From Thermoplasmatota archaeon (GTDB taxonomy: Archaea > Thermoplasmatota > Thermoplasmata > UBA10834): a stretch of DNA of 64,000 bases. Positions 1-64,000 of this stretch are shown piece after piece. The stretch spans positions 186,001 through 250,000 of the forward strand of contig JAHIRF010000002.1 in the NCBI GenBank assembly GCA_018818785.1, given 5' to 3'. Positions within the stretch are counted from its first letter, which is position 1, and each line of letters begins with the position of its first letter. The position numbers were made by a program, and so were the translations under genes. Under the pieces are notes generated by a model. It ran no database searches. It was not told the origin of the DNA and saw nothing but the letters and a program-made list of their open reading frames with translations.

Positions 1-447
1 TTTTGTGAGTTCGGGGTTCTTGGCCGCAAGTTCCTTCAGGACCACGGTGGACACGCTGTCCACTAGTTTCTGGCCCATGGGGGAGATCTTCCTGCCTCCG
101 TCCCGCTCTTTCTGTATCAGTTGGCTTTTCTCTAGCAATTGAATCGTCGAACGTGCTATCGAGCGCGAGCCCCTGACCGCCTTGTCGGGTTTGGCGCCGC
201 GGTCCGCGTAACCACCATAGCAGGCGGCGAGCCTCGTCGAACCCATCGGACCGTCGATGTATATCTTCCTGAGGACGGCAGCGGACCTGATATACCACCA
301 GTCTTCCTGCACAGGACTCTTTTCCTTGTGTCGTCCGGTCTTGACATATGCAGCCCATTCTGGCGGTTTTATCGTCTCGATCTTCTTCAGCTCTTCCGCA
401 AGCCTTGGAATGAGCTTGTCTGCGGGCACATCAAACGCCGTAGCCAT
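1..447 (-). CDS. rps19e: 30S ribosomal protein S19e, C-terminus cut by the window edge
   Basis: Component of the archaeal/eukaryotic small ribosomal subunit, absent from bacteria. Reverse-strand reading from the ATG at 447 stays open for 149 codons to base 1. It contains the family's conserved parts: WAAYVKTG near residue 31, the WWYIRSAAVLRKIY block near 50-60, the DGPMGSTRLAACYGG loop, and GRKISPMGQKLVD near the end. S19e is usually about 150 residues, so only a few C-terminal residues and the stop should be missing. The gene is divergent from ubiX. High confidence from motif content and length. Confidence 0.93.
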   Translation of the reverse strand, partial: MATAFDVPADKLIPRLAEELKKIETIKPPEWAAYVKTGRHKEKSPVQEDWWYIRSAAVLRKIYIDGPMGSTRLAACYGGYADRGAKPDKAVRGSRSIARSTIQLLEKSQLIQKERDGGRKISPMGQKLVDSVSTVVLKELAAKNPELTK

Positions 448-526
448 TGGATTACCTCAAACGAGTGTGACTTACATACTGAAAGCATGTGCCACATGGG
501 TGGCAAAACGCGGATAAGTTGGTGCT

Positions 527-540
527 CATATTTAAATGCT
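527..540. promoter_or_regulatory. TATA-like element between rps19e and ubiX
   Basis: The AT-rich string catatttaaatgct lies in the 180-bp divergent gap. Read on the minus strand it could drive rps19e with a leader of about 55-60 nt. Read on the plus strand it would give ubiX a leader of about 70-90 nt. The near-palindromic TTTAAA core does not settle direction. A second AT-rich stretch near 590 (catatacac) may serve ubiX. Confidence 0.4.
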
Positions 541-627
541 TGTTGCCTATCGATATCGCCAGCATATGGACCGTATCTCTTTGGTAGCATATACACGACC
601 AGGGGAAAAGGCTTTTGAGAGAAGTCG

Positions 628-1191
628 ATGCTTGTGGCAGCCGTGAGAACTGTAATCGGCATCACGGGAGCATCGGGAACGACCTACGGCATAAGGCTTC
701 TGAAAGCGCTCCCCGGCCATAAGACCGTCATCTTGTCCGAGGACGGGATGCATGTGGCCAGGATCGAGATGAACCTCGATAGGATGGACATAGAAGCTCT
801 GGCAGATTGCCATAATGACAACTCAGATCTGGCAGCTCCAGTTGCATCGGGATCGAGCAGATTCGATAATGTCATCATAGCCCCTTGCAGCGTATCAACC
901 ATGTCTAAGATCGCCTGCGGGATATCGGACACGTTGATAACGAGAGTGGCATCGATCGCATTGAAGGAGAGGCGGAAGCTCGTCCTGCTCGTGCGCGAAA
1001 CCCCTCTGTCGACGATACATCTGGAGAATATGCATAGGCTCTCAGCAGCCGGTGCCGTCATCATGCCCGCAAGTCCAGCGTTCTATCCGAACCCAGATAC
1101 GGTCGATGACATGGTCGACTTCCTCGTCGGGAGAATCCTCGACGTACTCGACATAGAGAACTCATTATACAAGCGCTGGGAAGGAGAGTAG
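628..1191 (+). CDS. ubiX: Flavin prenyltransferase UbiX
   Basis: UbiX joins dimethylallyl phosphate to FMN to make the prenyl-FMN cofactor of UbiD-type decarboxylases. The N-terminus has the flavoprotein loop ITGASGTTYGIRLL. The mid region VIIAPCSVSTMSKIACGISDTLITR is the conserved FMN/substrate segment. LVLLVRETPLSTIHLENM carries the family's conserved R-E-TPL motif, and AGAVIMPASPAFYPNP follows near the end. At 187 residues it has normal family length. A GTG at 643 is an equally plausible start, because homologues usually begin just before the TVIGITGAS strand. It converges with the next gene with a 5-bp gap. No UbiD is seen in this window. Confidence 0.9.
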   Translation: MLVAAVRTVIGITGASGTTYGIRLLKALPGHKTVILSEDGMHVARIEMNLDRMDIEALADCHNDNSDLAAPVASGSSRFDNVIIAPCSVSTMSKIACGISDTLITRVASIALKERRKLVLLVRETPLSTIHLENMHRLSAAGAVIMPASPAFYPNPDTVDDMVDFLVGRILDVLDIENSLYKRWEGE

Positions 1192-1196
1192 GTCCG

Positions 1197-3044
1197 TCAC
1201 AGGTAATCGTGTACCTCGTCGAACTCGTCGCTGATGATCTTGTACTCATCCTCGGGAATGCGTTCCTTGTTCACTGGGACGATGACCGATGCGCCGTGAA
1301 TCGCGGATAGGTCGTTCACCCGCTTCACGAATGCCAGCGCCGCTTCGAACCCGTTTTCAGATAGTATGACCTCAAGGCCCTCTATCAGCAGTCCTGAGCG
1401 CTTCGTCGTCATCAGGAAAGTGGAGACGGTCTCCATCGCGTCCCCGTCCAGGTCGTGGATGTTCACGCTGTCTATGTCGGTGGTGCTGTCGCACATGCAT
1501 TTCACGTCGAAATCATCGCCGAGGTCGTGTTGCTCGCGCACCTTACCTGGGAATTCGTTCGTCATGATGAGCGCGGGTCGTCCAGAAAGTCCCATGGCGC
1601 GTATCATGCTGTATCCTCTTCGTGAATCGATGTCCACGATGATGTAGCTTCTACCGCCCTTCACCTCCTCCTGGAATGCACCACATCTAGTGCACTGAAG
1701 AGTATAGGGGTCTTCTTCGCCGGTTGACAGGAAGGTCTCATCACATGCCTTGCACTGGATCGACCGCGTGTGCTCTGGGAACAACACCTCGCCGCATTGC
1801 GGGCACGCCTGCGCCTTCTCCGCACAATCCATGTGCATCTGATGTCCGCAGATGCATTCGTAGAGTTCCTTCTCCGCATCAATCGGACGCATGCACATCT
1901 GACATCTCAGCATGTGGGAATCGTCATCCTGCTTCACGACCGCCTGCTTCACGGGGATGACGAGATCATCCGGTATCTCTAACGTCGCACGGTCATAGAG
2001 CGTCTTGGAGAACACGTAGCTTGCGAAGATGAACCCGGGCACCAGGAAATACATGTAGGAACCGTAAATCATCGTGCCCCTGCTGGCGAATGAGAACATG
2101 AATGGGAGCACATAGAACAGGGAAAGGATTCCGACCAGCGCCCATGTGAACCATCTCACAATCGGGAGCTGCTTGGCTGAACCTCTGAAACGCTTCGGAT
2201 GCTGCATCAGATACTTGCTGAACCTCTTCGCCGATATCCTCAATATCAGTATGCATCCGAACAGGAGCACTATGAAGGATATCTGGCTGTTCTCATAGAT
2301 GCTGAAAGGCTCATAGGTCATGGTCTCTTGGACGGCCGACTCGCCCGGAAGAACCTCGCCCTCAAAGGTATACCAGATGATCGTACCGATGGGGGTCCTT
2401 AGCTCGCTGATCTTTCCTGCAACCAGATCAGGGGATGTGAAGCTGCTCATGCCGAACATCATCACCCGGTCCTTCACTATCAATGTGCCATCGAATGTGA
2501 AGCCGGTGACAGTGTTGAGTGCACCAGCGAAGGTCTCCAACGGAACCTCCGATGGCCTCATGAGCTTCGTGACGCTCTCGCCTATGCAATTGAACCTTAT
2601 GCTGATGGACATCACATCGGTAGAGGAATATCTCGTGTCGACTATGCCCGATGTGGCATGTCTTAATTCGTAATCGGTCATGTTCTCGAAGTCGGTGGGA
2701 CTATTGATCGTCATGCCCCAATGCTGCCTGCCGGCCAGGGCATCCGTGAACGCGACAAGAAACGCTCTGGCCTCGGACACTTCGAGATACTGGTTATCGT
2801 TCGTGTCGAAATTTGTATAATATCCCCTGCTTTCGAATATGGATTGACGCAATTCGATGGCAGGGACGCCTTCGAATGTCAGCTGCACCTTGCCATCGCC
2901 TTCCATCGTGTCCAGGACGGTGAACGACATCTTCGATTCGATAATCATCACGTTCCCATCGTGGGCGGATGTTCCCATGGGAACTGAGACGATGAGTGCC
3001 ATGCACAAGAAGAGGACCAACATTGCTGTCCTGAAACGCATCAT
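1197..3044 (-). CDS. Exported/membrane DUF835 protein with EF-hand-like loop and RING-like zinc region
   Basis: Function unknown. The protein has 615 residues. Residues 1-27 form a signal peptide or membrane anchor. A large extracytoplasmic part holds a canonical EF-hand-type loop (DTNDNQYLEVSE, D80 to E91, with D1/N3/N5/E9/E12 ligands). Three hydrophobic helices follow at about 260-345. A cytoplasmic Cys/His-rich block begins CQMCMRP and continues with CICGHQMHMDC and CPQC, a RING-like spacing. Two further CxxC pairs (CKAC, CTRC) follow. The last ~150 residues match the DUF835 family, seen in archaeal signalling proteins. Zinc and calcium binding are inferred from spacing only. A second DUF835 gene lies at 20418-20981. 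Confidence 0.75.
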   Translation of the reverse strand: MMRFRTAMLVLFLCMALIVSVPMGTSAHDGNVMIIESKMSFTVLDTMEGDGKVQLTFEGVPAIELRQSIFESRGYYTNFDTNDNQYLEVSEARAFLVAFTDALAGRQHWGMTINSPTDFENMTDYELRHATSGIVDTRYSSTDVMSISIRFNCIGESVTKLMRPSEVPLETFAGALNTVTGFTFDGTLIVKDRVMMFGMSSFTSPDLVAGKISELRTPIGTIIWYTFEGEVLPGESAVQETMTYEPFSIYENSQISFIVLLFGCILILRISAKRFSKYLMQHPKRFRGSAKQLPIVRWFTWALVGILSLFYVLPFMFSFASRGTMIYGSYMYFLVPGFIFASYVFSKTLYDRATLEIPDDLVIPVKQAVVKQDDDSHMLRCQMCMRPIDAEKELYECICGHQMHMDCAEKAQACPQCGEVLFPEHTRSIQCKACDETFLSTGEEDPYTLQCTRCGAFQEEVKGGRSYIIVDIDSRRGYSMIRAMGLSGRPALIMTNEFPGKVREQHDLGDDFDVKCMCDSTTDIDSVNIHDLDGDAMETVSTFLMTTKRSGLLIEGLEVILSENGFEAALAFVKRVNDLSAIHGASVIVPVNKERIPEDEYKIISDEFDEVHDYL

Positions 3045-3203
3045 GAGGACCAGTATGGCAGTATCTGGTCAGATTGCTCTTAATGCTTTCGCATCTCATT
3101 ATCACGCATCACAAGCAGAAGCCCTTGTACGGTAGACCTTCGGAATCGACATGGATTCCCTGGATCTGCGGCAATAACGGAACCGGGACGATGCATCATG
3201 CAG

Positions 3204-6086
3204 CTATTCGGCATATACTGCGGGCCGACCAGGCTTCGCAAACCTGCTACGTCCTTTCGGGTCAACCAACTCGGGGTCGTCGACCGAACGAACTTCGACC
3301 GCACATCCGAACTGCTCGCCCAGGAAACCGCTGGCGGCTTTGAGTACCTCGAGCTCGTCGAATTTTGCAGACAGCATGACTCGGTCATGTTCGGCAGCCC
3401 TCGAAACCTCCTGTGCGACATCCTTTGCGAAAGCAGGTATTGCCTTCTTCATCTCAGGAGTCTTCGCATCGGGCATGGCAGCCTTTATCAATGCGGACAC
3501 ATCCACCTTTCCTTTCGGTTGACCGAGTGCAGCTGATAGCATCTCGATCTTCCACGATGGAGCCACCATGATGGAGATCTTCGTAGGGCTCATGCTCGTG
3601 ACCTTCAGGATCTCAGATACATCCTGCATGAGATTCTGGATGAGCTTCTCCTTGGCCTCCTCCGATATCACTTCATCGTTCCTGCTTCCATCGGAGAGTC
3701 GGTGCAGAGATACGAACGGCTTCTGGCCTATGTGTTCCCATAGTTCCTCGGACAGATGAGGTGTGATCGGAGCCATGAGCGGTATCCAGGTTCTCAGCGC
3801 ATCCATCAGGACGCTCCTGCTCTTTCCGCCTCGTCTGAGGTACCATTTGATATCCTGAGATATCTCGAAATACACTTCGTTGGAGTACGAGCGGATATCG
3901 TAGTCTGCCATATGCTCGTGGAGCTTGGCCAGGCGCATGTTCAACCTCGCCAAGAGCCACGCGTCCATTCCGGTGCTCTCCTCGGTCCCTATCCTCAGCA
4001 GATCATCCACAAGGATCCAGGTCTTCTCCAACCGGTCGCTGTAGCTCTCGACCTTCTCGTCATCCCAAGCAACATCGACGAAGAGAGAGGATATGTGCGC
4101 ATAGAAGAGCCGCATCGCATCGACCCCGAACTTCTCTGCAGCATCGGGGATCGGCTGCGCGCCACCTTTCGATTTGGATATCTTGCTACCTGTAGATGTG
4201 ATGTACCAGTTGACCATGATCCCGTTCGGGCGGTGCTCCGGCCTCAAGATCGCCACATGGTTCATCAGGAAGACCGGGAAGTGAACGGTCATGTGCTCCT
4301 TGCCCCCGAGGTTGATGTCGAGAGGATACCAGTACTCGAACTCGGCCCTCATCATGCCGAGGGTCTCCACGGATACGCCCGATTCTGCCTCGACGACCGT
4401 CACATCCCCTTCACCAAGGATCACATAATCGAAGAACTTCTCAGTCATGCCATCGGGTTTTATGATGCCTTCGTTGGCGTATCTGGACAGGACATAATAG
4501 ACAGGATACAACGTGCTATCGGCGATCGCCTCGATTATCCATCTCTGGTCGAACGGGAATCTCGTACCGAGCCAATTGCCAAGGCGGACACATGCTCTCT
4601 CCCTGTACCATTCTATGACGTTCTGTATGTTGTCGAAGTACTCCTTGGGCAGGATCTTCATCGTCCTTGCGTGCTCTTTCGACCGCTCCTTCAGGCCAGG
4701 GTTTGCATAATCGATGAACCATTGGTCGGGTATCTTCCGTACGAGGACCTTCTCACCGCATCGGCAGATGACCTCCTCAGACAGGTCGCGCATGATCGCC
4801 GCTTGGCTGCCAGAGAGCATCTGCGCCCTTATCGCATCCTTAGCGGCCTCGACAGGCTTTCCTGAGAACTCTCCACATGAAGAGTTCATGACACCCCTGT
4901 GGAAGCCGGCCTTGTAGACCTCCTTGGTCGCCTCATCCAATTTGGGATCGGCCATAGTCGAAATGCCCATCCTCTCGCATATCTCGACCGCGGGCATCGG
5001 CCCCCAGCCTGGTGTGTCTATGATCGCGATCGGCTTCGCACCCTCTATCATCTCATCCGTCAGATTGTACCGGGCCCTCATATCGGAGTTGCGCTTGAGC
5101 TCGACCAGACCGATCCAATCGACCGGTGCATCCGATGGGACACTCATGACGAGCCCGGTGCCAATGTTCGGATCGCACAGATTCGACGGGAACACAGGGA
5201 TCATCTTGCCCGTGAATGGCGCCTTGCACCTCTTCCCCATCAACGCGCTGCCGTCCGTCGAACCCAGCACCTTGACCGAATCCATCTGCAGCGCGAGCTT
5301 CTCGGCGGCGGGTCTGCTGACCACCCATGTCTCGCCATCAACCTCTGCATCGACGTATTCCACATCAGGGTTCACCCAGAAGTTCGTGAGGCCGAACACG
5401 GTCTCAGGCCTCAGGGTCGCTGCAACCAGATTCCTGCCGTCATCGAGATCGAACTTCAGCAAGGTGTATTCCAGCACCTCGGCGGTCCCGCCCTTCTGAA
5501 TGTCGGTCTCGGAGGCATCGATCGCAACCGGCCCATGCTCAAGACAGGCCGGTGCGAAATATGGTTTCTGAATGAGCAGTCCATGTGCCTTCAGCTTGCG
5601 CATCTGCCATTCTATGAACCTGGAATAATCCGGATATGTCGTGCATGTGAACCTGCGCCAATCAGACATGAAGCCGAACCGCTTCCAATAATCATTCACA
5701 TAGACCTCGTTGAAGAACCTGACGACACCATCTGCGTTCGCCAGAGATTCGATCGTCTCGGATGTGCACCCATTGGCTTCCAGTATTCCGATAGTTGCTG
5801 GATCCCCTCGCTCCACCTTACGAGCGAAACTGATAGCGCCGTTGCCAGTAGAATGCGTCCCCACAGGGAACAGGACATTGTGTCCAGTCATCATCTTGTA
5901 CCTGACGATCGCGTCGGTGATGGTGTATCCCCTCATATGCCCGACATGGAGATACCCTGTGACACCAGGGTATGCGAATATCATGAAGAATTTCTTCTTT
6001 CCAGGCACGGGATTCGATTCGTTTATCCTGGCCTTGTACCAGGCGGTCCTCCATTTGGCTTCCATCGCCGAGAAATCCAGTGTCAT
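3204..6086 (-). CDS. leuS: Leucyl-tRNA synthetase (archaeal type)
   Basis: Class I synthetase charging tRNA-Leu, 960 residues when started at the ATG at 6086. The open frame runs on to 6311, but the upstream 75 residues are low-complexity and unlike a synthetase. The chosen start gives MTLDFSAMEAKWRTAWY, a typical archaeal LeuRS opening. The HIGH motif is HVGH at 47-50. The KMSKS motif appears as KISKSK near residue 635. A long CP1 editing insertion lies between them, and an archaeal-type C-terminal extension follows. A cognate tRNA-Leu gene lies at 13171. The upstream neighbour on the same strand is a small membrane protein 67 bp away. Confidence 0.96.
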   Translation of the reverse strand: MTLDFSAMEAKWRTAWYKARINESNPVPGKKKFFMIFAYPGVTGYLHVGHMRGYTITDAIVRYKMMTGHNVLFPVGTHSTGNGAISFARKVERGDPATIGILEANGCTSETIESLANADGVVRFFNEVYVNDYWKRFGFMSDWRRFTCTTYPDYSRFIEWQMRKLKAHGLLIQKPYFAPACLEHGPVAIDASETDIQKGGTAEVLEYTLLKFDLDDGRNLVAATLRPETVFGLTNFWVNPDVEYVDAEVDGETWVVSRPAAEKLALQMDSVKVLGSTDGSALMGKRCKAPFTGKMIPVFPSNLCDPNIGTGLVMSVPSDAPVDWIGLVELKRNSDMRARYNLTDEMIEGAKPIAIIDTPGWGPMPAVEICERMGISTMADPKLDEATKEVYKAGFHRGVMNSSCGEFSGKPVEAAKDAIRAQMLSGSQAAIMRDLSEEVICRCGEKVLVRKIPDQWFIDYANPGLKERSKEHARTMKILPKEYFDNIQNVIEWYRERACVRLGNWLGTRFPFDQRWIIEAIADSTLYPVYYVLSRYANEGIIKPDGMTEKFFDYVILGEGDVTVVEAESGVSVETLGMMRAEFEYWYPLDINLGGKEHMTVHFPVFLMNHVAILRPEHRPNGIMVNWYITSTGSKISKSKGGAQPIPDAAEKFGVDAMRLFYAHISSLFVDVAWDDEKVESYSDRLEKTWILVDDLLRIGTEESTGMDAWLLARLNMRLAKLHEHMADYDIRSYSNEVYFEISQDIKWYLRRGGKSRSVLMDALRTWIPLMAPITPHLSEELWEHIGQKPFVSLHRLSDGSRNDEVISEEAKEKLIQNLMQDVSEILKVTSMSPTKISIMVAPSWKIEMLSAALGQPKGKVDVSALIKAAMPDAKTPEMKKAIPAFAKDVAQEVSRAAEHDRVMLSAKFDELEVLKAASGFLGEQFGCAVEVRSVDDPELVDPKGRSRFAKPGRPAVYAE

Positions 6087-6153
6087 CTTGGTCAGCCAGC
6101 AATATGACGGAAGGGTTGATACCAATAAAAGGTTTCTTGAGAAGCCGATATCC

Positions 6154-6450
6154 TCAGGCTCCGCGCCTCTTGCTGTGCAAGAAGAACGCAGCTGGACCCG
6201 CAGTCGCCGACACCACTCCCACGAGGCTGAGCACAAGCCCGATGAACAATGGCAGGGAGGATGAGCTGAAGACCTCATGGGATTCGGATGTCGATCCATC
6301 GCTACCCGCACTGACCGTTTCGAGTGAGGATAGAGAGTATACTGTTATGACGAAACCCATGACGAACAATGCTATGCCGACCCCCACAACGATAGGTGTT
6401 CCCTTCAGCTTGAAGGGGCGCTTGCGGTCGCTATCATCATTTGATGCCAT
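6154..6450 (-). CDS. Small membrane protein, unknown function
   Basis: 98 residues. A charged N-terminus (MASNDDSDRKRPFKLKG) is followed by a transmembrane helix at about 18-42, a Ser/Glu-rich loop of about 25 residues, and a second helix at about 65-90 ending in a short basic tail. No recognised domain. It sits 67 bp upstream of leuS on the same strand and may be co-transcribed. Nothing in the sequence reveals a role. Confidence 0.6.
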   Translation of the reverse strand: MASNDDSDRKRPFKLKGTPIVVGVGIALFVMGFVITVYSLSSLETVSAGSDGSTSESHEVFSSSSLPLFIGLVLSLVGVVSATAGPAAFFLHSKRRGA

Positions 6451-6600
6451 CTAGTAGATTCCCCTCTAGTCTAAAAGATGCATACAAGATGCTGTTGATA
6501 AAACTTGCCGGTGTCCATGGACATATTGGTGCAATCATGGACCCGTATGACTGGCAGACCAATTTGAGGGCCACGTTTCGACCGGCCAGGTGATTGGGTA

Positions 6601-6658
6601 TGACATTATCAGACGAAATGTGACATTTTGGATACCTATATATATGATTGTATGACAT
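6601..6658 (+). promoter_or_regulatory. Promoter with three TGACAT direct repeats upstream of the RHH gene
   Basis: TGACAT occurs at 6601, 6621 and 6653, each inside a similar context (TATGACATTA, TGTGACATTT, GTATGACATA). The repeats are 20 and 32 bp apart, close to two and three helical turns. The string ctatatatat (6637-6646), a good TATA box, lies between the second and third. Ribbon-helix-helix proteins commonly bind such short direct repeats, so these are candidate operator half-sites for the regulator encoded just downstream. The repeats are directly visible; the binding is inferred. Confidence 0.5.
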
Positions 6659-6698
6659 ATGTTCCTTCTGCGTCAGCAAATTGGGATGGGATGCACAC

Positions 6699-7079
6699 AT
6701 GAACGACCCGTTGGAAAATGAACGAATAACTCTTCGCCTTGATTCGGAGGATCTCCGGCTCATCGACGAGTTCATAACGAACAGCAACGAGTTCTCCAAC
6801 AGGTCGCAACTAGCACGCGCGGCAATACGCGCATACGTGGATGCAAAGCTAGGGTGTGCAGAGGGAGCGAGCAACAAACCGAACGAGGTGGTCGTGGAGC
6901 TACCACCTCTAGTGATGGATACCGTAACACACCTCGTGACTGAGGGCGTCTACAATTCGGTGTCCGAGGCGCTAAGCGACTGCGCCCGACACCACTTCCT
7001 CCACGCGGAGCACGTGGAGACCATAAAGAAGGACGTTACGCAGCTGAGGAGCACGGTTAAGGTCGTTCCCCGAGCTTAG
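6699..7079 (+). CDS. Double ribbon-helix-helix transcriptional regulator next to ftsZ-like gene
   Basis: 126 residues from the ATG at 6699; the frame is open upstream to a TTG at 6648, but that would overlap the promoter. It has two tandem RHH-like segments. The first is ERITLRLDSEDLRLIDEF..SRSQLARAAIRAYVD, a classic CopG/MetJ strand-helix-helix. The second is EVVVELPPLVMDTVTHLV..SVSEALSDCARHHFL. An intrachain pair would act like an RHH dimer. The next gene on the strand is an FtsZ-family gene. RHH regulators adjacent to ftsZ are known in archaea, for example CdrS in haloarchaea, so control of cell-division genes is a reasonable inference. Confidence 0.8.
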   Translation: MNDPLENERITLRLDSEDLRLIDEFITNSNEFSNRSQLARAAIRAYVDAKLGCAEGASNKPNEVVVELPPLVMDTVTHLVTEGVYNSVSEALSDCARHHFLHAEHVETIKKDVTQLRSTVKVVPRA

Positions 7080-7116
7080 GCACTGTTTGTGGGCGCCTTG
7101 GCATGGTTGGGGGATT

Positions 7117-7130
7117 CTCTCAGTTGAGAG
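7117..7130. repeat. Short inverted repeat between the RHH gene and the ftsZ-like gene
   Basis: CTCTCA-GT-TGAGAG forms 6-bp inverted arms in the 92-bp gap before the ftsZ-like gene. It is followed by another gagagg/cctctc pairing. A single reverse-oriented TGACAT (ATGTCA at 7144-7149) lies 27 bp before the next start codon. This could be an operator or an RNA hairpin; the sequence does not decide. Confidence 0.3.
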
Positions 7131-7171
7131 GACCCTCTCTCGAATGTCAACGGTGAACGGAGGCCAGAAGG

Positions 7172-7960
7172 ATGACGGCGGAAGAAGGGAACAGCACGGA
7201 AGAGATAATCAATTCATTGGGAGCGAGTCTGGGCGAACCGACGATAGCAGTTGTTGGCTGTGGAGGAGCGGGCTCGAACATCGTACATCGCATGTACTGG
7301 AAGCACAACAGGGTCGAGACCGTTGCCATCAACACGGATGAGGAGCACTTGAGAAAGACGGATGCCCACAGGAAAGTGTTGATAGGCAAGAACGTGTCCT
7401 TCGGCAAGGACGCCGGCGGTTACCCCGAGATCGGTGAGCACTGCGCAGAGAAGGCTCGCGAGGTCATACGAGAGGCGATAAAGGGCTACGACATCGTGTT
7501 CGTCGTCGCAGGAATGGGAGGCGGCACCGGTACGGGCGTAGCACCCATAGTGGCCAATGTCGCCAAGGAGATGAACGCGATCTCATTCGCTGTGCCGATA
7601 CTTCCATTCGAGGTCGAGGGCGCCAATCGCATGAAGACTGCGGTGGATGGGCTCGCCAAGCTCAAGGATAATGCGAGCTTCACAATCGTGCTCGACAACA
7701 ATAAGTTGATCGGCCTGGGAGACTCTCTGTCAGTCTCAGACGCTATGGGAGTCATCGACCGGAGCGTCATGAAGATCGTGGATTCCGTTTCGCAGCAGAC
7801 CAGCTCGTATGTGAGCTCGCTCATGGAAGAGATATCAGGATTCACGGATACGGATGCATCGGAAGAAATGCCGCAGACCATGCCTTCAACGATGGAAGGA
7901 CCGATGATACATGCGGATCTGAACCCGATGCTCAACAATTTCGGGCCTGGCTTCTTCTGA
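7172..7960 (+). CDS. FtsZ-family GTPase lacking the T7 loop and C-terminal domain
   Basis: 262 residues, against about 350-400 for normal archaeal FtsZ. The GTP-binding domain is intact: GCGGAGSN at 29-36 (T1 loop), INTDEEHL near 53, and the tubulin signature GMGGGTGTG at 114-122. The LPFEVEGANRM and VLDNNKL segments correspond to later conserved GTPase-domain parts. The H7-like helix (about 186-208) is followed by SQQTSSYVSSLMEEISGF. The catalytic T7 loop (NxDFADV in FtsZ) and the C-terminal activation domain are absent. The tail is acidic/Met-Pro rich and ends FGPGFF. A good ribosome site (ggaggccagaagg) precedes the ATG. No leftover domain is encoded downstream, so this is not a simple frameshift. 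It probably binds GTP but cannot complete a partner's active site. Confidence 0.85.
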   Translation: MTAEEGNSTEEIINSLGASLGEPTIAVVGCGGAGSNIVHRMYWKHNRVETVAINTDEEHLRKTDAHRKVLIGKNVSFGKDAGGYPEIGEHCAEKAREVIREAIKGYDIVFVVAGMGGGTGTGVAPIVANVAKEMNAISFAVPILPFEVEGANRMKTAVDGLAKLKDNASFTIVLDNNKLIGLGDSLSVSDAMGVIDRSVMKIVDSVSQQTSSYVSSLMEEISGFTDTDASEEMPQTMPSTMEGPMIHADLNPMLNNFGPGFF

Positions 7961-7994
7961 GAAGCCCATGGACGAACGATCGGAGGGATAGCCC

Positions 7995-8402
7995 ATGAGA
8001 CGCATCCTCAATGATTCCGGAAATTGGCTTAAGACGATTGACGAGTCAGAATGGAACGAAATCAGGAAGGACTATCTCGAAGATGAGATCAGAAGCATAT
8101 GTGAGCCTTTCGTCTTCGACCCGGATTCCGTCCCGGAGAATGAGGAGAAGTCGATCGGTTCGGTGTTCGTGCCTGCACGGTGTGGCACCGGAAAGCGTCT
8201 GAATGGAACCATCGGCAACGTGATGATGAAGAGGGTGTCTCATGATGATACGCACAGCTTTGAGGTTCACGTGAAGGTCTGGACCGCGTCCGGTCGCGAA
8301 CCTCCGAGATTGGCAGATGTGCACGCGTGGAGATTCGATTCCGTACACGAAGCGGAGCGATTCATCTCGCCGCCGTCGAAGAATAACTTCGCTTGGGTAT
8401 GA
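7995..8402 (+). CDS. Hypothetical protein downstream of the ftsZ-like gene
   Basis: 135 residues, no recognised domain. The N-terminus is rich in Asp/Glu/Arg. The middle (SVFVPARCGTGKRLNGTIG, then HSFEVHVKVWTASGREPPRLADVHAWRFDS) looks like a compact beta-rich fold with a single Cys. It starts 34 bp after the ftsZ-like stop on the same strand, so it is probably co-transcribed and is a candidate partner. No homologue is recalled. Confidence 0.6.
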   Translation: MRRILNDSGNWLKTIDESEWNEIRKDYLEDEIRSICEPFVFDPDSVPENEEKSIGSVFVPARCGTGKRLNGTIGNVMMKRVSHDDTHSFEVHVKVWTASGREPPRLADVHAWRFDSVHEAERFISPPSKNNFAWV

Positions 8403-8489
8403 TGATCGAACGAGAAACCCCTTCCGCGGGTGTTTTCAGATAGATTAAGACGACAAATGGTTTCTAGTCGCAAAGCGCTAACCATCTCG

Positions 8490-9590
8490 ATGAAGGCTGG
8501 CTTCGTCATCAATCCGATCGCCGGCATGGGAGGACCTGTCGGTCTGAAGGGTACCGACGGAATCGATGCGGTTGAAGAGGCCATAGATCGAGGCGCAGCC
8601 AGGACGGCTGAACGGAGGGCCATCGACTCATTGCAGGGAATCAAATCAGCAGAGCTCCCCATAGAGTTCGTCACCTGTTCTGGAATCATGGGGGAGACCG
8701 CCCTTACCGCAGCCGGATTGGAGGCTCGCGTTGTCTGCAAATCCAAGCCTGAGACGGATTCCGCGGATACCAGGAACTGTGTGGCAAGGTTCATCGACGA
8801 AGGAGCTGAGATAATCATATTCGTCGGAGGAGACGGGACCGCGAGGGATGTTTTGTCCGTAGTTGGCTCAAGGCTCCCGATTCTAGGCGTTCCGGCAGGA
8901 GTCAAGATGCATTCCGCAGTCTTCCTTAACACACCCCAGGCCTTGTCACAGGTGATGGAGTCGTTCCTCAGATCCAGATTATCTGAAGAAGCCGATGTGA
9001 TGGACATAGATGAGGAGGCTTTCAGGGAGGGCAGGGCGATAAGTCGCCTATTCGGGGTGGCGCGGGTACCTGACGACCGCGTCCACATGCAGACTGGAAA
9101 ACAGTCCTTTGTTTCAGGCACGGCGGACGACGAAGCGTTGGAATTGGGGCGGTACATCGTCGACACGATGGAGCCTGACATCACGTACATAATTGGTCCA
9201 GGAGGCACAACTGCGCACGTCGCCAAAGCGATGCAGTCAGACAAGACATTGCTGGGCGTCGATGTATACAGGGACGGATACATCGTCTGTCACGATGCTT
9301 CCGAGAGGGACCTGGAGGCAATCATGGCTTCAGGCAGACCGGCCAGGATAATCGTCTCGCCCATCGGCTCTCAAGGGTTCCTGTTCGGGCGAGGCAACCA
9401 GCAGATATCACCTGAGGTCATAAGACGCGTCGGATTGGAGAATGTGATCATCATATGCACGCCAACAAAGCTCCTGTCGACGCCTGTGATGAGAGTTGAC
9501 ACCGGAGATGCTTCATTGGATGCCCAGCTCAGAGGCAGCGCCAAGGTCGTGGTCGGCTACAAGAGAAGAAGGCTTGTGCGAATACTCTGA
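8490..9590 (+). CDS. ATP-NAD kinase-like protein (COG3199 family)
   Basis: Predicted NAD or sugar-type kinase of the diacylglycerol kinase/NAD kinase fold; 366 residues from the ATG at 8490. The start is placed where the family opens (MKAGFVINPIAGMGG); the reading frame extends 20 codons further upstream. The glycine-rich GGDGTARD motif near residue 115 is the hallmark nucleotide-binding loop. It is followed by LGVPAGVKMHSAVF, the equivalent of the NAD kinase second motif. Later segments YIIGPGGTTAHVAKAM and LLGVDVYRDG are typical of COG3199/AcoX-like proteins. The exact substrate is unknown. It is the last gene before the convergent por operon. Confidence 0.82.
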   Translation: MKAGFVINPIAGMGGPVGLKGTDGIDAVEEAIDRGAARTAERRAIDSLQGIKSAELPIEFVTCSGIMGETALTAAGLEARVVCKSKPETDSADTRNCVARFIDEGAEIIIFVGGDGTARDVLSVVGSRLPILGVPAGVKMHSAVFLNTPQALSQVMESFLRSRLSEEADVMDIDEEAFREGRAISRLFGVARVPDDRVHMQTGKQSFVSGTADDEALELGRYIVDTMEPDITYIIGPGGTTAHVAKAMQSDKTLLGVDVYRDGYIVCHDASERDLEAIMASGRPARIIVSPIGSQGFLFGRGNQQISPEVIRRVGLENVIIICTPTKLLSTPVMRVDTGDASLDAQLRGSAKVVVGYKRRRLVRIL

Positions 9591-9606
9591 TCTGATTCGG
9601 ACTTGT

Positions 9607-10497
9607 TCATGTCCCCGAATCATCCTTCTCCAGAAGAATGGCCCAATTAGCCTCCACCGCGCTCTGTATCGAGGACACCTCAGCCGGAGTCAGATGAGCG
9701 AAACGCCCCTGTAGCTTCAGGTAGTCGCTCACTGGCAGACCCTTTCCTTTCCTCGTCACATGCACCTTCCCGTTCTCGATCTCGTAAAGGGGGAACACAT
9801 GAGTATCGACCGCGAGTCTTGCGATCTCGATCGTATACATCGGATTGGCCTTCCAGCCAGGTGGGCACGGCGAGAGCGCGTGTATGAACTTCATTCCCTT
9901 GATGGCCTTTGCTTTCGCGACTTTCTTTATGAAATCCTCGGGGTGCGCCACAGACACCGTCGCCGTATATGGCACTCTGTGAGCCTGCATTATGGCCATG
10001 ATATCCTTCTTCTGCTCCTGCTTGAAGTCATGGTTCTTCCCGACCGGGGTCGTGGTGGTCCATGCCCCCCATGGAGTGGAACCGCTTCTCTGGATGCCAG
10101 TGTTCATGTATGCTTCGTTATCGTACATCACATAGATGGCGTCGGTCTGTCTCTCCGCCGCTCCGGACAACGATTGTAGACCGATATCGACTGTCCCTCC
10201 GTCGCCAGCGAACCCGACTACGGTGACATCCTCCACCCCCTTCATATCCAGGGCGGCGCGCAATCCGGATATCGATGCGCCTGTGGCTTCGAAGGCCGAA
10301 TACACGAGCGGAACCTTCAGACAGTTGCTAGGCCAGTATCCAGGCATCACCGCCCAGCAGCATGCAGGGATCGATATGATGGTCCTCTCCCCGAGGCCTT
10401 TCAACAGGTATCTCATCACTAGGTTGGCACCGCATCCGGGACAACCCGTGCTTCCAGGATATGTGTGCTCTTCCTCTGGGATGGTCATCTTTGGCAT
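9607..10497 (-). CDS. porB: Pyruvate (2-oxoacid):ferredoxin oxidoreductase beta subunit
   Basis: Thiamine-diphosphate and Fe-S-bearing subunit that, with PorA, C and D, oxidises pyruvate to acetyl-CoA or the reverse. 296 residues. The N-terminus carries GCPGCGANL, a cluster-ligand motif. GDGGTVDIG followed about 25 residues later by YDNEAYMNTG is the TPP/Mg-binding motif. PCPPGWK in the middle is typical of PorB. The start at 10497 overlaps the porA stop by one base and has a strong ribosome site (GGAGGTG). The frame is open 39 bp upstream, but that start is unneeded. Pyruvate rather than another 2-oxoacid is inferred from similarity. Confidence 0.92.
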   Translation of the reverse strand: MPKMTIPEEEHTYPGSTGCPGCGANLVMRYLLKGLGERTIISIPACCWAVMPGYWPSNCLKVPLVYSAFEATGASISGLRAALDMKGVEDVTVVGFAGDGGTVDIGLQSLSGAAERQTDAIYVMYDNEAYMNTGIQRSGSTPWGAWTTTTPVGKNHDFKQEQKKDIMAIMQAHRVPYTATVSVAHPEDFIKKVAKAKAIKGMKFIHALSPCPPGWKANPMYTIEIARLAVDTHVFPLYEIENGKVHVTRKGKGLPVSDYLKLQGRFAHLTPAEVSSIQSAVEANWAILLEKDDSGT

Positions 10498-11684
10498 CAA
10501 TGCCACCTCCTCGGAAGACCCGCGACATCGACCCATTCGACATCGGTCTCCTCCCTGCGCTTGACGAAGAGTTGGATGTCGTCGAATATCTTCTCCAATA
10601 TCTTCGGAGTTATGTCACGGCCACCCAGACCTGCTATGTAATTCTTCATCGCCGGCCTCTTCGGGCAGTCGTAAATCGATCCTTTGATCTCGGTGAAGAA
10701 TGCACCTGAGACGCCGAAAGTATAGCTGCGATCGAGTACCGCGATGCCGGCCACCTTGCTTGCGAGTGCTCTGAACTCCTCGTGCGGGAACGGTCTGAAC
10801 ACCCTCAGTCTGGCAAGTCCTACCTTCTGTCCTTTCTCCCTCAGGCTGTCAACCACGTCCTTAGCGGTGGCAGCCGTGGATCCCGCGGCTACCAGTACCA
10901 CCTCGGCGTCGTCGCAGCGGTAGTTCTCCAGCAGGCCCCCGTATTCCCTCCCGAACACTTGCTTGAACTCCTTCTCCACACGGAGTATCCTTTCCCGAGC
11001 CGCTTTCATCGCGAGCATCGCCTTGTATCTGAACTCCATGTACTGATCGGGTTTCACGAGCGATCCGAAGCCCATGGGCTTGCCGATCTCCACCTTCAGC
11101 TCTGGCGAGAATGATGGTAGGAACGAATCGACGGCCTCCTGTTCAGGCATGTCGACCGGTTCGGATGTATGTGAGAGTATGAATGCGTCCTCTATCACCA
11201 TCGCTGGAAGCATCACGTTTCTGCTTTCGCAGATCTTGTATGCCATGATCGTCGTGTCCAGGACCTCCTGATTGCTCGAACAGAAGAACTGCAGCCATCC
11301 CGTGTCCCTCTGGGCTATGGAGTCCATGTGATCGGCCCAAACGCTCCATGGTGGAGCCATGGCCCGGCTCACATTTGTTATCACGATCGGCAGTCTTGCA
11401 CCCGACGCCCACATGAGGACTTCGTGCATGAGGGTGAGGCCGTGTGAGCTAGTAGCCGTGTAAGTCCTCGCTCCCACGATGGACGCGGATATGCATGCCG
11501 CCATAGCGCTGTGCTCGCTCTCTACCGAGATGAACTTGGCCTTCAGCTCTCCGGTTGATACAAGCTCCGCGAGCTTCTCGACGATGGAAGTCTGAGGGGT
11601 GATCGGATAAGCCGCGATGACTTCCGCCCGAGATAGCTTCGCGCCATAGGCAGAGGCGTAGTTCCCGGTCATCACCTGTCTCAT
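10497..11684 (-). CDS. porA: Pyruvate (2-oxoacid):ferredoxin oxidoreductase alpha subunit
   Basis: Catalytic partner of PorB; 395 residues. It shows the Por/Kor alpha signature YPITPQTSIVEKLAE near residue 30. SVESEHSAMAACISASIVGARTYTATSSHGLTLMHEVL and the later RALASKVAGIAVLDRSYTFG segments belong to domains I, VI and II of the family. The start ATG at 11684 overlaps the porD stop and follows GGAGGGT. It is third in porC-porD-porA-porB, all translationally coupled. Confidence 0.92.
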   Translation of the reverse strand: MRQVMTGNYASAYGAKLSRAEVIAAYPITPQTSIVEKLAELVSTGELKAKFISVESEHSAMAACISASIVGARTYTATSSHGLTLMHEVLMWASGARLPIVITNVSRAMAPPWSVWADHMDSIAQRDTGWLQFFCSSNQEVLDTTIMAYKICESRNVMLPAMVIEDAFILSHTSEPVDMPEQEAVDSFLPSFSPELKVEIGKPMGFGSLVKPDQYMEFRYKAMLAMKAARERILRVEKEFKQVFGREYGGLLENYRCDDAEVVLVAAGSTAATAKDVVDSLREKGQKVGLARLRVFRPFPHEEFRALASKVAGIAVLDRSYTFGVSGAFFTEIKGSIYDCPKRPAMKNYIAGLGGRDITPKILEKIFDDIQLFVKRREETDVEWVDVAGLPRRWH

Positions 11685-11953
11685 TCGATACCCTCCTTGA
11701 TCATCTCGATGCATTTCGCGGGACATTCAGCAGAACAGATGCCGCAGCCTTTGCAGTATTTCAAGTCGATGACTGGCACGAAGTCCACGAGCTTTATCGC
11801 CGCATCAGGACAGAACTTCCAGCAGATAGTGCATCTCTTGCACTTCGATATATCGACGATTGGCCTGAATGCCCTCCAAAGGCCGGTCATGTTCATGGTA
11901 CTTGGCGTGTTCGAGATCGGCGTCAGCGGTATCTCTTCGTAGCTCTTTGTCAT
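11681..11953 (-). CDS. porD: Pyruvate:ferredoxin oxidoreductase delta subunit (2x[4Fe-4S])
   Basis: 90-residue ferredoxin-like electron carrier of the complex. Two classical cluster motifs are visible: CKRCTICWKFCP and CKGCGICSAECP, with the expected hydrophobic linkers. A 20-residue N-terminal extension is normal for PorD. It overlaps porC by 4 bp upstream and porA by 4 bp downstream. Confidence 0.92.
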   Translation of the reverse strand: MTKSYEEIPLTPISNTPSTMNMTGLWRAFRPIVDISKCKRCTICWKFCPDAAIKLVDFVPVIDLKYCKGCGICSAECPAKCIEMIKEGIE

Positions 11954-12507
11954 ACGGCAACCTCTCTAGTCCGCTCGTATGCTTCCCTGGCCGCCTCGAC
12001 ATTCTCGTCCTTCTTGACAGGGGCGACCTCCCGGATAATCTCCAACATCGCCTCTATTGACACCCAATCGCTCATCTTGGCGAACCCACCCATGATCGCA
12101 GTGTTCACTATGGGAGTCATCTTGGATCCGATGCCATGTGTCGCGGCGATGGCCGTGGCGTCCAATGTATAGTACTGGAATCGGTCCGATATTTCTGGGA
12201 GAGTCTTATCATCGGGGTAGTTTATCAGAACCTTGCCTCCAGGTTTGAGGCCTTCAAGGAGGTCCACGCCCTTAAGGAGAGTGCTGTCGAGCACGACGAT
12301 GTAATCCGGTTCGTAGATGCTTGATTTGATCCGGATGGGATTCTTGTCAATACGAGCATATGCGGTGACTGGCGCGCCACGCCGCTCAACTCCGAAGAAA
12401 GGAAAGGATGATACTTCGAATCCCATTTTGAATGCTGCCTTCGCCAGGACTTCTGAAGCTATGACGACCCCCTGGCCGCCCCTACCATGAAACCTGACCT
12501 CAATCAC
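11950..12507 (-). CDS. porC: Pyruvate:ferredoxin oxidoreductase gamma subunit
   Basis: 185 residues; first gene of the por operon. It opens with MIEVRFHGRGGQGVVIASEVLAKAA, the diagnostic gamma-domain glycine loop. FPFFGVERRGAPVTAYARI and PDYIVVLDSTLL follow. A 122-bp divergent gap to the next gene holds an AT-rich element (catattaagtat, about 12541-12552) that could be the operon promoter. The reading frame ends 4 bp inside porD. Confidence 0.91.
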   Translation of the reverse strand: MIEVRFHGRGGQGVVIASEVLAKAAFKMGFEVSSFPFFGVERRGAPVTAYARIDKNPIRIKSSIYEPDYIVVLDSTLLKGVDLLEGLKPGGKVLINYPDDKTLPEISDRFQYYTLDATAIAATHGIGSKMTPIVNTAIMGGFAKMSDWVSIEAMLEIIREVAPVKKDENVEAAREAYERTREVAV

Positions 12508-12629
12508 TCGGATGCACCAATTCGTGCGTTAGCGACTTCAGCATATTAAGTATTCTCTCACCTACTAGTACGGGACCTTGCATTGACATATCCTGGCACG
12601 CAAAGACGCGATTCGGAACGGATTTAGAT

Positions 12630-13100
12630 ATGAGATATGCACTTACACGAAATGTGAACAGGAGTTTCTCGTCTCTGAACGCCCGAGCGATCTGTCACTC
12701 GACCGAAGACGTCGAGAAGGTCAGGCAATCGATGCTCAATGCATTGGGGGAGATAGAGCTGCATGTTTCTGTGGCGAAGGGGCATCATGGAAATCCGATG
12801 GAGATAATCGAAGCGCGCACAGAAAAGATGCGTGAAATCGATGGTTTCTTCAAGAAGATGCAGGCAGAGGATCTTGAAGTGATCGACAGGACAATCGAAT
12901 CGAGGATAGACGATGCATGCAACCTATTCCTCAGGTTGAGCAAACAAGATGCGTTTCATGAGATCATACGATTGGCCACCGATGATGATGCCATCGCCAT
13001 CAGGATAAAAATAAGGGCATATCCAGCGAAGCGCGAGAGCGCCATTGTGCAGGCACGCGAGTATCTCGCAACCGCGCAAGACAAACTATCGAGTGCGTAG
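12630..13100 (+). CDS. RNA-binding protein of the archaeal exosome-associated COG1325 family
   Basis: 156 residues. HSTEDVEKVRQSMLNAL near residue 25 and KGHHGNPMEIIEARTEKMREIDGFF near 50-75 (with the conserved HGNP turn) are the features of COG1325. This small family has been predicted to act with the archaeal exosome. The start is uncertain because gatttagatATG upstream could itself be promoter sequence. Biochemical role not established. Confidence 0.75.
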   Translation: MRYALTRNVNRSFSSLNARAICHSTEDVEKVRQSMLNALGEIELHVSVAKGHHGNPMEIIEARTEKMREIDGFFKKMQAEDLEVIDRTIESRIDDACNLFLRLSKQDAFHEIIRLATDDDAIAIRIKIRAYPAKRESAIVQAREYLATAQDKLSSA

Positions 13101-13170
13101 ATAGATGGCAAACGGCAACTCTTTCGATTGATTCTTATATGGAGCCTGGCATCCGGCATATGCGACACAA

Positions 13171-13255
13171 GCAGGGGTAGCCAAGTCCGGTCAACGGCGC
13201 AAGGCTTAGGACCTTGTCCAGCAGTGGTTCCGCGGTTCGAATCCGCGCCCCTGCA
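13171..13255 (+). tRNA. tRNA-Leu, anticodon UAG
   Basis: The acceptor stem pairs GCAGGGG (13171-13177) with CCCCTGC (13248-13254), followed by discriminator A. The anticodon stem CAAGG/CCTTG encloses the loop CTTAGGA, giving UAG. A long variable arm (class II) and a T-arm CGCGGTTCGAATCCGCG are present. No intron and no encoded CCA (followed by CCT). A TATA-like cttatatgg lies about 35 bp upstream. A decayed copy of its 3' half lies at 13680. Confidence 0.96.
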
Positions 13256-13325
13256 CCTCTTTTTCCACTGAAGGGCGTTCGACGCGAAAGAAACCGCAAC
13301 TGCCTAGCTGTTTCCAATAGGGAGT

Positions 13326-13661
13326 CTATTTCGGGGTTTTGATTGACCGAATGACCAGAAATACTACTAAGGCGACAGGGGCAATTATGAGAATCGCACC
13401 AAGTATCTCTTCATTCTCGTAGATTAGAGTCACTCCAGAGACGACACCGAGAAGTAGTGCCACGAACACAAGTACTCCGGTGACGGGTGGCACGGACCTG
13501 ACTCTCCACCTCACACTCATTTCGTAAGGTTCACTTGCATGTACCAACCTTCTTGAAGATGGTCCGAAGCCAGCCATGAATGTCACAGAGATACGATTGA
13601 ACCGAGAGGACATATAGGTTATCAGGGAAGCCCATGCAGCCAGAAACGTTATCAGCAGCAA
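13326..13661 (-). CDS. Possible small membrane protein between tRNA-Leu and its decayed copy
   Basis: Up to 111 residues, but an internal ATG at 13520 is also likely. The C-terminal part has two good transmembrane helices (VTGVLVFVALLLGVVSGVTLIY and ILGAILIIAPVALVVFLVI) with a basic tail RSIKTPK. The N-terminal part is less convincing. It lies wholly inside the segment bounded by the tRNA-Leu gene and its 3' relic, so it may be cargo of an old integrated element. No recognised family. Confidence 0.45.
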   Translation of the reverse strand: MLLITFLAAWASLITYMSSRFNRISVTFMAGFGPSSRRLVHASEPYEMSVRWRVRSVPPVTGVLVFVALLLGVVSGVTLIYENEEILGAILIIAPVALVVFLVIRSIKTPK

Positions 13662-13679
13662 CCGCCCTACTAAAGGACG

Positions 13680-13724
13680 GGCTTAGGACTATGTCCAGCA
13701 GTGGTTCAGAGGTTCGAATCTGCG
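13680..13724 (+). pseudogene. Decayed partial copy of tRNA-Leu (anticodon loop to T-arm), possible att site
   Basis: Bases 13680-13724 match tRNA-Leu bases 13203-13247 at 40 of 45 positions without gaps, including GGCTTAGGAC, TGTCCAGCAGTGGTTC and GGTTCGAATC. The acceptor stem is not preserved and the 5' half of the tRNA is missing, so it cannot be a working tRNA. It is in direct orientation 477 bp downstream. This arrangement is what remains after integration of an element at a tRNA 3' end. Confidence 0.75.
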
Positions 13725-13805
13725 ATCCGAAACATCAAGGGGCTCATAGGGTTACCTCACAAAGAATATTAACATCGCGACTCAATAATCAAGAAAGGTG
13801 TTCGA

Positions 13806-14423
13806 ATGGAGTGCCCAAACTGCGGAAAGGAGCTGATGGCGAACGCAACGACGTGTCGTGCGTGTGGAAGCACCTGGTCTGGCGATGCTTTCACTTCACA
13901 CAATGAATCGCGAACCGACACAGAGTACAGGCTCGTCCTCGGTGGCCATAGGATGGTCACCAGCCGCAGGGATCTCAAGTCGTTCATGATCATATTGATA
14001 GTACTAGCAGTTATGTCGGTCGTCCTGCTTGTCATCGACATCCTGGGCATTGTGGATGACTTTGGCACATATGCAGGATTTGTCATCCTGTCAGCAGTCA
14101 TCATCATTCTGGTGAGAGACCTTCGAGCAAGGATGAAGACATACCCAAGATATTCCAGATTCGTCGCTGTAATCATCGCTGTTCTGATAATCGGTCTCGC
14201 TCTGGCAATCACGAGCAAGTGGTTGATGGAATCCGTAAGTCCGACAGGAGGATCAGTTGCGTGGTACAATGATATGCGGAGCGATTACCAGAGCGTGGCC
14301 TATTCGGGACTCCTCATCGGAGGCATTGCCGCAGCCTCCGGACTCTTTGGCATGGCATCTCGCAATCGCATCGAGGCTTGGATGGATTCACGCACAAGTG
14401 ACCTAGAGAGAATCAGAGAATGA
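13806..14423 (+). CDS. Zinc-ribbon membrane protein, unknown function
   Basis: 205 residues. The N-terminal zinc ribbon MECPNCGKELMANATTCRACGS (CxxC-x12-CxxC) is followed by a linker. Four predicted membrane helices follow, at about 60-82, 88-104, 116-138 and 160-180. The C-terminal basic/acidic tail is cytoplasmic in size. It stands alone downstream of the tRNA-Leu relic. No specific function can be assigned. Confidence 0.65.
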   Translation: MECPNCGKELMANATTCRACGSTWSGDAFTSHNESRTDTEYRLVLGGHRMVTSRRDLKSFMIILIVLAVMSVVLLVIDILGIVDDFGTYAGFVILSAVIIILVRDLRARMKTYPRYSRFVAVIIAVLIIGLALAITSKWLMESVSPTGGSVAWYNDMRSDYQSVAYSGLLIGGIAAASGLFGMASRNRIEAWMDSRTSDLERIRE

Positions 14424-14575
14424 TGCTGGATTCTCAGGAGAAGAGGGAGGAGAATCCATCTACCAGATATCATATCACGTTCAGCGGGCAAGGTATCCAT
14501 AATAGTCATTCCAGAGGTGGCAGGCAATTCTCTAACTTGAATGCATGGATTCGAAGCCGGCCCTCGACAGATTTC
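14424..14575. other. Noncoding gap with no recognised element
   Basis: About 150 bp between the zinc-ribbon membrane protein and the small Cys-rich reading frame. It contains purine-rich runs near 14435-14455 but no clear TATA box, hairpin or RNA gene. Confidence 0.3.
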
Positions 14576-14806
14576 CTAGGAACCCTTGGGGTCTCTTGGA
14601 CGGTATTCCGGGCATCCAGATTCGTATTCCGCAGTGGAGAGGAATTTCCGATATTTGCCGTTCGGAAAGCACCCTCTCTGCGGACCTCTCATTGACAACC
14701 ACGCACAATATCTGCAGGTACGGCCGGTGGTCTGTCTCAACGATGCGAGCACTTTCCTCTCATCGCTCGTATAACCATCTGAATCTACGTCATGATCCTT
14801 GATCAT
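14576..14806 (-). CDS. Small Cys-rich protein, possible metal-binding
   Basis: 76 residues from the ATG at 14806. The core reads GRTCRYCAWLSMRGPQRGCF, then GKYRKFLSTAEYESGCPEYRPR. This gives a CxxC-x12-C-x19-C arrangement with conserved-looking Gly/Pro/aromatic spacing, unlike random antisense translation. The same frame is open for about 20 more codons upstream without an ATG, so a non-ATG start or a small sequence error is possible. Function unknown; zinc or Fe-S binding is only inferred from the Cys pattern. Confidence 0.5.
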   Translation of the reverse strand: MIKDHDVDSDGYTSDERKVLASLRQTTGRTCRYCAWLSMRGPQRGCFPNGKYRKFLSTAEYESGCPEYRPRDPKGS

Positions 14807-14886
14807 CTGGTCGAGTATCTTCGTCCAAGATTGTGAATCTTTCCCTGGCCCCGTGGGTTCATGATATATAGGACTCTAGCAATTCC

Positions 14887-15249
14887 GTGTCCGTGAAGTA
14901 CCTATACTGCCCGAAATGCAAGGAATTGAGGGTGAAACCGTGGTACCCGACCAAGGATTATTGTCCGAGGTGTATGGGTACACTGAAGGTGATCCCCATA
15001 CCACGGGGTTGGGCCACCTATGCCATATACGCGCTCGCAGCCACGACATTCACGTTCGTGTACCTCAACTCCACAACGGACAATAGGAATTACCTCTATG
15101 TGGGAGTAGCCTCCGTCGTGGCATTGCTCGTATTGCAGTTCGCCGAATTGACGAGAGGGCACAGATACGCGATATCGAAGCTCAGGGTGACCAAATCAGA
15201 CACCCAGGTCATGAAGACCAAGGGCTGGCTCAAGGACCAGGACAAGTAG
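14887..15249 (+). CDS. Zinc-ribbon protein with two membrane helices
   Basis: 120 residues beginning at GTG. The N-terminal CPKCKELRVKPWYPTKDYCPRC is a CxxC-x14-CxxC zinc ribbon. Two adjacent helices at about 44-60 and 67-85 follow, and then a basic cytoplasmic tail. A TATA-like gatatata sits about 25 bp before the GTG, so the transcript is probably leaderless or nearly so. The 3' end overlaps the convergent pilin-like gene by 54 bp. Function unknown. Confidence 0.65.
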   Translation: MSVKYLYCPKCKELRVKPWYPTKDYCPRCMGTLKVIPIPRGWATYAIYALAATTFTFVYLNSTTDNRNYLYVGVASVVALLVLQFAELTRGHRYAISKLRVTKSDTQVMKTKGWLKDQDK

Positions 15250-15747
15250 GAACGGCCGACCCTCATGGTCCAGCATCTTCTGCGAAGCGGCGCTCGTATC
15301 TGTCTCGCCGCACGGGGCGTTCTCTAAGACCAATATCTCCGAAGGAGGATTCACCGTGAGGTCGAGAACGACTAGATGTGGCTCGATATTTGACGGGCAT
15401 GCTCCCACGAGGGCTTCGAGTATCATGGAGGGGATAGGAGCAAAGAATTTCTCGTCAACCCCGCTCAGTTTTGCATCGCAGACAACCATCAAGATATCCG
15501 CCATGGATTCCCTGCCCGTCATCTCAATATCTATGCCCGATGCAATCTCGACTGACGCACCGATGGATGTGCGCAAAAAGACAGACAGAAGTTCAGACAC
15601 ATCAATTGCTTTGACCCCATAATCATCGATTCTGTAGGTCTCGCATATCTCGACATAAGCTACCATGCTGCTGCAAAGTGCTAGAATCACTGTGAAGAAC
15701 ACAAGTGCATCGAGCAACGCTAATTGAGCATCCGAATCACGGATCAT
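15196..15747 (-). CDS. N-terminally anchored pilin-like protein of the type IV pilus-like locus
   Basis: 183 residues when started at the ATG at 15747, one base after the upstream gene's stop. MIRDSDAQLALLDALVFFTVILALCSSMVAYV is a short charged leader plus a single hydrophobic helix, the layout of archaeal pilin-like minor subunits. A soluble domain of about 150 residues follows. No obvious class III peptidase site (K/R-G/A) is seen, so processing is uncertain. It is operonic with 15749-16195 and divergent from the secretion ATPase genes. Confidence 0.6.
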   Translation of the reverse strand: MIRDSDAQLALLDALVFFTVILALCSSMVAYVEICETYRIDDYGVKAIDVSELLSVFLRTSIGASVEIASGIDIEMTGRESMADILMVVCDAKLSGVDEKFFAPIPSMILEALVGACPSNIEPHLVVLDLTVNPPSEILVLENAPCGETDTSAASQKMLDHEGRPFLLVLVLEPALGLHDLGV

Positions 15748-15748
15748 C

Positions 15749-16195
15749 CTACCATTCAAGGACTCGAACCTCCAACATCGCCACTCGATTGTATCTGTCC
15801 AGCGCATTGATGTATCTTGTAGCGAAAGCAGTCTCCCTCACGGGACCGCCATCGGAGTGTTCGATCGATTGAAGCACCTCACATTCAGGAAAGCATTCGA
15901 TCACCGTGATGATGCAATTGATCTCATCATCGGGATGGAATATCGACAGATTGTCGCGCCCAGCGCGTATCGATTCCACAAGTGGAAGGTCGTCAGATCG
16001 GGAGGTCAGAAACAGAACGAAGCGGTCTGCAATCTCTTGAACCTCCAGCTCCAGGGCGCGCGACGTCTCTTCGGACATCAAAGCATCGCCGACCCAACCC
16101 GCAGTGGCCATCAGCAACACGACACCAGATATGACGATAGCAAGCACGGGCAGATCCTCAGTGAACCCGCCCACTGCATCGCAATCGAAATACAT
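15749..16195 (-). CDS. N-terminally anchored pilin-like protein
   Basis: 148 residues. MYFDCDAVGGFTEDLPVLAIVISGVVLLMATAGWV shows a short N-terminus with a Gly-Gly followed by T-E-D and a hydrophobic helix. This resembles pilin-like subunits near archaeal GspE-type loci. The soluble domain contains two Cys residues (INCIITVIECFPECEV). It is the first of a two-gene unit, divergent from the Cys-rich protein/ATPase/membrane-protein operon and separated from it by 100 bp. The role as a pseudopilin is inferred from layout and position. Confidence 0.55.
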   Translation of the reverse strand: MYFDCDAVGGFTEDLPVLAIVISGVVLLMATAGWVGDALMSEETSRALELEVQEIADRFVLFLTSRSDDLPLVESIRAGRDNLSIFHPDDEINCIITVIECFPECEVLQSIEHSDGGPVRETAFATRYINALDRYNRVAMLEVRVLEW

Positions 16196-16295
16196 GATCC
16201 TGAGAGGGACCCGAATATGCCAAATCGTGCAGCCTTACATGTAGCGTACGAAGGGACCCAACAATACAATATCAGACGGGCTGTAAATCGCATGC

Positions 16296-16835
16296 ATGAA
16301 ACAACGTAGCAGTGGCCCTACGAAGAAACTCGCACCAGCCAGACATGCAGATCTGCATTGTCCTCATTCATACACGAGTGAACATGGACTGCAATTGGAG
16401 GTTGATTGTTCGGCATGCACGGGCGCTCAGGACATCAATAATGGCAACTGCGCGAGAGGGATTCTGAACATATTACGTTCTGGCGTCGAACCGGATTCGA
16501 TCATACTCAAGAGGTACATACATCGGAGATATCGGTCAGAATCATTCAAATCGCTCTGCGAACTTGCCACGGAATTATCCGTCTTGAACAGAATCGTCAG
16601 CGCACAGGTTATTCCGTCAGACAAGAGGTGTCTGACATGTTCGGCCAGTAAGGAGAAGACTGCGGAATATCTAATCAACCAGTTGAGACACGACCCTGTA
16701 GCATATGCGAAGCGAAAGCGAGCATTGTCGGACAGACTGAAGGATATTGCATCGGAGGCTTCATGTCCAAAAGGACATGACTGTCTCAGGGAGGCATTAG
16801 CGACCACCATCATTCGATATGACGGCGGTGCGTAG
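16296..16835 (+). CDS. Cys-rich protein, possible detached N-terminal domain of the secretion ATPase
   Basis: 179 residues with many Cys: CPHS near residue 22, then DCSACTG..NGNCARGILNIL, CLTC near 110, and CPKGHDC near the end. Similar Cys-containing modules reading CxxC...C..GIL are found at the N-termini of some euryarchaeal GspE/ArlI-like ATPases. Here the module is a separate gene that ends 2 bp before the ATPase GTG. VEPDSIILKRYIHRRYRSESFKSL continues that resemblance. A metal site (zinc or Fe-S) is likely, but the type is not known. Confidence 0.6.
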   Translation: MKQRSSGPTKKLAPARHADLHCPHSYTSEHGLQLEVDCSACTGAQDINNGNCARGILNILRSGVEPDSIILKRYIHRRYRSESFKSLCELATELSVLNRIVSAQVIPSDKRCLTCSASKEKTAEYLINQLRHDPVAYAKRKRALSDRLKDIASEASCPKGHDCLREALATTIIRYDGGA

Positions 16836-16837
16836 CC

Positions 16838-18607
16838 GTGGGGGGCGGCAGATCGCGGCCTAGAATCATCGGTCAGGCCCCGAGTGCTATCCCGCTCAGG
16901 ATAGTCAATGAGCCATATCGTGAGAAACAAGGAGACATCTTCCACACTGGACCGGCATCCGAGACGAGACCCTGTTTCACATCATCATGGATCGAAGTCC
17001 GCGGAGACATGGGACTGCCAAAAGCCAGGTTCAGCGTACGAGATGTCAATGTATCCCTCTTCGCACTCGAGAACGAGACATTTGGAAGATACATCGTAGA
17101 TCCGCCAGAGTATCGACTCAATCCGATTCATCTCAGGATGATATCAGATACCATCGAGATCATCTCCGCCTCGCCTCCTACAGAGATGGACACCTCTTCA
17201 CTCGACTTGATGAGACCATATATCAAGTCACGCGCCAAGGACATAGTGTTCGACAAGCTAGTCAACAAGGGACGCTCCCAGCCTCACGAATATGATGATG
17301 AGAAGATGACGGACAATCTCGCTGAGATTGTCGCTAAGTACACTGCGGGATATGGTCTTCTGGAAAGTCTCCTTGACGATCCGCAGGTTCAGGACATCTA
17401 CGTCAATGCGCCATCGAGCGTCACTCCTGTCTTTGTAGTGCTGAGGTCAGATACCATCGAGGGCGTCAGACAGAAATGTCGGACGAACATCTTCATCGGT
17501 GCAAGAGATGTACAAGGTTTTGTTTCGCGGCTGAAGCTGGAGACTGGCCTACCGTTCTCAGAGGCGCATCCCGTCCTGGAGGCGGACATACCTAGACTCG
17601 GGAGCAGGGTCACACTTGTAGGTCCTCCGATAAGCGAGAAGGGCGTTTCCGTCGCGATCAGGAAGCATTCTCGTGAAATGTGGACTCTTCCCCGTCTTAT
17701 CAGGAACGATTCGTTATCGCCGCTTCTAGCGAGCTTCCTCTGGGCATGCGTCACTGGCAGGAGGACGGCATTAGTGGCAGGGAGCCGCGGCGCTGGAAAG
17801 ACCACGCTTCTCGCTGCGATGATGCTCGAGTTCCCGTTATCACAGAGGATTCTTCTCATCGAAGACACACCTGAGATACCTGTCCGGAGAATGCGCGACC
17901 TCGGCTACGATATCCAGACGCTCAGGTTCACGAACGATCAGGAGGTCACTCACATGTCAGCAGAGGGCGCGCTCATGGTTAGCCTCAGGATGGGAGAAAG
18001 CGCAATCGTCATCGGAGAGGTTCGGGGAAGCGAGGCGCGCGTGCTGTATGAGAGCATGCGCGCGGGCAGCGCGGGATCGGCGGTACTGGGAACAATCCAT
18101 GGGAATTCCGCAAGCGGGGTCCTCGACCGTGCAGTCGAGGATCTCGGCGTATCAGAGCGGGCGTTTTCGGCCACAGACATAGTGATTGTGATAGGACTCG
18201 TTCGGACGCCAGATGGATCGAGATTCCATAGAAAGGTTGTGGAGGTTGCGGAAGTCAAACCTAAGGATGACGGTGTGGAGCTAGTGAACCTCTTCGAGAT
18301 GGGCAAGGGCAGCACAAGTGCCGAGCCCACTAAGGCGTTCTCGACTGAGTCACGAACGGTCAAGGGTGCGGCCGCGGCGATGGGCATCACTGCGGAAGCG
18401 CTGATCGGCATAATCAAGACGCGAGCGATCTGTGATCAATTGCTTTCAGAGAGATCCGACAGGATGAGCAACTCATGCATCGGCGCCCATGACTCCGTGA
18501 GGCTGCAATCCAACGAGTTGCTTGCTAGTGCCCTGTTCCACCCTGACGGGCCTACATCCGGATTGGACAGATGGAGGGAATTGTATGGCGAAACCGGTAC
18601 CATCTGA
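16838..18607 (+). CDS. Type II/IV secretion system ATPase (GspE/ArlI family)
   Basis: Hexameric ATPase expected to power assembly of a pilus-like structure from the cytoplasmic face. 589 residues from a GTG. Walker A is GSRGAGKTTLL near residue 315. The Asp box RILLIEDTPEI follows, then the His/Walker B-like IVIGEVRGSEARVLYESMRAGS. GTIHGNSASGVLDR is the conserved His box region. The first ~80 residues are poorly conserved, so an internal ATG near 17008 could be the true start. Downstream it overlaps the membrane protein by 23 bp, as in the common archaeal ATPase/ArlJ-type gene pair. Confidence 0.88.
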   Translation: MGGGRSRPRIIGQAPSAIPLRIVNEPYREKQGDIFHTGPASETRPCFTSSWIEVRGDMGLPKARFSVRDVNVSLFALENETFGRYIVDPPEYRLNPIHLRMISDTIEIISASPPTEMDTSSLDLMRPYIKSRAKDIVFDKLVNKGRSQPHEYDDEKMTDNLAEIVAKYTAGYGLLESLLDDPQVQDIYVNAPSSVTPVFVVLRSDTIEGVRQKCRTNIFIGARDVQGFVSRLKLETGLPFSEAHPVLEADIPRLGSRVTLVGPPISEKGVSVAIRKHSREMWTLPRLIRNDSLSPLLASFLWACVTGRRTALVAGSRGAGKTTLLAAMMLEFPLSQRILLIEDTPEIPVRRMRDLGYDIQTLRFTNDQEVTHMSAEGALMVSLRMGESAIVIGEVRGSEARVLYESMRAGSAGSAVLGTIHGNSASGVLDRAVEDLGVSERAFSATDIVIVIGLVRTPDGSRFHRKVVEVAEVKPKDDGVELVNLFEMGKGSTSAEPTKAFSTESRTVKGAAAAMGITAEALIGIIKTRAICDQLLSERSDRMSNSCIGAHDSVRLQSNELLASALFHPDGPTSGLDRWRELYGETGTI

Positions 18608-20402
18608 CGAATCAGCCACATACGTGCACGTGTGCGAGTCGCTCGTGCGCATCGGGTGCGTGATCGGGCTGAGTTCATCACCCAAATCGGTAGCGTCGAG
18701 GTTGACGATGTCAAGAACGACTGACGAATATCTCAGACGACAGCTCGATCTTTCCCGCATCCCAGTCACCGTGGAATCGATCAGGAGGGCAGCTAAATGC
18801 GCTGGCCTGATGGTCATCATCGCCATGGGCGCATTGACGGTCTCGTACATGTTGTTGATTCACGGCAGACTCGCACTTCCGTTGATGGTGATCTCGGTGG
18901 TAGCCCCGGCTCTAGCTCACCACGCGATCATAGGCCATCCTACATCCATGGCACGAAAAAGGGCTGCGAATATCCTGAGGGGATCGACGGAGTCGATGAG
19001 CCTTATGACGATGAGCATACGGCACGAACCCTCTGTTCCCAATGCCATCAGATTCGCGTCCGAAAGCGAATCTGAGTTCTCCGCTGAACTAAGGATGTGC
19101 GTATGGGATGTGATAATGGGCCGGTTCAATAGCTTCGAGGCTGCGCTCTACGACATTGGATGCAGGTGGTCCGCATTCGGGGAGGAGCTGAAGATGGCTG
19201 TCTCCTCGCTGCTGACGGCGGCATCAGAGAAGACGGAGGAGGGTAAGAGGCGAGCGCTCGATAGGGCGAATCACGCCATGGTCATTGGTGCGAAGAGACG
19301 GATCGAGGAGTATGCTCTATCTCTATCCACTCCGAGCATGCTCCTGTTCGGTCTTGGAATACTCCTTCCAATCATGGTCGGTGCGTTCCTCCCGATGCTC
19401 TCATGGGACATATGGTCCACACCAGCACTGGACGACGGGACGTCACAGGATAACGGGAACGGGCTCATCATCCAGACCGCATTCTTGATGAATCTTCTGT
19501 TCCCAGCGGTGGCACTGCTCGTCGCGATGGAGGCCGTTTCGAGGCACCCGCTCGAGAGAAGCGTCAGGAGGATGAAGTCCTCCAACCTTCATAGACAGGG
19601 ATGCATCATCGCAATCGCAATAGGATGCGTATCAGGCCTATCATTCTGGCTCTTCGCCTCGAATTATGTCGAGCCCGTGATCGTTCTGCTCGCATTCACA
19701 TGCCCCGCATCGGTCATATCCGTGATCACCTCATCTAGTCCGGCTTTCGAAAGGTCGGATGAAAAAGAGGCCGTGATGGGAGATATGCTGTTCAGAATGG
19801 GAGCGAGGATGCTCGAAGGGGAGAACTTCGAGTCGGCGTTGAAGAACGCTGCGGCCGACTCGGGGAAGGACAGGAGCCGCGTCCCGTATCGTGTCGCCGT
19901 GAGGGCCATAGTCTTGGGACAGGACTTCAACGAGGCCATGGATGACGAGGACAGCAGGACTAGAGCATCCAGCGCGAACGAGGCCATGAAGGTCGTGAAG
20001 AGGGCGGCCGAGAAGGACGAGCAATCTGCGGGCCTCTTGGCTATGGATCTGGCCACATATATCCGGGACCTGTCGCAGATCGAATCGATGTTGAAGAGCA
20101 GGCTCAGACCGATCATATCTATGATGAGGATGACCGCACATGTCATGGGCCCGATCGTGCTGGGCATAACATACTCGATATACATGTCTCTGGAATCTCT
20201 CGGAGGAGGCAGCGGGGCAGTGACTCCAGGACAACTCGTCCTGGTTCTGGGAATCTTCCTTGCGGAGATCAACGCCGTCGTATGTTTCTTCGTATGGGGA
20301 ATAGAAGGAGGAGTCGATAGAAGGGCTCTGCAAAAATCAATCGGTGTTTGCATCCTCGTGTCGCAGCTCATATTCGCAGCGACAGTGGTAACAGCCACCT
20401 GA
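18585..20402 (+). CDS. Type II/IV secretion membrane platform protein (ArlJ/TadC family)
   Basis: Integral membrane platform partner of the upstream ATPase. 605 residues from the ATG at 18585, which follows ggaggga; the frame is open 63 bp upstream. It has two GspF-like halves. The first carries a cytoplasmic four-helix region around ILRGSTESMSLMTMSIRHEPSVPNAIRFASE. The second has the equivalent MLFRMGARMLEGENFESALKNAA. Membrane helices occur near 70-110, 260-285, 310-330, 355-400, and about 535-600. The fused-repeat architecture is typical of archaeal pilus loci. The gene ends 15 bp before a convergent DUF835 gene. Confidence 0.83.
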   Translation: MAKPVPSDESATYVHVCESLVRIGCVIGLSSSPKSVASRLTMSRTTDEYLRRQLDLSRIPVTVESIRRAAKCAGLMVIIAMGALTVSYMLLIHGRLALPLMVISVVAPALAHHAIIGHPTSMARKRAANILRGSTESMSLMTMSIRHEPSVPNAIRFASESESEFSAELRMCVWDVIMGRFNSFEAALYDIGCRWSAFGEELKMAVSSLLTAASEKTEEGKRRALDRANHAMVIGAKRRIEEYALSLSTPSMLLFGLGILLPIMVGAFLPMLSWDIWSTPALDDGTSQDNGNGLIIQTAFLMNLLFPAVALLVAMEAVSRHPLERSVRRMKSSNLHRQGCIIAIAIGCVSGLSFWLFASNYVEPVIVLLAFTCPASVISVITSSSPAFERSDEKEAVMGDMLFRMGARMLEGENFESALKNAAADSGKDRSRVPYRVAVRAIVLGQDFNEAMDDEDSRTRASSANEAMKVVKRAAEKDEQSAGLLAMDLATYIRDLSQIESMLKSRLRPIISMMRMTAHVMGPIVLGITYSIYMSLESLGGGSGAVTPGQLVLVLGIFLAEINAVVCFFVWGIEGGVDRRALQKSIGVCILVSQLIFAATVVTAT

Positions 20403-20417
20403 CTTGACCAGCATAAA

Positions 20418-20981
20418 CTACTCGGTGGCGCTGGCCACGATCTTCTCCATGTTTCGCTCCAGGAGGGCCAGCTCCTTGGCCTCGAAGGCACGAGGGTCGA
20501 CGGGCAATATGAGCCTGCAAGTGCTCTGAGAGATATTGTCGTTCACCTGGTCGATGACCCTGAGCACTTTGTTGAAATCGTTGTTGGACACGAGATATTC
20601 GATTCCGTCCAATAGGATCACCCCGTCCTGGGTATCTTCGATGAATTTGATCAGATTGTGCGTGAGTATGCCGAGGTTCGTCGGGGACATCACATTCTCG
20701 CCAGCACGGGTCGCCAGCCAGTAGATCGGGGTGTTCTCGAGGCCGTACTTCTCCCTCAGCATCTCTGGATGCTGCCTGGTCACGGCGAGTCCGATGATCT
20801 TTCCGCCCTGCTCGTCACTGGTGGATACCATGTTTGTGAAGGCATCAAAGCTGATGCTAGGAGGCGCCTCCTCTATCACATAGCACTTTCCGGCGGCAAG
20901 TGAATACTTCCTGGTGATACCAAGGTGAGCCTCTTTGGTGCCCCTCTTCTCCTTGCCCTTCTTGAAAAGGAACAGGCCCAT
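20418..20981 (-). CDS. DUF835 protein, probable signalling component
   Basis: 187 residues. A basic N-terminus (MGLFLFKKGKEKRG) is followed by one DUF835 domain. Features include GKCYVIEEAPPSISFDAFTNM, GKIIGLAVTRQHPEMLREKYGL, DGVILLDGIEYLVSNNDFNKVLRVIDQVND and CRLILPVDPRAF. This matches the C-terminal domain of the protein at 1197-3044. DUF835 genes are often near archaeal two-component genes. Here it begins 3 bp after a response-regulator stop, which suggests co-translation and a shared pathway. Biochemical activity unknown. Confidence 0.78.
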   Translation of the reverse strand: MGLFLFKKGKEKRGTKEAHLGITRKYSLAAGKCYVIEEAPPSISFDAFTNMVSTSDEQGGKIIGLAVTRQHPEMLREKYGLENTPIYWLATRAGENVMSPTNLGILTHNLIKFIEDTQDGVILLDGIEYLVSNNDFNKVLRVIDQVNDNISQSTCRLILPVDPRAFEAKELALLERNMEKIVASATE

Positions 20982-20984
20982 AAT

Positions 20985-21341
20985 CTAATCACTCCACATT
21001 GCAAGTACGGATGAGAGCGCGATCTCGTTCGTTGGCTTGAGGAGGAAATCCCTTGCCCCTGCATCCAAGCTCTGTTTTATCATGGACTTGTTCACGATGG
21101 AACTCATGGCGATGATCTTCGCATTTGGGTTGATTCTGAGTATCTCTCTCGTCAACTCGACACCTGACTTGCCTGGGAGGATCATATCCGCGAAGACGAT
21201 GTCCGGCATGGTCGACCTGTATAGATCCACCGCTTCGTCGTAGCCGCCAGCTTCCGTCACATCGTTGAAGCCAGATTTGACGAGGAGCTCGATGACCACT
21301 TTCCGGAAGACTTCCGAATCATCAACAATCAGTATCTTCAT
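20985..21341 (-). CDS. CheY-like response regulator, single receiver domain
   Basis: 118 residues from the ATG at 21341. A receiver domain alone: acidic pair in ILIVDDSE, phospho-accepting Asp in IVFADMILPGKSG, Ser/Thr in IIAMSS, and Lys in FLLKPT. An upstream GAGGAGGT lies about 10 nt before the ATG. There is no output domain, so it must signal through protein contacts; the adjacent DUF835 protein is the obvious candidate. A histidine kinase is encoded at 48641-50626, but no link can be shown. Confidence 0.88.
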   Translation of the reverse strand: MKILIVDDSEVFRKVVIELLVKSGFNDVTEAGGYDEAVDLYRSTMPDIVFADMILPGKSGVELTREILRINPNAKIIAMSSIVNKSMIKQSLDAGARDFLLKPTNEIALSSVLAMWSD

Positions 21342-21608
21342 ATGGAGCCATACCTCCTCAGCTATCGGATACACTAGAGAGTATTTATCGTTGTTTGGTG
21401 GAAAAAGGGAGATGGGCAGGCAATATGTTCCTGACGCCAGGCCCTTCCGGATTTTAATTTTGGAGCACGGAGTCCTTGAAGGATGCGTGCTTGCTTGGAA
21501 GGGACTTACAGGCTACCCATCTCAGGACAATATCCTATGGCGACCAACTTAAACATTCTCATTGAAGGAAGCATTCGCGCATGCGTCCATAATCTGAGTT
21601 GGACAAAC

Positions 21609-21618
21609 CCTTAAATAC
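21609..21618 (+). promoter_or_regulatory. Likely promoter of the proteasome beta gene
   Basis: The string ccttaaatac is a good archaeal TATA box with a purine/C-rich stretch before it. It lies about 70 bp before the psmB ATG, implying a leader of around 45 nt. The remaining 230 bp back to the response-regulator start shows no gene. Confidence 0.45.
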
Positions 21619-21681
21619 TGGGTTGGCAATTATTCTCAAACGGCTTTTCTAGTCACAGATTTTCGCCGTGGGTGTTATTTC

Positions 21682-22323
21682 ATGACGAGCAGCGAAGATA
21701 TCAAGAAGGGCACGACCACGATAGGCCTGGTCTGCAAGGATGGTGTAGTGATGGCTACCGAGATGAGGGCCACAATGGGCACACTCATCGCTCACAAGAC
21801 CACTCAGAAGCTATTCAAGATCGATGACAATATGGGACTTGCAGTCGCGGGTGTCGTCGGAGATGCTCAGACCCTTGCAAGATACATAACCGCCGAGGTC
21901 GAGCTTTACAAACTCAAGAGAGGGCAACAGATGAGTGTCAAATCCGGGGCCACGCTCATGTCGAACATTTTGGCAGGCAGTCGGTTCTATCCCTACTGGG
22001 TCGGACTGATCCTGGGAGGGGTCGACAGGGAAGGCAACCATGTCTACGCGCTGGACATGGTCGGTGGAGCCATCCCCGACACTTATGTCACCACAGGCTC
22101 TGGTTCGCCATATGTCTATGGTGTGCTGGAAGACCATTACGAGAAAGGACTGACGGTCAATGAAGGCGCTGACCTCGCGATCAGGGCATTGCACGCCGCA
22201 ATGAAACGTGATTCAGCATCAGGCGATGGAATGACGGTCGCGATCATAACCAAAGAGGCGTTCACACCCCTCGATGAGAAGGAGATTCAGAAGAGGCAAG
22301 CCAAGATGAAACTGGTCTCCTGA
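21682..22323 (+). CDS. psmB: 20S proteasome beta subunit
   Basis: N-terminal-nucleophile protease subunit of the archaeal 20S proteasome. 213 residues. MTSSEDIKKG^TTTIGLV has a 10-residue propeptide ending in Gly, then the catalytic Thr11. Lys in the MRATMGTLIAHKTTQKLFKI segment and Asp/Ser in GSGSPYVYGVLEDHY and RDSASGDGMTVAII complete the active site. Monocistronic by spacing. The alpha subunit is not in the window. Confidence 0.96.
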   Translation: MTSSEDIKKGTTTIGLVCKDGVVMATEMRATMGTLIAHKTTQKLFKIDDNMGLAVAGVVGDAQTLARYITAEVELYKLKRGQQMSVKSGATLMSNILAGSRFYPYWVGLILGGVDREGNHVYALDMVGGAIPDTYVTTGSGSPYVYGVLEDHYEKGLTVNEGADLAIRALHAAMKRDSASGDGMTVAIITKEAFTPLDEKEIQKRQAKMKLVS

Positions 22324-22405
22324 GGCTCTGATTAGGTACGTTCGAGTGGCAATGTTGCCGTCCACAATACGAACGACATGTGTTCGATTAAGTTGAGTGA
22401 ATCAG

Positions 22406-24319
22406 ATGGGCATAGAGAAGATTCTGGAAGATGCGAGAGATGCGGTCAAGAAGACCATCCCCTCACACATTGAAGTGACGGATATAGATTTCGAAGGACC
22501 AGTCATAGTGATCTATACCAAAAACCTCGACGAGTTCTCCAACAACAATGACCTGGTTCGACAGCTGGCCCAGACTTTGCGGAGACGCGTGGCAATACGG
22601 CCGGATCCCAGCACGCTCGCAGACATAGAGAGTGCCGAGGAGAAGATCCGTAAGATCATACCTGAAGAAGCCAAGATCACGAACATATACTTCGAAGATG
22701 ACACGGGAGAGGTCACCATCGAAGCCATCTCACCTGGCCTGGTCATAGGCAAACACGGAGCCATCTTGAACGAGATCAAAAAGGAGATCGGATGGGCGGC
22801 CAAGGTCGTCAGAGCGCCTCCTATCCCGTCCAAGACGGTCAGCGATATCAGGAACTACCTTAGGAAGGTCCAGGAGGAGCGAAAGGAATTTCTAAGGAAA
22901 GTCGGCCGGAAGCTGATGAGGCAACGGATGAACGACGAGACCTGGTTGAGGCTGACCGCATTAGGAGGGTTCCGCGAGGTCGGCCGGAGCGCGAGCCTGC
23001 TAATGACCCGCGAGAGCAAGGTATTGATCGACTGCGGTGTCGCGGTATCAGCCGACGAAAACGGATCGACGCCATATCTGAGCGCCCCGGAGCTAATGCC
23101 CCTCGAATCCATTGACGGGGTCATCATCACGCATGCGCACCTTGACCACTCGGGGCTTCTGCCAGTGCTATTCAAGTATGGCTATGATGGACCGGTATAT
23201 TGCACTCCTCCGACAAGGGACCTCATGTCACTCTTGCAGCTTGATTTCATCAAAGTCGCAGTAGGCGAGGGCAAGAAAGCACCGTACGATTCGTCTCACA
23301 TACGAGATGTCGTCAGGCACACGATACCTTTGAAGTATGGAGAGACAACGGACATATCGCCCGATGTCAGACTGACCCTTCAGAACGCGGGACACATCCT
23401 AGGTTCGTCCATCGCGCACTTCCACGTAGGGGACGGACTGTACAACATAGCGTTCACTGGCGACATCAAATTCGAGAAATCCTGGTTGTTTAACGCGGCG
23501 GTGAACAAGTTCCCAAGGCTAGAGACGCTCGTGATGGAATCGACATACGGTGGCTATCATGACATGCAGCCTAGCCGTCAGGATGCTTCTGCGCAGCTCA
23601 AGGAAATCATCCGCAGGGCCCTCTCGAGAGGTGGAAAGATCCTGACCCCCGTGTTTGCTGTAGGCAGGTCTCAGGAGGTCATGCTCGTCCTCGAAGACCT
23701 CATGAGGAACCACCAGGTGCCCAAGGTGCCTATCTACCTCGATGGCATGATATTCGAGGCGACGGCGATACACACTGCATATCCAGAGTATCTCAACAGC
23801 CAGTTGAGGACGCAGATATTCCAGATGGGTGAGAACCCGTTCTTGTCCGATGTCTTCAAGAGGGTGGACAGCCCAGACATGAGAGAGCGCATATGCCACG
23901 ATACGGAGACTTGCATCGTACTTGCCACGAGCGGGATGATGAACGGCGGACCTGTCATGGAATACTTCAAGGCATGGTGCGACAACCCGCTGAACACACT
24001 CGTCTTCGTCGGTTTCCAGGGAGAGGGGACCATGGGCCGCAAGATTCAGAAGGGTTGGACAGACATCAATCTCAACGATAAGGGAAAGCAGTTGACTCTC
24101 CATATGAAGATGGATACCGAGACAGTCGATGGTTTCTCTGGTCACTCCGACAGGAGGCAACTGGTGAACTATGTCAGCACGATCGAGCCGCGTCCAGAGA
24201 GAATCATCATCGGCCACGGCGAAGAATACAAGTGTGCTGAACTGGCTAGCACGCTCTACAAGAAGTTCGGAATCGAGACCCGTGCCCCGATGAATCTAGA
24301 GACTATCAGACTGAAGTGA
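22406..24319 (+). CDS. KH-domain beta-CASP ribonuclease (aCPSF1 family)
   Basis: Archaeal CPSF73 relative that cleaves transcript 3' ends and promotes transcription termination. 637 residues from the ATG at 22406; a GTG 9 bp upstream is in frame. Two N-terminal KH-type domains include GLVIGKHGAILNEI near 110. Metallo-beta-lactamase motif 2 is THAHLDHSG. Later motifs are NAGHILGSS, FTGDIKFE, the beta-CASP segment SGMMNGGPVMEYF and the C-terminal GFSGHSDRRQL and IIGHGE. The length is typical of the family. Confidence 0.95.
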   Translation: MGIEKILEDARDAVKKTIPSHIEVTDIDFEGPVIVIYTKNLDEFSNNNDLVRQLAQTLRRRVAIRPDPSTLADIESAEEKIRKIIPEEAKITNIYFEDDTGEVTIEAISPGLVIGKHGAILNEIKKEIGWAAKVVRAPPIPSKTVSDIRNYLRKVQEERKEFLRKVGRKLMRQRMNDETWLRLTALGGFREVGRSASLLMTRESKVLIDCGVAVSADENGSTPYLSAPELMPLESIDGVIITHAHLDHSGLLPVLFKYGYDGPVYCTPPTRDLMSLLQLDFIKVAVGEGKKAPYDSSHIRDVVRHTIPLKYGETTDISPDVRLTLQNAGHILGSSIAHFHVGDGLYNIAFTGDIKFEKSWLFNAAVNKFPRLETLVMESTYGGYHDMQPSRQDASAQLKEIIRRALSRGGKILTPVFAVGRSQEVMLVLEDLMRNHQVPKVPIYLDGMIFEATAIHTAYPEYLNSQLRTQIFQMGENPFLSDVFKRVDSPDMRERICHDTETCIVLATSGMMNGGPVMEYFKAWCDNPLNTLVFVGFQGEGTMGRKIQKGWTDINLNDKGKQLTLHMKMDTETVDGFSGHSDRRQLVNYVSTIEPRPERIIIGHGEEYKCAELASTLYKKFGIETRAPMNLETIRLK

Positions 24320-24322
24320 TTC

Positions 24323-25261
24323 TCATTCGACGATCTTCAGCTTAGAACCCTTCTTGCCGATCAGTGTCACCCGGCTATCTTCTCTCTCTGCCAGTATCTC
24401 AAGCGACAGTCGGTCGGCGATTCTCCGGGAAAATTCGACCACAGAGGAATGAGATGGCATGTTCTCAATCGTCATCCTGGTTCTAGAGTCTCCCACGAAC
24501 ACGTACCCTTTTGGCTCTATGAATGTGGGGGATGCGATCTCATCCAGGCGAGCATATTCATCCTCCCAGCCCAGGTTCCAATCGCGCACTAGAGTGTGCC
24601 TTATCACCGTACGGGTCGAAAGAGATGGGAGCAATTCGAGGGTCTCCATGAGATTCTCCCACGCACCATCGAACTGTGGCACACAGACCCGTTTGAACAA
24701 TTCTTCGTTCGGGGCCGCGACTGTAACATACAATTGCGAGGGAAGAGAGGAGAGATTGGCAAGTGCTTTTGGAACCGAGCCATTGGTCACCAGGAATGTG
24801 GTCATGCCCTTCCTCTTGCAGAGGGCGATGAATTCTCCAAGGTGTGGATACAGAGTCGGTTCCCCAGAGAGAGATATGGCAACCTGGTTAGGATGACGGG
24901 ATTCCTCCCATAGCTTGGGATCGCACCGCTCGTCACCCTTGAAACCGGATACAAGAGAGCGCTGTTCTTGCAGACATCTCTCGAGCAGTTCCTCAGGTTC
25001 GGGGTACTTGGTACCCTCGAACCCAGTCATCCCATGGAACCGCCAGCAGAACAAGCATCTGAAGTTGCATATATTGACCGCAGGAGTCATCTGCAGGCAT
25101 CTATGGGTATGGATACCGTAGAACTCCTCCTTGTAGCATGACCGACCATATATCAACCGCTGACGCATCCAATGACACAGCTTGACCGCGCCCGTCTCTT
25201 CGACGATGCGATATTGCTGTTTCTCAAGATGCTGGATAGTCCCGTTCAACCCACATCCCAC
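24323..25261 (-). CDS. taw1: 4-demethylwyosine synthase (TYW1/Taw1, radical SAM)
   Basis: Makes 4-demethylwyosine from N1-methylguanosine at position 37 of tRNA-Phe using pyruvate. 312 residues. The radical SAM motif is CNFRCLFC (C65, C69, C72). A second set of Cys (CLQ at 55, C29, C42) is available for the additional cluster. ISLSGEPTLYPHL is the GEP motif. WRFHGMTGFEG and HTLVRDWN are TYW1 features. The start lies 3 bp after the rfcL stop, so the two are probably co-transcribed. Confidence 0.93.
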   Translation of the reverse strand: MGCGLNGTIQHLEKQQYRIVEETGAVKLCHWMRQRLIYGRSCYKEEFYGIHTHRCLQMTPAVNICNFRCLFCWRFHGMTGFEGTKYPEPEELLERCLQEQRSLVSGFKGDERCDPKLWEESRHPNQVAISLSGEPTLYPHLGEFIALCKRKGMTTFLVTNGSVPKALANLSSLPSQLYVTVAAPNEELFKRVCVPQFDGAWENLMETLELLPSLSTRTVIRHTLVRDWNLGWEDEYARLDEIASPTFIEPKGYVFVGDSRTRMTIENMPSHSSVVEFSRRIADRLSLEILAEREDSRVTLIGKKGSKLKIVE

Positions 25262-25264
25262 CTC

Positions 25265-26659
25265 TCAGAACTCCGCGAGACTCCGGCCGGACTTTCGTCG
25301 AGGGGTCTTCTTTCGCATTACTTCATCTTCGCCTTTGATTGCTATGATCTCTGCCCGGATAGCTTTGACAATACTGGAATCAGAATCCACGTGTAATAGA
25401 TTCGAGATATCGCCATCATCGAGTTCCGTCTCGCATCCCAACTTCACCATCAGCTCTCGATCCTTTGTCAACAATTTTGATAGATAAGGCAAGATCGATT
25501 CATCGAACATCCTCGATGAAGTATGAAAATACGGTGCCAATTTTGAGGATATGGACTTCCTTGACGCACGAGTACCCTTCGCACGTGACATGACTATCAA
25601 GAAACTTGGGAAACGATACTCACTCACATGCGGTCGTCGGCCAGATTTCCTCGACAATGCAACGCCAGCGGTCATCATTGTTCTCGCGTAAGACCACATC
25701 CCATAATGCTGCAACGCCCTGGCCCTCCGGAGATAGATATTGGATCTCGAAAGCGCGTCGAATGCGCGGGCCAGATCTTCGGGGTCCTTCATCTCAGACG
25801 GTATACTCTCCTCAATCCATTTCTCTAGCTCATCAGGCATCTTGTCGAGATTCAACGTCGCATCCTGAGCTTCGCGAACGGTCTTCGCACCGAACATGGC
25901 GCCTAGGGCCCTGCTCAGCTCCTTCTCCTGATTTCGCTCACCGAGGACATCCGTATCCTCAGCATCCAGGTGAGACCGTCCTTCGACTATCATCTGGAGA
26001 TCGTTTATTGCCGCCCGGAGATCCCCACCCGCATTTGATGCAATCTTCCCGAGGGTGTCCAGTGAGACAGTGACATTCTCATTCTCCGCAATTGAACGCA
26101 GAACTACGACGATTGCACTCGGGTCCAATCGTCTGAATGTAACGCTCGTTGCGAGCCTCTTGAGGGCAGATGCTCTACGCGTCAATTCGTAATAGTCGTT
26201 CGCTATAAGCAATATCGGCTGGCTGGATTCACGAATCGTGTCCACGATCGCCTTTGCGCCGCCATAGTCCTCTCGACCAAAGAGATTGTCCGCCTCATCC
26301 AAGATTATGAGCTTCCGACGCCCAGAATGAGAAGAAAGAAACTCTCCATCCAGAGTGAACGTCTGTGTCATCGAGCCGATTCCAGCCACCTTTTTGATGG
26401 ATTCGGCGTTCCTATGATCTGAAGCATTCATCTCGACGACGTCCCATTTCAGATCATATGCCAGTGCTAGGGCTGAGCTGGTTTTTCCAATACCAGGCTC
26501 TCCTTTGAGAATCAAGGCCTTGACCTTAGGAACTCCGTGAGCCCAGGATTCCGCCCATCGACGGATTGCCCTAATAGCAGACTCGTTTCCAACGACCTGC
26601 GAAAGGGATCTGGGCCGATATTTCTCAGTCCAATCTTCTTGCATCTCGTATTGAGACAA
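25265..26659 (-). CDS. rfcL: Replication factor C large subunit
   Basis: Clamp loader large subunit that opens PCNA with the small subunits. 464 residues; an internal ATG at 26644 (MQEDWTEKYRP) is the more usual start. Walker A is GEPGIGKTSSA and Walker B is LIILDEADN; the NASDHRN segment follows. GGDLRAAINDLQ is the sensor 2 region. The C-terminus is basic and ends RRKSGRSLAEF, where a short PCNA-binding motif is expected, but no full consensus is present. An AT-rich promoter (taaataca on the minus strand, near 26730) precedes it. Confidence 0.93.
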   Translation of the reverse strand: MSQYEMQEDWTEKYRPRSLSQVVGNESAIRAIRRWAESWAHGVPKVKALILKGEPGIGKTSSALALAYDLKWDVVEMNASDHRNAESIKKVAGIGSMTQTFTLDGEFLSSHSGRRKLIILDEADNLFGREDYGGAKAIVDTIRESSQPILLIANDYYELTRRASALKRLATSVTFRRLDPSAIVVVLRSIAENENVTVSLDTLGKIASNAGGDLRAAINDLQMIVEGRSHLDAEDTDVLGERNQEKELSRALGAMFGAKTVREAQDATLNLDKMPDELEKWIEESIPSEMKDPEDLARAFDALSRSNIYLRRARALQHYGMWSYARTMMTAGVALSRKSGRRPHVSEYRFPSFLIVMSRAKGTRASRKSISSKLAPYFHTSSRMFDESILPYLSKLLTKDRELMVKLGCETELDDGDISNLLHVDSDSSIVKAIRAEIIAIKGEDEVMRKKTPRRKSGRSLAEF

Positions 26660-26793
26660 GTTGCTTTTCCGATATAGATTATCTGCAAGCTGCGCAAAAG
26701 TGCTCCAATAAATGGGCCCAATAAAATGTATTTAGCCCCGATATCGAAAGAATTAGTCGGAAGATGTTTGCAATAATATATTTAATGTCTTAC

Positions 26794-27459
26794 CTATACA
26801 TCCGGGGAAAGGACGAAAGAATTCGAATGGTTCGATGTCACCGCCACGGATTCTGTCCCAGACACATGATGTTCTTCGGATCCATCATCAGAGACATCCA
26901 TGCCAGGTAGAGGGTGCTTTGAATACTGTTCTTTCCTATCGTCAATATCCATCGTAAGATAGATTGCCGTCACCTCTATGCTTGAGTGGCCGAGGTTCTG
27001 TTGGAGGGTCCTCAGATCTATGCCAGATTTCAATGAATGGACCGCGTGCGTGTGCCGCAAAACGTGTGGATGGCTCTTGTCTTTGTCAATTCCAACTTCA
27101 GCTGCATAATTCGAAACCAGACGCTCGACCTGTCTACGAGATAGTTGACCGCGCTTGTTTGACACGAATAGCGGGTCCCTCCTGTTCTTGCGGGTTCCGA
27201 TATAGTCCCGAAGCATTGCCTTTGTCCAGCTGTTGATGATAGGGACCTTGCGGCCTTCGACATGTCGCTTGGCCTGTTGAATCGTGATCTCGCTTGATTC
27301 AAGGTCCACGTCACCAATTGCCAAGGCCACGAGCTCGCCGACTCTCATCCCAGTTTCGTATAGCAACTTGATGATCAATCGGTCCCTCATCCGCTTAGGA
27401 GCCTCGAGCAGTGCTTTCAGTTCATCCTGCTTGAGATACTTTCGCATGCTAGTTCCCAT
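26794..27459 (-). CDS. Short tyrosine recombinase/integrase
   Basis: 221 residues from the ATG at 27459. The catalytic domain is complete: Arg in ETGMRVGELVAL, Lys near the beta-hairpin (QQAKRHVEGRKVPI), HVLRHTHAVHSL (H-x-x-R), LGHSSIEVTAIY with the nucleophile Tyr. The N-terminal SAM-like core-binding domain of XerA or phage integrases is largely missing, leaving only about 15 residues before the domain. A TATA box (ttatatagg on the minus strand, near 27504-27514) lies close upstream. A TGA-terminated hydrophilic tail is present. It may be a chromosomal XerA-like enzyme or an element integrase; the AT-rich neighbourhood favours the latter. Confidence 0.85.
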   Translation of the reverse strand: MGTSMRKYLKQDELKALLEAPKRMRDRLIIKLLYETGMRVGELVALAIGDVDLESSEITIQQAKRHVEGRKVPIINSWTKAMLRDYIGTRKNRRDPLFVSNKRGQLSRRQVERLVSNYAAEVGIDKDKSHPHVLRHTHAVHSLKSGIDLRTLQQNLGHSSIEVTAIYLTMDIDDRKEQYSKHPLPGMDVSDDGSEEHHVSGTESVAVTSNHSNSFVLSPDV

Positions 27460-27522
27460 CCCTTGTTCGTTGGACGATTGTCCGACGAAACATGGGTTTG
27501 AGCCTATATAAAAATGTCGCAT

Positions 27523-28501
27523 TTTAGTTGAAAAATGCCCTCAGTCGCTTGTCGCGCTCGTGGACCCCCCTAAAAGCGTCAACAAATACCCGATTAATTG
27601 CCGTTTTCCGCAACAAGCCCTCCTTTGGCACACTACCCAGACATAGATCCTAGAGGGTAGCATGACACAATGTGTCAAGGAATCCCAAAAAGTAGTGTTT
27701 TAGGGTGGGGGAAATAGATAAATTTCACCGATCCGTGCAAAAAATCGTTTTCATGCCATCGTTGGGGACAATCAATATTGTGAAAATTAGCTCTGACCTC
27801 AATTATCCATGGCATCGCATCTCCTTTCTCACATATTGGCGGCATGACATATTATTCCGTCAGACATCGACAGACAGCGTGCTATGCCAAGTCATGACAC
27901 ACGACGCTTCATCTGGAATGTTCACTGTTAACAAGCCGCATGCCATGCGAAGAGAATCTGCTGTGCAAGGATGGTAGAAAAACAATTATTGCAGTGGAAT
28001 GTCTGTTCTTGCATATCGAAGATAACGTGCATTTCATTACAACCCAGGCACGTCAAATCATATTAGCCAGATGCAGGAAAATATTGGAAATCACTACTCC
28101 GTCACCAACAGGTTTGATCCAGTCAATCCTCCCCCATACCAACATAATTACCAGACACATTTGAATACGCGTCACCACAATAAAAGCGGGCTCGCACATC
28201 TCCCGCATAGAATAGTCGCGGTCCCGCCTAATTTGCCTAACACATCGCAAGAAAAAGGTACAACTCATGCGCGAAATGACCGCGTCCGATACTGAGCGAA
28301 TTTTGAGCATAACCCAACATGAGAAATCGTGGGGATTTGATGCAAATAAAACATCAAAATAATTGATGCCCATGCAATTCAATGTATGAATAGCCAGACA
28401 CGGAATTCTGTGATATCAATTGCAGATATTTCATGTAGAAGACGCAGATGACTTTAGCAAAAGAATTATCGAGTATGCATCGATACCTGTCCGGGGATTG
28501 A
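27523..28501. other. Long AT-rich noncoding stretch with hairpins
   Basis: Almost 1 kb with no convincing gene, unusual for this dense window. It contains a stem CTACCC/GGGTAG (27633-27638 with 27655-27660). A perfect palindrome TGACACA-A-TGTGTCA follows immediately (27663-27677). A pair of related G-tracts in opposite orientation is also present (27565-27575 and 27698-27711). Short open frames here lack recognisable domains or ribosome sites. It lies between the integrase promoter and an AT-rich M20 peptidase gene. It may hold an attachment site, a decayed element or an unannotated RNA. Confidence 0.5.
27663..27677. repeat. Perfect 15-bp palindrome TGACACA-A-TGTGTCA
   Basis: Seven-base arms with a one-base centre, about 150 bp upstream of the integrase promoter. 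The length and symmetry suit a dimeric regulator or recombinase binding site. No such site is recognised elsewhere in the window. Confidence 0.45.
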
Positions 28502-29887
28502 ATGTCAGATCTAGTGTACACGCAAGTCGTAGAGAAGGCCTCTAGATACCAGGCAAAATCGCTTGAATTCTTGGGCAAAATTATACAATTTCCGACCGTT
28601 TCCCCTCGAGACAAAGACGGGCTAAGAGCATGCGCGGAAGAGCTCGTGAAACAGTTTGAAAAATCAGGATTTGAAGCATCGATCTTTGATACAACAGGAG
28701 ACCCTGTCGTCACGGCCGAAAAGAATGTCGGCGCAAAGAAGAATCTGTTATTCTACCATCATTATGATGTCCAGCCAGAAGGGCCACTGGAACTCTGGGA
28801 TTCGTCGCCTTGGAAAATGGAAGTCAGAGGAGACAGGGTCTACGGCCGTGGGGCTGTGGATGATAAAGGACCGATAGCAGCAAGCCTAATGGGAATAATG
28901 CTGGCAGAAGAGATGCTCGAGCAATTGCCAGTAAATGTTAGATTTGTGATAGAAGGAGAAGAAGAAGCAGGCTCGATAAGTCTTCACGAATTCACGGAAA
29001 CCAACAGAGATTTTCTCAGCGCGGAGGGATTAGTCTGGGAAGGGATTTCCTCCATGCCAAACAGCCCTGCAGAAATAATCTGTGGAGTAAAAGGAGATGC
29101 ATACTTTGAGTTCAGGGCGAGTGGCCCGCCAAATTTCCCTCGTACAGACGTTCATTCAGGAGAGGCATCTTGCGTGCCAAATGCCGCGTGGAGGCTAATC
29201 TGGGCACTGAATACTCTGAAGGACAAGCACGAAAATATTCTCGTCGAAGGCTTTCAAGATGAGGTCGTTCAACCATCCGATGAAGACATCGCGGTTCTTG
29301 CGGAATATGAGGGAGATTATGCGAAGAGGATAATGGATGATTATGACCTTGGAAGGACCCTGTTGGACAGGAAAGGTATCGAGCTCCTGAAACACCTATA
29401 CTTCATGCCCACACTAACAATCAGTGGATTGACCAGCGGATATCAGGGAACGGAAGACATGACCATAGTCCCGTCATCAGCAAGCGCGAAATTGGATGTC
29501 AGACTGGTGCCGGATCTGACTCCCGAGAAAGTCCATGAGCTTCTGAAGGCACATCTGGCCAAGAAAGGGTATGAGGACATAGAGGTGAAGATGTCGCCAG
29601 GATATATGCCCAGCAGGAGCAGAATCAACGACCCATTCATACGGATGGTCCATGAATTATCGAAAGAGGTCGTTGCCCCGGCACCATCTAACATCGTGCC
29701 GATGGTGGGAGGCTCTGGTCCGGCCCATCTTTTCACACCTTATGCCCCGATGTGCATGGCATATAGCTACTCCGATATCCAACATACGAATGGACATGCC
29801 CCGAACGAGAACGCTTGGCTGCCCAGCCTTATCTATAATGTTGCATTCATCGCAATGGTTGCAGATAGGATGTCCAAGATACCTTGA
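28502..29887 (+). CDS. M20-family metallopeptidase (dipeptidase-like)
   Basis: 461 residues. Zinc-site motifs are FYHHYDVQPEG (H87, D89), GRGAVDDKGP (D120/D121), IEGEEEAGS (catalytic Glu plus ligand), and a C-terminal His in HTNGHAPNE. The insertion with TLTISGLTSGYQGTEDM resembles broad-specificity dipeptidases of the M20A/F type rather than DapE. Codon usage is visibly more A/T-rich than in neighbouring genes, and the gene lies beyond a long noncoding AT-rich stretch next to an integrase. Acquisition by transfer is therefore plausible. Substrate unknown. Confidence 0.88.
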   Translation: MSDLVYTQVVEKASRYQAKSLEFLGKIIQFPTVSPRDKDGLRACAEELVKQFEKSGFEASIFDTTGDPVVTAEKNVGAKKNLLFYHHYDVQPEGPLELWDSSPWKMEVRGDRVYGRGAVDDKGPIAASLMGIMLAEEMLEQLPVNVRFVIEGEEEAGSISLHEFTETNRDFLSAEGLVWEGISSMPNSPAEIICGVKGDAYFEFRASGPPNFPRTDVHSGEASCVPNAAWRLIWALNTLKDKHENILVEGFQDEVVQPSDEDIAVLAEYEGDYAKRIMDDYDLGRTLLDRKGIELLKHLYFMPTLTISGLTSGYQGTEDMTIVPSSASAKLDVRLVPDLTPEKVHELLKAHLAKKGYEDIEVKMSPGYMPSRSRINDPFIRMVHELSKEVVAPAPSNIVPMVGGSGPAHLFTPYAPMCMAYSYSDIQHTNGHAPNENAWLPSLIYNVAFIAMVADRMSKIP

Positions 29888-30120
29888 GACATTGATGATT
29901 GATGATAGAAAGGACTATTGCGTGCAATCGAAGACCATGAGGATAGGGTTGACGAGCAAACCCAGCTTCAGAAATCGCTCGACAAACTTCGGGACAACCT
30001 CAATCGGTGGCTTGAGAAGCATTCAACATGCCGATATCGATGGTCTCGATAAACCAATTTCGGAGAAAGGCACACCTCCCCGATCATATTCTTCCCATAT
30101 CGATTGAATCGCGTGGATTG

Positions 30121-30153
30121 AAAAAAATGAAGTTACGGAGGGTTGCCCCTCCG
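30121..30153 (-). terminator. Hairpin plus T-run terminator for the thermosome gene
   Basis: CGGAGGG (30136-30142), loop TTGC, then CCCTCCG (30147-30153) give a perfect 7-bp GC-rich stem. On the minus strand it is followed by a run of seven T (30127-30121), about 15 bp beyond the thermosome stop. It has the form of an intrinsic terminator; archaea mainly rely on the T-run. Confidence 0.65.
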
Positions 30154-30169
30154 AGTGTTTTGTGAGAGT

Positions 30170-31816
30170 TTACATCATTCCGGGCATTCCGCCCATGCCA
30201 CCCATTCCGCCGCCTGGGGGACCCCTCTCGGAAGGACTGAGCTTCCTTGCGGCTATGACATCGTCGATCCTGAGGACCATAGATGCCACCTCGGTTGCGG
30301 ACTGGACTGCCTGCGTTTTAACCCTCAGAGGCTCAATGACGTTCGCGCGAATCATGTCGGAGACCTTGTTCTCATCGATATTGATTCCGAAAGTCCGTCC
30401 AGCCTTCTTCGTGTGGGCGTTCTTGAGCTCTATGAGCACATTTATCGAGTCCATTCCTGCGTTCTCGGCGAGTGTCCATGGAATCACTTCCATTGCATCC
30501 GCAAAAGCCTCGATTGCAAGCTGCTCCCTGCCACCGACAGACTGTCCATAGTCCCTGAGCTTGATCGCGATCTCGATCTCCGGAGCGCCTCCTCCTGGAA
30601 CGACGATTCCATCCTCGAGTGCGACCGCGACGACCTTGAGTGCGTCGTGCAATGCCCGCTCGACCTCGTCAATGACGTGTTCGGTTCCGCCTCGGATGAG
30701 GATTGAAACCGCCTTCGGATTCTTGCAGCCAGTCACGAAGGTCATGTCAGAATCAGCGATCTTGACCTCTTCGACAGTCTCAGCAGCTCCGAGCTCTGCG
30801 GAGGTCAAATCATCAAGGTTCGTGACGATCTTTCCGCCGGTCGCCTTGGCGAGCTTCTCCATGTCAGATCTCTTGACCCTACGCACCGCGTAGATTCCAT
30901 CCTTGGCGAGGTAGTGCTGAGCCATGTCATCGATTCCCTTCTCGCAGATGATGACAGTCGCTCCAGACTTCTTGACCTTCTGGACCATTTCCTTGATGGT
31001 GTTCTCTTCCTCGTCCAGGAACTTCTGCATCTGCATCGGGTCACGAATCTGAATCTTTGCTTCGACCTCGGTCTTCTTGATCTCGAGGGCGGAGTCGATG
31101 AGTGCGATCTTGACGTTCTTGACGCTCTTTGGCATCCTCGGGTGCACGCGCTCCTTGTCCAGCACGATGCCCTTTATGAGCCTCGTATCGGAGACGGCGC
31201 CGCCGTGCTTCTTCTCGACCTGGATGTTGTCAATATCTGCCTCGTACGTGCCATTCGACTTCTCAGATACGGATGAGACAGCCTCGACGGATATGTCCGC
31301 GAGCTTGTCGCGCTCTCCGCCGACGCTCTTGCCAGTCATGGCAGTCATAGCCACAAGCTTGAGTGTCTTCTTGTCAGTAGGCGAAACTTTTATACCGATG
31401 CCCTTGAGGATCTTGATAGCCTCCAGGGATGCGAGCCTGAATCCGTTGGCAATAACGGTCGGGTGCACATTCTGCTCTATGAGCGCCTCGGACTTCTTAA
31501 GAAGCTCTCCAGCGATCACGACAGCGGAAGTTGTTCCATCTCCGCACTCATTGTCCTGTGTCTTCGAAATCTCTACGACCATCTTGGCCGCGGGGTGTTC
31601 AATATCCAATTCCTTGAGGATCGTAGCGCCATCGTTTGTGATGACGATATCTCCCATGCTGTCCACAAGCATCTTGTCCATGCCCTTGGGACCTAGGGTG
31701 CTCCGTACGGCATCGGCGACTGCTCTGGCCGCCATGATGTTGTTACTCTGGGCGGTCTTGCCCTTCGTTGATTCCGTTCCTTCTCTGAGCACAATTATAG
31801 GTTGGTTTCCCATCAT
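30170..31816 (-). CDS. thsA: Thermosome (group II chaperonin) subunit
   Basis: 548 residues of the archaeal CCT/thermosome family, an ATP-driven double-ring chaperonin. [34 protein letters not shown] and [11 protein letters not shown] are conserved ATP-site and equatorial-domain motifs. The C-terminus ends in Gly/Met repeats ([14 protein letters not shown]) typical of the cavity-facing tails. The start ATG has GGAGGT 8 nt upstream. Which paralogue it is cannot be told from one gene. Confidence 0.96.
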
Positions 31817-31851
31817 GTGATGTTACCTCCAGGTCCGATTATGATAGTGCT

Positions 31852-31862
31852 TCTATATAAGG
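31852..31862 (-). promoter_or_regulatory. Thermosome promoter TATA box
   Basis: On the minus strand ccttatataga lies about 36-46 bp before the ATG, with GGAGGT between. This gives a short leader carrying a clear ribosome site, an unusually complete expression signal in this window. Confidence 0.6.
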
Positions 31863-31884
31863 CTTGCCACCAATGAACGGAGCC

Positions 31885-32697
31885 TTAGAATGCGTCCAAG
31901 AGCACGATTCCTCGTTCCGAACATGCGTATTCCATCGCGCATCTCATCTTGAATCCAAACGGATCGCGAGGACTATGCAGGTCGGATATCTCGATATGCG
32001 GGAATCTGGATACCATTCTCGCATCAGCGAAAGGTCGCGGGTTATACCTGTCCCACATGATCTTCTTGACTCCGACCGAAGCTACCTGATCCACCAGCTG
32101 ATGGATCATTTTCTCGGAGTCAGATAACTCCGGGACGATGGGAGCGGCCATGAGGTAGGTGTCTATACCCGCATCCACGAGCTTCGACAATGCACCCAGT
32201 CGTCTTATCGGGGCGGGCGCCCGCGGTTCAAGTATAGATGATACACCCTCATCCACGCATGCGAGGCTTATTCCGACCTCCGCGCCGGCCCAAGAAGACA
32301 GTATATCCAGGTCCCGCAAGACGAGGTCGGATTTCGTCAGTATGCTTACGGAGGCTCCGAAGCGCTTGAGGATTTGAAGGCAGTTCCTTGTGAGCTCGTA
32401 TCTCGCCTCTGCTGGTTGATAGGGGTCCGTGACAGTCCCGATCCCGTATACTCCGGACACACGCTTTCCGAGCTCCTTTTTCAACTGTTTAGCGAAGTTC
32501 GCCTTGACTTCGACGGTCTCGCCCCAGGTAGAGCCCAGGGAGAACCGGGTCAGGTCCTGGACGTAACAGTAGGCGCAACCGTGTTCGCAACCTCGGTAGG
32601 GATTGACGGCCCAATCCAGCCCTGGCAGCTTGGATGGTGAGACCGCGTTCTTGCACTTGACCAGTTTGACGGCCAGGAGTTCACCCCCAGGAATCAT
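31885..32697 (-). CDS. Radical SAM protein of the SPL/COG1533 family
   Basis: 270 residues from the ATG at 32697, preceded by GGAGG; a second ATG lies 24 bp upstream. The radical SAM motif is CEHGCAYC (C37, C41, C44) preceded by NPYRGC, the signature of spore photoproduct lyase-like proteins. Other parts include GIGTVTDPYQPAEARYELTRNCL and SILTKSDLVLRDLDIL. The actual substrate of archaeal members is unknown. It overlaps the nreA 3' end by about 17 bp and is likely co-transcribed with that DNA-repair gene. Confidence 0.85.
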   Translation of the reverse strand: MIPGGELLAVKLVKCKNAVSPSKLPGLDWAVNPYRGCEHGCAYCYVQDLTRFSLGSTWGETVEVKANFAKQLKKELGKRVSGVYGIGTVTDPYQPAEARYELTRNCLQILKRFGASVSILTKSDLVLRDLDILSSWAGAEVGISLACVDEGVSSILEPRAPAPIRRLGALSKLVDAGIDTYLMAAPIVPELSDSEKMIHQLVDQVASVGVKKIMWDRYNPRPFADARMVSRFPHIEISDLHSPRDPFGFKMRCAMEYACSERGIVLLDAF

Positions 32698-33961
32698 CGA
32701 TCCTCCGCTGATAGAGCGCATCCTTGAGGATCGCGCTGTTCTTCACCCATCTTGAAATAGGAATGTCCATCATCGCAGAAACATGGACAAGGGCCGCGTT
32801 CAAGTCTGAGAACCTCTTCGGTGGGTTCTTGAGAGCGGCCCGCACGTTCTCCCGGACATTCCAGACGCCTACGGGAAGTATGTATCCTGGATGAGACTCC
32901 CTCAGGATGCTGATCCCTGCCTGGCGTCTCTCTTGCGAGAGGAGCTCGTTCACCGCGAGCCTGGCAGCGTAGTAACACCCTCCGATCTGAGCATATGTCG
33001 TGCGGCCATCGTAGAATTCGTGGTCGGATATTATGGCGATCCTGTCGCTGTGCGGGTTCCAGGCGGTCTTCGGGTACCATGCTTCTATTAGTTCGTACCT
33101 CCAGCTGGTTGGCATCATCAGAATCGCCCATCTGTTGTCGAGACTCACAGTCTCGTATACCCTATAGTCATCTATGCAGGGGTATGTCTTCGTGTCCTCC
33201 AGGAGTCTAAGACCGAGTTGACTGTCCACAGCGGTGATGCTCCACCTAGTAGGTACGAATCTCCGTCTTCGGGCTATCCCGAACGCGCCCACACTGAATG
33301 CACGCTGGATGCTAGATAGTAGAGCGCCCTCGTGGTAGAGCGATACCAGGGCATCCTTTGCAAGGAGGTCCGTATCATAGAACGCCTTCTCCAATCGTCT
33401 GTCGAACTTGACATTCGAGATATCGAATTTGCGTATAGGGGCAGACGGCCCGAAAGGCTGGACGTCGTCGTTCAGTGTCAACCGGCCTTGCGGTTTCTTG
33501 GAGAATTCCGCGGATACTTCTGGAGGTGTCCGAGCAAGCGCGAGTTCCCTGGTCCGGGTGACCAACTTGTTGCTGTTCTCGACATCCGAGACATCGACCT
33601 GGTGCATCCCCCTGACCAGACTAGACCTGAACTCGATGATGTCATCAATTGGCAGACCCACCCATTTTTCCGGGGTGTCTATCAGCGATGTATCGCCGTG
33701 GAATGGAGGGATCATTGGACCGACCGAGACCTTCGGGTATCCAGACCTCCCGATGAACACGCTTGGCGGGGAGGCGCCATCAATATTCAATCTGTCGATT
33801 TTGCCCCTTACCCTGTTGGTTGAGAAGAATCGTGCCAGTACGGGACATCTATCCTTACCGCATAGGAGTTTTGAACCCTTACAATACGCGCACCTCGAAT
33901 TACGGGACGATATGTCATCAAGAGATAGGATATCGTCAAAAAGCGAAGAATGGTCGATCAT
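32681..33961 (-). CDS. nreA: NreA-type DNA repair protein
   Basis: 426 residues from the ATG at 33961; an in-frame ATG at 33994 would add 11 residues. CAYCKGSKLLCGKDRCP near residues 24-40 is the N-terminal Cys cluster of the family. PPSVFIGRSGYPKVSVGPM is its core motif. NreA-family proteins take part in DNA-damage repair in haloarchaea and carry a C-terminal PCNA-binding box. Here the tail reads QRRIDDSWG, close to but not identical with QxxLxxFF. The gene overlaps the SPL-like gene. Confidence 0.9.
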   Translation of the reverse strand: MIDHSSLFDDILSLDDISSRNSRCAYCKGSKLLCGKDRCPVLARFFSTNRVRGKIDRLNIDGASPPSVFIGRSGYPKVSVGPMIPPFHGDTSLIDTPEKWVGLPIDDIIEFRSSLVRGMHQVDVSDVENSNKLVTRTRELALARTPPEVSAEFSKKPQGRLTLNDDVQPFGPSAPIRKFDISNVKFDRRLEKAFYDTDLLAKDALVSLYHEGALLSSIQRAFSVGAFGIARRRRFVPTRWSITAVDSQLGLRLLEDTKTYPCIDDYRVYETVSLDNRWAILMMPTSWRYELIEAWYPKTAWNPHSDRIAIISDHEFYDGRTTYAQIGGCYYAARLAVNELLSQERRQAGISILRESHPGYILPVGVWNVRENVRAALKNPPKRFSDLNAALVHVSAMMDIPISRWVKNSAILKDALYQRRIDDSWG

Positions 33962-34184
33962 GGCCTGAGAGCGGGAGAAATTGGAGAGGTCCATCCATCT
34001 GGATGTAAACGGTTCGACACTAATAAGCAAAGCGGCTGGTGCGGTGAAAATGCCCATCTAAGGATGATATCGGCAACGCGAACATGCCGGGAAAACACCT
34101 CGGATGCTCAAACTTGATATACGCTGAGATGCCTAACTGTTGGGGGGCATAGAAGCCTTCTCAGCTTGGAGGTATGATGGGGCT

Positions 34185-34826
34185 ATGATGGAGGCGGTGC
34201 TATCGCTCAGAACTCCGAATTATTGGATGAGCGAGATATCAATGAAGTATCCGGCCACAATCAAGGTCATCGACAGGGTACCTTTTTCAGATAAAGGGGT
34301 CAAAGACCTCGTCGAGATACAAGCACCTAGCGACATCATGGATGACATACTCAAAGACATCAGGACGAATCCTCTAGTGTACAATATGGACACCACCGTG
34401 ACCGAGAAGGGCAAGGTACTCGGTTCGATCACCACGACCAGATGCGAGATTTGCAGGATCCTCACGGATGCGGACGTCTACCTTCTCTCCGCTCAGTCGC
34501 GCGGACAGGGCAACATAGAATGGACGCTCATCCTGAGCGAGAAGAAAGTCCTGAGGGACATATTCGAACACCTCAAGAGCAAAGGGGTGGACGCCGAACT
34601 CGTGAAGCTAACTAAGATAGACGATAAGGAGGCGCTCACGGAGAGGCAGGACAAGATAACGCAGGTCGCCTTCGAACGAGGCTACTTCGATTATCCCAAG
34701 AGGATAAGCCTTCGAGAACTCGCCAGAATGTTCGAGGTCTCACCATCGACTCTGTCCGAGATACTCAGAAAAGGACAGAGGAAGATCGTGCTGGACTACT
34801 TCAAGAAGCAGCGGCATTCGATATGA
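34185..34826 (+). CDS. Bat-type helix-turn-helix transcriptional regulator
   Basis: 213 residues from the ATG at 34185, with ggaggt about 12 nt upstream; the frame is open back to 34140. The C-terminal RISLRELARMFEVSPSTLSEILRKGQRKIVLDYF is an HTH_10 (bacterio-opsin activator-like) domain. Before it lies a region with CEICRILTDADVYLLSAQSRG that may be a sensory domain. The gene is alone on the strand with a 117-bp gap downstream. Targets unknown. Confidence 0.82.
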   Translation: MMEAVLSLRTPNYWMSEISMKYPATIKVIDRVPFSDKGVKDLVEIQAPSDIMDDILKDIRTNPLVYNMDTTVTEKGKVLGSITTTRCEICRILTDADVYLLSAQSRGQGNIEWTLILSEKKVLRDIFEHLKSKGVDAELVKLTKIDDKEALTERQDKITQVAFERGYFDYPKRISLRELARMFEVSPSTLSEILRKGQRKIVLDYFKKQRHSI

Positions 34827-34943
34827 TCACCAAACAGCGTTAAGCACCTACATTTCCAGTGGCGATACCGTACCAGGCAATCAACACATTAAACTAGGAA
34901 GAGCCTATCAATGTAGTACCAGTCGGATTTAGGGGAACTCATA

Positions 34944-35228
34944 ATGACGACCGAGGACGAGGTCATTTCGACACTTAGAGAGATCGTCGACCCACATACC
35001 AACATCAATATCTTCGACATGGGGCTGATTTCGGAAATAACGGTCAAGGGCGATTCCGTCAGTCTGGTGTTCAGACCCACTTCCCCGTTCTGTCCATTGG
35101 GCATACATCTTGCAATGAACATCAAGAGACGTCTCATCCAGATGCCGAATATGAAAAAGGCGAATGTGAAGATCGTGGGACATGTCCAAGAGGACATGAT
35201 AAACAGCGCATTGCTGGATTCGCCCTGA
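34944..35228 (+). CDS. DUF59/MIP18-family protein, probable Fe-S assembly factor
   Basis: 94 residues. VISTLREIVDPHTNINIFDMGLISEITVKGDSVSLVFRPTSPFCPLG is the DUF59 core, with the conserved Cys (FCPLG) and the D-x-GL turn. Family members help insert or carry Fe-S clusters. A possible TATA-like attaaact lies near 34889. The downstream gene starts 141 bp later. Confidence 0.85.
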   Translation: MTTEDEVISTLREIVDPHTNINIFDMGLISEITVKGDSVSLVFRPTSPFCPLGIHLAMNIKRRLIQMPNMKKANVKIVGHVQEDMINSALLDSP

Positions 35229-35369
35229 AGACCGCACCTACATTAGAGGGACTGCACTTCGCGAATTGCCGCTTTCTCAAGAGCCGAAAGTCCCGTCGGA
35301 CGGCACTTCATATGCCCTACGCATGGCGTCAAAAGAGATTCATGCTAGGTCAGCCTTTGGGTATCTGAG

Positions 35370-36425
35370 ATGCTGGCTTCGGAAATCAATCGAGTGGTCG
35401 ACGAATCATCGAGGAAGTTGCTCCAGGGCGCTTCCCCGTCCGTGAGATACTGGATCCTCACGGACATCATCGAGAAGGACAGGGAGGACCACGTCGTCCA
35501 GCGCACATTGAAGGAGTGCGAAAGATGCCCTACCAGGCAGAAGTTGTTCAGGACCATTCAAGAGGATGGCACATGGCCTGTGCCAAACAGCCGGCGGGCG
35601 CAGAACCGACCAGAGTCTGGGAGAAGCATGGACCAAACACAGATCACGATGTACAACAACCTCCTCAGGCTACTACATTCCGTGGTCGGGTCCGACGACG
35701 AACGTATCAATAGGACGCTGGATAAAGTCCTTGAGCGATATGATCAGGAGGGGTTCATAAGAGGTCCGATGCAGCATTGCCTTCCACAACCGCATTACAA
35801 CGGGTATGCTCTCTACATACTGTATGGATTCGATAGGCAAAATGATGCAAGAGTCAAGGGAGTCACAGAGTGGTTGATGGCATCTCAGAGGAAGGACGGG
35901 GGCTGGAACATGCCATACTTGCAGGATGTCAAGTACCTTCCAGAATATAGCGGGATGAAGATGGATGATTTCATCCGGCTTGCGGAGAGGTCAAACGGGA
36001 ATGGGTATGACCCCAATGAATTCCAGGACATACCCAGCTGTCACTGGACCACGATGATGGTCCTCTGGGGCCTCATGGAGAGGCCTCCACTCAGGAAGAG
36101 CAAGTGTTTGCAGAAGGGGGCGGATTTCCTCCTGAGCAGGTTCTTCAAGAAGAACCCTCACCCTAACTTCTATCAAAGCCAGAAGAACTGGACCTCGGTC
36201 AAGTACCCCGCCTATAGGTGCAGTGGTCTGGCCGCACTATGGGTGCTGACGAAGATCGGCAAGGGACCCGAGGACCCTAGGATGGAGAAGCCGATCAGAT
36301 GGCTCATCTCGAAGCGATATCGTGATGGTCTGTGGATCGAATCCAACCGACCGCATTCGGAAACCGAGCAATGGTTGACCTTGGAAGCACTGGAAATCCT
36401 ACATAGGCATGCCAAGAAACTATAA
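35370..36425 (+). CDS. Alpha/alpha-toroid (terpenoid cyclase/prenyltransferase-like) protein
   Basis: 351 residues. Repeated helical segments such as GVTEWLMASQRKDGGWNMPYL, GADFLLSRFF and PIRWLISKRYRDGLWI carry the QxxDGGW-type repeats of squalene-cyclase/prenyltransferase folds. The DxDD motif of squalene-hopene cyclases is not visible, so cyclase activity is not claimed. CERCPTR near residue 50 is a lone CxxC. No clear partner among neighbours. Confidence 0.65.
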   Translation: MLASEINRVVDESSRKLLQGASPSVRYWILTDIIEKDREDHVVQRTLKECERCPTRQKLFRTIQEDGTWPVPNSRRAQNRPESGRSMDQTQITMYNNLLRLLHSVVGSDDERINRTLDKVLERYDQEGFIRGPMQHCLPQPHYNGYALYILYGFDRQNDARVKGVTEWLMASQRKDGGWNMPYLQDVKYLPEYSGMKMDDFIRLAERSNGNGYDPNEFQDIPSCHWTTMMVLWGLMERPPLRKSKCLQKGADFLLSRFFKKNPHPNFYQSQKNWTSVKYPAYRCSGLAALWVLTKIGKGPEDPRMEKPIRWLISKRYRDGLWIESNRPHSETEQWLTLEALEILHRHAKKL

Positions 36426-36969
36426 GCATGGTTTCGGTGGAAAAACGACAATTGTGCCCTGGGGTTCAATGCGGCTTTCGTTAGCGAGTGACACCATATC
36501 AATCACGGATATAGCCACGATGGAATGGTTTTAGATGGTCGCATTCGAAAGGGCATTATTACGATACTAGCTACTGCAGTTGTGGTCCAGATATCCCAGG
36601 CTATAGGCATGCTGGACTCCGTGAGAGGGCAGACATAAGAGATTGCGACTCCGAAGTCACCAAACCTACTTGAAAGAGGATATGCCTCATGGGCGTCCTG
36701 GCAAACCCTTGCGAAACATCTTGATCGTGAATTTCTAATCTCTAGACACCAAGTGGAGACGGTTCCTTAGAGCCTGTTCTGGCGAGCGTTCAGATACTGA
36801 TTTGAACCCACTTTGACATAAATACAATAAACAGAGTAATAATGTGGGAGAGCCCGGATTATAGCTCCGAATCTACCCCTAATCAAAACTGCCAGCCATA
36901 ATCTTCAAAGCCAAATGCGATTCTTTAATTCTCCGAATTCTTTCATGGTAAGAAACGGTCCTGAAGAAA
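36426..36969. other. Noncoding gap before the Fic gene, contains left tRNA-like repeat
   Basis: Some 540 bp without a credible gene. It holds the left copy of the 24-bp repeat (36837-36860). A further T-loop-like string (gatttgaaccc, near 36799) is present but unpaired. The rest is unremarkable AT-rich sequence. Confidence 0.45.
36837..36860 (-). repeat. Left 24-bp direct repeat, tRNA 3'-end-like, flanking the Fic gene
   Basis: Identical at 22 of 24 positions with 38001-38024 in the same orientation. On the minus strand it reads as ...AATC-CGGG-CTCTCCC-A followed by CATTATTA, a degenerate tRNA T-arm/acceptor end. It lies just beyond the 3' end of the fic gene. Confidence 0.65.
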
Positions 36970-37866
36970 TCACTTCTTAGTCATGATGTATGTTGAGTAT
37001 TCCTTGAGATACCTCTTGAAGAACCACTGAATGAAGGTGCTGTCGCTCTCCTTCACCTGGGACCGCTCAAGCGCGTTGTAGTAGCCCCGGCGACCCTCAT
37101 ACGGAATATTCAGAGGAGGATATCCGTTTCGATGCAGTACGAAGTTCATTAGGAGACGACTCATCCTGCCGTTTCCATCGGCAAACGGATGCATTGTCAC
37201 GAATCTCAGATGAACTCCAGCAGCCAACTCGACTGGGTGCATGGAAGGCTTGTTCCGATTGTACCATCGGAAGAACTCTCTGAGCAATGGTTGGACTTCA
37301 ACGGGACTAGGAGGCATGAATCGGCTCCCAGAGATTGCTACCTGGTAAGTCCTGACTCTCCCGGCTATATCGGGCTTCGTCTCCTCGAACAGCGTCTTGT
37401 GCCACATCAAGATCGTCTGCAGTGACAGGTCTTTCTTGTATCGCAACGCTTCCCGGAAGACTCTGTCGTGGGCCTCGGCTTCCTTGATGTCCTCGATCGG
37501 TTTCTGGCTTGGACTCAGTCCTCTCTCGAGCAAATCAGCCGTTTCACGATAAGTGAGTCTCGAACCTTCGATGCGATTCGTATCATATGTGAACTTGATT
37601 GAGAATTGGCGATCACGCTTCTGGAGGGTGCTAGGTGGTAGTGCACGCTTCTCATTCTGGTAGTTCGAACGAACCTGATTCAGAAGTGGATACCATCGCT
37701 CTCTGTAGATCTCTGTGAGGAAGTCCCTCTTTGACGCCTCGACATCGTGAGGCAATCTCACTCCAAGATACTTCTCACGGGTTTGAACGCCCGAGGGAGT
37801 CCTGATAGTATGCTGGAGATAGAAATACTCCCGACCATCGACCACCTTCGTCCTCACGACGACCAT
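36970..37866 (-). CDS. Fic-domain protein with N-terminal self-inhibitory motif
   Basis: 298 residues. The Fic motif HPFADGNGRMSR (H226 to R237) has every catalytic residue for AMP or other NMP transfer to a hydroxyl. The segment T96-N-R-I-E100-G101 matches the (S/T)xxxE(G/N) inhibitory helix, here before the Fic core, so it is a class II, self-inhibited enzyme. An N-terminal ~90-residue region has no clear domain and no winged helix is visible. The gene is flanked by 24-bp repeats and headed by a long inverted repeat. Target unknown. Confidence 0.92.
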   Translation of the reverse strand: MVVVRTKVVDGREYFYLQHTIRTPSGVQTREKYLGVRLPHDVEASKRDFLTEIYRERWYPLLNQVRSNYQNEKRALPPSTLQKRDRQFSIKFTYDTNRIEGSRLTYRETADLLERGLSPSQKPIEDIKEAEAHDRVFREALRYKKDLSLQTILMWHKTLFEETKPDIAGRVRTYQVAISGSRFMPPSPVEVQPLLREFFRWYNRNKPSMHPVELAAGVHLRFVTMHPFADGNGRMSRLLMNFVLHRNGYPPLNIPYEGRRGYYNALERSQVKESDSTFIQWFFKRYLKEYSTYIMTKK

Positions 37867-37875
37867 GACATCTCA

Positions 37876-37925
37876 TACCCTTACATATGCATATATTTTT
37901 CTATTACATCCAATATGTAAGGGTA
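37876..37925. promoter_or_regulatory. Perfect 13-bp inverted repeat around the fic promoter
   Basis: TACCCTTACATAT (37876-37888) and ATATGTAAGGGTA (37913-37925) are exact reverse complements, separated by 24 bp. Between them on the minus strand lies aaaaatatatgc, a TATA box about 30-40 bp before the fic ATG. Arms placed symmetrically about the TATA box suit a dimeric repressor that blocks TBP, and the right arm overlaps the likely transcript start. Confidence 0.7.
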
Positions 37926-38000
37926 GAAGAGAACCCCACTCGGCTGATGTCCGAGTATGGCAATATTGTCGATGCAACAATAAACATGTGGCACCACAAA

Positions 38001-38024
38001 TAATAATGTGCGAGGGCCCGGATT
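38001..38024 (-). repeat. Right 24-bp direct repeat, tRNA 3'-end-like, flanking the Fic gene
   Basis: Read on the minus strand from 38029 to 38009 it gives GTTCAAATC-CGGG-CCCTCGC-A. This is a full T-loop consensus, 3' T-stem, seven-base acceptor strand and discriminator, followed by CATTATTA. The 5' T-stem partner is absent, so it is only a tRNA 3' end. It pairs with the copy at 36837-36860. Confidence 0.65.
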
Positions 38025-38268
38025 TGAACTGCGAGTCATATCTTCGAATGTAAGAGAAACATCATAGAATAGATTCTATTTCAGCAAAAAGAATGCTGGA
38101 TTCTCGGTTCAACCACGCCCTGTCTGAATGGAGAGAAGACCAGCATAACAAGGGAGGATGGCTACGAGGGTGGCTTCAAGGAACGAACTCCTCGATTTTT
38201 CCCCATTATAGGAGTCCGCATGAACCTCGTCGTCCGGAATTGGGACCCTCATAGTCTGCCCGCTTAGT
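38025..38268. other. Noncoding gap between the right repeat and tbp
   Basis: About 240 bp with no gene. It contains a short gaggat/atcctc-like pairing and a T-run (gatttttccc near 38199) that could end the minus-strand tbp transcript. No other element recognised. Confidence 0.3.
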
Positions 38269-38817
38269 CTAAGGTAGCAGGCCAGCGGCCCTTAGCTCAA
38301 GAGTGATCTTATCGACGGCAATCTCGACGTCTTCCGGCTTTCGGGCGCCAGTGCACACTAGCTTCCCGCTGCCGAACAGAAGCACGACCACTTTCGGCAC
38401 GTCGAGACGGTACACGAGTCCAGGAAATTGCTCAGGTTCATACTCGACCTTCTCAAGACCGACACTGATGGCAATCGAGTTGAGATTGATCTTGGCCCCA
38501 AGGTCGCTTGAGGCAACGATGTTCTGCACCTCTATCTTAGGTTTGATTGTTATCACTACGCCAGCAGCCTCGATCTTCTTGACCACCTTGCTGATGGCAA
38601 TCTCCACCTGTTCAAGGCTCTTGCCGCCGGTGCATACCGCCTTTCCACTCCTGAAAAGCAACGTCGCCGTCTTTGGATCCTTGAGCCGGTAAATCAGGCC
38701 TGGGAACCGTTCGGGGTCGTATTCGGCACCATCAAGTGCAAGCACAATCGCCTGGAGGTCCAGCTCCGTCCCGAGAGACGTCGAGGCGACAACGTTCTCA
38801 ATCTTTATCACTGCCAT
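38269..38817 (-). CDS. tbp: TATA-box-binding protein
   Basis: 182 residues from the ATG at 38817; an in-frame ATG lies 9 bp upstream. Two direct repeats of about 90 residues each follow the TBP pattern: IENVVASTSLG..FPGLIYRLKDPKTATLLFRSGKAVCTGGKS and IQNIVASSDLG-like..FPGLVYRLDVPKVVVLLFGSGKLVCTGARK. There is no acidic C-terminal tail. A strong TATA-like element (ttagtatatt, minus strand, 38856-38867) lies about 40 bp upstream. Confidence 0.97.
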   Translation of the reverse strand: MAVIKIENVVASTSLGTELDLQAIVLALDGAEYDPERFPGLIYRLKDPKTATLLFRSGKAVCTGGKSLEQVEIAISKVVKKIEAAGVVITIKPKIEVQNIVASSDLGAKINLNSIAISVGLEKVEYEPEQFPGLVYRLDVPKVVVLLFGSGKLVCTGARKPEDVEIAVDKITLELRAAGLLP

Positions 38818-38855
38818 ATAATCCACACCGGTCTGACGGTATTTGAATAGCCATC

Positions 38856-38867
38856 TAATATACTAAT
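38856..38867 (-). promoter_or_regulatory. tbp promoter TATA box
   Basis: On the minus strand ttagtatattag lies about 40 bp before the chosen tbp ATG, with a purine-rich gaagga upstream as a possible BRE. The short leader has no strong ribosome site. Confidence 0.5.
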
Positions 38868-39042
38868 CCTTCGTGCGCAAGGAAAGTGACGGCAAGAAAA
38901 CGAAAATCGGGTTTAGCTCGACACAATAAACGTCTCGCTCAGCGCAGTATCACCAGTTGCGAAACATATGCAAATCATTCTGCAACTCGAACTCGCTCAT
39001 AATGCTCGAATGTATTAATTTGAACGTTCCCGACGGGCACTA

Positions 39043-40269
39043 TCATGCTCCGAATTTCTTTGCCCGGTCGGCCATACCCAACATTATCGGCAGAAGGTCC
39101 CGTCCTCGTATCCTCCCGAGCCCGCCTGAGGCTGCCGACACTTCGTCGAATTCCTTGACGGAATCCATCCTACTGCCGCCGCCAGCAATCATCACAGGGA
39201 CAGGGTCGGCACTATGGTCCCGCACGTCCACGGGGGTCGAGTGATCTGCCGTGACCGCGATCACGACATCTTCGTGCAGTTCCCTGAGGATCAGTTCCAG
39301 CATCGAATCGATGCTCTCAATTATCTCGACCTTCTTCATGAAGTCGCCGTCATGCCCTGCTACATCGCCTGCCTTCACATTGACGAATACGAAGTCATGC
39401 GAATCGAGTAGCTTGAGCGCCGACCCTCCCTTTGAGAGATAATCTGTATCCAGCCCACCCGTGGCCCCTGGGACATCTGGAACGTCCATGCCGACCATCC
39501 TGCATATCCCTTTCACCAAGGTGACGCCCGCGACCCCTGCACATTTCAGACCGTAGCGCTCAGGCATGGAGTCTAGATTGCCGAGACTACCTGCTCCTCG
39601 AGGGAGGACTATGTTCGCGGGGGGAAGTCCGTCCTTACGCCGCTTCGTATTGATCGAAGCAGCATCAAGCCGCCTGTACGATTCAGAAACGAATTCGTTC
39701 AGGATCCTAGCGGTCTTGGTAGCCTCAGGGACCAAAGGTTTGGATACCAGCACTTCACCCTCGGTGTGAGGATCGACCTCCGAGACCCTGTGATCGAGCC
39801 CGGGACCCTTGAAGACGAGCACACACCTGTGCTCAGAGCCCTCCTTGAACGCGACTTCGACGTCCTCGATCTTGAGACCGGACAGGAGCTTGGAAAGCTC
39901 ATCTGTTCCGGACTTTATGCGTCCCGCCCTGCGGTCAGTGACATTCATGGAAGGGTCAACGGTTGCGAAGTTGCATCGGAAGGCCACATCGCCTTTGGAC
40001 ATCTTCAGGCCGGCTCCCGCGGCCTCTATTGGGCCCCTTCCAGTGTATGCTGTGTAAGGGTCGTAGCCGAAGAGTGCAAGATGCGCTGTATCGCTGCCCG
40101 GCACTACGCCTGGCGCTATCACATCCATCATCCCGCTCATGCCTCGCTTCGCTATGGAGTTCATCGCGGGTCTCTTCGCGGCCTGGAGGGGGGTCTTGTG
40201 ATCGAACAGCTTCACAGGACGGTCGGAAAGACCGTCACATATGATCATGAGCATCTTCTTCTCATTCAT
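39043..40269 (-). CDS. apgM: 2,3-bisphosphoglycerate-independent phosphoglycerate mutase, archaeal type
   Basis: Interconverts 3- and 2-phosphoglycerate. 408 residues from the ATG at 40269; the 41 codons upstream overlap tRNA-Ser and are not protein-like. Metal/active-site motifs: [28 protein letters not shown] (catalytic Ser), [13 protein letters not shown] and [15 protein letters not shown]. The alkaline phosphatase-like layout matches ApgM rather than GpmI. Confidence 0.94.
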
Positions 40270-40357
40270 GGATGGTTGCGAATACACTGGGTCGTAGATA
40301 ACACTAATCGTCACTGTCGCCCAAGAATTGATGAGATGGGGTGGATGGCAGAAAGAG

Positions 40358-40444
40358 CGCCGAGGGGGAGATTTGAACTCCCGTGGTGTCAAGCACCAGT
40401 AGCTCTCGAGGCTACCGCCTTAAACCGGGCTTAGCTACCTCGGC
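40358..40444 (-). tRNA. tRNA-Ser, anticodon CGA
   Basis: On the minus strand GCCGAGG (40444-40438) pairs with CCTCGGC, followed by discriminator G at 40358. The anticodon stem GTAGC/GCTAC holds the loop CTCGAGA, giving CGA. A class II variable arm (GGTGCTTGACACC) and T-arm GGGAGTTCAAATCTCCC are present. CCA is not encoded; no intron is visible. Confidence 0.95.
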
Positions 40445-40499
40445 TCCGCGCTGGAACGGAAGCGTTATTACGAGTACCCATATTAACGCTGTCGGTGCA

Positions 40500-40712
40500 A
40501 TGATGAAGGTGACAGTGCATCTCCTGCCAAACCGAAAGGAGACCAGAACAGTCGAATTCGATGAGGGAGCCGATGTGGAGTCGCTCATCAGAAAGCTAGG
40601 GCTTCTGCCCGATTCATGGATAGCAATCAGAGGAGCGGACCCCGTCCCGAGCGACGAACCGCTTTTGGATGGGGATGAGATAAAGTTGATATCCGTCGTT
40701 TCGGGCGGATGA
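40500..40712 (+). CDS. ThiS/MoaD-family ubiquitin-like sulfur carrier
   Basis: 70 residues from the ATG at 40500, with an alternative ATG at 40503. A beta-grasp protein ending ISVVSGG, the double Gly needed for adenylation and thiocarboxylate formation or conjugation. VEFDEGADVESLIRKLGLLPDSWIAI and PLLDGDEIKLI match the family. It may serve as a SAMP-like modifier, or in thiamine, molybdopterin or tRNA thiolation; the sequence alone does not choose. It starts 55 bp after the 5' end of tRNA-Ser. Confidence 0.85.
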   Translation: MMKVTVHLLPNRKETRTVEFDEGADVESLIRKLGLLPDSWIAIRGADPVPSDEPLLDGDEIKLISVVSGG

Positions 40713-41015
40713 CACGGTTTCAATGGCATACAGCCAGTCGGTCGATGATGACTTTTATAGATTGGAAGGAAAAGTATTTATCAAAGAGAGCATTAATAGT
40801 TCCGAAGAACAGCGTTCAAACCCGTTTGACATCATCACGCTTAACCAAACACATCTTACAGTGACGCTCATACGCCTGGCTATAAGGCATAGGGTTCACA
40901 GTAGCCAGATGTTTGTCAAGCCTGCTGCGACCCCTGGACAAAGGGATGCTCGACAGCGGATGATAGACATAGCGGGGACCTGAGCTGTTTTTCGACACCT
41001 TAGGGGTGCACAGAC
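40713..41015. other. Intergenic region upstream of dnaG
   Basis: About 300 bp. It contains TATA-like strings (cttttatagatt near 40751, aagtatttatc near 40770, cattaatag near 40790) that probably include the dnaG promoter. An 86-codon open frame at 40723-40983 has no domain or ribosome site and is not accepted as a gene. Confidence 0.4.
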
Positions 41016-42308
41016 ATGGACATAGATCCAAGTACAACAAAATACCTGATTCAAGCGAAACTCTCGACAGATGGAATTGTGGAAAAACCCGATATCGTAG
41101 GCGCTATTTTCGGCCAGACGGAAGGACTGCTGGGCGACGAACTCGACCTCAGAGACCTGCAGAAGAGCGGCAGGATAGGAAGGATAGAGGTAGAGGTCAG
41201 CTCGAACAAGGGCAAGTCCGAAGGCATCGTTTATGTACCTTCCAGTCTCGACCAGGTCGAGACCGCCATACTTGCATCCGCCCTCGAGACCATCGACAGG
41301 GTCGGACCGTGCAAGGCCAGGATATCCATCGACAAGATCGAGGATGTAAGGATATCGAAGAGGAATAAGATCATCGAGAGGGCGAAGGTGCTGCTCAACG
41401 AGCTCATGAAGACCTCGAAGACGAGCGGAGGAGACCTCACAGATTCGGTGCGACAGTCATTCCAGATGGAAGAGGTGCAACACTACGGGAAGGAGAGACT
41501 TCCCGCAGGGCCCAACATCGATGATTCTGACGCGATCATAGTCGTGGAGGGCAGGTCAGATGTTCTGAACATGCTCAAGTACGGCATCAAGAACGCGATA
41601 GCAGTCGAAGGGACGAATGTGCCCCAGGCGATCATCACTCTGGCAAAAGAGAAGGTCGTGACAGCTTTTGTCGATGGAGACAGAGGCGGAGAACTCATCA
41701 TAAGGGAGTTGCTAGAAGTTGCCGAAATCGACTTCGTCGCACGTGCTCCGAATGGACAGGAAGTCGAAGAGTTGACACAGAAGCAGATGGTCAAGTGCCT
41801 GAGGAACAAGGTTCCGGCCGACCAGTTTGCAGAAATGGTCAATCTCGGAGCTTCTTCCGGCAGAAATGGTGAAAAACAGGGCAGGTCCGAAGAAGGTCGT
41901 GGAGACCGCGGAAGAAGGGATGACGACCGTGACCGGAGGCGGGAACCGAGGGAATCACGCCAACCGAGACACGAGGACAGGCCGCCACCGCAACCACCGA
42001 CCCCGAGGTTGTCCCCCGAACAGCTGAGGTTCAAGGACGTCCTCTCGGAGCTGAACAACAGCTCGAAGGCTAAGTTGCTCAACGAGAACGGCAATGTCTT
42101 GAAAGAAGTGCACGTGAGCAAGCTCGCCGAGACGCTCAAGGAATCCGGCACGGGCGTACGCGCAGTGGTGCTCGACGGCATAATAACCCAGCGAGTTCTG
42201 GACCTAGCCGTGGAAAAGAATATTTCATCAGTAGTTGGTGTCAAGGTGGGAAACGTAGCCAAGCTCCCCACGAATGTGGAGATCCTCACGAAGGAGGATC
42301 TGAGCTAG
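41016..42308 (+). CDS. dnaG: Archaeal DnaG-type primase/exosome subunit
   Basis: 430 residues. TOPRIM motifs are IIVVEGRSDVLNML and VVTAFVDGDRGGELIIREL. The N-terminal domain begins TKYLIQAKLSTDGIVEKPDIVGAIFGQTEGLLG. A long Arg/Asp/Pro-rich linker (about 285-335) precedes a C-terminal SEL/KAKLL..VRAVVLDGIITQRVLDLA domain. Archaeal DnaG is associated with the exosome and has weak primase activity. The next gene starts 16 bp downstream. Confidence 0.95.
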   Translation: MDIDPSTTKYLIQAKLSTDGIVEKPDIVGAIFGQTEGLLGDELDLRDLQKSGRIGRIEVEVSSNKGKSEGIVYVPSSLDQVETAILASALETIDRVGPCKARISIDKIEDVRISKRNKIIERAKVLLNELMKTSKTSGGDLTDSVRQSFQMEEVQHYGKERLPAGPNIDDSDAIIVVEGRSDVLNMLKYGIKNAIAVEGTNVPQAIITLAKEKVVTAFVDGDRGGELIIRELLEVAEIDFVARAPNGQEVEELTQKQMVKCLRNKVPADQFAEMVNLGASSGRNGEKQGRSEEGRGDRGRRDDDRDRRREPRESRQPRHEDRPPPQPPTPRLSPEQLRFKDVLSELNNSSKAKLLNENGNVLKEVHVSKLAETLKESGTGVRAVVLDGIITQRVLDLAVEKNISSVVGVKVGNVAKLPTNVEILTKEDLS

Positions 42309-42324
42309 GACGCGGGAACTTCAC

Positions 42325-43860
42325 ATGATCGAAGAGGCTTCCGGTGGACATAAGGTCCTCACGTCGTTGGACGAGATAGAGACTTCAGAGGACATCAGGA
42401 TAGCCTCTGATCCTCTCGAGAGGGTCATCGGACAGGAAGAAGCAGTCCGGCTTGCGAGGATAGCCGCCTCACAGATGAGGCACCTTCTGCTGGTGGGACC
42501 ACCAGGCACAGGCAAATCGATGATAGCGCAGGCCTTGGCACTCCACCTGAGAAGGCCGACCGAAGAGATCAGGGTCGTCCACAACCCGGAGAACCCGGAG
42601 CGACCCCTGGTCGAGGTCAGGAATTCGGACGATGTAGAGAAGGAGTTGGAGTCCAAGGGTTACGCAGAGGGGGAGTACATAGACCCCAAGGAAGCGCCTG
42701 TGAACGTTGCTGAGAGACTAGGATACAGATGCACCAGCTGTGGAACCTATTCCTCCCCGAAGGAGAGTTTCTGCCCGAAATGTTCGCGAGCGAAGGTGGC
42801 ACAACAGATACGTCCCACGTCGAACAACCCGTTCGGGGACATACTGGGCGGGCTCATGGAAGTCACCATGGGTCAGATGGCAGGGAGAGACAGGGTCACC
42901 ACCACCAGGAAGAGGTTCGGAAAGGAAGAGGTGGTGGTGTTTGAACGTTCAGGCGATATGATCAAGGTTCTGGATCAGCCGGCCCTCGAGAAACGGAGGG
43001 AGCTGGAGAAGGAGAGCCCCAGGAAGGTCATAGTGCCCATCGGGAGGAATCCGTTCGTCCTCGCAACAGGCGCAAGCGAGACCGAACTGCTAGGGGACGT
43101 CCGACACGACCCGTACGGTGGACACCCACAGCTCGGGACACAACCCTATGACAGGGTCGTCGCCGGAGACATACACAATGCCCACCAAGGAGTGCTTTTC
43201 GTCGACGAATTGCCTCATCTAGGCCATCTTCAGAGATTCATATTGACGGCCATGCAGGAGAAGAGATTCCCCATCGCCGGCAGGAACCCTCAGAGCGCCG
43301 GCGCAAGCGTCAGGGTCGATAGCGTACCCTGCGACTTCATCTTCGTCGGAGCGTGCAACATACAGGATCTCCCGCAGATAATGTCGCCGCTGAGGTCGAG
43401 AGTGAATGGTGGTGGATATGAGGTCCTCGTGGATACCACGATGCCTGATACGAACGAGAACTGCATGAGGCTCGCGCAGTTCGTGGCCCAGGAGATCGTC
43501 ATGGATGGCAAGATACCGCACGCGTCCAGGGAGGCCATCCAGATGATAATCGAAGAGGCACGCAAGAGGGCCAAGCTGATGGACAACAAAGACAAAGCGC
43601 TGACATTGAGGCTCAGGGAACTCGGCGGGCTTATCCGAGCTGCTGGCGATGTTGCGATAGTAGAAGGAGCCGAACTCATAGAGGCGAAACACATCAAGGA
43701 GGCTCTGAAACGCGCTCGCCCGGTCGAAGAGCAAATCAAGGAGAAGTACGGGAGCTTCCTCGGCGGAGTGGCCAAGGACATCAGCGGGTCCGAGAGGGAT
43801 TCGTCACCTTATCATTACTGGAACCAGCATGTACACGACGACAAACAGGGATATCGCTGA
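42325..43860 (+). CDS. LonB-like AAA+ ATPase with zinc ribbon and no protease domain
   Basis: 511 residues. Walker A GPPGTGKS at 58-65; HQGVLFVDELPHL near 290 is Walker B. ALTLRLRELGGLIRAAGD and IKEALKRARPVEEQI are the LonB sensor/arginine and lid regions. Archaeal LonB normally has membrane helices inserted between Walker A and B and a Ser-Lys protease domain after the lid. Here the insertion instead contains a zinc ribbon (C136, C139, C150, C153) and no hydrophobic segment. The protein ends about 40 residues after the lid, with an SPYHYWNQHVHDD tail. It is therefore a soluble ATPase that cannot itself proteolyse. Function unknown; probably co-transcribed with dnaG. Confidence 0.82.
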   Translation: MIEEASGGHKVLTSLDEIETSEDIRIASDPLERVIGQEEAVRLARIAASQMRHLLLVGPPGTGKSMIAQALALHLRRPTEEIRVVHNPENPERPLVEVRNSDDVEKELESKGYAEGEYIDPKEAPVNVAERLGYRCTSCGTYSSPKESFCPKCSRAKVAQQIRPTSNNPFGDILGGLMEVTMGQMAGRDRVTTTRKRFGKEEVVVFERSGDMIKVLDQPALEKRRELEKESPRKVIVPIGRNPFVLATGASETELLGDVRHDPYGGHPQLGTQPYDRVVAGDIHNAHQGVLFVDELPHLGHLQRFILTAMQEKRFPIAGRNPQSAGASVRVDSVPCDFIFVGACNIQDLPQIMSPLRSRVNGGGYEVLVDTTMPDTNENCMRLAQFVAQEIVMDGKIPHASREAIQMIIEEARKRAKLMDNKDKALTLRLRELGGLIRAAGDVAIVEGAELIEAKHIKEALKRARPVEEQIKEKYGSFLGGVAKDISGSERDSSPYHYWNQHVHDDKQGYR

Positions 43861-43876
43861 CAGATGACCCTTATGA

Positions 43877-44320
43877 TCAGCTCTGGAGCACCTTCATCAT
43901 CTTGAAGGCGTCCTCGCCGTTCCTGTAGAACTTCTTGATATCGTCGAATACCGTGAAGCCGAGCTTCTCGTAGAAAGCCCTCGCACGAGCATTGCTCGTC
44001 CTGACCTCGAGGACGACGGAATCCAATCCCTTCCCGATGCATTGACGATAGAGCTCCTCCATCAGGGCCGACCCGATGAATTGTCCTCTGCATTCCGGTC
44101 TCACAGCCAGCATCAGGACCCGGGCTACTTTTGGACCGGACACCACCGCTGCGACGAATGCTACGATCCTGCCGTCCTTGAGAGCCACCTGGAAACCTTC
44201 GGGCCAGTGGTTATGTATGGTCAGATAGAGAGAGGTCTGGTATATCTCTCCCAAGGAATCCTTCACGACGTTGGTGATGGCATGGATATCCGCGGGAGAG
44301 AAATTTCTAACAACGAGCAT
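43877..44320 (-). CDS. GNAT acetyltransferase, RimI-like
   Basis: 147 residues from the ATG at 44320 (a TTG is two codons upstream). VARVLMLAVRPECRGQFIGSALMEEL carries the Q/RxxGxG/A acetyl-CoA pyrophosphate loop (here RGQFIG). NARARAFYEKLGFTVFDDIKKFYRNGEDAFKMMK is the typical RimI/Ard1 C-terminus. Archaeal members acetylate protein N-termini. It converges with the LonB-like gene. Confidence 0.85.
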   Translation of the reverse strand: MLVVRNFSPADIHAITNVVKDSLGEIYQTSLYLTIHNHWPEGFQVALKDGRIVAFVAAVVSGPKVARVLMLAVRPECRGQFIGSALMEELYRQCIGKGLDSVVLEVRTSNARARAFYEKLGFTVFDDIKKFYRNGEDAFKMMKVLQS

Positions 44321-44336
44321 AACCAACCGTCAAACC

Positions 44337-46505
44337 TCATGAACCGCCTTTTCCGAGATTAAGTTTGCGAATTGACAGTCGCCTGAGAACCAAGACGAGG
44401 GGGATGAGGGCAAGCGGCAGGACCCAGGTCGGAGGTCGTGCGCAAGGTGTCGTGATCGTGACTGCAAGGTCGTCCCCTGATCCGGGAACGCGCACGATCA
44501 TCGTATCGCTGGCGTCATTACCCCAGGTATCCTCAACATGGACCGTCACAAGATGCTCCCCCGGCGCCGTGACTGCAAAATCTGTGCGCGGGCCATACGA
44601 ATCGGCCGATCCGTCCCCATTAAGATCCCACCATATCAGGACGATCGCCCTGTCATCACTTGATTCGCTGGCGTCCAGGGTCACAACATCGCCCTCCCTA
44701 GCATCGATATCCGCACCAGCGATGGCGATCGGAGGGATCTCATCAGGAAACCAATCCATGTCAAAGGCATCTGCGAAATAACTTGCCATCTCCTCGCTGT
44801 CCACGATTGCGGCGAGTTCCCGGTTCCGGGCGAATGACGAATAGACCCAGTTGTTGCTCGAGATGACAGCCGTTCGGTCGTCCAAGATGAGACCTTTGTT
44901 GTGTAGGATGGTGATCGGGCTTCGTTCATCCATAAGAAGGAACGAACCGTCCAGATCCTCAGATACGGCGATGCAGGAGAGGCCGGCGACTGTAGCATTG
45001 TTACGATCCAGGTTGAACCAGGACGAATCCAGTATGCCCCTGGATTGTCCGCCATTTCTCAAAGCATCGATTATGGCCGTCAGCAGCGGGTTCGTTGTCG
45101 CCTCGCTTGACCATCTGGTGTTCCAGCAGATGTCCGACTGGAACTGTTCGAACATGATACGACGAGACGATTCGAGCAAAGGTACTAGGAACGGACTCTG
45201 AATTGACGCATCCGGCGAGACGTGGAGTCGGACGGTGCACGCTTGTGTCGAACGATATGGCCTGAGGGCGCCCGAGAGGTATACGGGTCTGGGCGGCTCG
45301 AATGCTCCTGCATCACTATCGAACCATCCGGTGGTGGTCCAAGCAATCACATCGTCCCGGGATCGCCTAGCATCGTCATCGAACACATGTGCCAGGCATC
45401 CAGCTAACAGCTCACTCTCGATCCAGACGCCCCATCCCCTATTCCCATGAACTGGGTCTTCAGGAATACCGTCTGGGACGAAGTTCTCGGACATGACCAA
45501 GATGCTCACTTCGTCGATCACCATATATTTTGGATGCAACGGGCCGATATGCCTGACTATGTCGTCGTCCAGGTTGCCATAAATGCCCAGGACCGAGCAA
45601 CCCGAGGTGGAAAGGAACGAAAGGCAGTCGATCTCTTCATCACAAATGCCTCCGGCAGGATTCAGGTCCACGAGTACCCTGACATCCACGCCGGACTTGC
45701 TGATACAGGCTAGAGCTTCGCAGAATGGAGCAGAATACAACTCATATGCACATACTCGGATAGTAGTCTTTGCTGATTGGACCGCTTCGAGGACGACCTC
45801 GAGGGAGCAATCAGGGCTGGCGAATGCCGTGATCCCCCCTGCCGGGATCATATCCGAAATAGAGTTGTGCTCGGTGTAGCCATACCTGTATTCCCTGAAA
45901 GACATCCAATCGGTGGAAACGTCAGAATCGACAGGGATGCCACCCATCAACACTCGCTTAGCGATCTCGCCTTGCCTAAGGGCAGGCATCGGACTCCCGA
46001 ACCAGCCTTCTGGAATCCCAGAATCTCCATAGCACACGGAATCAACGACTCCACCTTCGGGTGACCGTAGGACGAGGGAGTCGCCGATGTCCGCTAACCT
46101 GAACGAACCTGAGACGGTGACCAGATCATTCGTATTCCATCCTTGCACGGTAATCTCAGGAGGGACTCCAAATGCGTCGAAGTATGAATCATAGTTGGAT
46201 GATATGTGGACTTCATCGCCTGCGAGGATATGAACGAGCGTTGTGAAAAGCAACACGCCCTCACCGTCGGAGAGGGTCCAACACGATAGTATGACATCCT
46301 CCGAACCACGGTTCCATAGCACGATGTACTCATCATAATTGACACCGCATGGATAGAACTCCGAGATGATCACTGGGGGCCCATCGACGGAGAGCGATGA
46401 ATGGATGCTCACGGCACTCAGAGGAGATGGATGCGGAAGAATCATTCCCGGTACAAGGAGCAGTAGCAAGGCCAGTGATACCACAACTGGAAAGTCCCTC
46501 CGCAT
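44337..46505 (-). CDS. Exported phospholipase D-like protein with lamin-tail and PKD-like domains
   Basis: 722 residues from the ATG at 46505. Residues 1-30 form a signal peptide. A lamin-tail-like beta domain follows (ISEFYPCGVNYDEYIVLWNRGSEDVILSCWTLSDG). Two HKD motifs are visible: HPKYMVID and HNKGLILDD, so a full PLD pair. Near the C-terminus DARE GDVVTLDASESSDDRAIVLIWWDLNGDG is a PKD-type repeat. The last ~30 residues form a membrane anchor with a basic tail. The enzyme should act outside the cell, anchored to the membrane; substrate (lipid or DNA) unknown. It starts 55 bp downstream of tpiA. Confidence 0.82.
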   Translation of the reverse strand: MRRDFPVVVSLALLLLLVPGMILPHPSPLSAVSIHSSLSVDGPPVIISEFYPCGVNYDEYIVLWNRGSEDVILSCWTLSDGEGVLLFTTLVHILAGDEVHISSNYDSYFDAFGVPPEITVQGWNTNDLVTVSGSFRLADIGDSLVLRSPEGGVVDSVCYGDSGIPEGWFGSPMPALRQGEIAKRVLMGGIPVDSDVSTDWMSFREYRYGYTEHNSISDMIPAGGITAFASPDCSLEVVLEAVQSAKTTIRVCAYELYSAPFCEALACISKSGVDVRVLVDLNPAGGICDEEIDCLSFLSTSGCSVLGIYGNLDDDIVRHIGPLHPKYMVIDEVSILVMSENFVPDGIPEDPVHGNRGWGVWIESELLAGCLAHVFDDDARRSRDDVIAWTTTGWFDSDAGAFEPPRPVYLSGALRPYRSTQACTVRLHVSPDASIQSPFLVPLLESSRRIMFEQFQSDICWNTRWSSEATTNPLLTAIIDALRNGGQSRGILDSSWFNLDRNNATVAGLSCIAVSEDLDGSFLLMDERSPITILHNKGLILDDRTAVISSNNWVYSSFARNRELAAIVDSEEMASYFADAFDMDWFPDEIPPIAIAGADIDAREGDVVTLDASESSDDRAIVLIWWDLNGDGSADSYGPRTDFAVTAPGEHLVTVHVEDTWGNDASDTMIVRVPGSGDDLAVTITTPCARPPTWVLPLALIPLVLVLRRLSIRKLNLGKGGS

Positions 46506-46560
46506 CGAAGGGGCTAGGGAATCCTCTAAGCATAATGAGGAATGACTACAGGTATGCTTC

Positions 46561-47241
46561 CTATCCGTCGAGGCCCGATACCAGATCGAGTAGGACGGCC
46601 ATCTTGTCCTTCGCCTTGACGACCCCGCTCGCCAGAAGTACACCCTCGGCTCCCAGCTCTATCGCCTTTCGAACATCCACACCATTCTTCACACCAGCAC
46701 CACAGAGGACAGAGACCTCATCGCTCACGGATCGGATGGTCGTCACGGTGTCGCTCACGATCTTCGGGTTGGCCGTCGTGACTGAGATGTCACCTCCGAT
46801 CAATTCAGGTGGTTCGATTGCGACATAATCTGGACCCATGGCGGCACATGCTCGGCTCACGCCGGTGTTGTTCGTGCAGACGATTGTGGAAAGACTGAGC
46901 TGGTGGGCTCGCTCAATGAGGTCGTGTATCTCGGCCACCTTGATCCTGTGCTCTGAGTGGTTGAGCAACGTGCCCCGAGCGCCCGATGCCTTGACATTCT
47001 CAAGGGTCACATATCCCGTGGTGCCTCCAGGCATCACATCGTCCACGTGTTGGGCGAAGACGGGAATGTCAACGATCGATGCAATCCGCGAGATATCGGG
47101 CATGGGTGGCGCAACGACTATCGACGCGCCAGTCTCCTTGGCCACGTCATCGCAAATCTTAGCCAGCGATACAGCCTCGTCTCCGCTCGCTTCGACGTAG
47201 GTTTTGAAGTTCACGGCTATGATGAGACGTCTAGATGACAA
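46561..47241 (-). CDS. tpiA: Triosephosphate isomerase
   Basis: 226 residues, the short archaeal form. Active site: N11 and K13 in AVNFKTY, H95 in LLNHSEHR, and E143 in AIEPPELIGG. CGAGVKNGVDV and EGVLLASGVVKA form the phosphate site. It begins 12 bp after the fbp stop on the same strand, so fbp-tpiA is a gluconeogenic unit. Confidence 0.96.
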   Translation of the reverse strand: MSSRRLIIAVNFKTYVEASGDEAVSLAKICDDVAKETGASIVVAPPMPDISRIASIVDIPVFAQHVDDVMPGGTTGYVTLENVKASGARGTLLNHSEHRIKVAEIHDLIERAHQLSLSTIVCTNNTGVSRACAAMGPDYVAIEPPELIGGDISVTTANPKIVSDTVTTIRSVSDEVSVLCGAGVKNGVDVRKAIELGAEGVLLASGVVKAKDKMAVLLDLVSGLDG

Positions 47242-47253
47242 GCAAATACCTCA

Positions 47254-48387
47254 TTAGAGGGGCTCCATCCGAGACTCTATCTTCTTCAGCACATCGGGTC
47301 GTGTCGTGTACTCGAGCTCCTCAGGCGAGACTATTCCAGGCATGAACGGACCGTGGCCGCGCATATAGATGGATATCTCCATCGCCTTGTTACGGACGGG
47401 GTCCCACTCCTTGCCCGCGAAGTAATCGAGAGGCTTGTGATTGCCGGGAGGAGAGTTCGGCGGCTCTATCCCCTGGATCTTGCCGTTGGATATCTGGAGG
47501 CCGAGCGAGCATACCCTTGGAGGGCCGTCATGGTAGGTGGGGTCGGACTCATCTACAGCGCAGGGGTACCATGCACCGTAGTGTGAACCCCTCATCCAAC
47601 CGGATACCAGCTGCGGGAAGGCGAATGGCTGCAGCGCCTCTCCAACCGCAGGAAGCCCGGATTGGCATCGGACCATCATGACGGGATCGTCCTTGCCGAC
47701 ATACTTTCCAGCGGATATGTTCAGCTTCTCCGTCGAGACGACGGCAGCTATGCCGATGTCCCTGTGGAGGACGCGTTTGACTGCGAATCGGGTCGTGTCA
47801 CCTATCAGGGCGAGGATGTCGTACATCTCAGCGGGAGAACTCATGATGACCTTCTTATGGTCAATCACATCGACCACCTCTATGTCGTAGCCGAGGTGCG
47901 CTCTCGGGTCGATCACCAATCCCGTCGTGGTGAACGGGTCCATGAATATCTTCGCAATAGGTAGAGAGTATGCAGCTGGCCCGCACTTGTCCGCCATGAA
48001 TATGAGCATGGGCTCCGTCGGCCTTTCGACGAACTCCATCTCGGCGGCTCCGGGACCCTGGCCCCTGACGTTGCCGGAGAACGCATCGGACAGCAGGTCC
48101 TGGCCTGCTGCGTACAGATGCATCTTCTTCGCCTCCTGGGCCGCGTCCATGAATGCATTCCAGGCAATCTCGTGAACGCCCTTGTGGTTCTCCCCGTTCC
48201 TGTGGGTCATGAGGAGTTCCATATCATCGCCGCACCTTGTGACATAGTAATCCAACAGGAGGCCGTCCTTGACGCCCTTGGACATCGCGAGCGAAGCGAC
48301 TTCCATCATCTTCGGGTGGGGTCTCGAGTGTCCAGCTATCGATCCAACATCGGCCTTGATAAGCGAAACCGTGATCTTCTCGGACAT
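47254..48387 (-). CDS. fbp: Fructose-1,6-bisphosphate aldolase/phosphatase (bifunctional, class V)
   Basis: Makes fructose 6-phosphate from triose phosphates in one enzyme, the hallmark of archaeal gluconeogenesis. 377 residues from the ATG at 48387. MSEKITVSLIKADVGSIAGHSRPHPKM contains the metal-binding Asp/His start. YYVTRCGDDMELLMTHR, GPGAAEMEFVERP, MDPFTTTGLVIDP and MRGHGPFMPG are family landmarks. A good promoter lies at 48449-48462. Confidence 0.96.
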   Translation of the reverse strand: MSEKITVSLIKADVGSIAGHSRPHPKMMEVASLAMSKGVKDGLLLDYYVTRCGDDMELLMTHRNGENHKGVHEIAWNAFMDAAQEAKKMHLYAAGQDLLSDAFSGNVRGQGPGAAEMEFVERPTEPMLIFMADKCGPAAYSLPIAKIFMDPFTTTGLVIDPRAHLGYDIEVVDVIDHKKVIMSSPAEMYDILALIGDTTRFAVKRVLHRDIGIAAVVSTEKLNISAGKYVGKDDPVMMVRCQSGLPAVGEALQPFAFPQLVSGWMRGSHYGAWYPCAVDESDPTYHDGPPRVCSLGLQISNGKIQGIEPPNSPPGNHKPLDYFAGKEWDPVRNKAMEISIYMRGHGPFMPGIVSPEELEYTTRPDVLKKIESRMEPL

Positions 48388-48448
48388 ATCTTCTTCCTCC
48401 GCACACAAATTCTGCTATTTAGCACAGATTCGGCCGATAAGAAGCTTG

Positions 48449-48462
48449 ACATATATTAACCG
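48449..48462 (-). promoter_or_regulatory. fbp-tpiA promoter
   Basis: On the minus strand ggaaacggttaatatatg combines an A-rich BRE-like stretch with a TATA box. It lies about 60-75 bp before the fbp ATG. Confidence 0.55.
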
Positions 48463-48640
48463 TTTCCAAGCATCACTCAGTTAAGAACCACATATGATGA
48501 TTGCCGATTGGAGTCACCTCACCCAGCCAGTATCAGATTCCAAAGAGTATTGATTAATATCAAATAGCGCATACTAGGAGTGACGATTCTATCGTCATGA
48601 GGTCGGTTCGAGAGCGACGGCGAACTGGAGGGAGACGTTC

Positions 48641-50626
48641 TTGCCTGAAAGCAGTCTTTCACGTATACTGAAAGCGAGGAGGAATGACATGCTGGACCGA
48701 TGGGTAGATGCGATCAAGCTCTCGACCCCAAAATATGCTGATTCACCCGATGAGTTCCTCCATGAATCCGCTGAGAACTGGATCGATGGCGTTTATCACG
48801 CGGTCGCAGAAAGCGATTATTCGCATCTTATGGAATACTGTCTGCGTATCGCTTCCACAAGGACCTCGGAAGGATTCAGGTTCAGCGAGGTAATGAAGGC
48901 AATCTCTTTGGCCACCGAGATGGTCGTCGATATGCTATTGGAAGAGAATAAGGACAATATCAGCGAGCCGATGAGTCAGGACATAAAAAAGATCATCAAG
49001 GTGATGAACTGGGTGACCATGAGCTTTGGCGAGACATTCGAAGATATCAGACAGAAGGAATTCTCGACGGGAACCCTCATCGGTTTGGTCTCGGCCCAGG
49101 AAGCCGTCGATGAAACCGCACTGACGAGCAAGCTGCTAGAGATATGCCAGAGCATATCCGGGTGCACGCATGGAATTGTCATGATGATCGATTCCGATGG
49201 AGTTTTGGTGGAGATTCCGGGAAGCGACGAGTTCTCGAGGAAAGTCATGACCAAGATAGGCACCCAGGTTATCCGAGACATCGCGGCCGTAGCGAGGCAT
49301 GATAGATTCGAGGAATTGGTGGATAATCAGGTGGCTGCAAATACCCCATCCATCCGGTGTGCAGCAGGTATACCTATCATGACTAGGGGGAAGATACTCG
49401 GTGCATTGGTACTGGGAGTATGCTCAGATAGAGGCATATCCACGCATGAGATCGACCTGCTGCAGGCGGTGGCATCCCAGATAGGGCTCGCATATGATAA
49501 TTCGCGCATGATGAGACAGCTCACCCGCAAAGCCGCGTATCTCAAGAGCGAGCATGACGAAGTGCTCACGATACTGAATGAACTCGGCGCAATCGTATAC
49601 GTCGCCGACATGGACACCTACGAGGTGCTTGCGGCGAACAAGCAGATGAAAGAAATCTATGGGCACGACATGGTCGGGAGGATTTGCTACAAGACGATGC
49701 AGGAAGGGATGGACGGCCCATGCCCGTTCTGCACGAACAAGCACCTGCTGAAGGATGGGCATCCAACCGGTTCATATGTATGGGATTTTCAGAACACCAC
49801 CACGGGACGTAAATACCGTCTATCGGACAGGGCGATCGAATGGCCCGATGGTCGGCTCGTGAGGATCGAGATCGGGCTTGATATAACGGATTTCGAGGAA
49901 GCCAAGGAGAGGTTGGATGAGATAAGGACCATGCTGCAGCTCTACAATGATCTCCTAGTCCATGACATAAGCAATCACACCAGCATTGTAAAAGGCATCA
50001 TGGAACTGATATGCGATGAAAAGATGTCTCAGGAACGGAAAGGAGAGATGACAAAGACCGCTATGGAACAGATGAACAAGATAGACAGGCTCGTCAGCAG
50101 GACCGCAACGCTCGCCAAGACGAAGGCTACGGGCAGGGAGAATATGGCCAAAGTGGACCTTGCCCACATACTGGACACAACCATCTCAGACACGGTTGCT
50201 ATGGCAGACCAGATGGGTGTGAAGATAATACGAGATCACTCAGGTGGACCGTTCATCATAGAAGCAGGGGAGTTCGTCGATGAGATATTCATCAACCTGC
50301 TCGTCAACGCCATCAAGTATGGGAATGGCAAACCCGTGAAGGTCAAGATCGCGGAATCGACCATTGATGAGAAGACGCCGTCTTGGAAGGTGTGCGTGAT
50401 CGACGAGGGGGCAGGAGTGCATCCGGACAAGAAGGCGCTCCTATTCAAGAGGTATGAGCGACTCACGACCGTGAGCCAACTGAAAGGATTGGGTCTGGGT
50501 CTGACCATCGTACGGACTTTGACCGAGACTTATGGTGGGAGGGTCGCAGTGGAGGACCGGGTTCCGGGAGATTATACGAAGGGCACGATATTCTCGATCG
50601 AGTTCCCCAAAGCGAACGATACATGA
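48641..50626 (+). CDS. Soluble sensor histidine kinase with GAF and PAS domains
   Basis: 661 residues from TTG with GGAGGGAG just upstream. There are no membrane helices. An all-helical N-terminal sensor region (about 1-135) precedes a GAF domain (about 145-290), a PAS domain (about 310-425) and the kinase core. The PAS domain contains GPCPFCTNKHLL, a CxxC that might bind a metal or cluster or respond to redox. The phospho-acceptor region reads LLVHDISNHTSIVKGIMEL. The ATPase core has NLLVNAIKYG (N box), DEGAGVHP (G1) and GLGLGLTIV (G2). No receiver gene is adjacent; the orphan receiver at 20985-21341 is a possible partner. Confidence 0.88.
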   Translation: MPESSLSRILKARRNDMLDRWVDAIKLSTPKYADSPDEFLHESAENWIDGVYHAVAESDYSHLMEYCLRIASTRTSEGFRFSEVMKAISLATEMVVDMLLEENKDNISEPMSQDIKKIIKVMNWVTMSFGETFEDIRQKEFSTGTLIGLVSAQEAVDETALTSKLLEICQSISGCTHGIVMMIDSDGVLVEIPGSDEFSRKVMTKIGTQVIRDIAAVARHDRFEELVDNQVAANTPSIRCAAGIPIMTRGKILGALVLGVCSDRGISTHEIDLLQAVASQIGLAYDNSRMMRQLTRKAAYLKSEHDEVLTILNELGAIVYVADMDTYEVLAANKQMKEIYGHDMVGRICYKTMQEGMDGPCPFCTNKHLLKDGHPTGSYVWDFQNTTTGRKYRLSDRAIEWPDGRLVRIEIGLDITDFEEAKERLDEIRTMLQLYNDLLVHDISNHTSIVKGIMELICDEKMSQERKGEMTKTAMEQMNKIDRLVSRTATLAKTKATGRENMAKVDLAHILDTTISDTVAMADQMGVKIIRDHSGGPFIIEAGEFVDEIFINLLVNAIKYGNGKPVKVKIAESTIDEKTPSWKVCVIDEGAGVHPDKKALLFKRYERLTTVSQLKGLGLGLTIVRTLTETYGGRVAVEDRVPGDYTKGTIFSIEFPKANDT

Positions 50627-50736
50627 ACCTCAGGAGCGCGAAGGCACCAGCCGCTTATGAGACTGTATCGAAGGAAAGGGTCGACTAGAAAGACTTAAAC
50701 TGACATAGTCCGCTATTCGTCGACAGTGAGTCGCTG

Positions 50737-52143
50737 ATGGGAACCGTTGAGGACCTGAGACCTATTTTCTCGCCAAAGTCGATCGCAGTCGTAGGTGCCT
50801 CAAGAAGCCCTATGAAGATCGGTTATGAGATTCTGCAGAACATACTTGTCCATGGATACCGAGGCAAGGTCTACCCAATCAACCCGGAGACCCCTGAGAT
50901 AATGGGACTGAAGACGCAGCCCAGTGTCCTTGCGGTCAAGGAAGACATAGACCTCGTGATAGTGGCAGTCCCTGCGGAGTTCGTGCCCAAGGTCATGATG
51001 GAATGCGCCAGGAAGAAAGTCAAGGGCGTGGTCGTCATATCCTCAGGGTTCGGAGAGACCGGTGAGAGAGGAAGGCAGCTCGAAGCAGAGATACTGGACA
51101 TCGCCCGCAAGGGTGGCATACGGTTAGTCGGACCCAACACGCTCGGATACAAGGACCCGATCGACAACCTCGATGCCGCGTTCGTTTTCGGCATGCCCCA
51201 GAAGGGCGAGATCGCCCTAATAAGTCAGAGCGGCGCGCTCTGCGTCGGCATGATCTATTACGCAAACGGCGAGCATATCGGCCTTTCGAGAGTGATCAGT
51301 GTTGGCAACAAGGCCGATATCGACGATGCGGACCTGATAGATTATCTGGATGCCGACCCAGCGACCAGAGTCATCGCCATGTACATAGAGGGTATCAAGG
51401 ACGGCAAGAAGTTCCTCGATTCAGCCAGAAGGTGCAGCAAACCGATAGTGGCGATTAAGGCTGGAAGGACCGCTGCAGGCTCTGCGGCAGCGTCGACGCA
51501 CACTGGCTCCCTGAGCGGGTCCGACGCAGTCTACGATTCCGCGTTCAGGCAAGTGCATATTCAAAGAGCATACGACGTCGATGAGCTCTTCGACCTCGCA
51601 AGGGCGCTGGCATACCAGCCCGCGATACACGGGAATCGCGTCGGTATCATATCCAACGGAGGAGGGGCGGGAATAATGATAGCCGATTGGTGCGAATCTC
51701 TCGGACTCAGGGTCCCCAACATCTCGAAGAAGACGGCTGAGGCCCTCCGGCCCCACCTGCCATCAATATCCACCGCGAGGAACCCGGTCGACGTCACCGG
51801 AGACGCGAGATTCCACAGATATCACGCCACGGGCGCGATAATGCTGAACGACCCGAATGTGGATGCACTCATCATGACATGCGTCCACGCGGGCATAGCA
51901 AGGCCTAGGGAGTATGTCGGAGCGGTCATCAAGTTGGTCGAGGAGAAGAGGAATCTGAAGAAGCCGATCATTGCATGCTGGGTAGGCGGGCCCGAGATAA
52001 ACGAGGTCGTCCAGGACCTGCGTGTCAAGAACATACCGGTGTACCCATCGGCCATGCGCGCCGCGAAGGCCGTCAGATGCCTCTACGACGAGGGGAAGCG
52101 GCTGGAACTGATCGATAAGAAGCCCGCCAAGAACTCAGGATAA
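50737..52143 (+). CDS. acdA: ADP-forming acetyl-CoA synthetase alpha subunit
   Basis: Converts acyl-CoA, ADP and phosphate to acid, ATP and CoA with the beta subunit. 468 residues. An N-terminal CoA-binding Rossmann domain (PKSIAVVGASRSPMKIGYEI) is followed by two ligase-CoA domains. ASTHTGSLSGSDAVYDSAF contains the phosphorylated His near residue 255. GIISNGGGAGIMIADWC and MTCVHAGIARP follow. The beta subunit is not adjacent; it lies at 61074, after korDABC. A TATA-like acttaaact occurs about 45 bp upstream. Confidence 0.93.
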   Translation: MGTVEDLRPIFSPKSIAVVGASRSPMKIGYEILQNILVHGYRGKVYPINPETPEIMGLKTQPSVLAVKEDIDLVIVAVPAEFVPKVMMECARKKVKGVVVISSGFGETGERGRQLEAEILDIARKGGIRLVGPNTLGYKDPIDNLDAAFVFGMPQKGEIALISQSGALCVGMIYYANGEHIGLSRVISVGNKADIDDADLIDYLDADPATRVIAMYIEGIKDGKKFLDSARRCSKPIVAIKAGRTAAGSAAASTHTGSLSGSDAVYDSAFRQVHIQRAYDVDELFDLARALAYQPAIHGNRVGIISNGGGAGIMIADWCESLGLRVPNISKKTAEALRPHLPSISTARNPVDVTGDARFHRYHATGAIMLNDPNVDALIMTCVHAGIARPREYVGAVIKLVEEKRNLKKPIIACWVGGPEINEVVQDLRVKNIPVYPSAMRAAKAVRCLYDEGKRLELIDKKPAKNSG

Positions 52144-52237
52144 ATGATGCAGCGCCACCACCACGCGAAATGCGCTTTCTTGGAATATGAGCCACAAAGG
52201 CATCTCATGAATCAATAGTCTAAAATGGGGGCTCGCC

Positions 52238-53164
52238 ATGCCGGGAGTAATGGCGTCATCCAGGCCGAAGCAGTGGATCATATCTGGTTCTGCGATATCT
52301 GCCGTCGCACTGTGGGGGCTTGCTTTCCCGCTGACACAGGACGCGCTCACCAGCTTCTCCCCCATAATACTCGGATTCCTCAGGTTCGCGATCGCATCCG
52401 CCATATTCGGACTCTTCATGCTCCTCACCTACAGCCTATCGGAGATACGAGACACCATCATGAAGGAGCGTTGGTCCCTCCTGTTATTGGGGGCGCTGTA
52501 TGTGACGATACCGAACATCACGCAGAACTATGGCCTCGTGCACGGCACCTCGTCCGTTGCTTCAGTCATACAGTCCTCAGGCCCAGTCATGACATTGCTG
52601 TTCGCGGTCCTTCTGCTGAGGGAGCGGATGACATCGATGAAGGTGATCGGCAGCGCTGTGGCCATGGCAGGCACCGTCCTTCTGGTCGCACATGGCAACA
52701 TATCCCTCGAGGACGAGAGTTTCGTTAGCAATTTGCTCATATTCATTTCCGCAACATCATACGGCCTTGCATGGGTTTCCGCGAAGAAGATGATGAACAG
52801 CAGCCCACCGATCCTGATCATCGGACTCGCTCTGGTCTTCGGGACAGCAATGCTCGCGCTCGCAGTGCCGTTCGAGCAGACCCCTATGACGGATTTCACT
52901 CTCTCTTCCACAGCCAACCTATTGATACTGGGGATATTCTGCGCAGGACTCTCCTCCTGGCTCTATCTCAGGTCCCTTGAGCACGAGGAGGTGTCGAGGA
53001 TGGCGTTCTTCATCTACCTGATGCCAGTATTCGCATCCGCGTTCGCATGGATCATCAGGGATGAGGGCGTTGCCATGTGGACCGCACTGTGCGCAGTGGT
53101 GATCGTTATAGGTATAATCATCGCGGAGAGAAGGCCCAGGACTATCCGCGCAAGTGGTAAATAG
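52238..53164 (+). CDS. DMT-superfamily (EamA) transporter
   Basis: 308 residues with about ten membrane helices in two EamA repeats. The first includes AVALWGLAFPLTQDALTSFSPIILGFLRF and the second SATSYGLAWVSAKKM..PPILIIGLALVFG. The conserved GLVHGTSSVASVIQSSGPVMTLLFAVLLLRERMT segment is typical. Substrate cannot be predicted. The stop lies 35 bp before the likely aspS start. Confidence 0.88.
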   Translation: MPGVMASSRPKQWIISGSAISAVALWGLAFPLTQDALTSFSPIILGFLRFAIASAIFGLFMLLTYSLSEIRDTIMKERWSLLLLGALYVTIPNITQNYGLVHGTSSVASVIQSSGPVMTLLFAVLLLRERMTSMKVIGSAVAMAGTVLLVAHGNISLEDESFVSNLLIFISATSYGLAWVSAKKMMNSSPPILIIGLALVFGTAMLALAVPFEQTPMTDFTLSSTANLLILGIFCAGLSSWLYLRSLEHEEVSRMAFFIYLMPVFASAFAWIIRDEGVAMWTALCAVVIVIGIIIAERRPRTIRASGK

Positions 53165-53198
53165 GTCCGACCCGGTTACGCGAAGAAGGTGCATCCCA

Positions 53199-54527
53199 TT
53201 GCCCTCATGGCAGCATGTAACATACTCAAGAGAGATATCTTCTGAACACTACGGCCAGCAGGTAACCGTCGGTGGATGGGTCCAGGACCTGAGAAACCTC
53301 GGAGGCATATCGTTCCTCCAGCTCAGGGACGCATACGGCGTCATCCAGGTGACCATGCTCAAGAAGAGGAACAAGGAGATCTTCGAGCAAGTAGCCTCGA
53401 TCCCGCGTGAATCCGTTGTGCTCGTCTCAGGCATCGTCAAGGAGAGCAAGGAGGCGAAGGCAGGTTACGAGATACTTCCCGACAGCGTGACCGTTGTCAA
53501 TGCTGCTGAGGCCCCTCTGCCGCTCGGCGTCGTGGACAAGGTCGGTGCGGACCTGGACACGAGACTGAACAACAGATTCCTGGACCTCAGGAAGGAGGAG
53601 ATCCGGGCAATCTTCAAGATAAAGGCGCGGACGCTGGAGGGCATAAGGAATTACCTCACGTCGCAGAACTTCACCGAAGTCAGCACGCCGAAGATCGTGG
53701 CTGCTGGAGCGGAGGGCGGCGCCACATTGTTCCCGATCAAGTACTTCGACAAGAACGCATACCTTGCCCAGAGCCCTCAACTATACAAACAGAACCTAAT
53801 GGCGTCAGGTCTCGACAAGATATTCGAGATAGCTCCAGCGTATAGGGCGGAAGCTTCCGATACCATAAGGCACATAGCGGAATTCACCTCGCTGGATGTT
53901 GAACTCGCATTCATAAAATCGTCCGATGATGTCATGGATGTCGCAGAGGGCATCGTTGTCAGCAGTCTGAAGCATGTACGCGAGAAGTGCAAGAAGGAGC
54001 TGGAGATTCTCGGAATCGATATAGAGGACCCTGCGATCCCGTTCCCGAAGGTGAAATACGACGAAGCCATCGAAATGCTCGCCTCGAACGGATTGAAGAT
54101 AGCGCATGGGGAGGACCTAGGAACTGAGGGGGAGAAGCTCCTCGGAGACATCATGATGAAGGATAGAGGGATTGAACTTTATTTCATCACAGAGTTCCCC
54201 ACATCCCTTAAGAGAAGCACTTTCTACGCAAAACGGAACGATCTCAACCCGGAGCTGACGGGATACTTCGACCTTGATTACAGAGGGCAAGAGATAGTCT
54301 CCGGCGGGCAGAGGGAGCACAGATATGACGTCCTCTCGGAACAGATGCGCGAGAACAACCTGAACCTAGACTCGTTCGAATTCTACTTGAAAGCCTTCAG
54401 ATACGGCATGCCTCCGCACGGAGGTTTCGGCTTTGGCGTTGAGCGATACGTTCAGAAGATGCTGGACCTGCCCAACATAAGAGAGACCGTTCTATATCCA
54501 AGGGACAGACTGAGGTTGACTCCTTGA
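53199..54527 (+). CDS. aspS: Aspartyl-tRNA synthetase (archaeal type)
   Basis: Class IIb synthetase, 442 residues from TTG at 53199, which follows aaggtg; the frame is open upstream to an ATG at 53154 that would overlap the transporter gene. An N-terminal OB fold contains VGGWVQDLRNLGGISFLQLRDAYGVIQV. Motif 2 is FEIAPAYRAEASDTIRHIAEFTSLDVE and motif 3 is GGFGFGVERYVQKML. The short archaeal layout without a GAD domain fits. Whether it also charges tRNA-Asn cannot be read from the sequence. Confidence 0.94.
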   Translation: MPSWQHVTYSREISSEHYGQQVTVGGWVQDLRNLGGISFLQLRDAYGVIQVTMLKKRNKEIFEQVASIPRESVVLVSGIVKESKEAKAGYEILPDSVTVVNAAEAPLPLGVVDKVGADLDTRLNNRFLDLRKEEIRAIFKIKARTLEGIRNYLTSQNFTEVSTPKIVAAGAEGGATLFPIKYFDKNAYLAQSPQLYKQNLMASGLDKIFEIAPAYRAEASDTIRHIAEFTSLDVELAFIKSSDDVMDVAEGIVVSSLKHVREKCKKELEILGIDIEDPAIPFPKVKYDEAIEMLASNGLKIAHGEDLGTEGEKLLGDIMMKDRGIELYFITEFPTSLKRSTFYAKRNDLNPELTGYFDLDYRGQEIVSGGQREHRYDVLSEQMRENNLNLDSFEFYLKAFRYGMPPHGGFGFGVERYVQKMLDLPNIRETVLYPRDRLRLTP

Positions 54528-55036
54528 ACAAACCTGCTCGAATGCTCCTGGAGCTACCTGGAGCGGATGAGATCGATGAGCTCGCCAGGAGCACACCAGA
54601 GTTGAATGTCCGCAAGTTCGAGTACGACATGAAAGGGGCAAATGCGGATCTGGATTACACTCCCTGCAAGGGCAGGATCATCATAGTAGTCATGGGAGAG
54701 AAGGGCACGGTGCTCATTGAGCCTGAATCCAGTGGCAAATGGTCGCTCCCCTCGGGATTCATAAATACGTACGAGAAGGTCGAAGAATCGGTGACGAGGA
54801 TCGCCAAGGAGACTTGCGGAGTCACGCTGAGGAGTCGTCAACTCATAGCCATGTTCGATGTCATCCGGCACTTCAAGGAAGTCACCATCAAAAGGCTGTA
54901 CATAGTCTACTCGGCCATCACCGACGATTCAGATTTGGGCGGATCGGAACGGGCCAGATTCATGACGGACATACCTGACGACCTCGAACTTGACGAGATG
55001 GACCGCGCAGCCATAGAAAATTGCGAAGGGAAATGA
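54524..55036 (+). CDS. Nudix-like protein with degenerate catalytic box
   Basis: 170 residues from TTG at 54524, preceded by gaggttg, and overlapping the aspS stop by 4 bp. The fold resembles a Nudix hydrolase (RIIIVVMGEKGTVLIEPESSGKWSLPSGFI). The Nudix box reads G-x5-E-x7-R-IAKETCGV where the consensus is REUxEExGU, so the second and one later Glu are missing. It may be a binding or inactive member. Coupled to aspS, so a link to translation or nucleotide sensing is possible. Confidence 0.7.
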   Translation: MNKPARMLLELPGADEIDELARSTPELNVRKFEYDMKGANADLDYTPCKGRIIIVVMGEKGTVLIEPESSGKWSLPSGFINTYEKVEESVTRIAKETCGVTLRSRQLIAMFDVIRHFKEVTIKRLYIVYSAITDDSDLGGSERARFMTDIPDDLELDEMDRAAIENCEGK

Positions 55037-55156
55037 ATTCAGGAATTCTCAGAAGTCTTCATTCAATCATTTCGTCGCGCAAGGTACCTAGCAGCACTTT
55101 CGCATAACCTCCCAAAAGTGTCTTAATCTCTCTCAGGGATATGCACCAGGAAGGCG

Positions 55157-55672
55157 ATGGGAAAGATTTTTGAGCGTGAGCTCAAGGGCATTCTTGCTGC
55201 AAACGAAGACATCCTCAGCAGAGTCACCAAGACTTGCGACGAGCATGAGAGGGAGGGATATCTCAAGATACGAGAGAGACCGTTTATGGTCGTCCGAGGA
55301 GCTGGCTCGCTCGGAATAGACCTCGTTGCGATACGCTCCGAACTCTCGCTGCCGATAGAGGTTAAGAGTTCCACGAGCGATGTGCTCAGGTTCAGCAGAA
55401 GCGAGAAGCTCGCGATCCAGGCGCAGGAGATGATGGATGATTGCAGACGTGTGGGACTGATGCCCATATACGCATTCAGGTACAAGCGGCAGAGAGGAGA
55501 CGCGTGGAGGATATTCACACTCGACATAGGACCCATAAATGGAAGACTCAAACCCATCTACCAGCGGCTCCCCAAGATCACACCGTCTAAGGAGGGTAAT
55601 CTGATAATGCGTTGGAACGAAGGAATGCCTCTCAGCAAATTCATCGAGTACATCGTGATGCTGCAATCGTGA
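55157..55672 (+). CDS. Hjc-like Holliday junction resolvase/PD-(D/E)XK nuclease
   Basis: 171 residues. The N-terminal ERELKGIL helix and MVVRGAGSLGIDLVAIR..LPIEVKSS give the E-D-(E)-x-K catalytic pattern (E6 or E8, D55, E68, K70), as in archaeal Hjc. It is longer than typical Hjc (about 120-130) through a C-terminal extension ending SKFIEYIVML. Assignment as the main resolvase is likely but not certain. Confidence 0.75.
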   Translation: MGKIFERELKGILAANEDILSRVTKTCDEHEREGYLKIRERPFMVVRGAGSLGIDLVAIRSELSLPIEVKSSTSDVLRFSRSEKLAIQAQEMMDDCRRVGLMPIYAFRYKRQRGDAWRIFTLDIGPINGRLKPIYQRLPKITPSKEGNLIMRWNEGMPLSKFIEYIVMLQS

Positions 55673-55724
55673 TCTTCAACATGATCTGAAGCCGATCAGC
55701 TGCAAATCGCGAACATGTTATGGG

Positions 55725-56309
55725 TTGAATTCATATGATAGTAGAGAATTGACTGAGCGAGGAGATAATCTGAGCAAGACGGAGGAAAACCTGAAAGCAG
55801 CCCTCGCTGGAGAGAGTGAGGCGAGGGCAAAGTATGTCAAATGGGCCGGGGCGGCCAACAAAGAGGGCCACCAAGCGTTAGCGAAGATCTTCATGGAGAC
55901 CGCAGAGAACGAGTATGAGCATGCAGCGATGCTCATCAAGCTGCTCAGGATGGTTGGGACCACAGAGGAGAATCTCAAGAAAGCCGTCGAAGGCGAGACC
56001 CATGAATGGACCAGTATGTATCCAGGATTCGCCAGAACCGCACGTGAAGAGGGTAACGAAGCCGCAGCTGAGTTCTTCGAGCACGTGATAAGCATCGAGA
56101 GGCACCATGCAAAGAGATACCAGCTGCTTCTGGATAGGCTCAAGGATGGCTCCTTGTACAAGTCAGACAAGGATGAGATCTGGTTCTGCACCAACTGTGG
56201 CTATCTTCACAAGGGCAAGGAATCACTGGACAACTGCCCTAACTGCCAGCATCCAAAAGGATACTTCAAGCGGGTTTGCGAGATAGACTACGGAAAGGTC
56301 GAACTCTAG
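55725..56309 (+). CDS. rbr: Rubrerythrin, probable non-AUG start
   Basis: Peroxide-reducing diiron protein with a rubredoxin tail. The family start is SKTEENLKAALAGESEARAKY, whose first codon here (55770) is CTG with gaggagataat 5 nt upstream. The annotated start uses TTG at 55725, and TTG at 55749 is another option. Diiron ligands are ExxH/E motifs (ENEYEHAAM, ETHEW, EFFEHVISIERHH). A C-terminal rubredoxin domain carries CTNC and CPNC. A terminator hairpin follows at 56324. Confidence 0.9.
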   Translation: MNSYDSRELTERGDNLSKTEENLKAALAGESEARAKYVKWAGAANKEGHQALAKIFMETAENEYEHAAMLIKLLRMVGTTEENLKKAVEGETHEWTSMYPGFARTAREEGNEAAAEFFEHVISIERHHAKRYQLLLDRLKDGSLYKSDKDEIWFCTNCGYLHKGKESLDNCPNCQHPKGYFKRVCEIDYGKVEL

Positions 56310-56323
56310 AAAACCGAATGGCG

Positions 56324-56345
56324 GCACGGAGTTCATGTTCCGTGC
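56324..56345 (+). terminator. Terminator hairpin after rubrerythrin
   Basis: GCACGGA and TCCGTGC form a 7-bp stem with an 8-nt loop, 14 bp after the stop, followed by an AT-rich tail with T-runs (attattattttcc). Confidence 0.6.
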
Positions 56346-56520
56346 GCCAAATTATTATTTTCCGACGATGTTCAGCACTCATAGGGTTCATCACAGGTCA
56401 TAAGACCTCAGCTGACCCGTTTCTCATCATCAGATCGAGCTAACGCGCTCTTGATATTTGAGCATCGGCCCAGGTCTTTGGCGCGTCGATTATATAGAGA
56501 CGCCCGACCGTCTGGGTATC

Positions 56521-57156
56521 GTGGATCCGGTCAGCGATAACATCTGGGTATTCCTCGCGATGGCCATCGTGATATCGTTCTCAGGAGTCATGATGCCAGG
56601 CCCTGTACTAGCGGCTACCATCGCGAAAGGATACAAGGATGAGAAGGCAGGCATCCAGATAGCGCTAGGTCATGGGCTCATCGAATTTCCGCTTATGGCG
56701 CTGATAGTCCTCAGCATGGGCTATGTCTTCGAGAATTCAATGATCATGCTTGGCATAGGCCTCGTAGGAGGGCTCCTCCTCGCCCTCATGGGCATGATGA
56801 TGGTTAGACGCAGAAAGGAGATCGCGACATCCGGAAAGGACCCCATACTAGGGGGCGCTTTCATGGCAGGCATCATAACGACCTCCGCGAACCCATACTT
56901 CTTCCTGTGGTGGGCCACGGTAGGGGCATTGCTGATCTTCTCGGCTCAATGGTTCGGACCAATCGTGGTCCTCGCATTCGCAATAGTACACTGGAGCTGC
57001 GACCTCGCATGGTACAGCCTCACATCATTCGCTGTTTTCAGGAGCAAACATCTCTGGACGCCACTCGTCCACGAGATAATCTTCGGCACATGCGGGGCGC
57101 TAATGATCATATTCGGAGTATACTTCATGGTGGGTCCGATAATGGACGCGACCTGA
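56521..57156 (+). CDS. LysE-family amino-acid exporter
   Basis: 211 residues from GTG at 56521; a longer frame begins at TTG 56458. A TATA box (gattatatag, 56488-56497) lies 24-33 bp before the GTG, within the longer frame, so a leaderless transcript starting at or near the GTG fits best. About six membrane helices, with the family signature PGPVLAATIAKGYKDEKAGIQIALGHGLIEFPLM, and TTSANPYFFLWWATVG in the middle. Substrate unknown. Confidence 0.85.
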   Translation: MDPVSDNIWVFLAMAIVISFSGVMMPGPVLAATIAKGYKDEKAGIQIALGHGLIEFPLMALIVLSMGYVFENSMIMLGIGLVGGLLLALMGMMMVRRRKEIATSGKDPILGGAFMAGIITTSANPYFFLWWATVGALLIFSAQWFGPIVVLAFAIVHWSCDLAWYSLTSFAVFRSKHLWTPLVHEIIFGTCGALMIIFGVYFMVGPIMDAT

Positions 57157-57167
57157 GAGGCGACCCT

Positions 57168-58073
57168 TCACCGGCCAGCCTTGATCATCCGTTCCAGAGG
57201 GACACGCGCCTTCCTTATGATATCAGTCGGAAGTTCGATCTTGTATTGGATCCTGGTGAGCGAGTCACGAACGTCTTCGAGTGATATCTCGCGCATGTTC
57301 GGACAAGTGGCATTTGGCACCTCATAGAAGACCTTGCCGGGAGACTCGCGCCTGAGCCGGTGTAACATGTTGCTCTCAGTGCCAATTATGAATTCATTCT
57401 TGGCGGATGCCTGGATATGCCTGATGATGCCCTCAGTCGAGAATGCGTAGTCTGCATAATCTATGATTTCCGGCGTGCATTCAGGATGGACTAGTATCTC
57501 GGCGCCAGGATGTTCAGTCCTTAGTTTGACGAGATCGTCTTTCTTGATATTCATGTGTGTGGGACAGTAGCCAGGCCAGAAGATCATTTCTTTGTCCTTG
57601 ACGAACCTCTGAATGTACAAGCCAAGGTTAGTGTCCGGCACGAATATGATCTTCTCATCGGGCAATGACTGGACGATCTTCACAGCATTCGCGGATGTGC
57701 AACATATGTCCGTCTCGGCCTTGACATCGGCGCTTGTGTTGACATATGATACGACCGGTGCCCCTGGATGCTCTGCCTTCAGCTCCCTGAGGGACTTGAC
57801 ATCCACCATACCAGCCATAGGGCATTTCGATTTCAGGTTCGGATGAAGCACCATCTTCTCAGGGTTCAGGATCTTCGCAGATTCTGCCATAAAGTCTACG
57901 CCGCAGAAGACAATCACGCTCGCCTCCGTTTTCGATGCCTGAACAGACAGACCGAACGAATCGCCAAGAAAATCCGATATCTCCTGGACCTCTTTGCGCT
58001 GGTAGTTGTGACCCAGTATCACTGCGTTCTTCTCTTCTTTCAGTTTCAGTATCTGATTCTGAAGGGCGTCCAT
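57168..58073 (-). CDS. nadA: Quinolinate synthase
   Basis: Condenses iminoaspartate with dihydroxyacetone phosphate to quinolinate for NAD synthesis. 301 residues from the ATG at 58073; an upstream ATG at 58148 adds 25 residues that precede the family start. Motifs: VILGHNYQRKEVQEISDFLGDSFGL, FCGVDFMAESAKIL (first Cys ligand), ICCTSANA (second), and ATCPNM (third), holding the single [4Fe-4S]. Convergent with LysE and divergent from korD. Confidence 0.95.
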   Translation of the reverse strand: MDALQNQILKLKEEKNAVILGHNYQRKEVQEISDFLGDSFGLSVQASKTEASVIVFCGVDFMAESAKILNPEKMVLHPNLKSKCPMAGMVDVKSLRELKAEHPGAPVVSYVNTSADVKAETDICCTSANAVKIVQSLPDEKIIFVPDTNLGLYIQRFVKDKEMIFWPGYCPTHMNIKKDDLVKLRTEHPGAEILVHPECTPEIIDYADYAFSTEGIIRHIQASAKNEFIIGTESNMLHRLRRESPGKVFYEVPNATCPNMREISLEDVRDSLTRIQYKIELPTDIIRKARVPLERMIKAGR

Positions 58074-58291
58074 CTTCTCAGTTTCGACGTTAGCAAGAGG
58101 AGCGTAATAAATGCTTTGCTGGGAACACACGACTGCATAATAGTGCATTCGCAGTGTGATTGAATGATTTTCTTGCGTTTTGCCAACATTTTGACCACTC
58201 AGCTGTAAAAGTGGCCAGTAGATGCTTTAGCGAATTCCTTTATGTCACGAACATTCAAATATCGTACGCCCAATCGCGCGTGCAGAGCAAA

Positions 58292-58534
58292 ATGAAACCC
58301 GTCGTTGATCTGAAGTACTGCAAGGGATGCAATATCTGCATCTATATGTGCCCTAAGAAGTGCTACTCGAAGGGGGTAGACATCTCTCCTCGCGGATACT
58401 TCGCCGCGGTCGTGAGCGAACCACAGAATTGTTACAATCACAAGAGAGAAGGAAAGCTCATTTGCGAACTCTGCGTCCTCAGCTGTCCGGACCAGGCGAT
58501 ATCTTGGCATCCAGAAGGAGAGGAGACGAAATGA
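58292..58534 (+). CDS. korD: 2-Oxoglutarate (2-oxoacid):ferredoxin oxidoreductase delta subunit
   Basis: 80-residue ferredoxin-like subunit with start MKPVVDLKYCKGCNICIYMCP. Cluster ligands CKGCNICIYMC with CP later, and CELCVLSCP, form two [4Fe-4S] sites. It overlaps korA by 4 bp (ATGA). First gene of korD-A-B-C-acdB. Confidence 0.9.
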   Translation: MKPVVDLKYCKGCNICIYMCPKKCYSKGVDISPRGYFAAVVSEPQNCYNHKREGKLICELCVLSCPDQAISWHPEGEETK

Positions 58535-59661
58535 GTCTAACACCAGGAGAGTATTTCCTTCAGGGGAACGAAGCGTGCGTAGAAGCAGCATTGGTCTCGG
58601 GCCTGAATTTCTTCGCAGGGTATCCAATCACACCTTCGACGGAGATAGCCGAAGGGCTGGCGAGGAGGCTTCCAGAGGTGGGAGGCGCATTCCTGCAGAT
58701 GGAAGATGAGATTGCTTGCGTTTCCGCAATAATTGGGGCCTCCTGGGGCGGAGTGAAATCGATGACCGCCACATCAGGCCCAGGCCTTTCGTTGATGCAA
58801 GAGGCCATTGGATACGCAGCAATGTCAGAGACCCCTATGGTCATAGCCAATGTGATGAGGGGAGGGCCGTCTACGGGTCAGCCTACAAGGGCATCCCAGG
58901 GGGATGTGATGGCCACCAAGTGGGGATCCCATGGAGACTATCAGGTCATAGCGTTCGCACCAGCCAGTGTCCAGGAGATGTTCGATCTCACAATCAAAGC
59001 GTTCAATTACGCAGAGAAGTACAGAGTGCCCACATTCGTCCTGTCGGATGCGGAGATCGGCCACATGAGAGGCCTTCTGAACGTACCCAGCAACATCAAG
59101 ATCGTGAACAGGAAGGAGAAGGGTGTGCGCAGAACAGATGAAGCGTACGATGTCCCAGATGACCTCGTCCCGCCATTCCCGACATTTGGCAAAGGAAACA
59201 AGGCGGCAGTCACTGGCATGACCCACGGACCTGATTCCAGAATAGAGCCAGAGGACCCGAAGATCCATCAGGAGCTCGTCTCCAGACTCAACGACAAGAT
59301 CACCAAGAATCGAAGAGACATCAACAAGTGGGATTTGCTCTGCCCGGACTCCAAGCATATGATAATCTCATACGGCTCTGCGTCGTTCGGCGCGCGAGAA
59401 GTCGCAGCCGAAGATGACCGCATCGGTCTGCTCCGATTGAAGACCATATGGCCGCTCCCTGAAGAACCCATACGCGAGGCCGCTTCGAAGGCGGAGCACA
59501 TCCTCGTGTGCGAGATGAACATGGGTCAGCTGTATCACGACATCAAGAGGGTCGCGCTTGAGGCAGGGTGCAAGAAGATCGAACTGCTTCCGAAGATAGG
59601 AGGGGAGCCGCCGACACCAGGAGAGGTCAGGCACAAGCTCAGAGAGATGGGGGCGATTTGA
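58531..59661 (+). CDS. korA: 2-Oxoglutarate (2-oxoacid):ferredoxin oxidoreductase alpha subunit
   Basis: 376 residues from the ATG at 58531. FAGYPITPSTEIAEGLARRL and LQMEDEIACVSAIIGASWGGVKSMTATSGPGLSLMQEAIG are alpha-subunit hallmarks. Substrate is probably 2-oxoglutarate, since the family is KorAB-like, but related 2-oxoacids are possible. Translationally coupled at both ends. Confidence 0.92.
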   Translation: MSLTPGEYFLQGNEACVEAALVSGLNFFAGYPITPSTEIAEGLARRLPEVGGAFLQMEDEIACVSAIIGASWGGVKSMTATSGPGLSLMQEAIGYAAMSETPMVIANVMRGGPSTGQPTRASQGDVMATKWGSHGDYQVIAFAPASVQEMFDLTIKAFNYAEKYRVPTFVLSDAEIGHMRGLLNVPSNIKIVNRKEKGVRRTDEAYDVPDDLVPPFPTFGKGNKAAVTGMTHGPDSRIEPEDPKIHQELVSRLNDKITKNRRDINKWDLLCPDSKHMIISYGSASFGAREVAAEDDRIGLLRLKTIWPLPEEPIREAASKAEHILVCEMNMGQLYHDIKRVALEAGCKKIELLPKIGGEPPTPGEVRHKLREMGAI

Positions 59662-60479
59662 TGGAGGTATTCGATTTCTATCGTAAGGACCGATGGCCGC
59701 ACGTCTTCTGCCCCGGATGCGGCAACGGTACAGTGATGAACTGCTTCTACAGAGCGTTCAATGAACTAGGGTGGAATCTCGACAACACCGTCTTTGTCAG
59801 CGGCATAGGCTGCTCATCCAGAATACCATTGTACATCAACGCAGATGCTCTCCATACCACCCATGGACGGGCAGTCGCTTTCGCATCAGGGTTGAAGCTT
59901 GCGAGACCGGAGCTGGATATTGTGGTGTTCACAGGAGATGGCGATCTGGGCGCCATCGGCGGCAATCATTTCATAAATGGATGCAGGAGGAACATCGATA
60001 TGGATGTGATCTGCATCAACAACAACATCTACGGAATGACTGGTGGTCAGGCTTCGATTACCACTCCACACGACTTCCAGTCGACCACCACGCCCTATGG
60101 TAACAGGGAGTACCCGTTCGACCTTGCGGAGATCGCTGTCGCTGCGGGAGCGAATTATGTCGCCAGATGGACAACCAGACACGTTCACGAACTGACCAAA
60201 TCGATCAAGATTGCATTGGAAAAGAAGGGATTCAACCTCATCGAGGTGGTGTCCCAATGTCCCACCAATTTCGGTCGGCGGAACAAGATGGGAGACGCAT
60301 CCATCATGCTCGAATGGTTCAAGGAGAATTCGGTCAGACGCGAGAAGGCACGGAGTGCAGCGGTCGACCATGTCGACCTGAACCTCGCGGGGCAGGTAAC
60401 CATCGGGGAGTTCGTGAATAGGGACAGGGAATGCTATCAGGAGCGCATAGGAGTTGAGAAGCATGGAGAGAAGCATTAG
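59661..60479 (+). CDS. korB: 2-Oxoglutarate (2-oxoacid):ferredoxin oxidoreductase beta subunit
   Basis: 272 residues; the start ATG shares one base with the korA stop. Carries CPGCGNGTVMNC for the cluster, and FTGDGDLGAIGGNHF..NNNIYGMTGG for TPP and Mg. Its ~17-bp 3' overlap with korC suggests coupled translation. Confidence 0.92.
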   Translation: MEVFDFYRKDRWPHVFCPGCGNGTVMNCFYRAFNELGWNLDNTVFVSGIGCSSRIPLYINADALHTTHGRAVAFASGLKLARPELDIVVFTGDGDLGAIGGNHFINGCRRNIDMDVICINNNIYGMTGGQASITTPHDFQSTTTPYGNREYPFDLAEIAVAAGANYVARWTTRHVHELTKSIKIALEKKGFNLIEVVSQCPTNFGRRNKMGDASIMLEWFKENSVRREKARSAAVDHVDLNLAGQVTIGEFVNRDRECYQERIGVEKHGEKH

Positions 60480-61041
60480 GTTCACTGGCTTCGGTGGACA
60501 GGGCGTCATTCTGATGGGGATAGTCGCCGCCAGAGCAGCCGCACTCTATGACAAGCCTGTCGGAAAGGATGGGAAGACCCAGCGAAAGAGCGCGATCCAG
60601 ACTCAGTCCTATGGTCCATCAGCCAGGGGAGGCCACTCTAAGTGTGATGTGAAGATATCCACGACGGAGATGCATTACCCATTCGTCGAGATTCCAGATT
60701 ACCTTGTCGTGATGTCCCAGCAGGCCTATGAGAAGTACATAGACGAGATCAAGCCGGAAACCAAGATAATCATCGACCCAGACCTCGTAAGCGGAAAGCC
60801 GCAAGGACATGCATACTACATACCTGCCACCAAGACTGCGGATGAGTTGGGGACAAGGGTGGTCTCCAACGTGGTTATGCTGGGAGCGTTCAGGGAGATA
60901 TCGGACATAGTCACTTACAGCGCCCTCGAGAAAGCCATGCTGGAATCGGTCCCGAAGGCGACCCACGACCTCAACAAGTCTGCGCTCGCCCTTGGGAAGA
61001 AGCTCGGGCTGGAAGCCATCCAGGGCAAGGGCAAGGATTAA
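60463..61041 (+). CDS. korC: 2-Oxoglutarate (2-oxoacid):ferredoxin oxidoreductase gamma subunit
   Basis: 192 residues. MERSIRFTGFGGQGVILMGIVAARAA is the gamma-domain glycine loop. QTQSYGPSARGGHSKCDVKIS is the KorC signature that separates it from PorC. Confidence 0.9.
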   Translation: MERSIRFTGFGGQGVILMGIVAARAAALYDKPVGKDGKTQRKSAIQTQSYGPSARGGHSKCDVKISTTEMHYPFVEIPDYLVVMSQQAYEKYIDEIKPETKIIIDPDLVSGKPQGHAYYIPATKTADELGTRVVSNVVMLGAFREISDIVTYSALEKAMLESVPKATHDLNKSALALGKKLGLEAIQGKGKD

Positions 61042-61073
61042 GGAGGCCAGGGCGCATCCGGAGACGGGGTAGC

Positions 61074-61727
61074 GTGTCAATAATAGATTCCGTGCATAAG
61101 GAGGGCAGGAAAGCCCTGGCAGAGAACGAGGTCAAGGAAGCCCTTCGAGAAGCGGGGATACCCACCACTGATTTTCAAGTAGGGAAGCGTTTCGACCAGA
61201 TCGATGCCAAGAAGCTCAAGTTCCCGGTTGTAATGAAGGTGTGCTCGCCAGACATCCTGCACAAAACAGATGTCGGCGGCGTCGTTCTGGACATCACAAA
61301 GGACCAGTTCGAACAGGAGTTCAACAAACTGAGCCAGAAGTTCCCGAAGGAGAACATCCTGGTCGAATCGATGCAGGACAGGAAGGTCGAGGTCATCATT
61401 GGCCTCATCAACGACCGCACATTCGGGCTGACCATAATGTTCGGGCTTGGCGGCATCTATACAGAAGTCTACAAGGATGTGACATTCAGAGTAGTCCCAA
61501 TCAGAAGGCAGGATGCAGAGGAGATGCTGAAGGAGATCAAGGCTGCGCCGATACTCGAAGGATTCAGGAAGATAAAACTGGATCGAGAAGCGATAATAAA
61601 CCTTCTCCTTGCAGTGTCCGCCTTCGGCGAGAAGCACATGGAGATACTGGACCAGATGGATCTTAACCCAGTATTTGTGAAGACGAAGGGCGTTATCGTG
61701 GTGGACGCGAAGATGCTCCTTAAATAG
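61074..61727 (+). CDS. acdB: ADP-forming acetyl-CoA synthetase beta subunit
   Basis: 217-residue ATP-grasp subunit from GTG at 61074. FPVVMKVCSPDILHKTDVGGVVLDI, the MFGLGGIYTEVYKDVTFR loop and DLNPVFVKTKGVIVVDAKMLL are typical. Separated from acdA by about 10 kb, and placed at the end of the kor operon, 32 bp after korC. It would convert the acyl-CoA from KOR to acid plus ATP. Confidence 0.93.
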   Translation: MSIIDSVHKEGRKALAENEVKEALREAGIPTTDFQVGKRFDQIDAKKLKFPVVMKVCSPDILHKTDVGGVVLDITKDQFEQEFNKLSQKFPKENILVESMQDRKVEVIIGLINDRTFGLTIMFGLGGIYTEVYKDVTFRVVPIRRQDAEEMLKEIKAAPILEGFRKIKLDREAIINLLLAVSAFGEKHMEILDQMDLNPVFVKTKGVIVVDAKMLLK

Positions 61728-61768
61728 GATATCGCGCTTGAGTGGATATCTGAAACTGAGGTATATCG

Positions 61769-62368
61769 TTGATCGCCAAAGGAGGGCGTGTGTTCGTTGC
61801 AATAAGCGCGGCAGCGGCAGCCATCCTTCTCCCAGTGAACGCAATGTTCTGTATCGGTTTCGCAGTGCTCACGGGATTCTTCATATTCGTTTTCAGAGAT
61901 CCTAAGAGAACTGTTGGAAGCGGAGTGGTGTCACCTGCGGATGGAGTAATCAGGCAGATAGACCCTGAGAAAGGGTTGGTATCGATATATCTCTCACTCA
62001 GCAATGTTCATGTCACCAGGGCGCCGATCTCTGGTTCAATCGAGAAGGTCACGCGATATCCAGGCAAGCACCTACCAGCATATAGTCACCGATCCCCAAA
62101 CAATGAACGAATCGAAATGGAAATGGATACGAAAATCGGGCCAATGTCAATCATGCATATGTCAGGGATCCTTGCACGGAGGATTGTGCCATATATAGAA
62201 GAGGGGCACACGGTCTCGAAAGGGAAGAAATTGGCACTGATAAGATTCGGATCCAGGGTCGATCTATTCCTGCCACCCACGAAAGTCGTGCTGAAAGCGG
62301 TTGTGGGTCAGAAGGTCAGAGCCGGGGTGACCTGCATCGCGGAGGTACTCGATGAGCGCACTGGGTAA
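61769..62368 (+). CDS. asd: Archaetidylserine decarboxylase (Psd family)
   Basis: 199 residues from TTG. It makes archaetidylethanolamine. One or two N-terminal membrane helices are followed by the core SPADGVI (D58), NVHVTRAPISGS (H81) and IRFGSRVD. The G161-S162 bond in the last is the self-cleavage site that makes the pyruvoyl cofactor. The short form lacks the bacterial LGST context but is normal for archaea. Overlaps the synthase gene by 17 bp. Confidence 0.9.
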   Translation: MIAKGGRVFVAISAAAAAILLPVNAMFCIGFAVLTGFFIFVFRDPKRTVGSGVVSPADGVIRQIDPEKGLVSIYLSLSNVHVTRAPISGSIEKVTRYPGKHLPAYSHRSPNNERIEMEMDTKIGPMSIMHMSGILARRIVPYIEEGHTVSKGKKLALIRFGSRVDLFLPPTKVVLKAVVGQKVRAGVTCIAEVLDERTG

Positions 62369-63131
62369 GGTCTCATTCGGGGATCTGTTCACGCTCGCTA
62401 ATGGCGTACTTGGATTCGTCGCAATCGCATATGTCGTCGCTGGGAGCTATCTCTATGCGACAGGGCTCTTGCTCATATCCATGATCATGGACGGCCTGGA
62501 TGGTTACTCGGCAAGGAGATTTGGGAGCAAGCACACTAGAGGACAAGTCCTGGATTCCATCTCAGATTCCATCTCATTCGCGTTTGCACCAGCACTGCTC
62601 ATCTATGCTGAACTGCGAGATCCATTGGTCGCATCGCCGACTGGATCGTTGGAGAACTTCGCAATCCTGATCTGTGCTGCAGCATTCATGGCGGCCGGCC
62701 TATTCAGACTCGCGAGATTCAGCGCCGGTGGATATCAATTAAGATACTTCACAGGTATACCCGCGCCTGCAGCCGCGCTGTTCATATTACTCGTCTGCAT
62801 GTTATTCGGGGCGACCGATGGAAGTGAATCCAGCGACCTATATTTCGCAATCGACGAGGTTCCCGTGGTTATCCTCCTGTGCGCAGTCGCTTCAAGTATG
62901 CTCATGGTATCGCAGATACCATATCCCAAAGTGAAGGGATGGATGGCCAAGGTTTCAGCTATGGGAATCGCCGCTGCGATCATGCCATACATTGTAGGAC
63001 TGGCTATTGTCGACGACCAACAATTATATACGGCGTTCTCACGTACCGCCACAGGCATCGCTCTGGCACTTACAATCTGCTATGTCATAGGGGGGCCGTT
63101 GTATGAAAGACGAAAGAGAGCGGAAAGCTGA
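62352..63131 (+). CDS. Archaetidylserine synthase (CDP-alcohol phosphatidyltransferase)
   Basis: 259 residues with about eight membrane helices. The CDP-alcohol motif is DG(x)2AR(x)8G(x)3D(x)3D: D50-G51, A54-R55, G64, D68, D72. The PssA-like N-terminus and its coupling to asd suggest it makes archaetidylserine for the decarboxylase. Overlaps mptD by 29 bp. Confidence 0.9.
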   Translation: MSALGKVSFGDLFTLANGVLGFVAIAYVVAGSYLYATGLLLISMIMDGLDGYSARRFGSKHTRGQVLDSISDSISFAFAPALLIYAELRDPLVASPTGSLENFAILICAAAFMAAGLFRLARFSAGGYQLRYFTGIPAPAAALFILLVCMLFGATDGSESSDLYFAIDEVPVVILLCAVASSMLMVSQIPYPKVKGWMAKVSAMGIAAAIMPYIVGLAIVDDQQLYTAFSRTATGIALALTICYVIGGPLYERRKRAES

Positions 63132-63510
63132 TGCTCATTTCATGTGCTCCGATTCGGAGAGAGCCACTTTTGAGGCTGGTATCAAACTCGGCACGATATA
63201 TCATCAGTTCGTAGGTGTCCCGCTGAACACAGACAACGTGGAGACTCTTGAGAGGGCCATGGAAGCGGGAAGCATGGTCCAGCCATTCGTCGATAGCGTC
63301 AAGGTCCGCATTGACCGGACCAAACTGAGGGAGAAGGTGAACGAGTTCGGATACGTCTCTCTCACCGGTGATATGCTTGATGTCTCGATAGTCGTGAAGT
63401 ATAACGACACCGTGGTCGAAGCAGCCATGAAGTTCGTCAAGGAGATGAACTACCCCCTGATGTTCGTCAGCAGGATCGTGAAGGGCGGGAAGGATGCGGC
63501 TCATTCATGA
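63103..63510 (+). CDS. mptD: Dihydroneopterin aldolase MptD
   Basis: 135 residues of the archaeal MptD family (DUF372), cleaving 7,8-dihydroneopterin in methanopterin-type cofactor synthesis. The signature is FMCSDSERATFEAGIKLGTIYHQFVGVPL, followed by GSMVQPFVDSVKVRID. It may be co-transcribed with the lipid genes, with which it overlaps. Confidence 0.88.
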   Translation: MKDERERKADAHFMCSDSERATFEAGIKLGTIYHQFVGVPLNTDNVETLERAMEAGSMVQPFVDSVKVRIDRTKLREKVNEFGYVSLTGDMLDVSIVVKYNDTVVEAAMKFVKEMNYPLMFVSRIVKGGKDAAHS

Positions 63511-63548
63511 TCCATCTTCCCAACGGGCGGTTAAGATTTATGACACAC

Positions 63549-63560
63549 ATTATATATTTG
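63549..63560 (+). promoter_or_regulatory. THEP1-like gene promoter
   Basis: The string attatatatttg is a strong TATA box about 50 bp before the ATG at 63605. A weak ribosome site (ccggtgatt) lies between. Confidence 0.5.
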
Positions 63561-63604
63561 AAAAACCATATAGAATCGAACGTCTGGATGACCGGTGATT
63601 CCCA

Positions 63605-64000
63605 ATGACGAGAGGTATAAAGATAGGTATCACAGGTCTTCCCGGAGCAGGCAAGACTCAGGCACTCGTGAAAGTCATCGAGATGCTAGAGGAAGAGGAT
63701 CTCGTCGTCGGTGGAATGGTCACGGAACCGATAATAGAAAATGGGAAGCGCGTAGGATTCTATGTCATGGACTGGAAGACGAAAAGGAAGGCCGTCTTCG
63801 CACATACCGACACTGAATCCAAGTTCTGCGTAGGGAAATATGGTGTCAATCTGGAGAGTCTAGACACGGTCGGGGTCGAGGCGCTCGTCGATGCAAGCAA
63901 GAACGCAGATGTGATTGTGATTGACGAAGTCGGAAAGATGGAAGTGGAATCTGAGAAGTTCGTCAAGGCCGTGAAGGATGCCATGGAGGTAGAGAAGCCC
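63605..64000 (+). CDS. THEP1-like nucleoside-triphosphatase, C-terminus cut by the window edge
   Basis: First 132 residues visible. Walker A is GLPGAGKTQ and Walker B is VIVIDEVGKME, with KVIEMLEEEDLVVGGMVTEPI between. This matches the THEP1 nucleoside-triphosphatase family (about 170-180 residues), seen in archaea and thermophilic bacteria. Physiological role uncertain. Confidence 0.88.
   Translation, partial: MTRGIKIGITGLPGAGKTQALVKVIEMLEEEDLVVGGMVTEPIIENGKRVGFYVMDWKTKRKAVFAHTDTESKFCVGKYGVNLESLDTVGVEALVDASKNADVIVIDEVGKMEVESEKFVKAVKDAMEVEKP

Follow-up and report, generated by a model that had tools for sequence, protein, structure and literature searches.

Background

In FtsZ and tubulin, which are two-domain subunits, hydrolysis is coupled to assembly through the T7 loop. 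The FtsZ filament regulators MciZ and SulA are not FtsZ homologues. Archaeal FtsZ1 and FtsZ2 (TIGR00065) combine the GTPase domain PF00091 with the C-terminal domain FtsZ_C (PF12327). In the halobacteria Halobacterium and Haloferax, a ribbon-helix-helix (RHH) protein, CdrS, is encoded directly upstream of ftsZ2 on the same strand and controls it; FtsZ2 is a complete FtsZ, and division requires it (PMC7439475). Departures from the standard architecture are known as well. The thaumarchaeal FtsZ of Nitrosopumilus (Nmar_1262) lacks T7 and was reported not to polymerise (PMC3684127), and in work cited in the same paper mutations of T7 disrupted the polymerisation of FtsZ but not its GTP binding. 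FtsZl1, of the FtsZl1/FtsZl2 and Tubulin_2 families, joins an FtsZ-like GTPase core to a coiled-coil region and to a C-terminal domain other than the usual one; on archaeal FtsZ paralogues lacking motifs the same report makes general remarks only (PMC2875224).

Here we describe a short FtsZ (sFtsZ, P0001) found in a window of 64,000 nucleotides, the whole stretch of DNA that was analysed, on contig 9 of an archaeal assembly of the class Thermoplasmata (1.97 Mb, 94.5% complete, 12 contigs). It shares the GTPase fold and all nucleotide loops with FtsZ1 and FtsZ2, with 35–42% identity to solved FtsZs in structure alignments, but has neither T7 nor FtsZ_C nor a terminal peptide of the GID type, and scores under the TIGR00065 cut-off. 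Like ftsZ2 it follows a CdrS-like RHH gene, whose product, in contrast, falls far under the CdrS cut-off. Unlike Nmar_1262 it keeps the GTP-binding motif, and it is less divergent than FtsZl1, scoring under the Tubulin_2 cut-off (PF13809, 18.7 versus 27 bits). sFtsZ is a functional FtsZ paralogue of which the nucleotide-binding half and a tail remain, and no paper that we found describes its clade. In a literature search that covered mostly open-access articles, no account of a short FtsZ shared across the class came up; the nearest related reports are PMC3684127, PMC2875224, PMC9871819 and PMC10936438.

The sFtsZ gene and its locus

The features of the locus are as follows.

6648..7079, + strand: RHH regulator gene, directly upstream of sFtsZ with a gap of 92 bases; PF01402 and PF17723 over cut-off
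7172..7960, + strand: sFtsZ, 262 aa, reading from an ATG to a stop codon; a GTPase domain followed by a long helix H7 and a tail, with T7 and the C-terminal domain lacking
7256..7279, + strand: T1 loop GCGGAGSN of sFtsZ, residues 29–36, GTP contact
7331..7339, + strand: T2, NTD, residues 54–56, from the alignment of 48 short homologues
7511..7537, + strand: T4, tubulin signature GMGGGTGTG of sFtsZ, residues 114–122, from sequence and alignment
7604..7618, + strand: T5, PFEVE (PFxxE) of sFtsZ, residues 145–149, Glu in 48/48 of the alignment
T6, DNN, sFtsZ residues 175–177: present
7733..7855, + strand: extended helix H7, residues 188–228 in the model, spanning the place of T7; from AlphaFold2 and alignment
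7856..7957, + strand: C-terminal tail, residues 229–262, with the conserved MIHADLNP and a terminal FGPGFF
7995..8402, + strand: hypothetical gene, 135 aa, between sFtsZ and the NAD-kinase-like gene; not FtsZ_C
8430..9590, + strand: NAD-kinase-like gene, a neighbour conserved within the family and also kept in a genome of the same order (G019) and in G054, which carries mcr

Membership of sFtsZ in the FtsZ/tubulin superfamily follows from its Pfam Tubulin match (PF00091, residues 25–181, 146 bits versus a cut-off of 33, E 2e-42), the conserved loops T1–T6 and a Z-score of 25 between its model and FtsZ. The marks of a canonical FtsZ, namely T7 (NxDxxD/E), FtsZ_C and a TIGR00065 score over the cut-off, are all missing: Pfam returned no FtsZ_C match to sFtsZ at E up to 10, and the NCBIfam ftsZ equivalog covers residues 22–207 only, with 210.4 bits versus a cut-off of 295.2. 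Sequence matches to FtsZs in PDB likewise end by residue 208. The original prediction, drawn from the sequence alone, was of a protein reduced to the GTP-binding domain, with intact GTP-site motifs, neither T7 nor a C-terminal domain, and no second half downstream. Loops T1, T2, T4, T5 and T6 are indeed all intact, both losses are borne out, and the 135-aa gene downstream is not FtsZ_C, having no match in Pfam or NCBIfam. "Reduced" holds for the absent parts only, as the GTPase domain is followed by a longer H7 and by about 35 tail residues that include conserved motifs. A C-terminal half encoded elsewhere was rejected, because all seven FtsZ_C matches of the genome belong to other tubulin-family genes. 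The 135-aa gene was matched only within the same genus at this locus, with 31–33% identity.

The RHH gene may start at TTG 6648 or ATG 6699. Its product scores 28.9 of 100 bits against NF058555, under the cut-off of a model that was built for halobacterial CdrS.

Orthologues and selection within the family

Of the 19 genomes of the family, 18 carry an orthologue of sFtsZ, with 59–78% identity among the other genomes; the single genome without one is 55% complete. The same short form stands at the locus in 15 named records, the relatives including the Thermoplasmata MAGs RBG_13_57_23 and UBA9653, and where the contig reaches far enough the gene order is LeuRS, RHH, sFtsZ, NAD-kinase-like and 2-oxoacid oxidoreductase. 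With the short form and the same neighbourhood kept by so many relatives, and a full C-terminal domain at the locus in none, a base error hiding T7 and an assembly error are excluded. In a sixteenth record, G011 (L055/L090), the locus is kept and the C-terminus differs after residue 213, possibly through a frameshift; it is the only such sFtsZ in the family.

The pairwise dN/dS ratio (Nei-Gojobori; pairs with the window sequence are near saturation at silent sites) is about 0.07–0.11 for the gene, 0.05–0.07 for the GTPase domain and 0.18–0.32 for the tail, all well under 1. sFtsZ is under purifying selection. Pseudogene formation, frameshift or assembly error as the origin of the short form was rejected from orthologues, synteny and dN/dS, in agreement with the earlier view that the gene is not a pseudogene.

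Distribution, origin and linkage to RHH genes

The wider distribution was studied by profile searches in 300 Thermoplasmata genomes and targeted searches in subsets, after which the loci were read. At least 20 families of the class have short, T7-less, closed open reading frames (19 tallied, plus f15, whose signature escaped the pattern), and more divergent short forms are found in further families (f4, f9, f14, f21, f31). The two RHH-linked short homologues of f9, L211 and L212, have degenerate T2 and T4 loops, so they perhaps no longer bind GTP. Outside the class no short form was seen among the best phylum-sample matches fetched (E up to 1e-60); these carry T7, and most of them lie behind an RHH gene.

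The tree was built on columns of the GTPase domain only (residues 22–206), so the truncation itself does not enter it. In a tree that left out seven long-branch rows of several groups, the 44 short rows make one clade (support 99/93) that is present in 99% of bootstrap trees. With all rows included, the clade has an SH-aLRT support of 84 and the very divergent L008, described below, falls inside it. Judged from the GTPase-domain tree, the T7-less short forms have a single origin.

The suggestion that relatives be searched for the same truncated form beside an RHH gene was fruitful, since the pair was found across the class. An RHH gene lies just upstream on the same strand in 96 of the 97 sFtsZ genes whose upstream sequence was long enough to score, a count in which some entries are the same gene in two records (the family counts sum to 80 genomes when named records are left out) and in which 15 neighbours are not independent, as the RHH profile was built from them. 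The sole exception, L207, is short even for this group. Among T7-bearing FtsZs, an RHH gene is found upstream in 25 of 75, mostly genes of the L007 type and their counterparts in other classes, and in none of the remaining 50.

These data bear on the view that sFtsZ is a decaying FtsZ copy without function. The degenerate pocket in some families (L211 and L212 of f9) and the altered C-terminus in G011 could be read that way. We consider it highly improbable, as both selection and distribution already contradict it: the low dN/dS, class-wide retention, the conserved pocket and the near-strict RHH linkage. An old gene kept across the class beside a regulator gene is thus a working part of cell biology rather than a broken gene.

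Residue conservation and predicted structure

Representatives of the short homologues (48 sequences) were aligned and set against 57 T7-bearing full-length FtsZs chosen for comparison. The N, D and D of T7 occur in 0/48 short homologues versus 57/57 of the full-length proteins. The nucleotide loops of the short homologues are well kept. In T1, each position is conserved in 40–48 of 48 except positions 30 and 35, with glycines in 46–48 and Asn36 in 40; in T2, N is found in 48, T in 46 and D in 47. The glycines of T4 are present in 43–48 of 48, and the Glu of T5 and the Asn of T6 in all. Conservation in the T3 loop, situated close to the gamma phosphate and to the filament interface, is lower than in full-length FtsZ (G82 in 17/48, P85 in 24/48).

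The motif [ILMV]H[AV][DENSAT] is seen in the tails of 7 out of 21 families. When each family is represented by a single sequence, the mean is 4.6, against 0.37 after shuffling of the tails, with 4 as the highest value among 2000 shuffles; this is a description and not a test, because the motif was picked after the tails had been viewed.

The AlphaFold2 model of sFtsZ (16 sequences, mean pLDDT 72, pTM 0.68) has an FtsZ-type GTPase domain that is predicted with confidence apart from the T3 loop (pLDDT mostly 84–93 outside it), and it superposes on S. aureus FtsZ with Z 25 and an rmsd of about 2 Angstrom over about 183 residues; the monomer structure prediction proposed earlier thus supports an FtsZ fold. 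Trimmed structure alignments stop at sFtsZ residues 211–219, where T7 lies. The structure matches include 4u39 and 1ofu, the FtsZ complexes of MciZ and SulA. Residues 188–228 form a single helix in the model, with low confidence past about residue 210 (pLDDT 54 for 211–220 and 46 for 221–230), and the tail is disordered.

The long H7 raises the possibility that sFtsZ builds its own polymer through a new contact, in which the extended helix and the tail would replace T7 and the C-terminal domain. The prediction of one long helix and the presence of sFtsZ as the sole tubulin homologue found in some genomes of family f6 (see below) speak for such a contact, but the helix is of low confidence in the very part concerned, its extension varies between families, and the T7 mutants cited in PMC3684127 are disrupted in assembly. 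We regard a polymer of this kind as quite unlikely.

Other tubulin-family genes of the genome

The search of the genome for a second ftsZ, likewise suggested at the outset, yielded seven further tubulin-superfamily genes, six of them with T7. Five are canonical FtsZs with T7 and a C-terminal domain (L001–L005), L001 and L002 being divergent neighbours and L003 and L004 a tandem pair. L007 (G000:C12:185812) is full-length and T7-bearing, has an RHH gene upstream, and is the closest paralogue of sFtsZ with 48% identity. Full-length T7-bearing FtsZs thus coexist with sFtsZ in the host genome, as they do in its family. Most canonical copies end in GIDFVR-like peptides (GIDFVR, GLDFIK and similar), which the sFtsZs do not have.

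Eight tubulin-superfamily genes (L001–L008) in one archaeal genome of 2 Mb are an observation in their own right, and similar numbers are seen across the family. L008 (G000:C9:319696-320085) is a 317-aa frame with a degenerate P-loop (GLGSAGCN) and signature (GLGGISGSLG), an altered T7 and no RHH gene upstream; L008-like proteins occur in family f7 (L200, L222).

Proposed role of sFtsZ

Since the GTP pocket is conserved while T7 and the C-terminal domain are absent, sFtsZ is predicted to bind GTP without completing a GTPase site for its own copy. From FtsZ biochemistry we expect that it cannot complete the site of a neighbour, and therefore could not grow a homopolymer. As the likeliest of the roles considered, we tentatively propose that sFtsZ is a regulated end-cap or co-subunit of a filament of full-length FtsZ and not a filament builder, a role that seems to us quite possible though short of probable. 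In genomes such as that of the host, the nucleotide face of sFtsZ would dock on the T7 face exposed at one filament end of a full-length FtsZ, the closest candidate partner being the RHH-linked paralogue L007, and docked sFtsZ would end or control the partner filament. The cap may be timed by GTP, because T7 of the partner would hydrolyse the GTP of sFtsZ and so release it. The tail could bring in another factor. The dose of sFtsZ might be set by the RHH protein encoded upstream, in the way that CdrS acts on ftsZ2. Blocking of a filament end would resemble the action of MciZ and SulA by analogy, with the difference that the cap would be made from FtsZ itself.

In favour of capping we count the pocket kept while T7 was lost, the single origin, the low dN/dS, the FtsZ-type GTPase domain of the model, the coexisting full-length FtsZs, the RHH-linked L007, the RHH genes ahead of nearly all sFtsZ genes, the control of ftsZ2 by CdrS and the T7 mutants that still bind GTP; the relaxed T3 loop (G82, P85) counts against it. 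Capping or filament regulation fits the host genome, with its seven other tubulin-family genes, but not family f6, in which no T7-bearing FtsZ was found.

The methanogen family f6

McrA was found in all 15 f6 genomes tested, so f6 comprises methanogens of the class Thermoplasmata. Methanogens of this class are Methanomassiliicoccales; the family is probably Methanomethylophilaceae. An assignment of f6 to Thermoplasmatales was dropped, as f6 has McrA; f18, with a T7-bearing FtsZ and with ESCRT-III in 2 of 3 genomes tested, fits Thermoplasmatales better.

sFtsZ is the most retained tubulin homologue of f6 (28 of 30 genomes). A second T7-less homologue, with an open frame of roughly 270–400 residues, occurs in 21 genomes and never without sFtsZ (21/21). 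This second protein (L193–L197, L226–L239) has a C-terminal half, no T7 and mostly no intact T3, and is RHH-linked in most genomes. For seven of the 28 genomes with sFtsZ (G024, G203, G167, G291, G252, G261, G175), no other tubulin homologue was found. T7 is absent from all f6 sequences read, FtsZ_C was under the cut-off in 7 of 7 genomes tested, and a search of 11 genomes for ESCRT-III found it in none. SepF was found in five of the 11 f6 genomes tested, four times over the cut-off and once under it.

Capping cannot be the whole function in f6, since no T7-bearing FtsZ was found there and in a quarter of the sFtsZ-bearing genomes no other tubulin homologue was detected. An alternative that we hold possible but doubtful is a stand-alone GTP switch, a monomeric or dimeric GTP-binding protein that would signal via its tail, and perhaps through the RHH protein, and report for instance the GTP level or the division state. 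It would account for the persistence of sFtsZ as the only homologue detected in seven f6 genomes and agrees with the occurrence of the second homologue only alongside sFtsZ, the reverse of which does not hold, with the recurring tail motif and with the relaxed T3 loop. Outside f6, however, most genomes with sFtsZ also have a full-length FtsZ; the nucleotide pocket remains FtsZ-like, no protein known to activate a switch of this sort was seen, and a very divergent partner in f6 could have escaped detection.

A broader reading would make RHH-sFtsZ an old Thermoplasmata module, built on a tubulin homologue of half size that binds GTP, is not catalytic and functions with no T7-driven filaments; in f6 it would form the core of a division system with neither catalytic FtsZ nor ESCRT-III. 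We put this forward as unlikely but conceivable.

Implications

A 2024 survey scored Thermoplasmata genomes by the presence or absence of FtsZ (PMC10936438). For genomes in which sFtsZ is the only FtsZ, a score of "FtsZ present" would not imply that a Z-ring operates. sFtsZ also bears on how the methanogens of the class divide when neither a complete FtsZ nor ESCRT-III is found in them. Methanomethylophilaceae, to which f6 probably belongs, are gut archaea. A nucleotide pocket kept and a catalytic loop lost over long evolutionary times separate GTP binding from filament growth, and make sFtsZ a natural test of what each half of FtsZ does.
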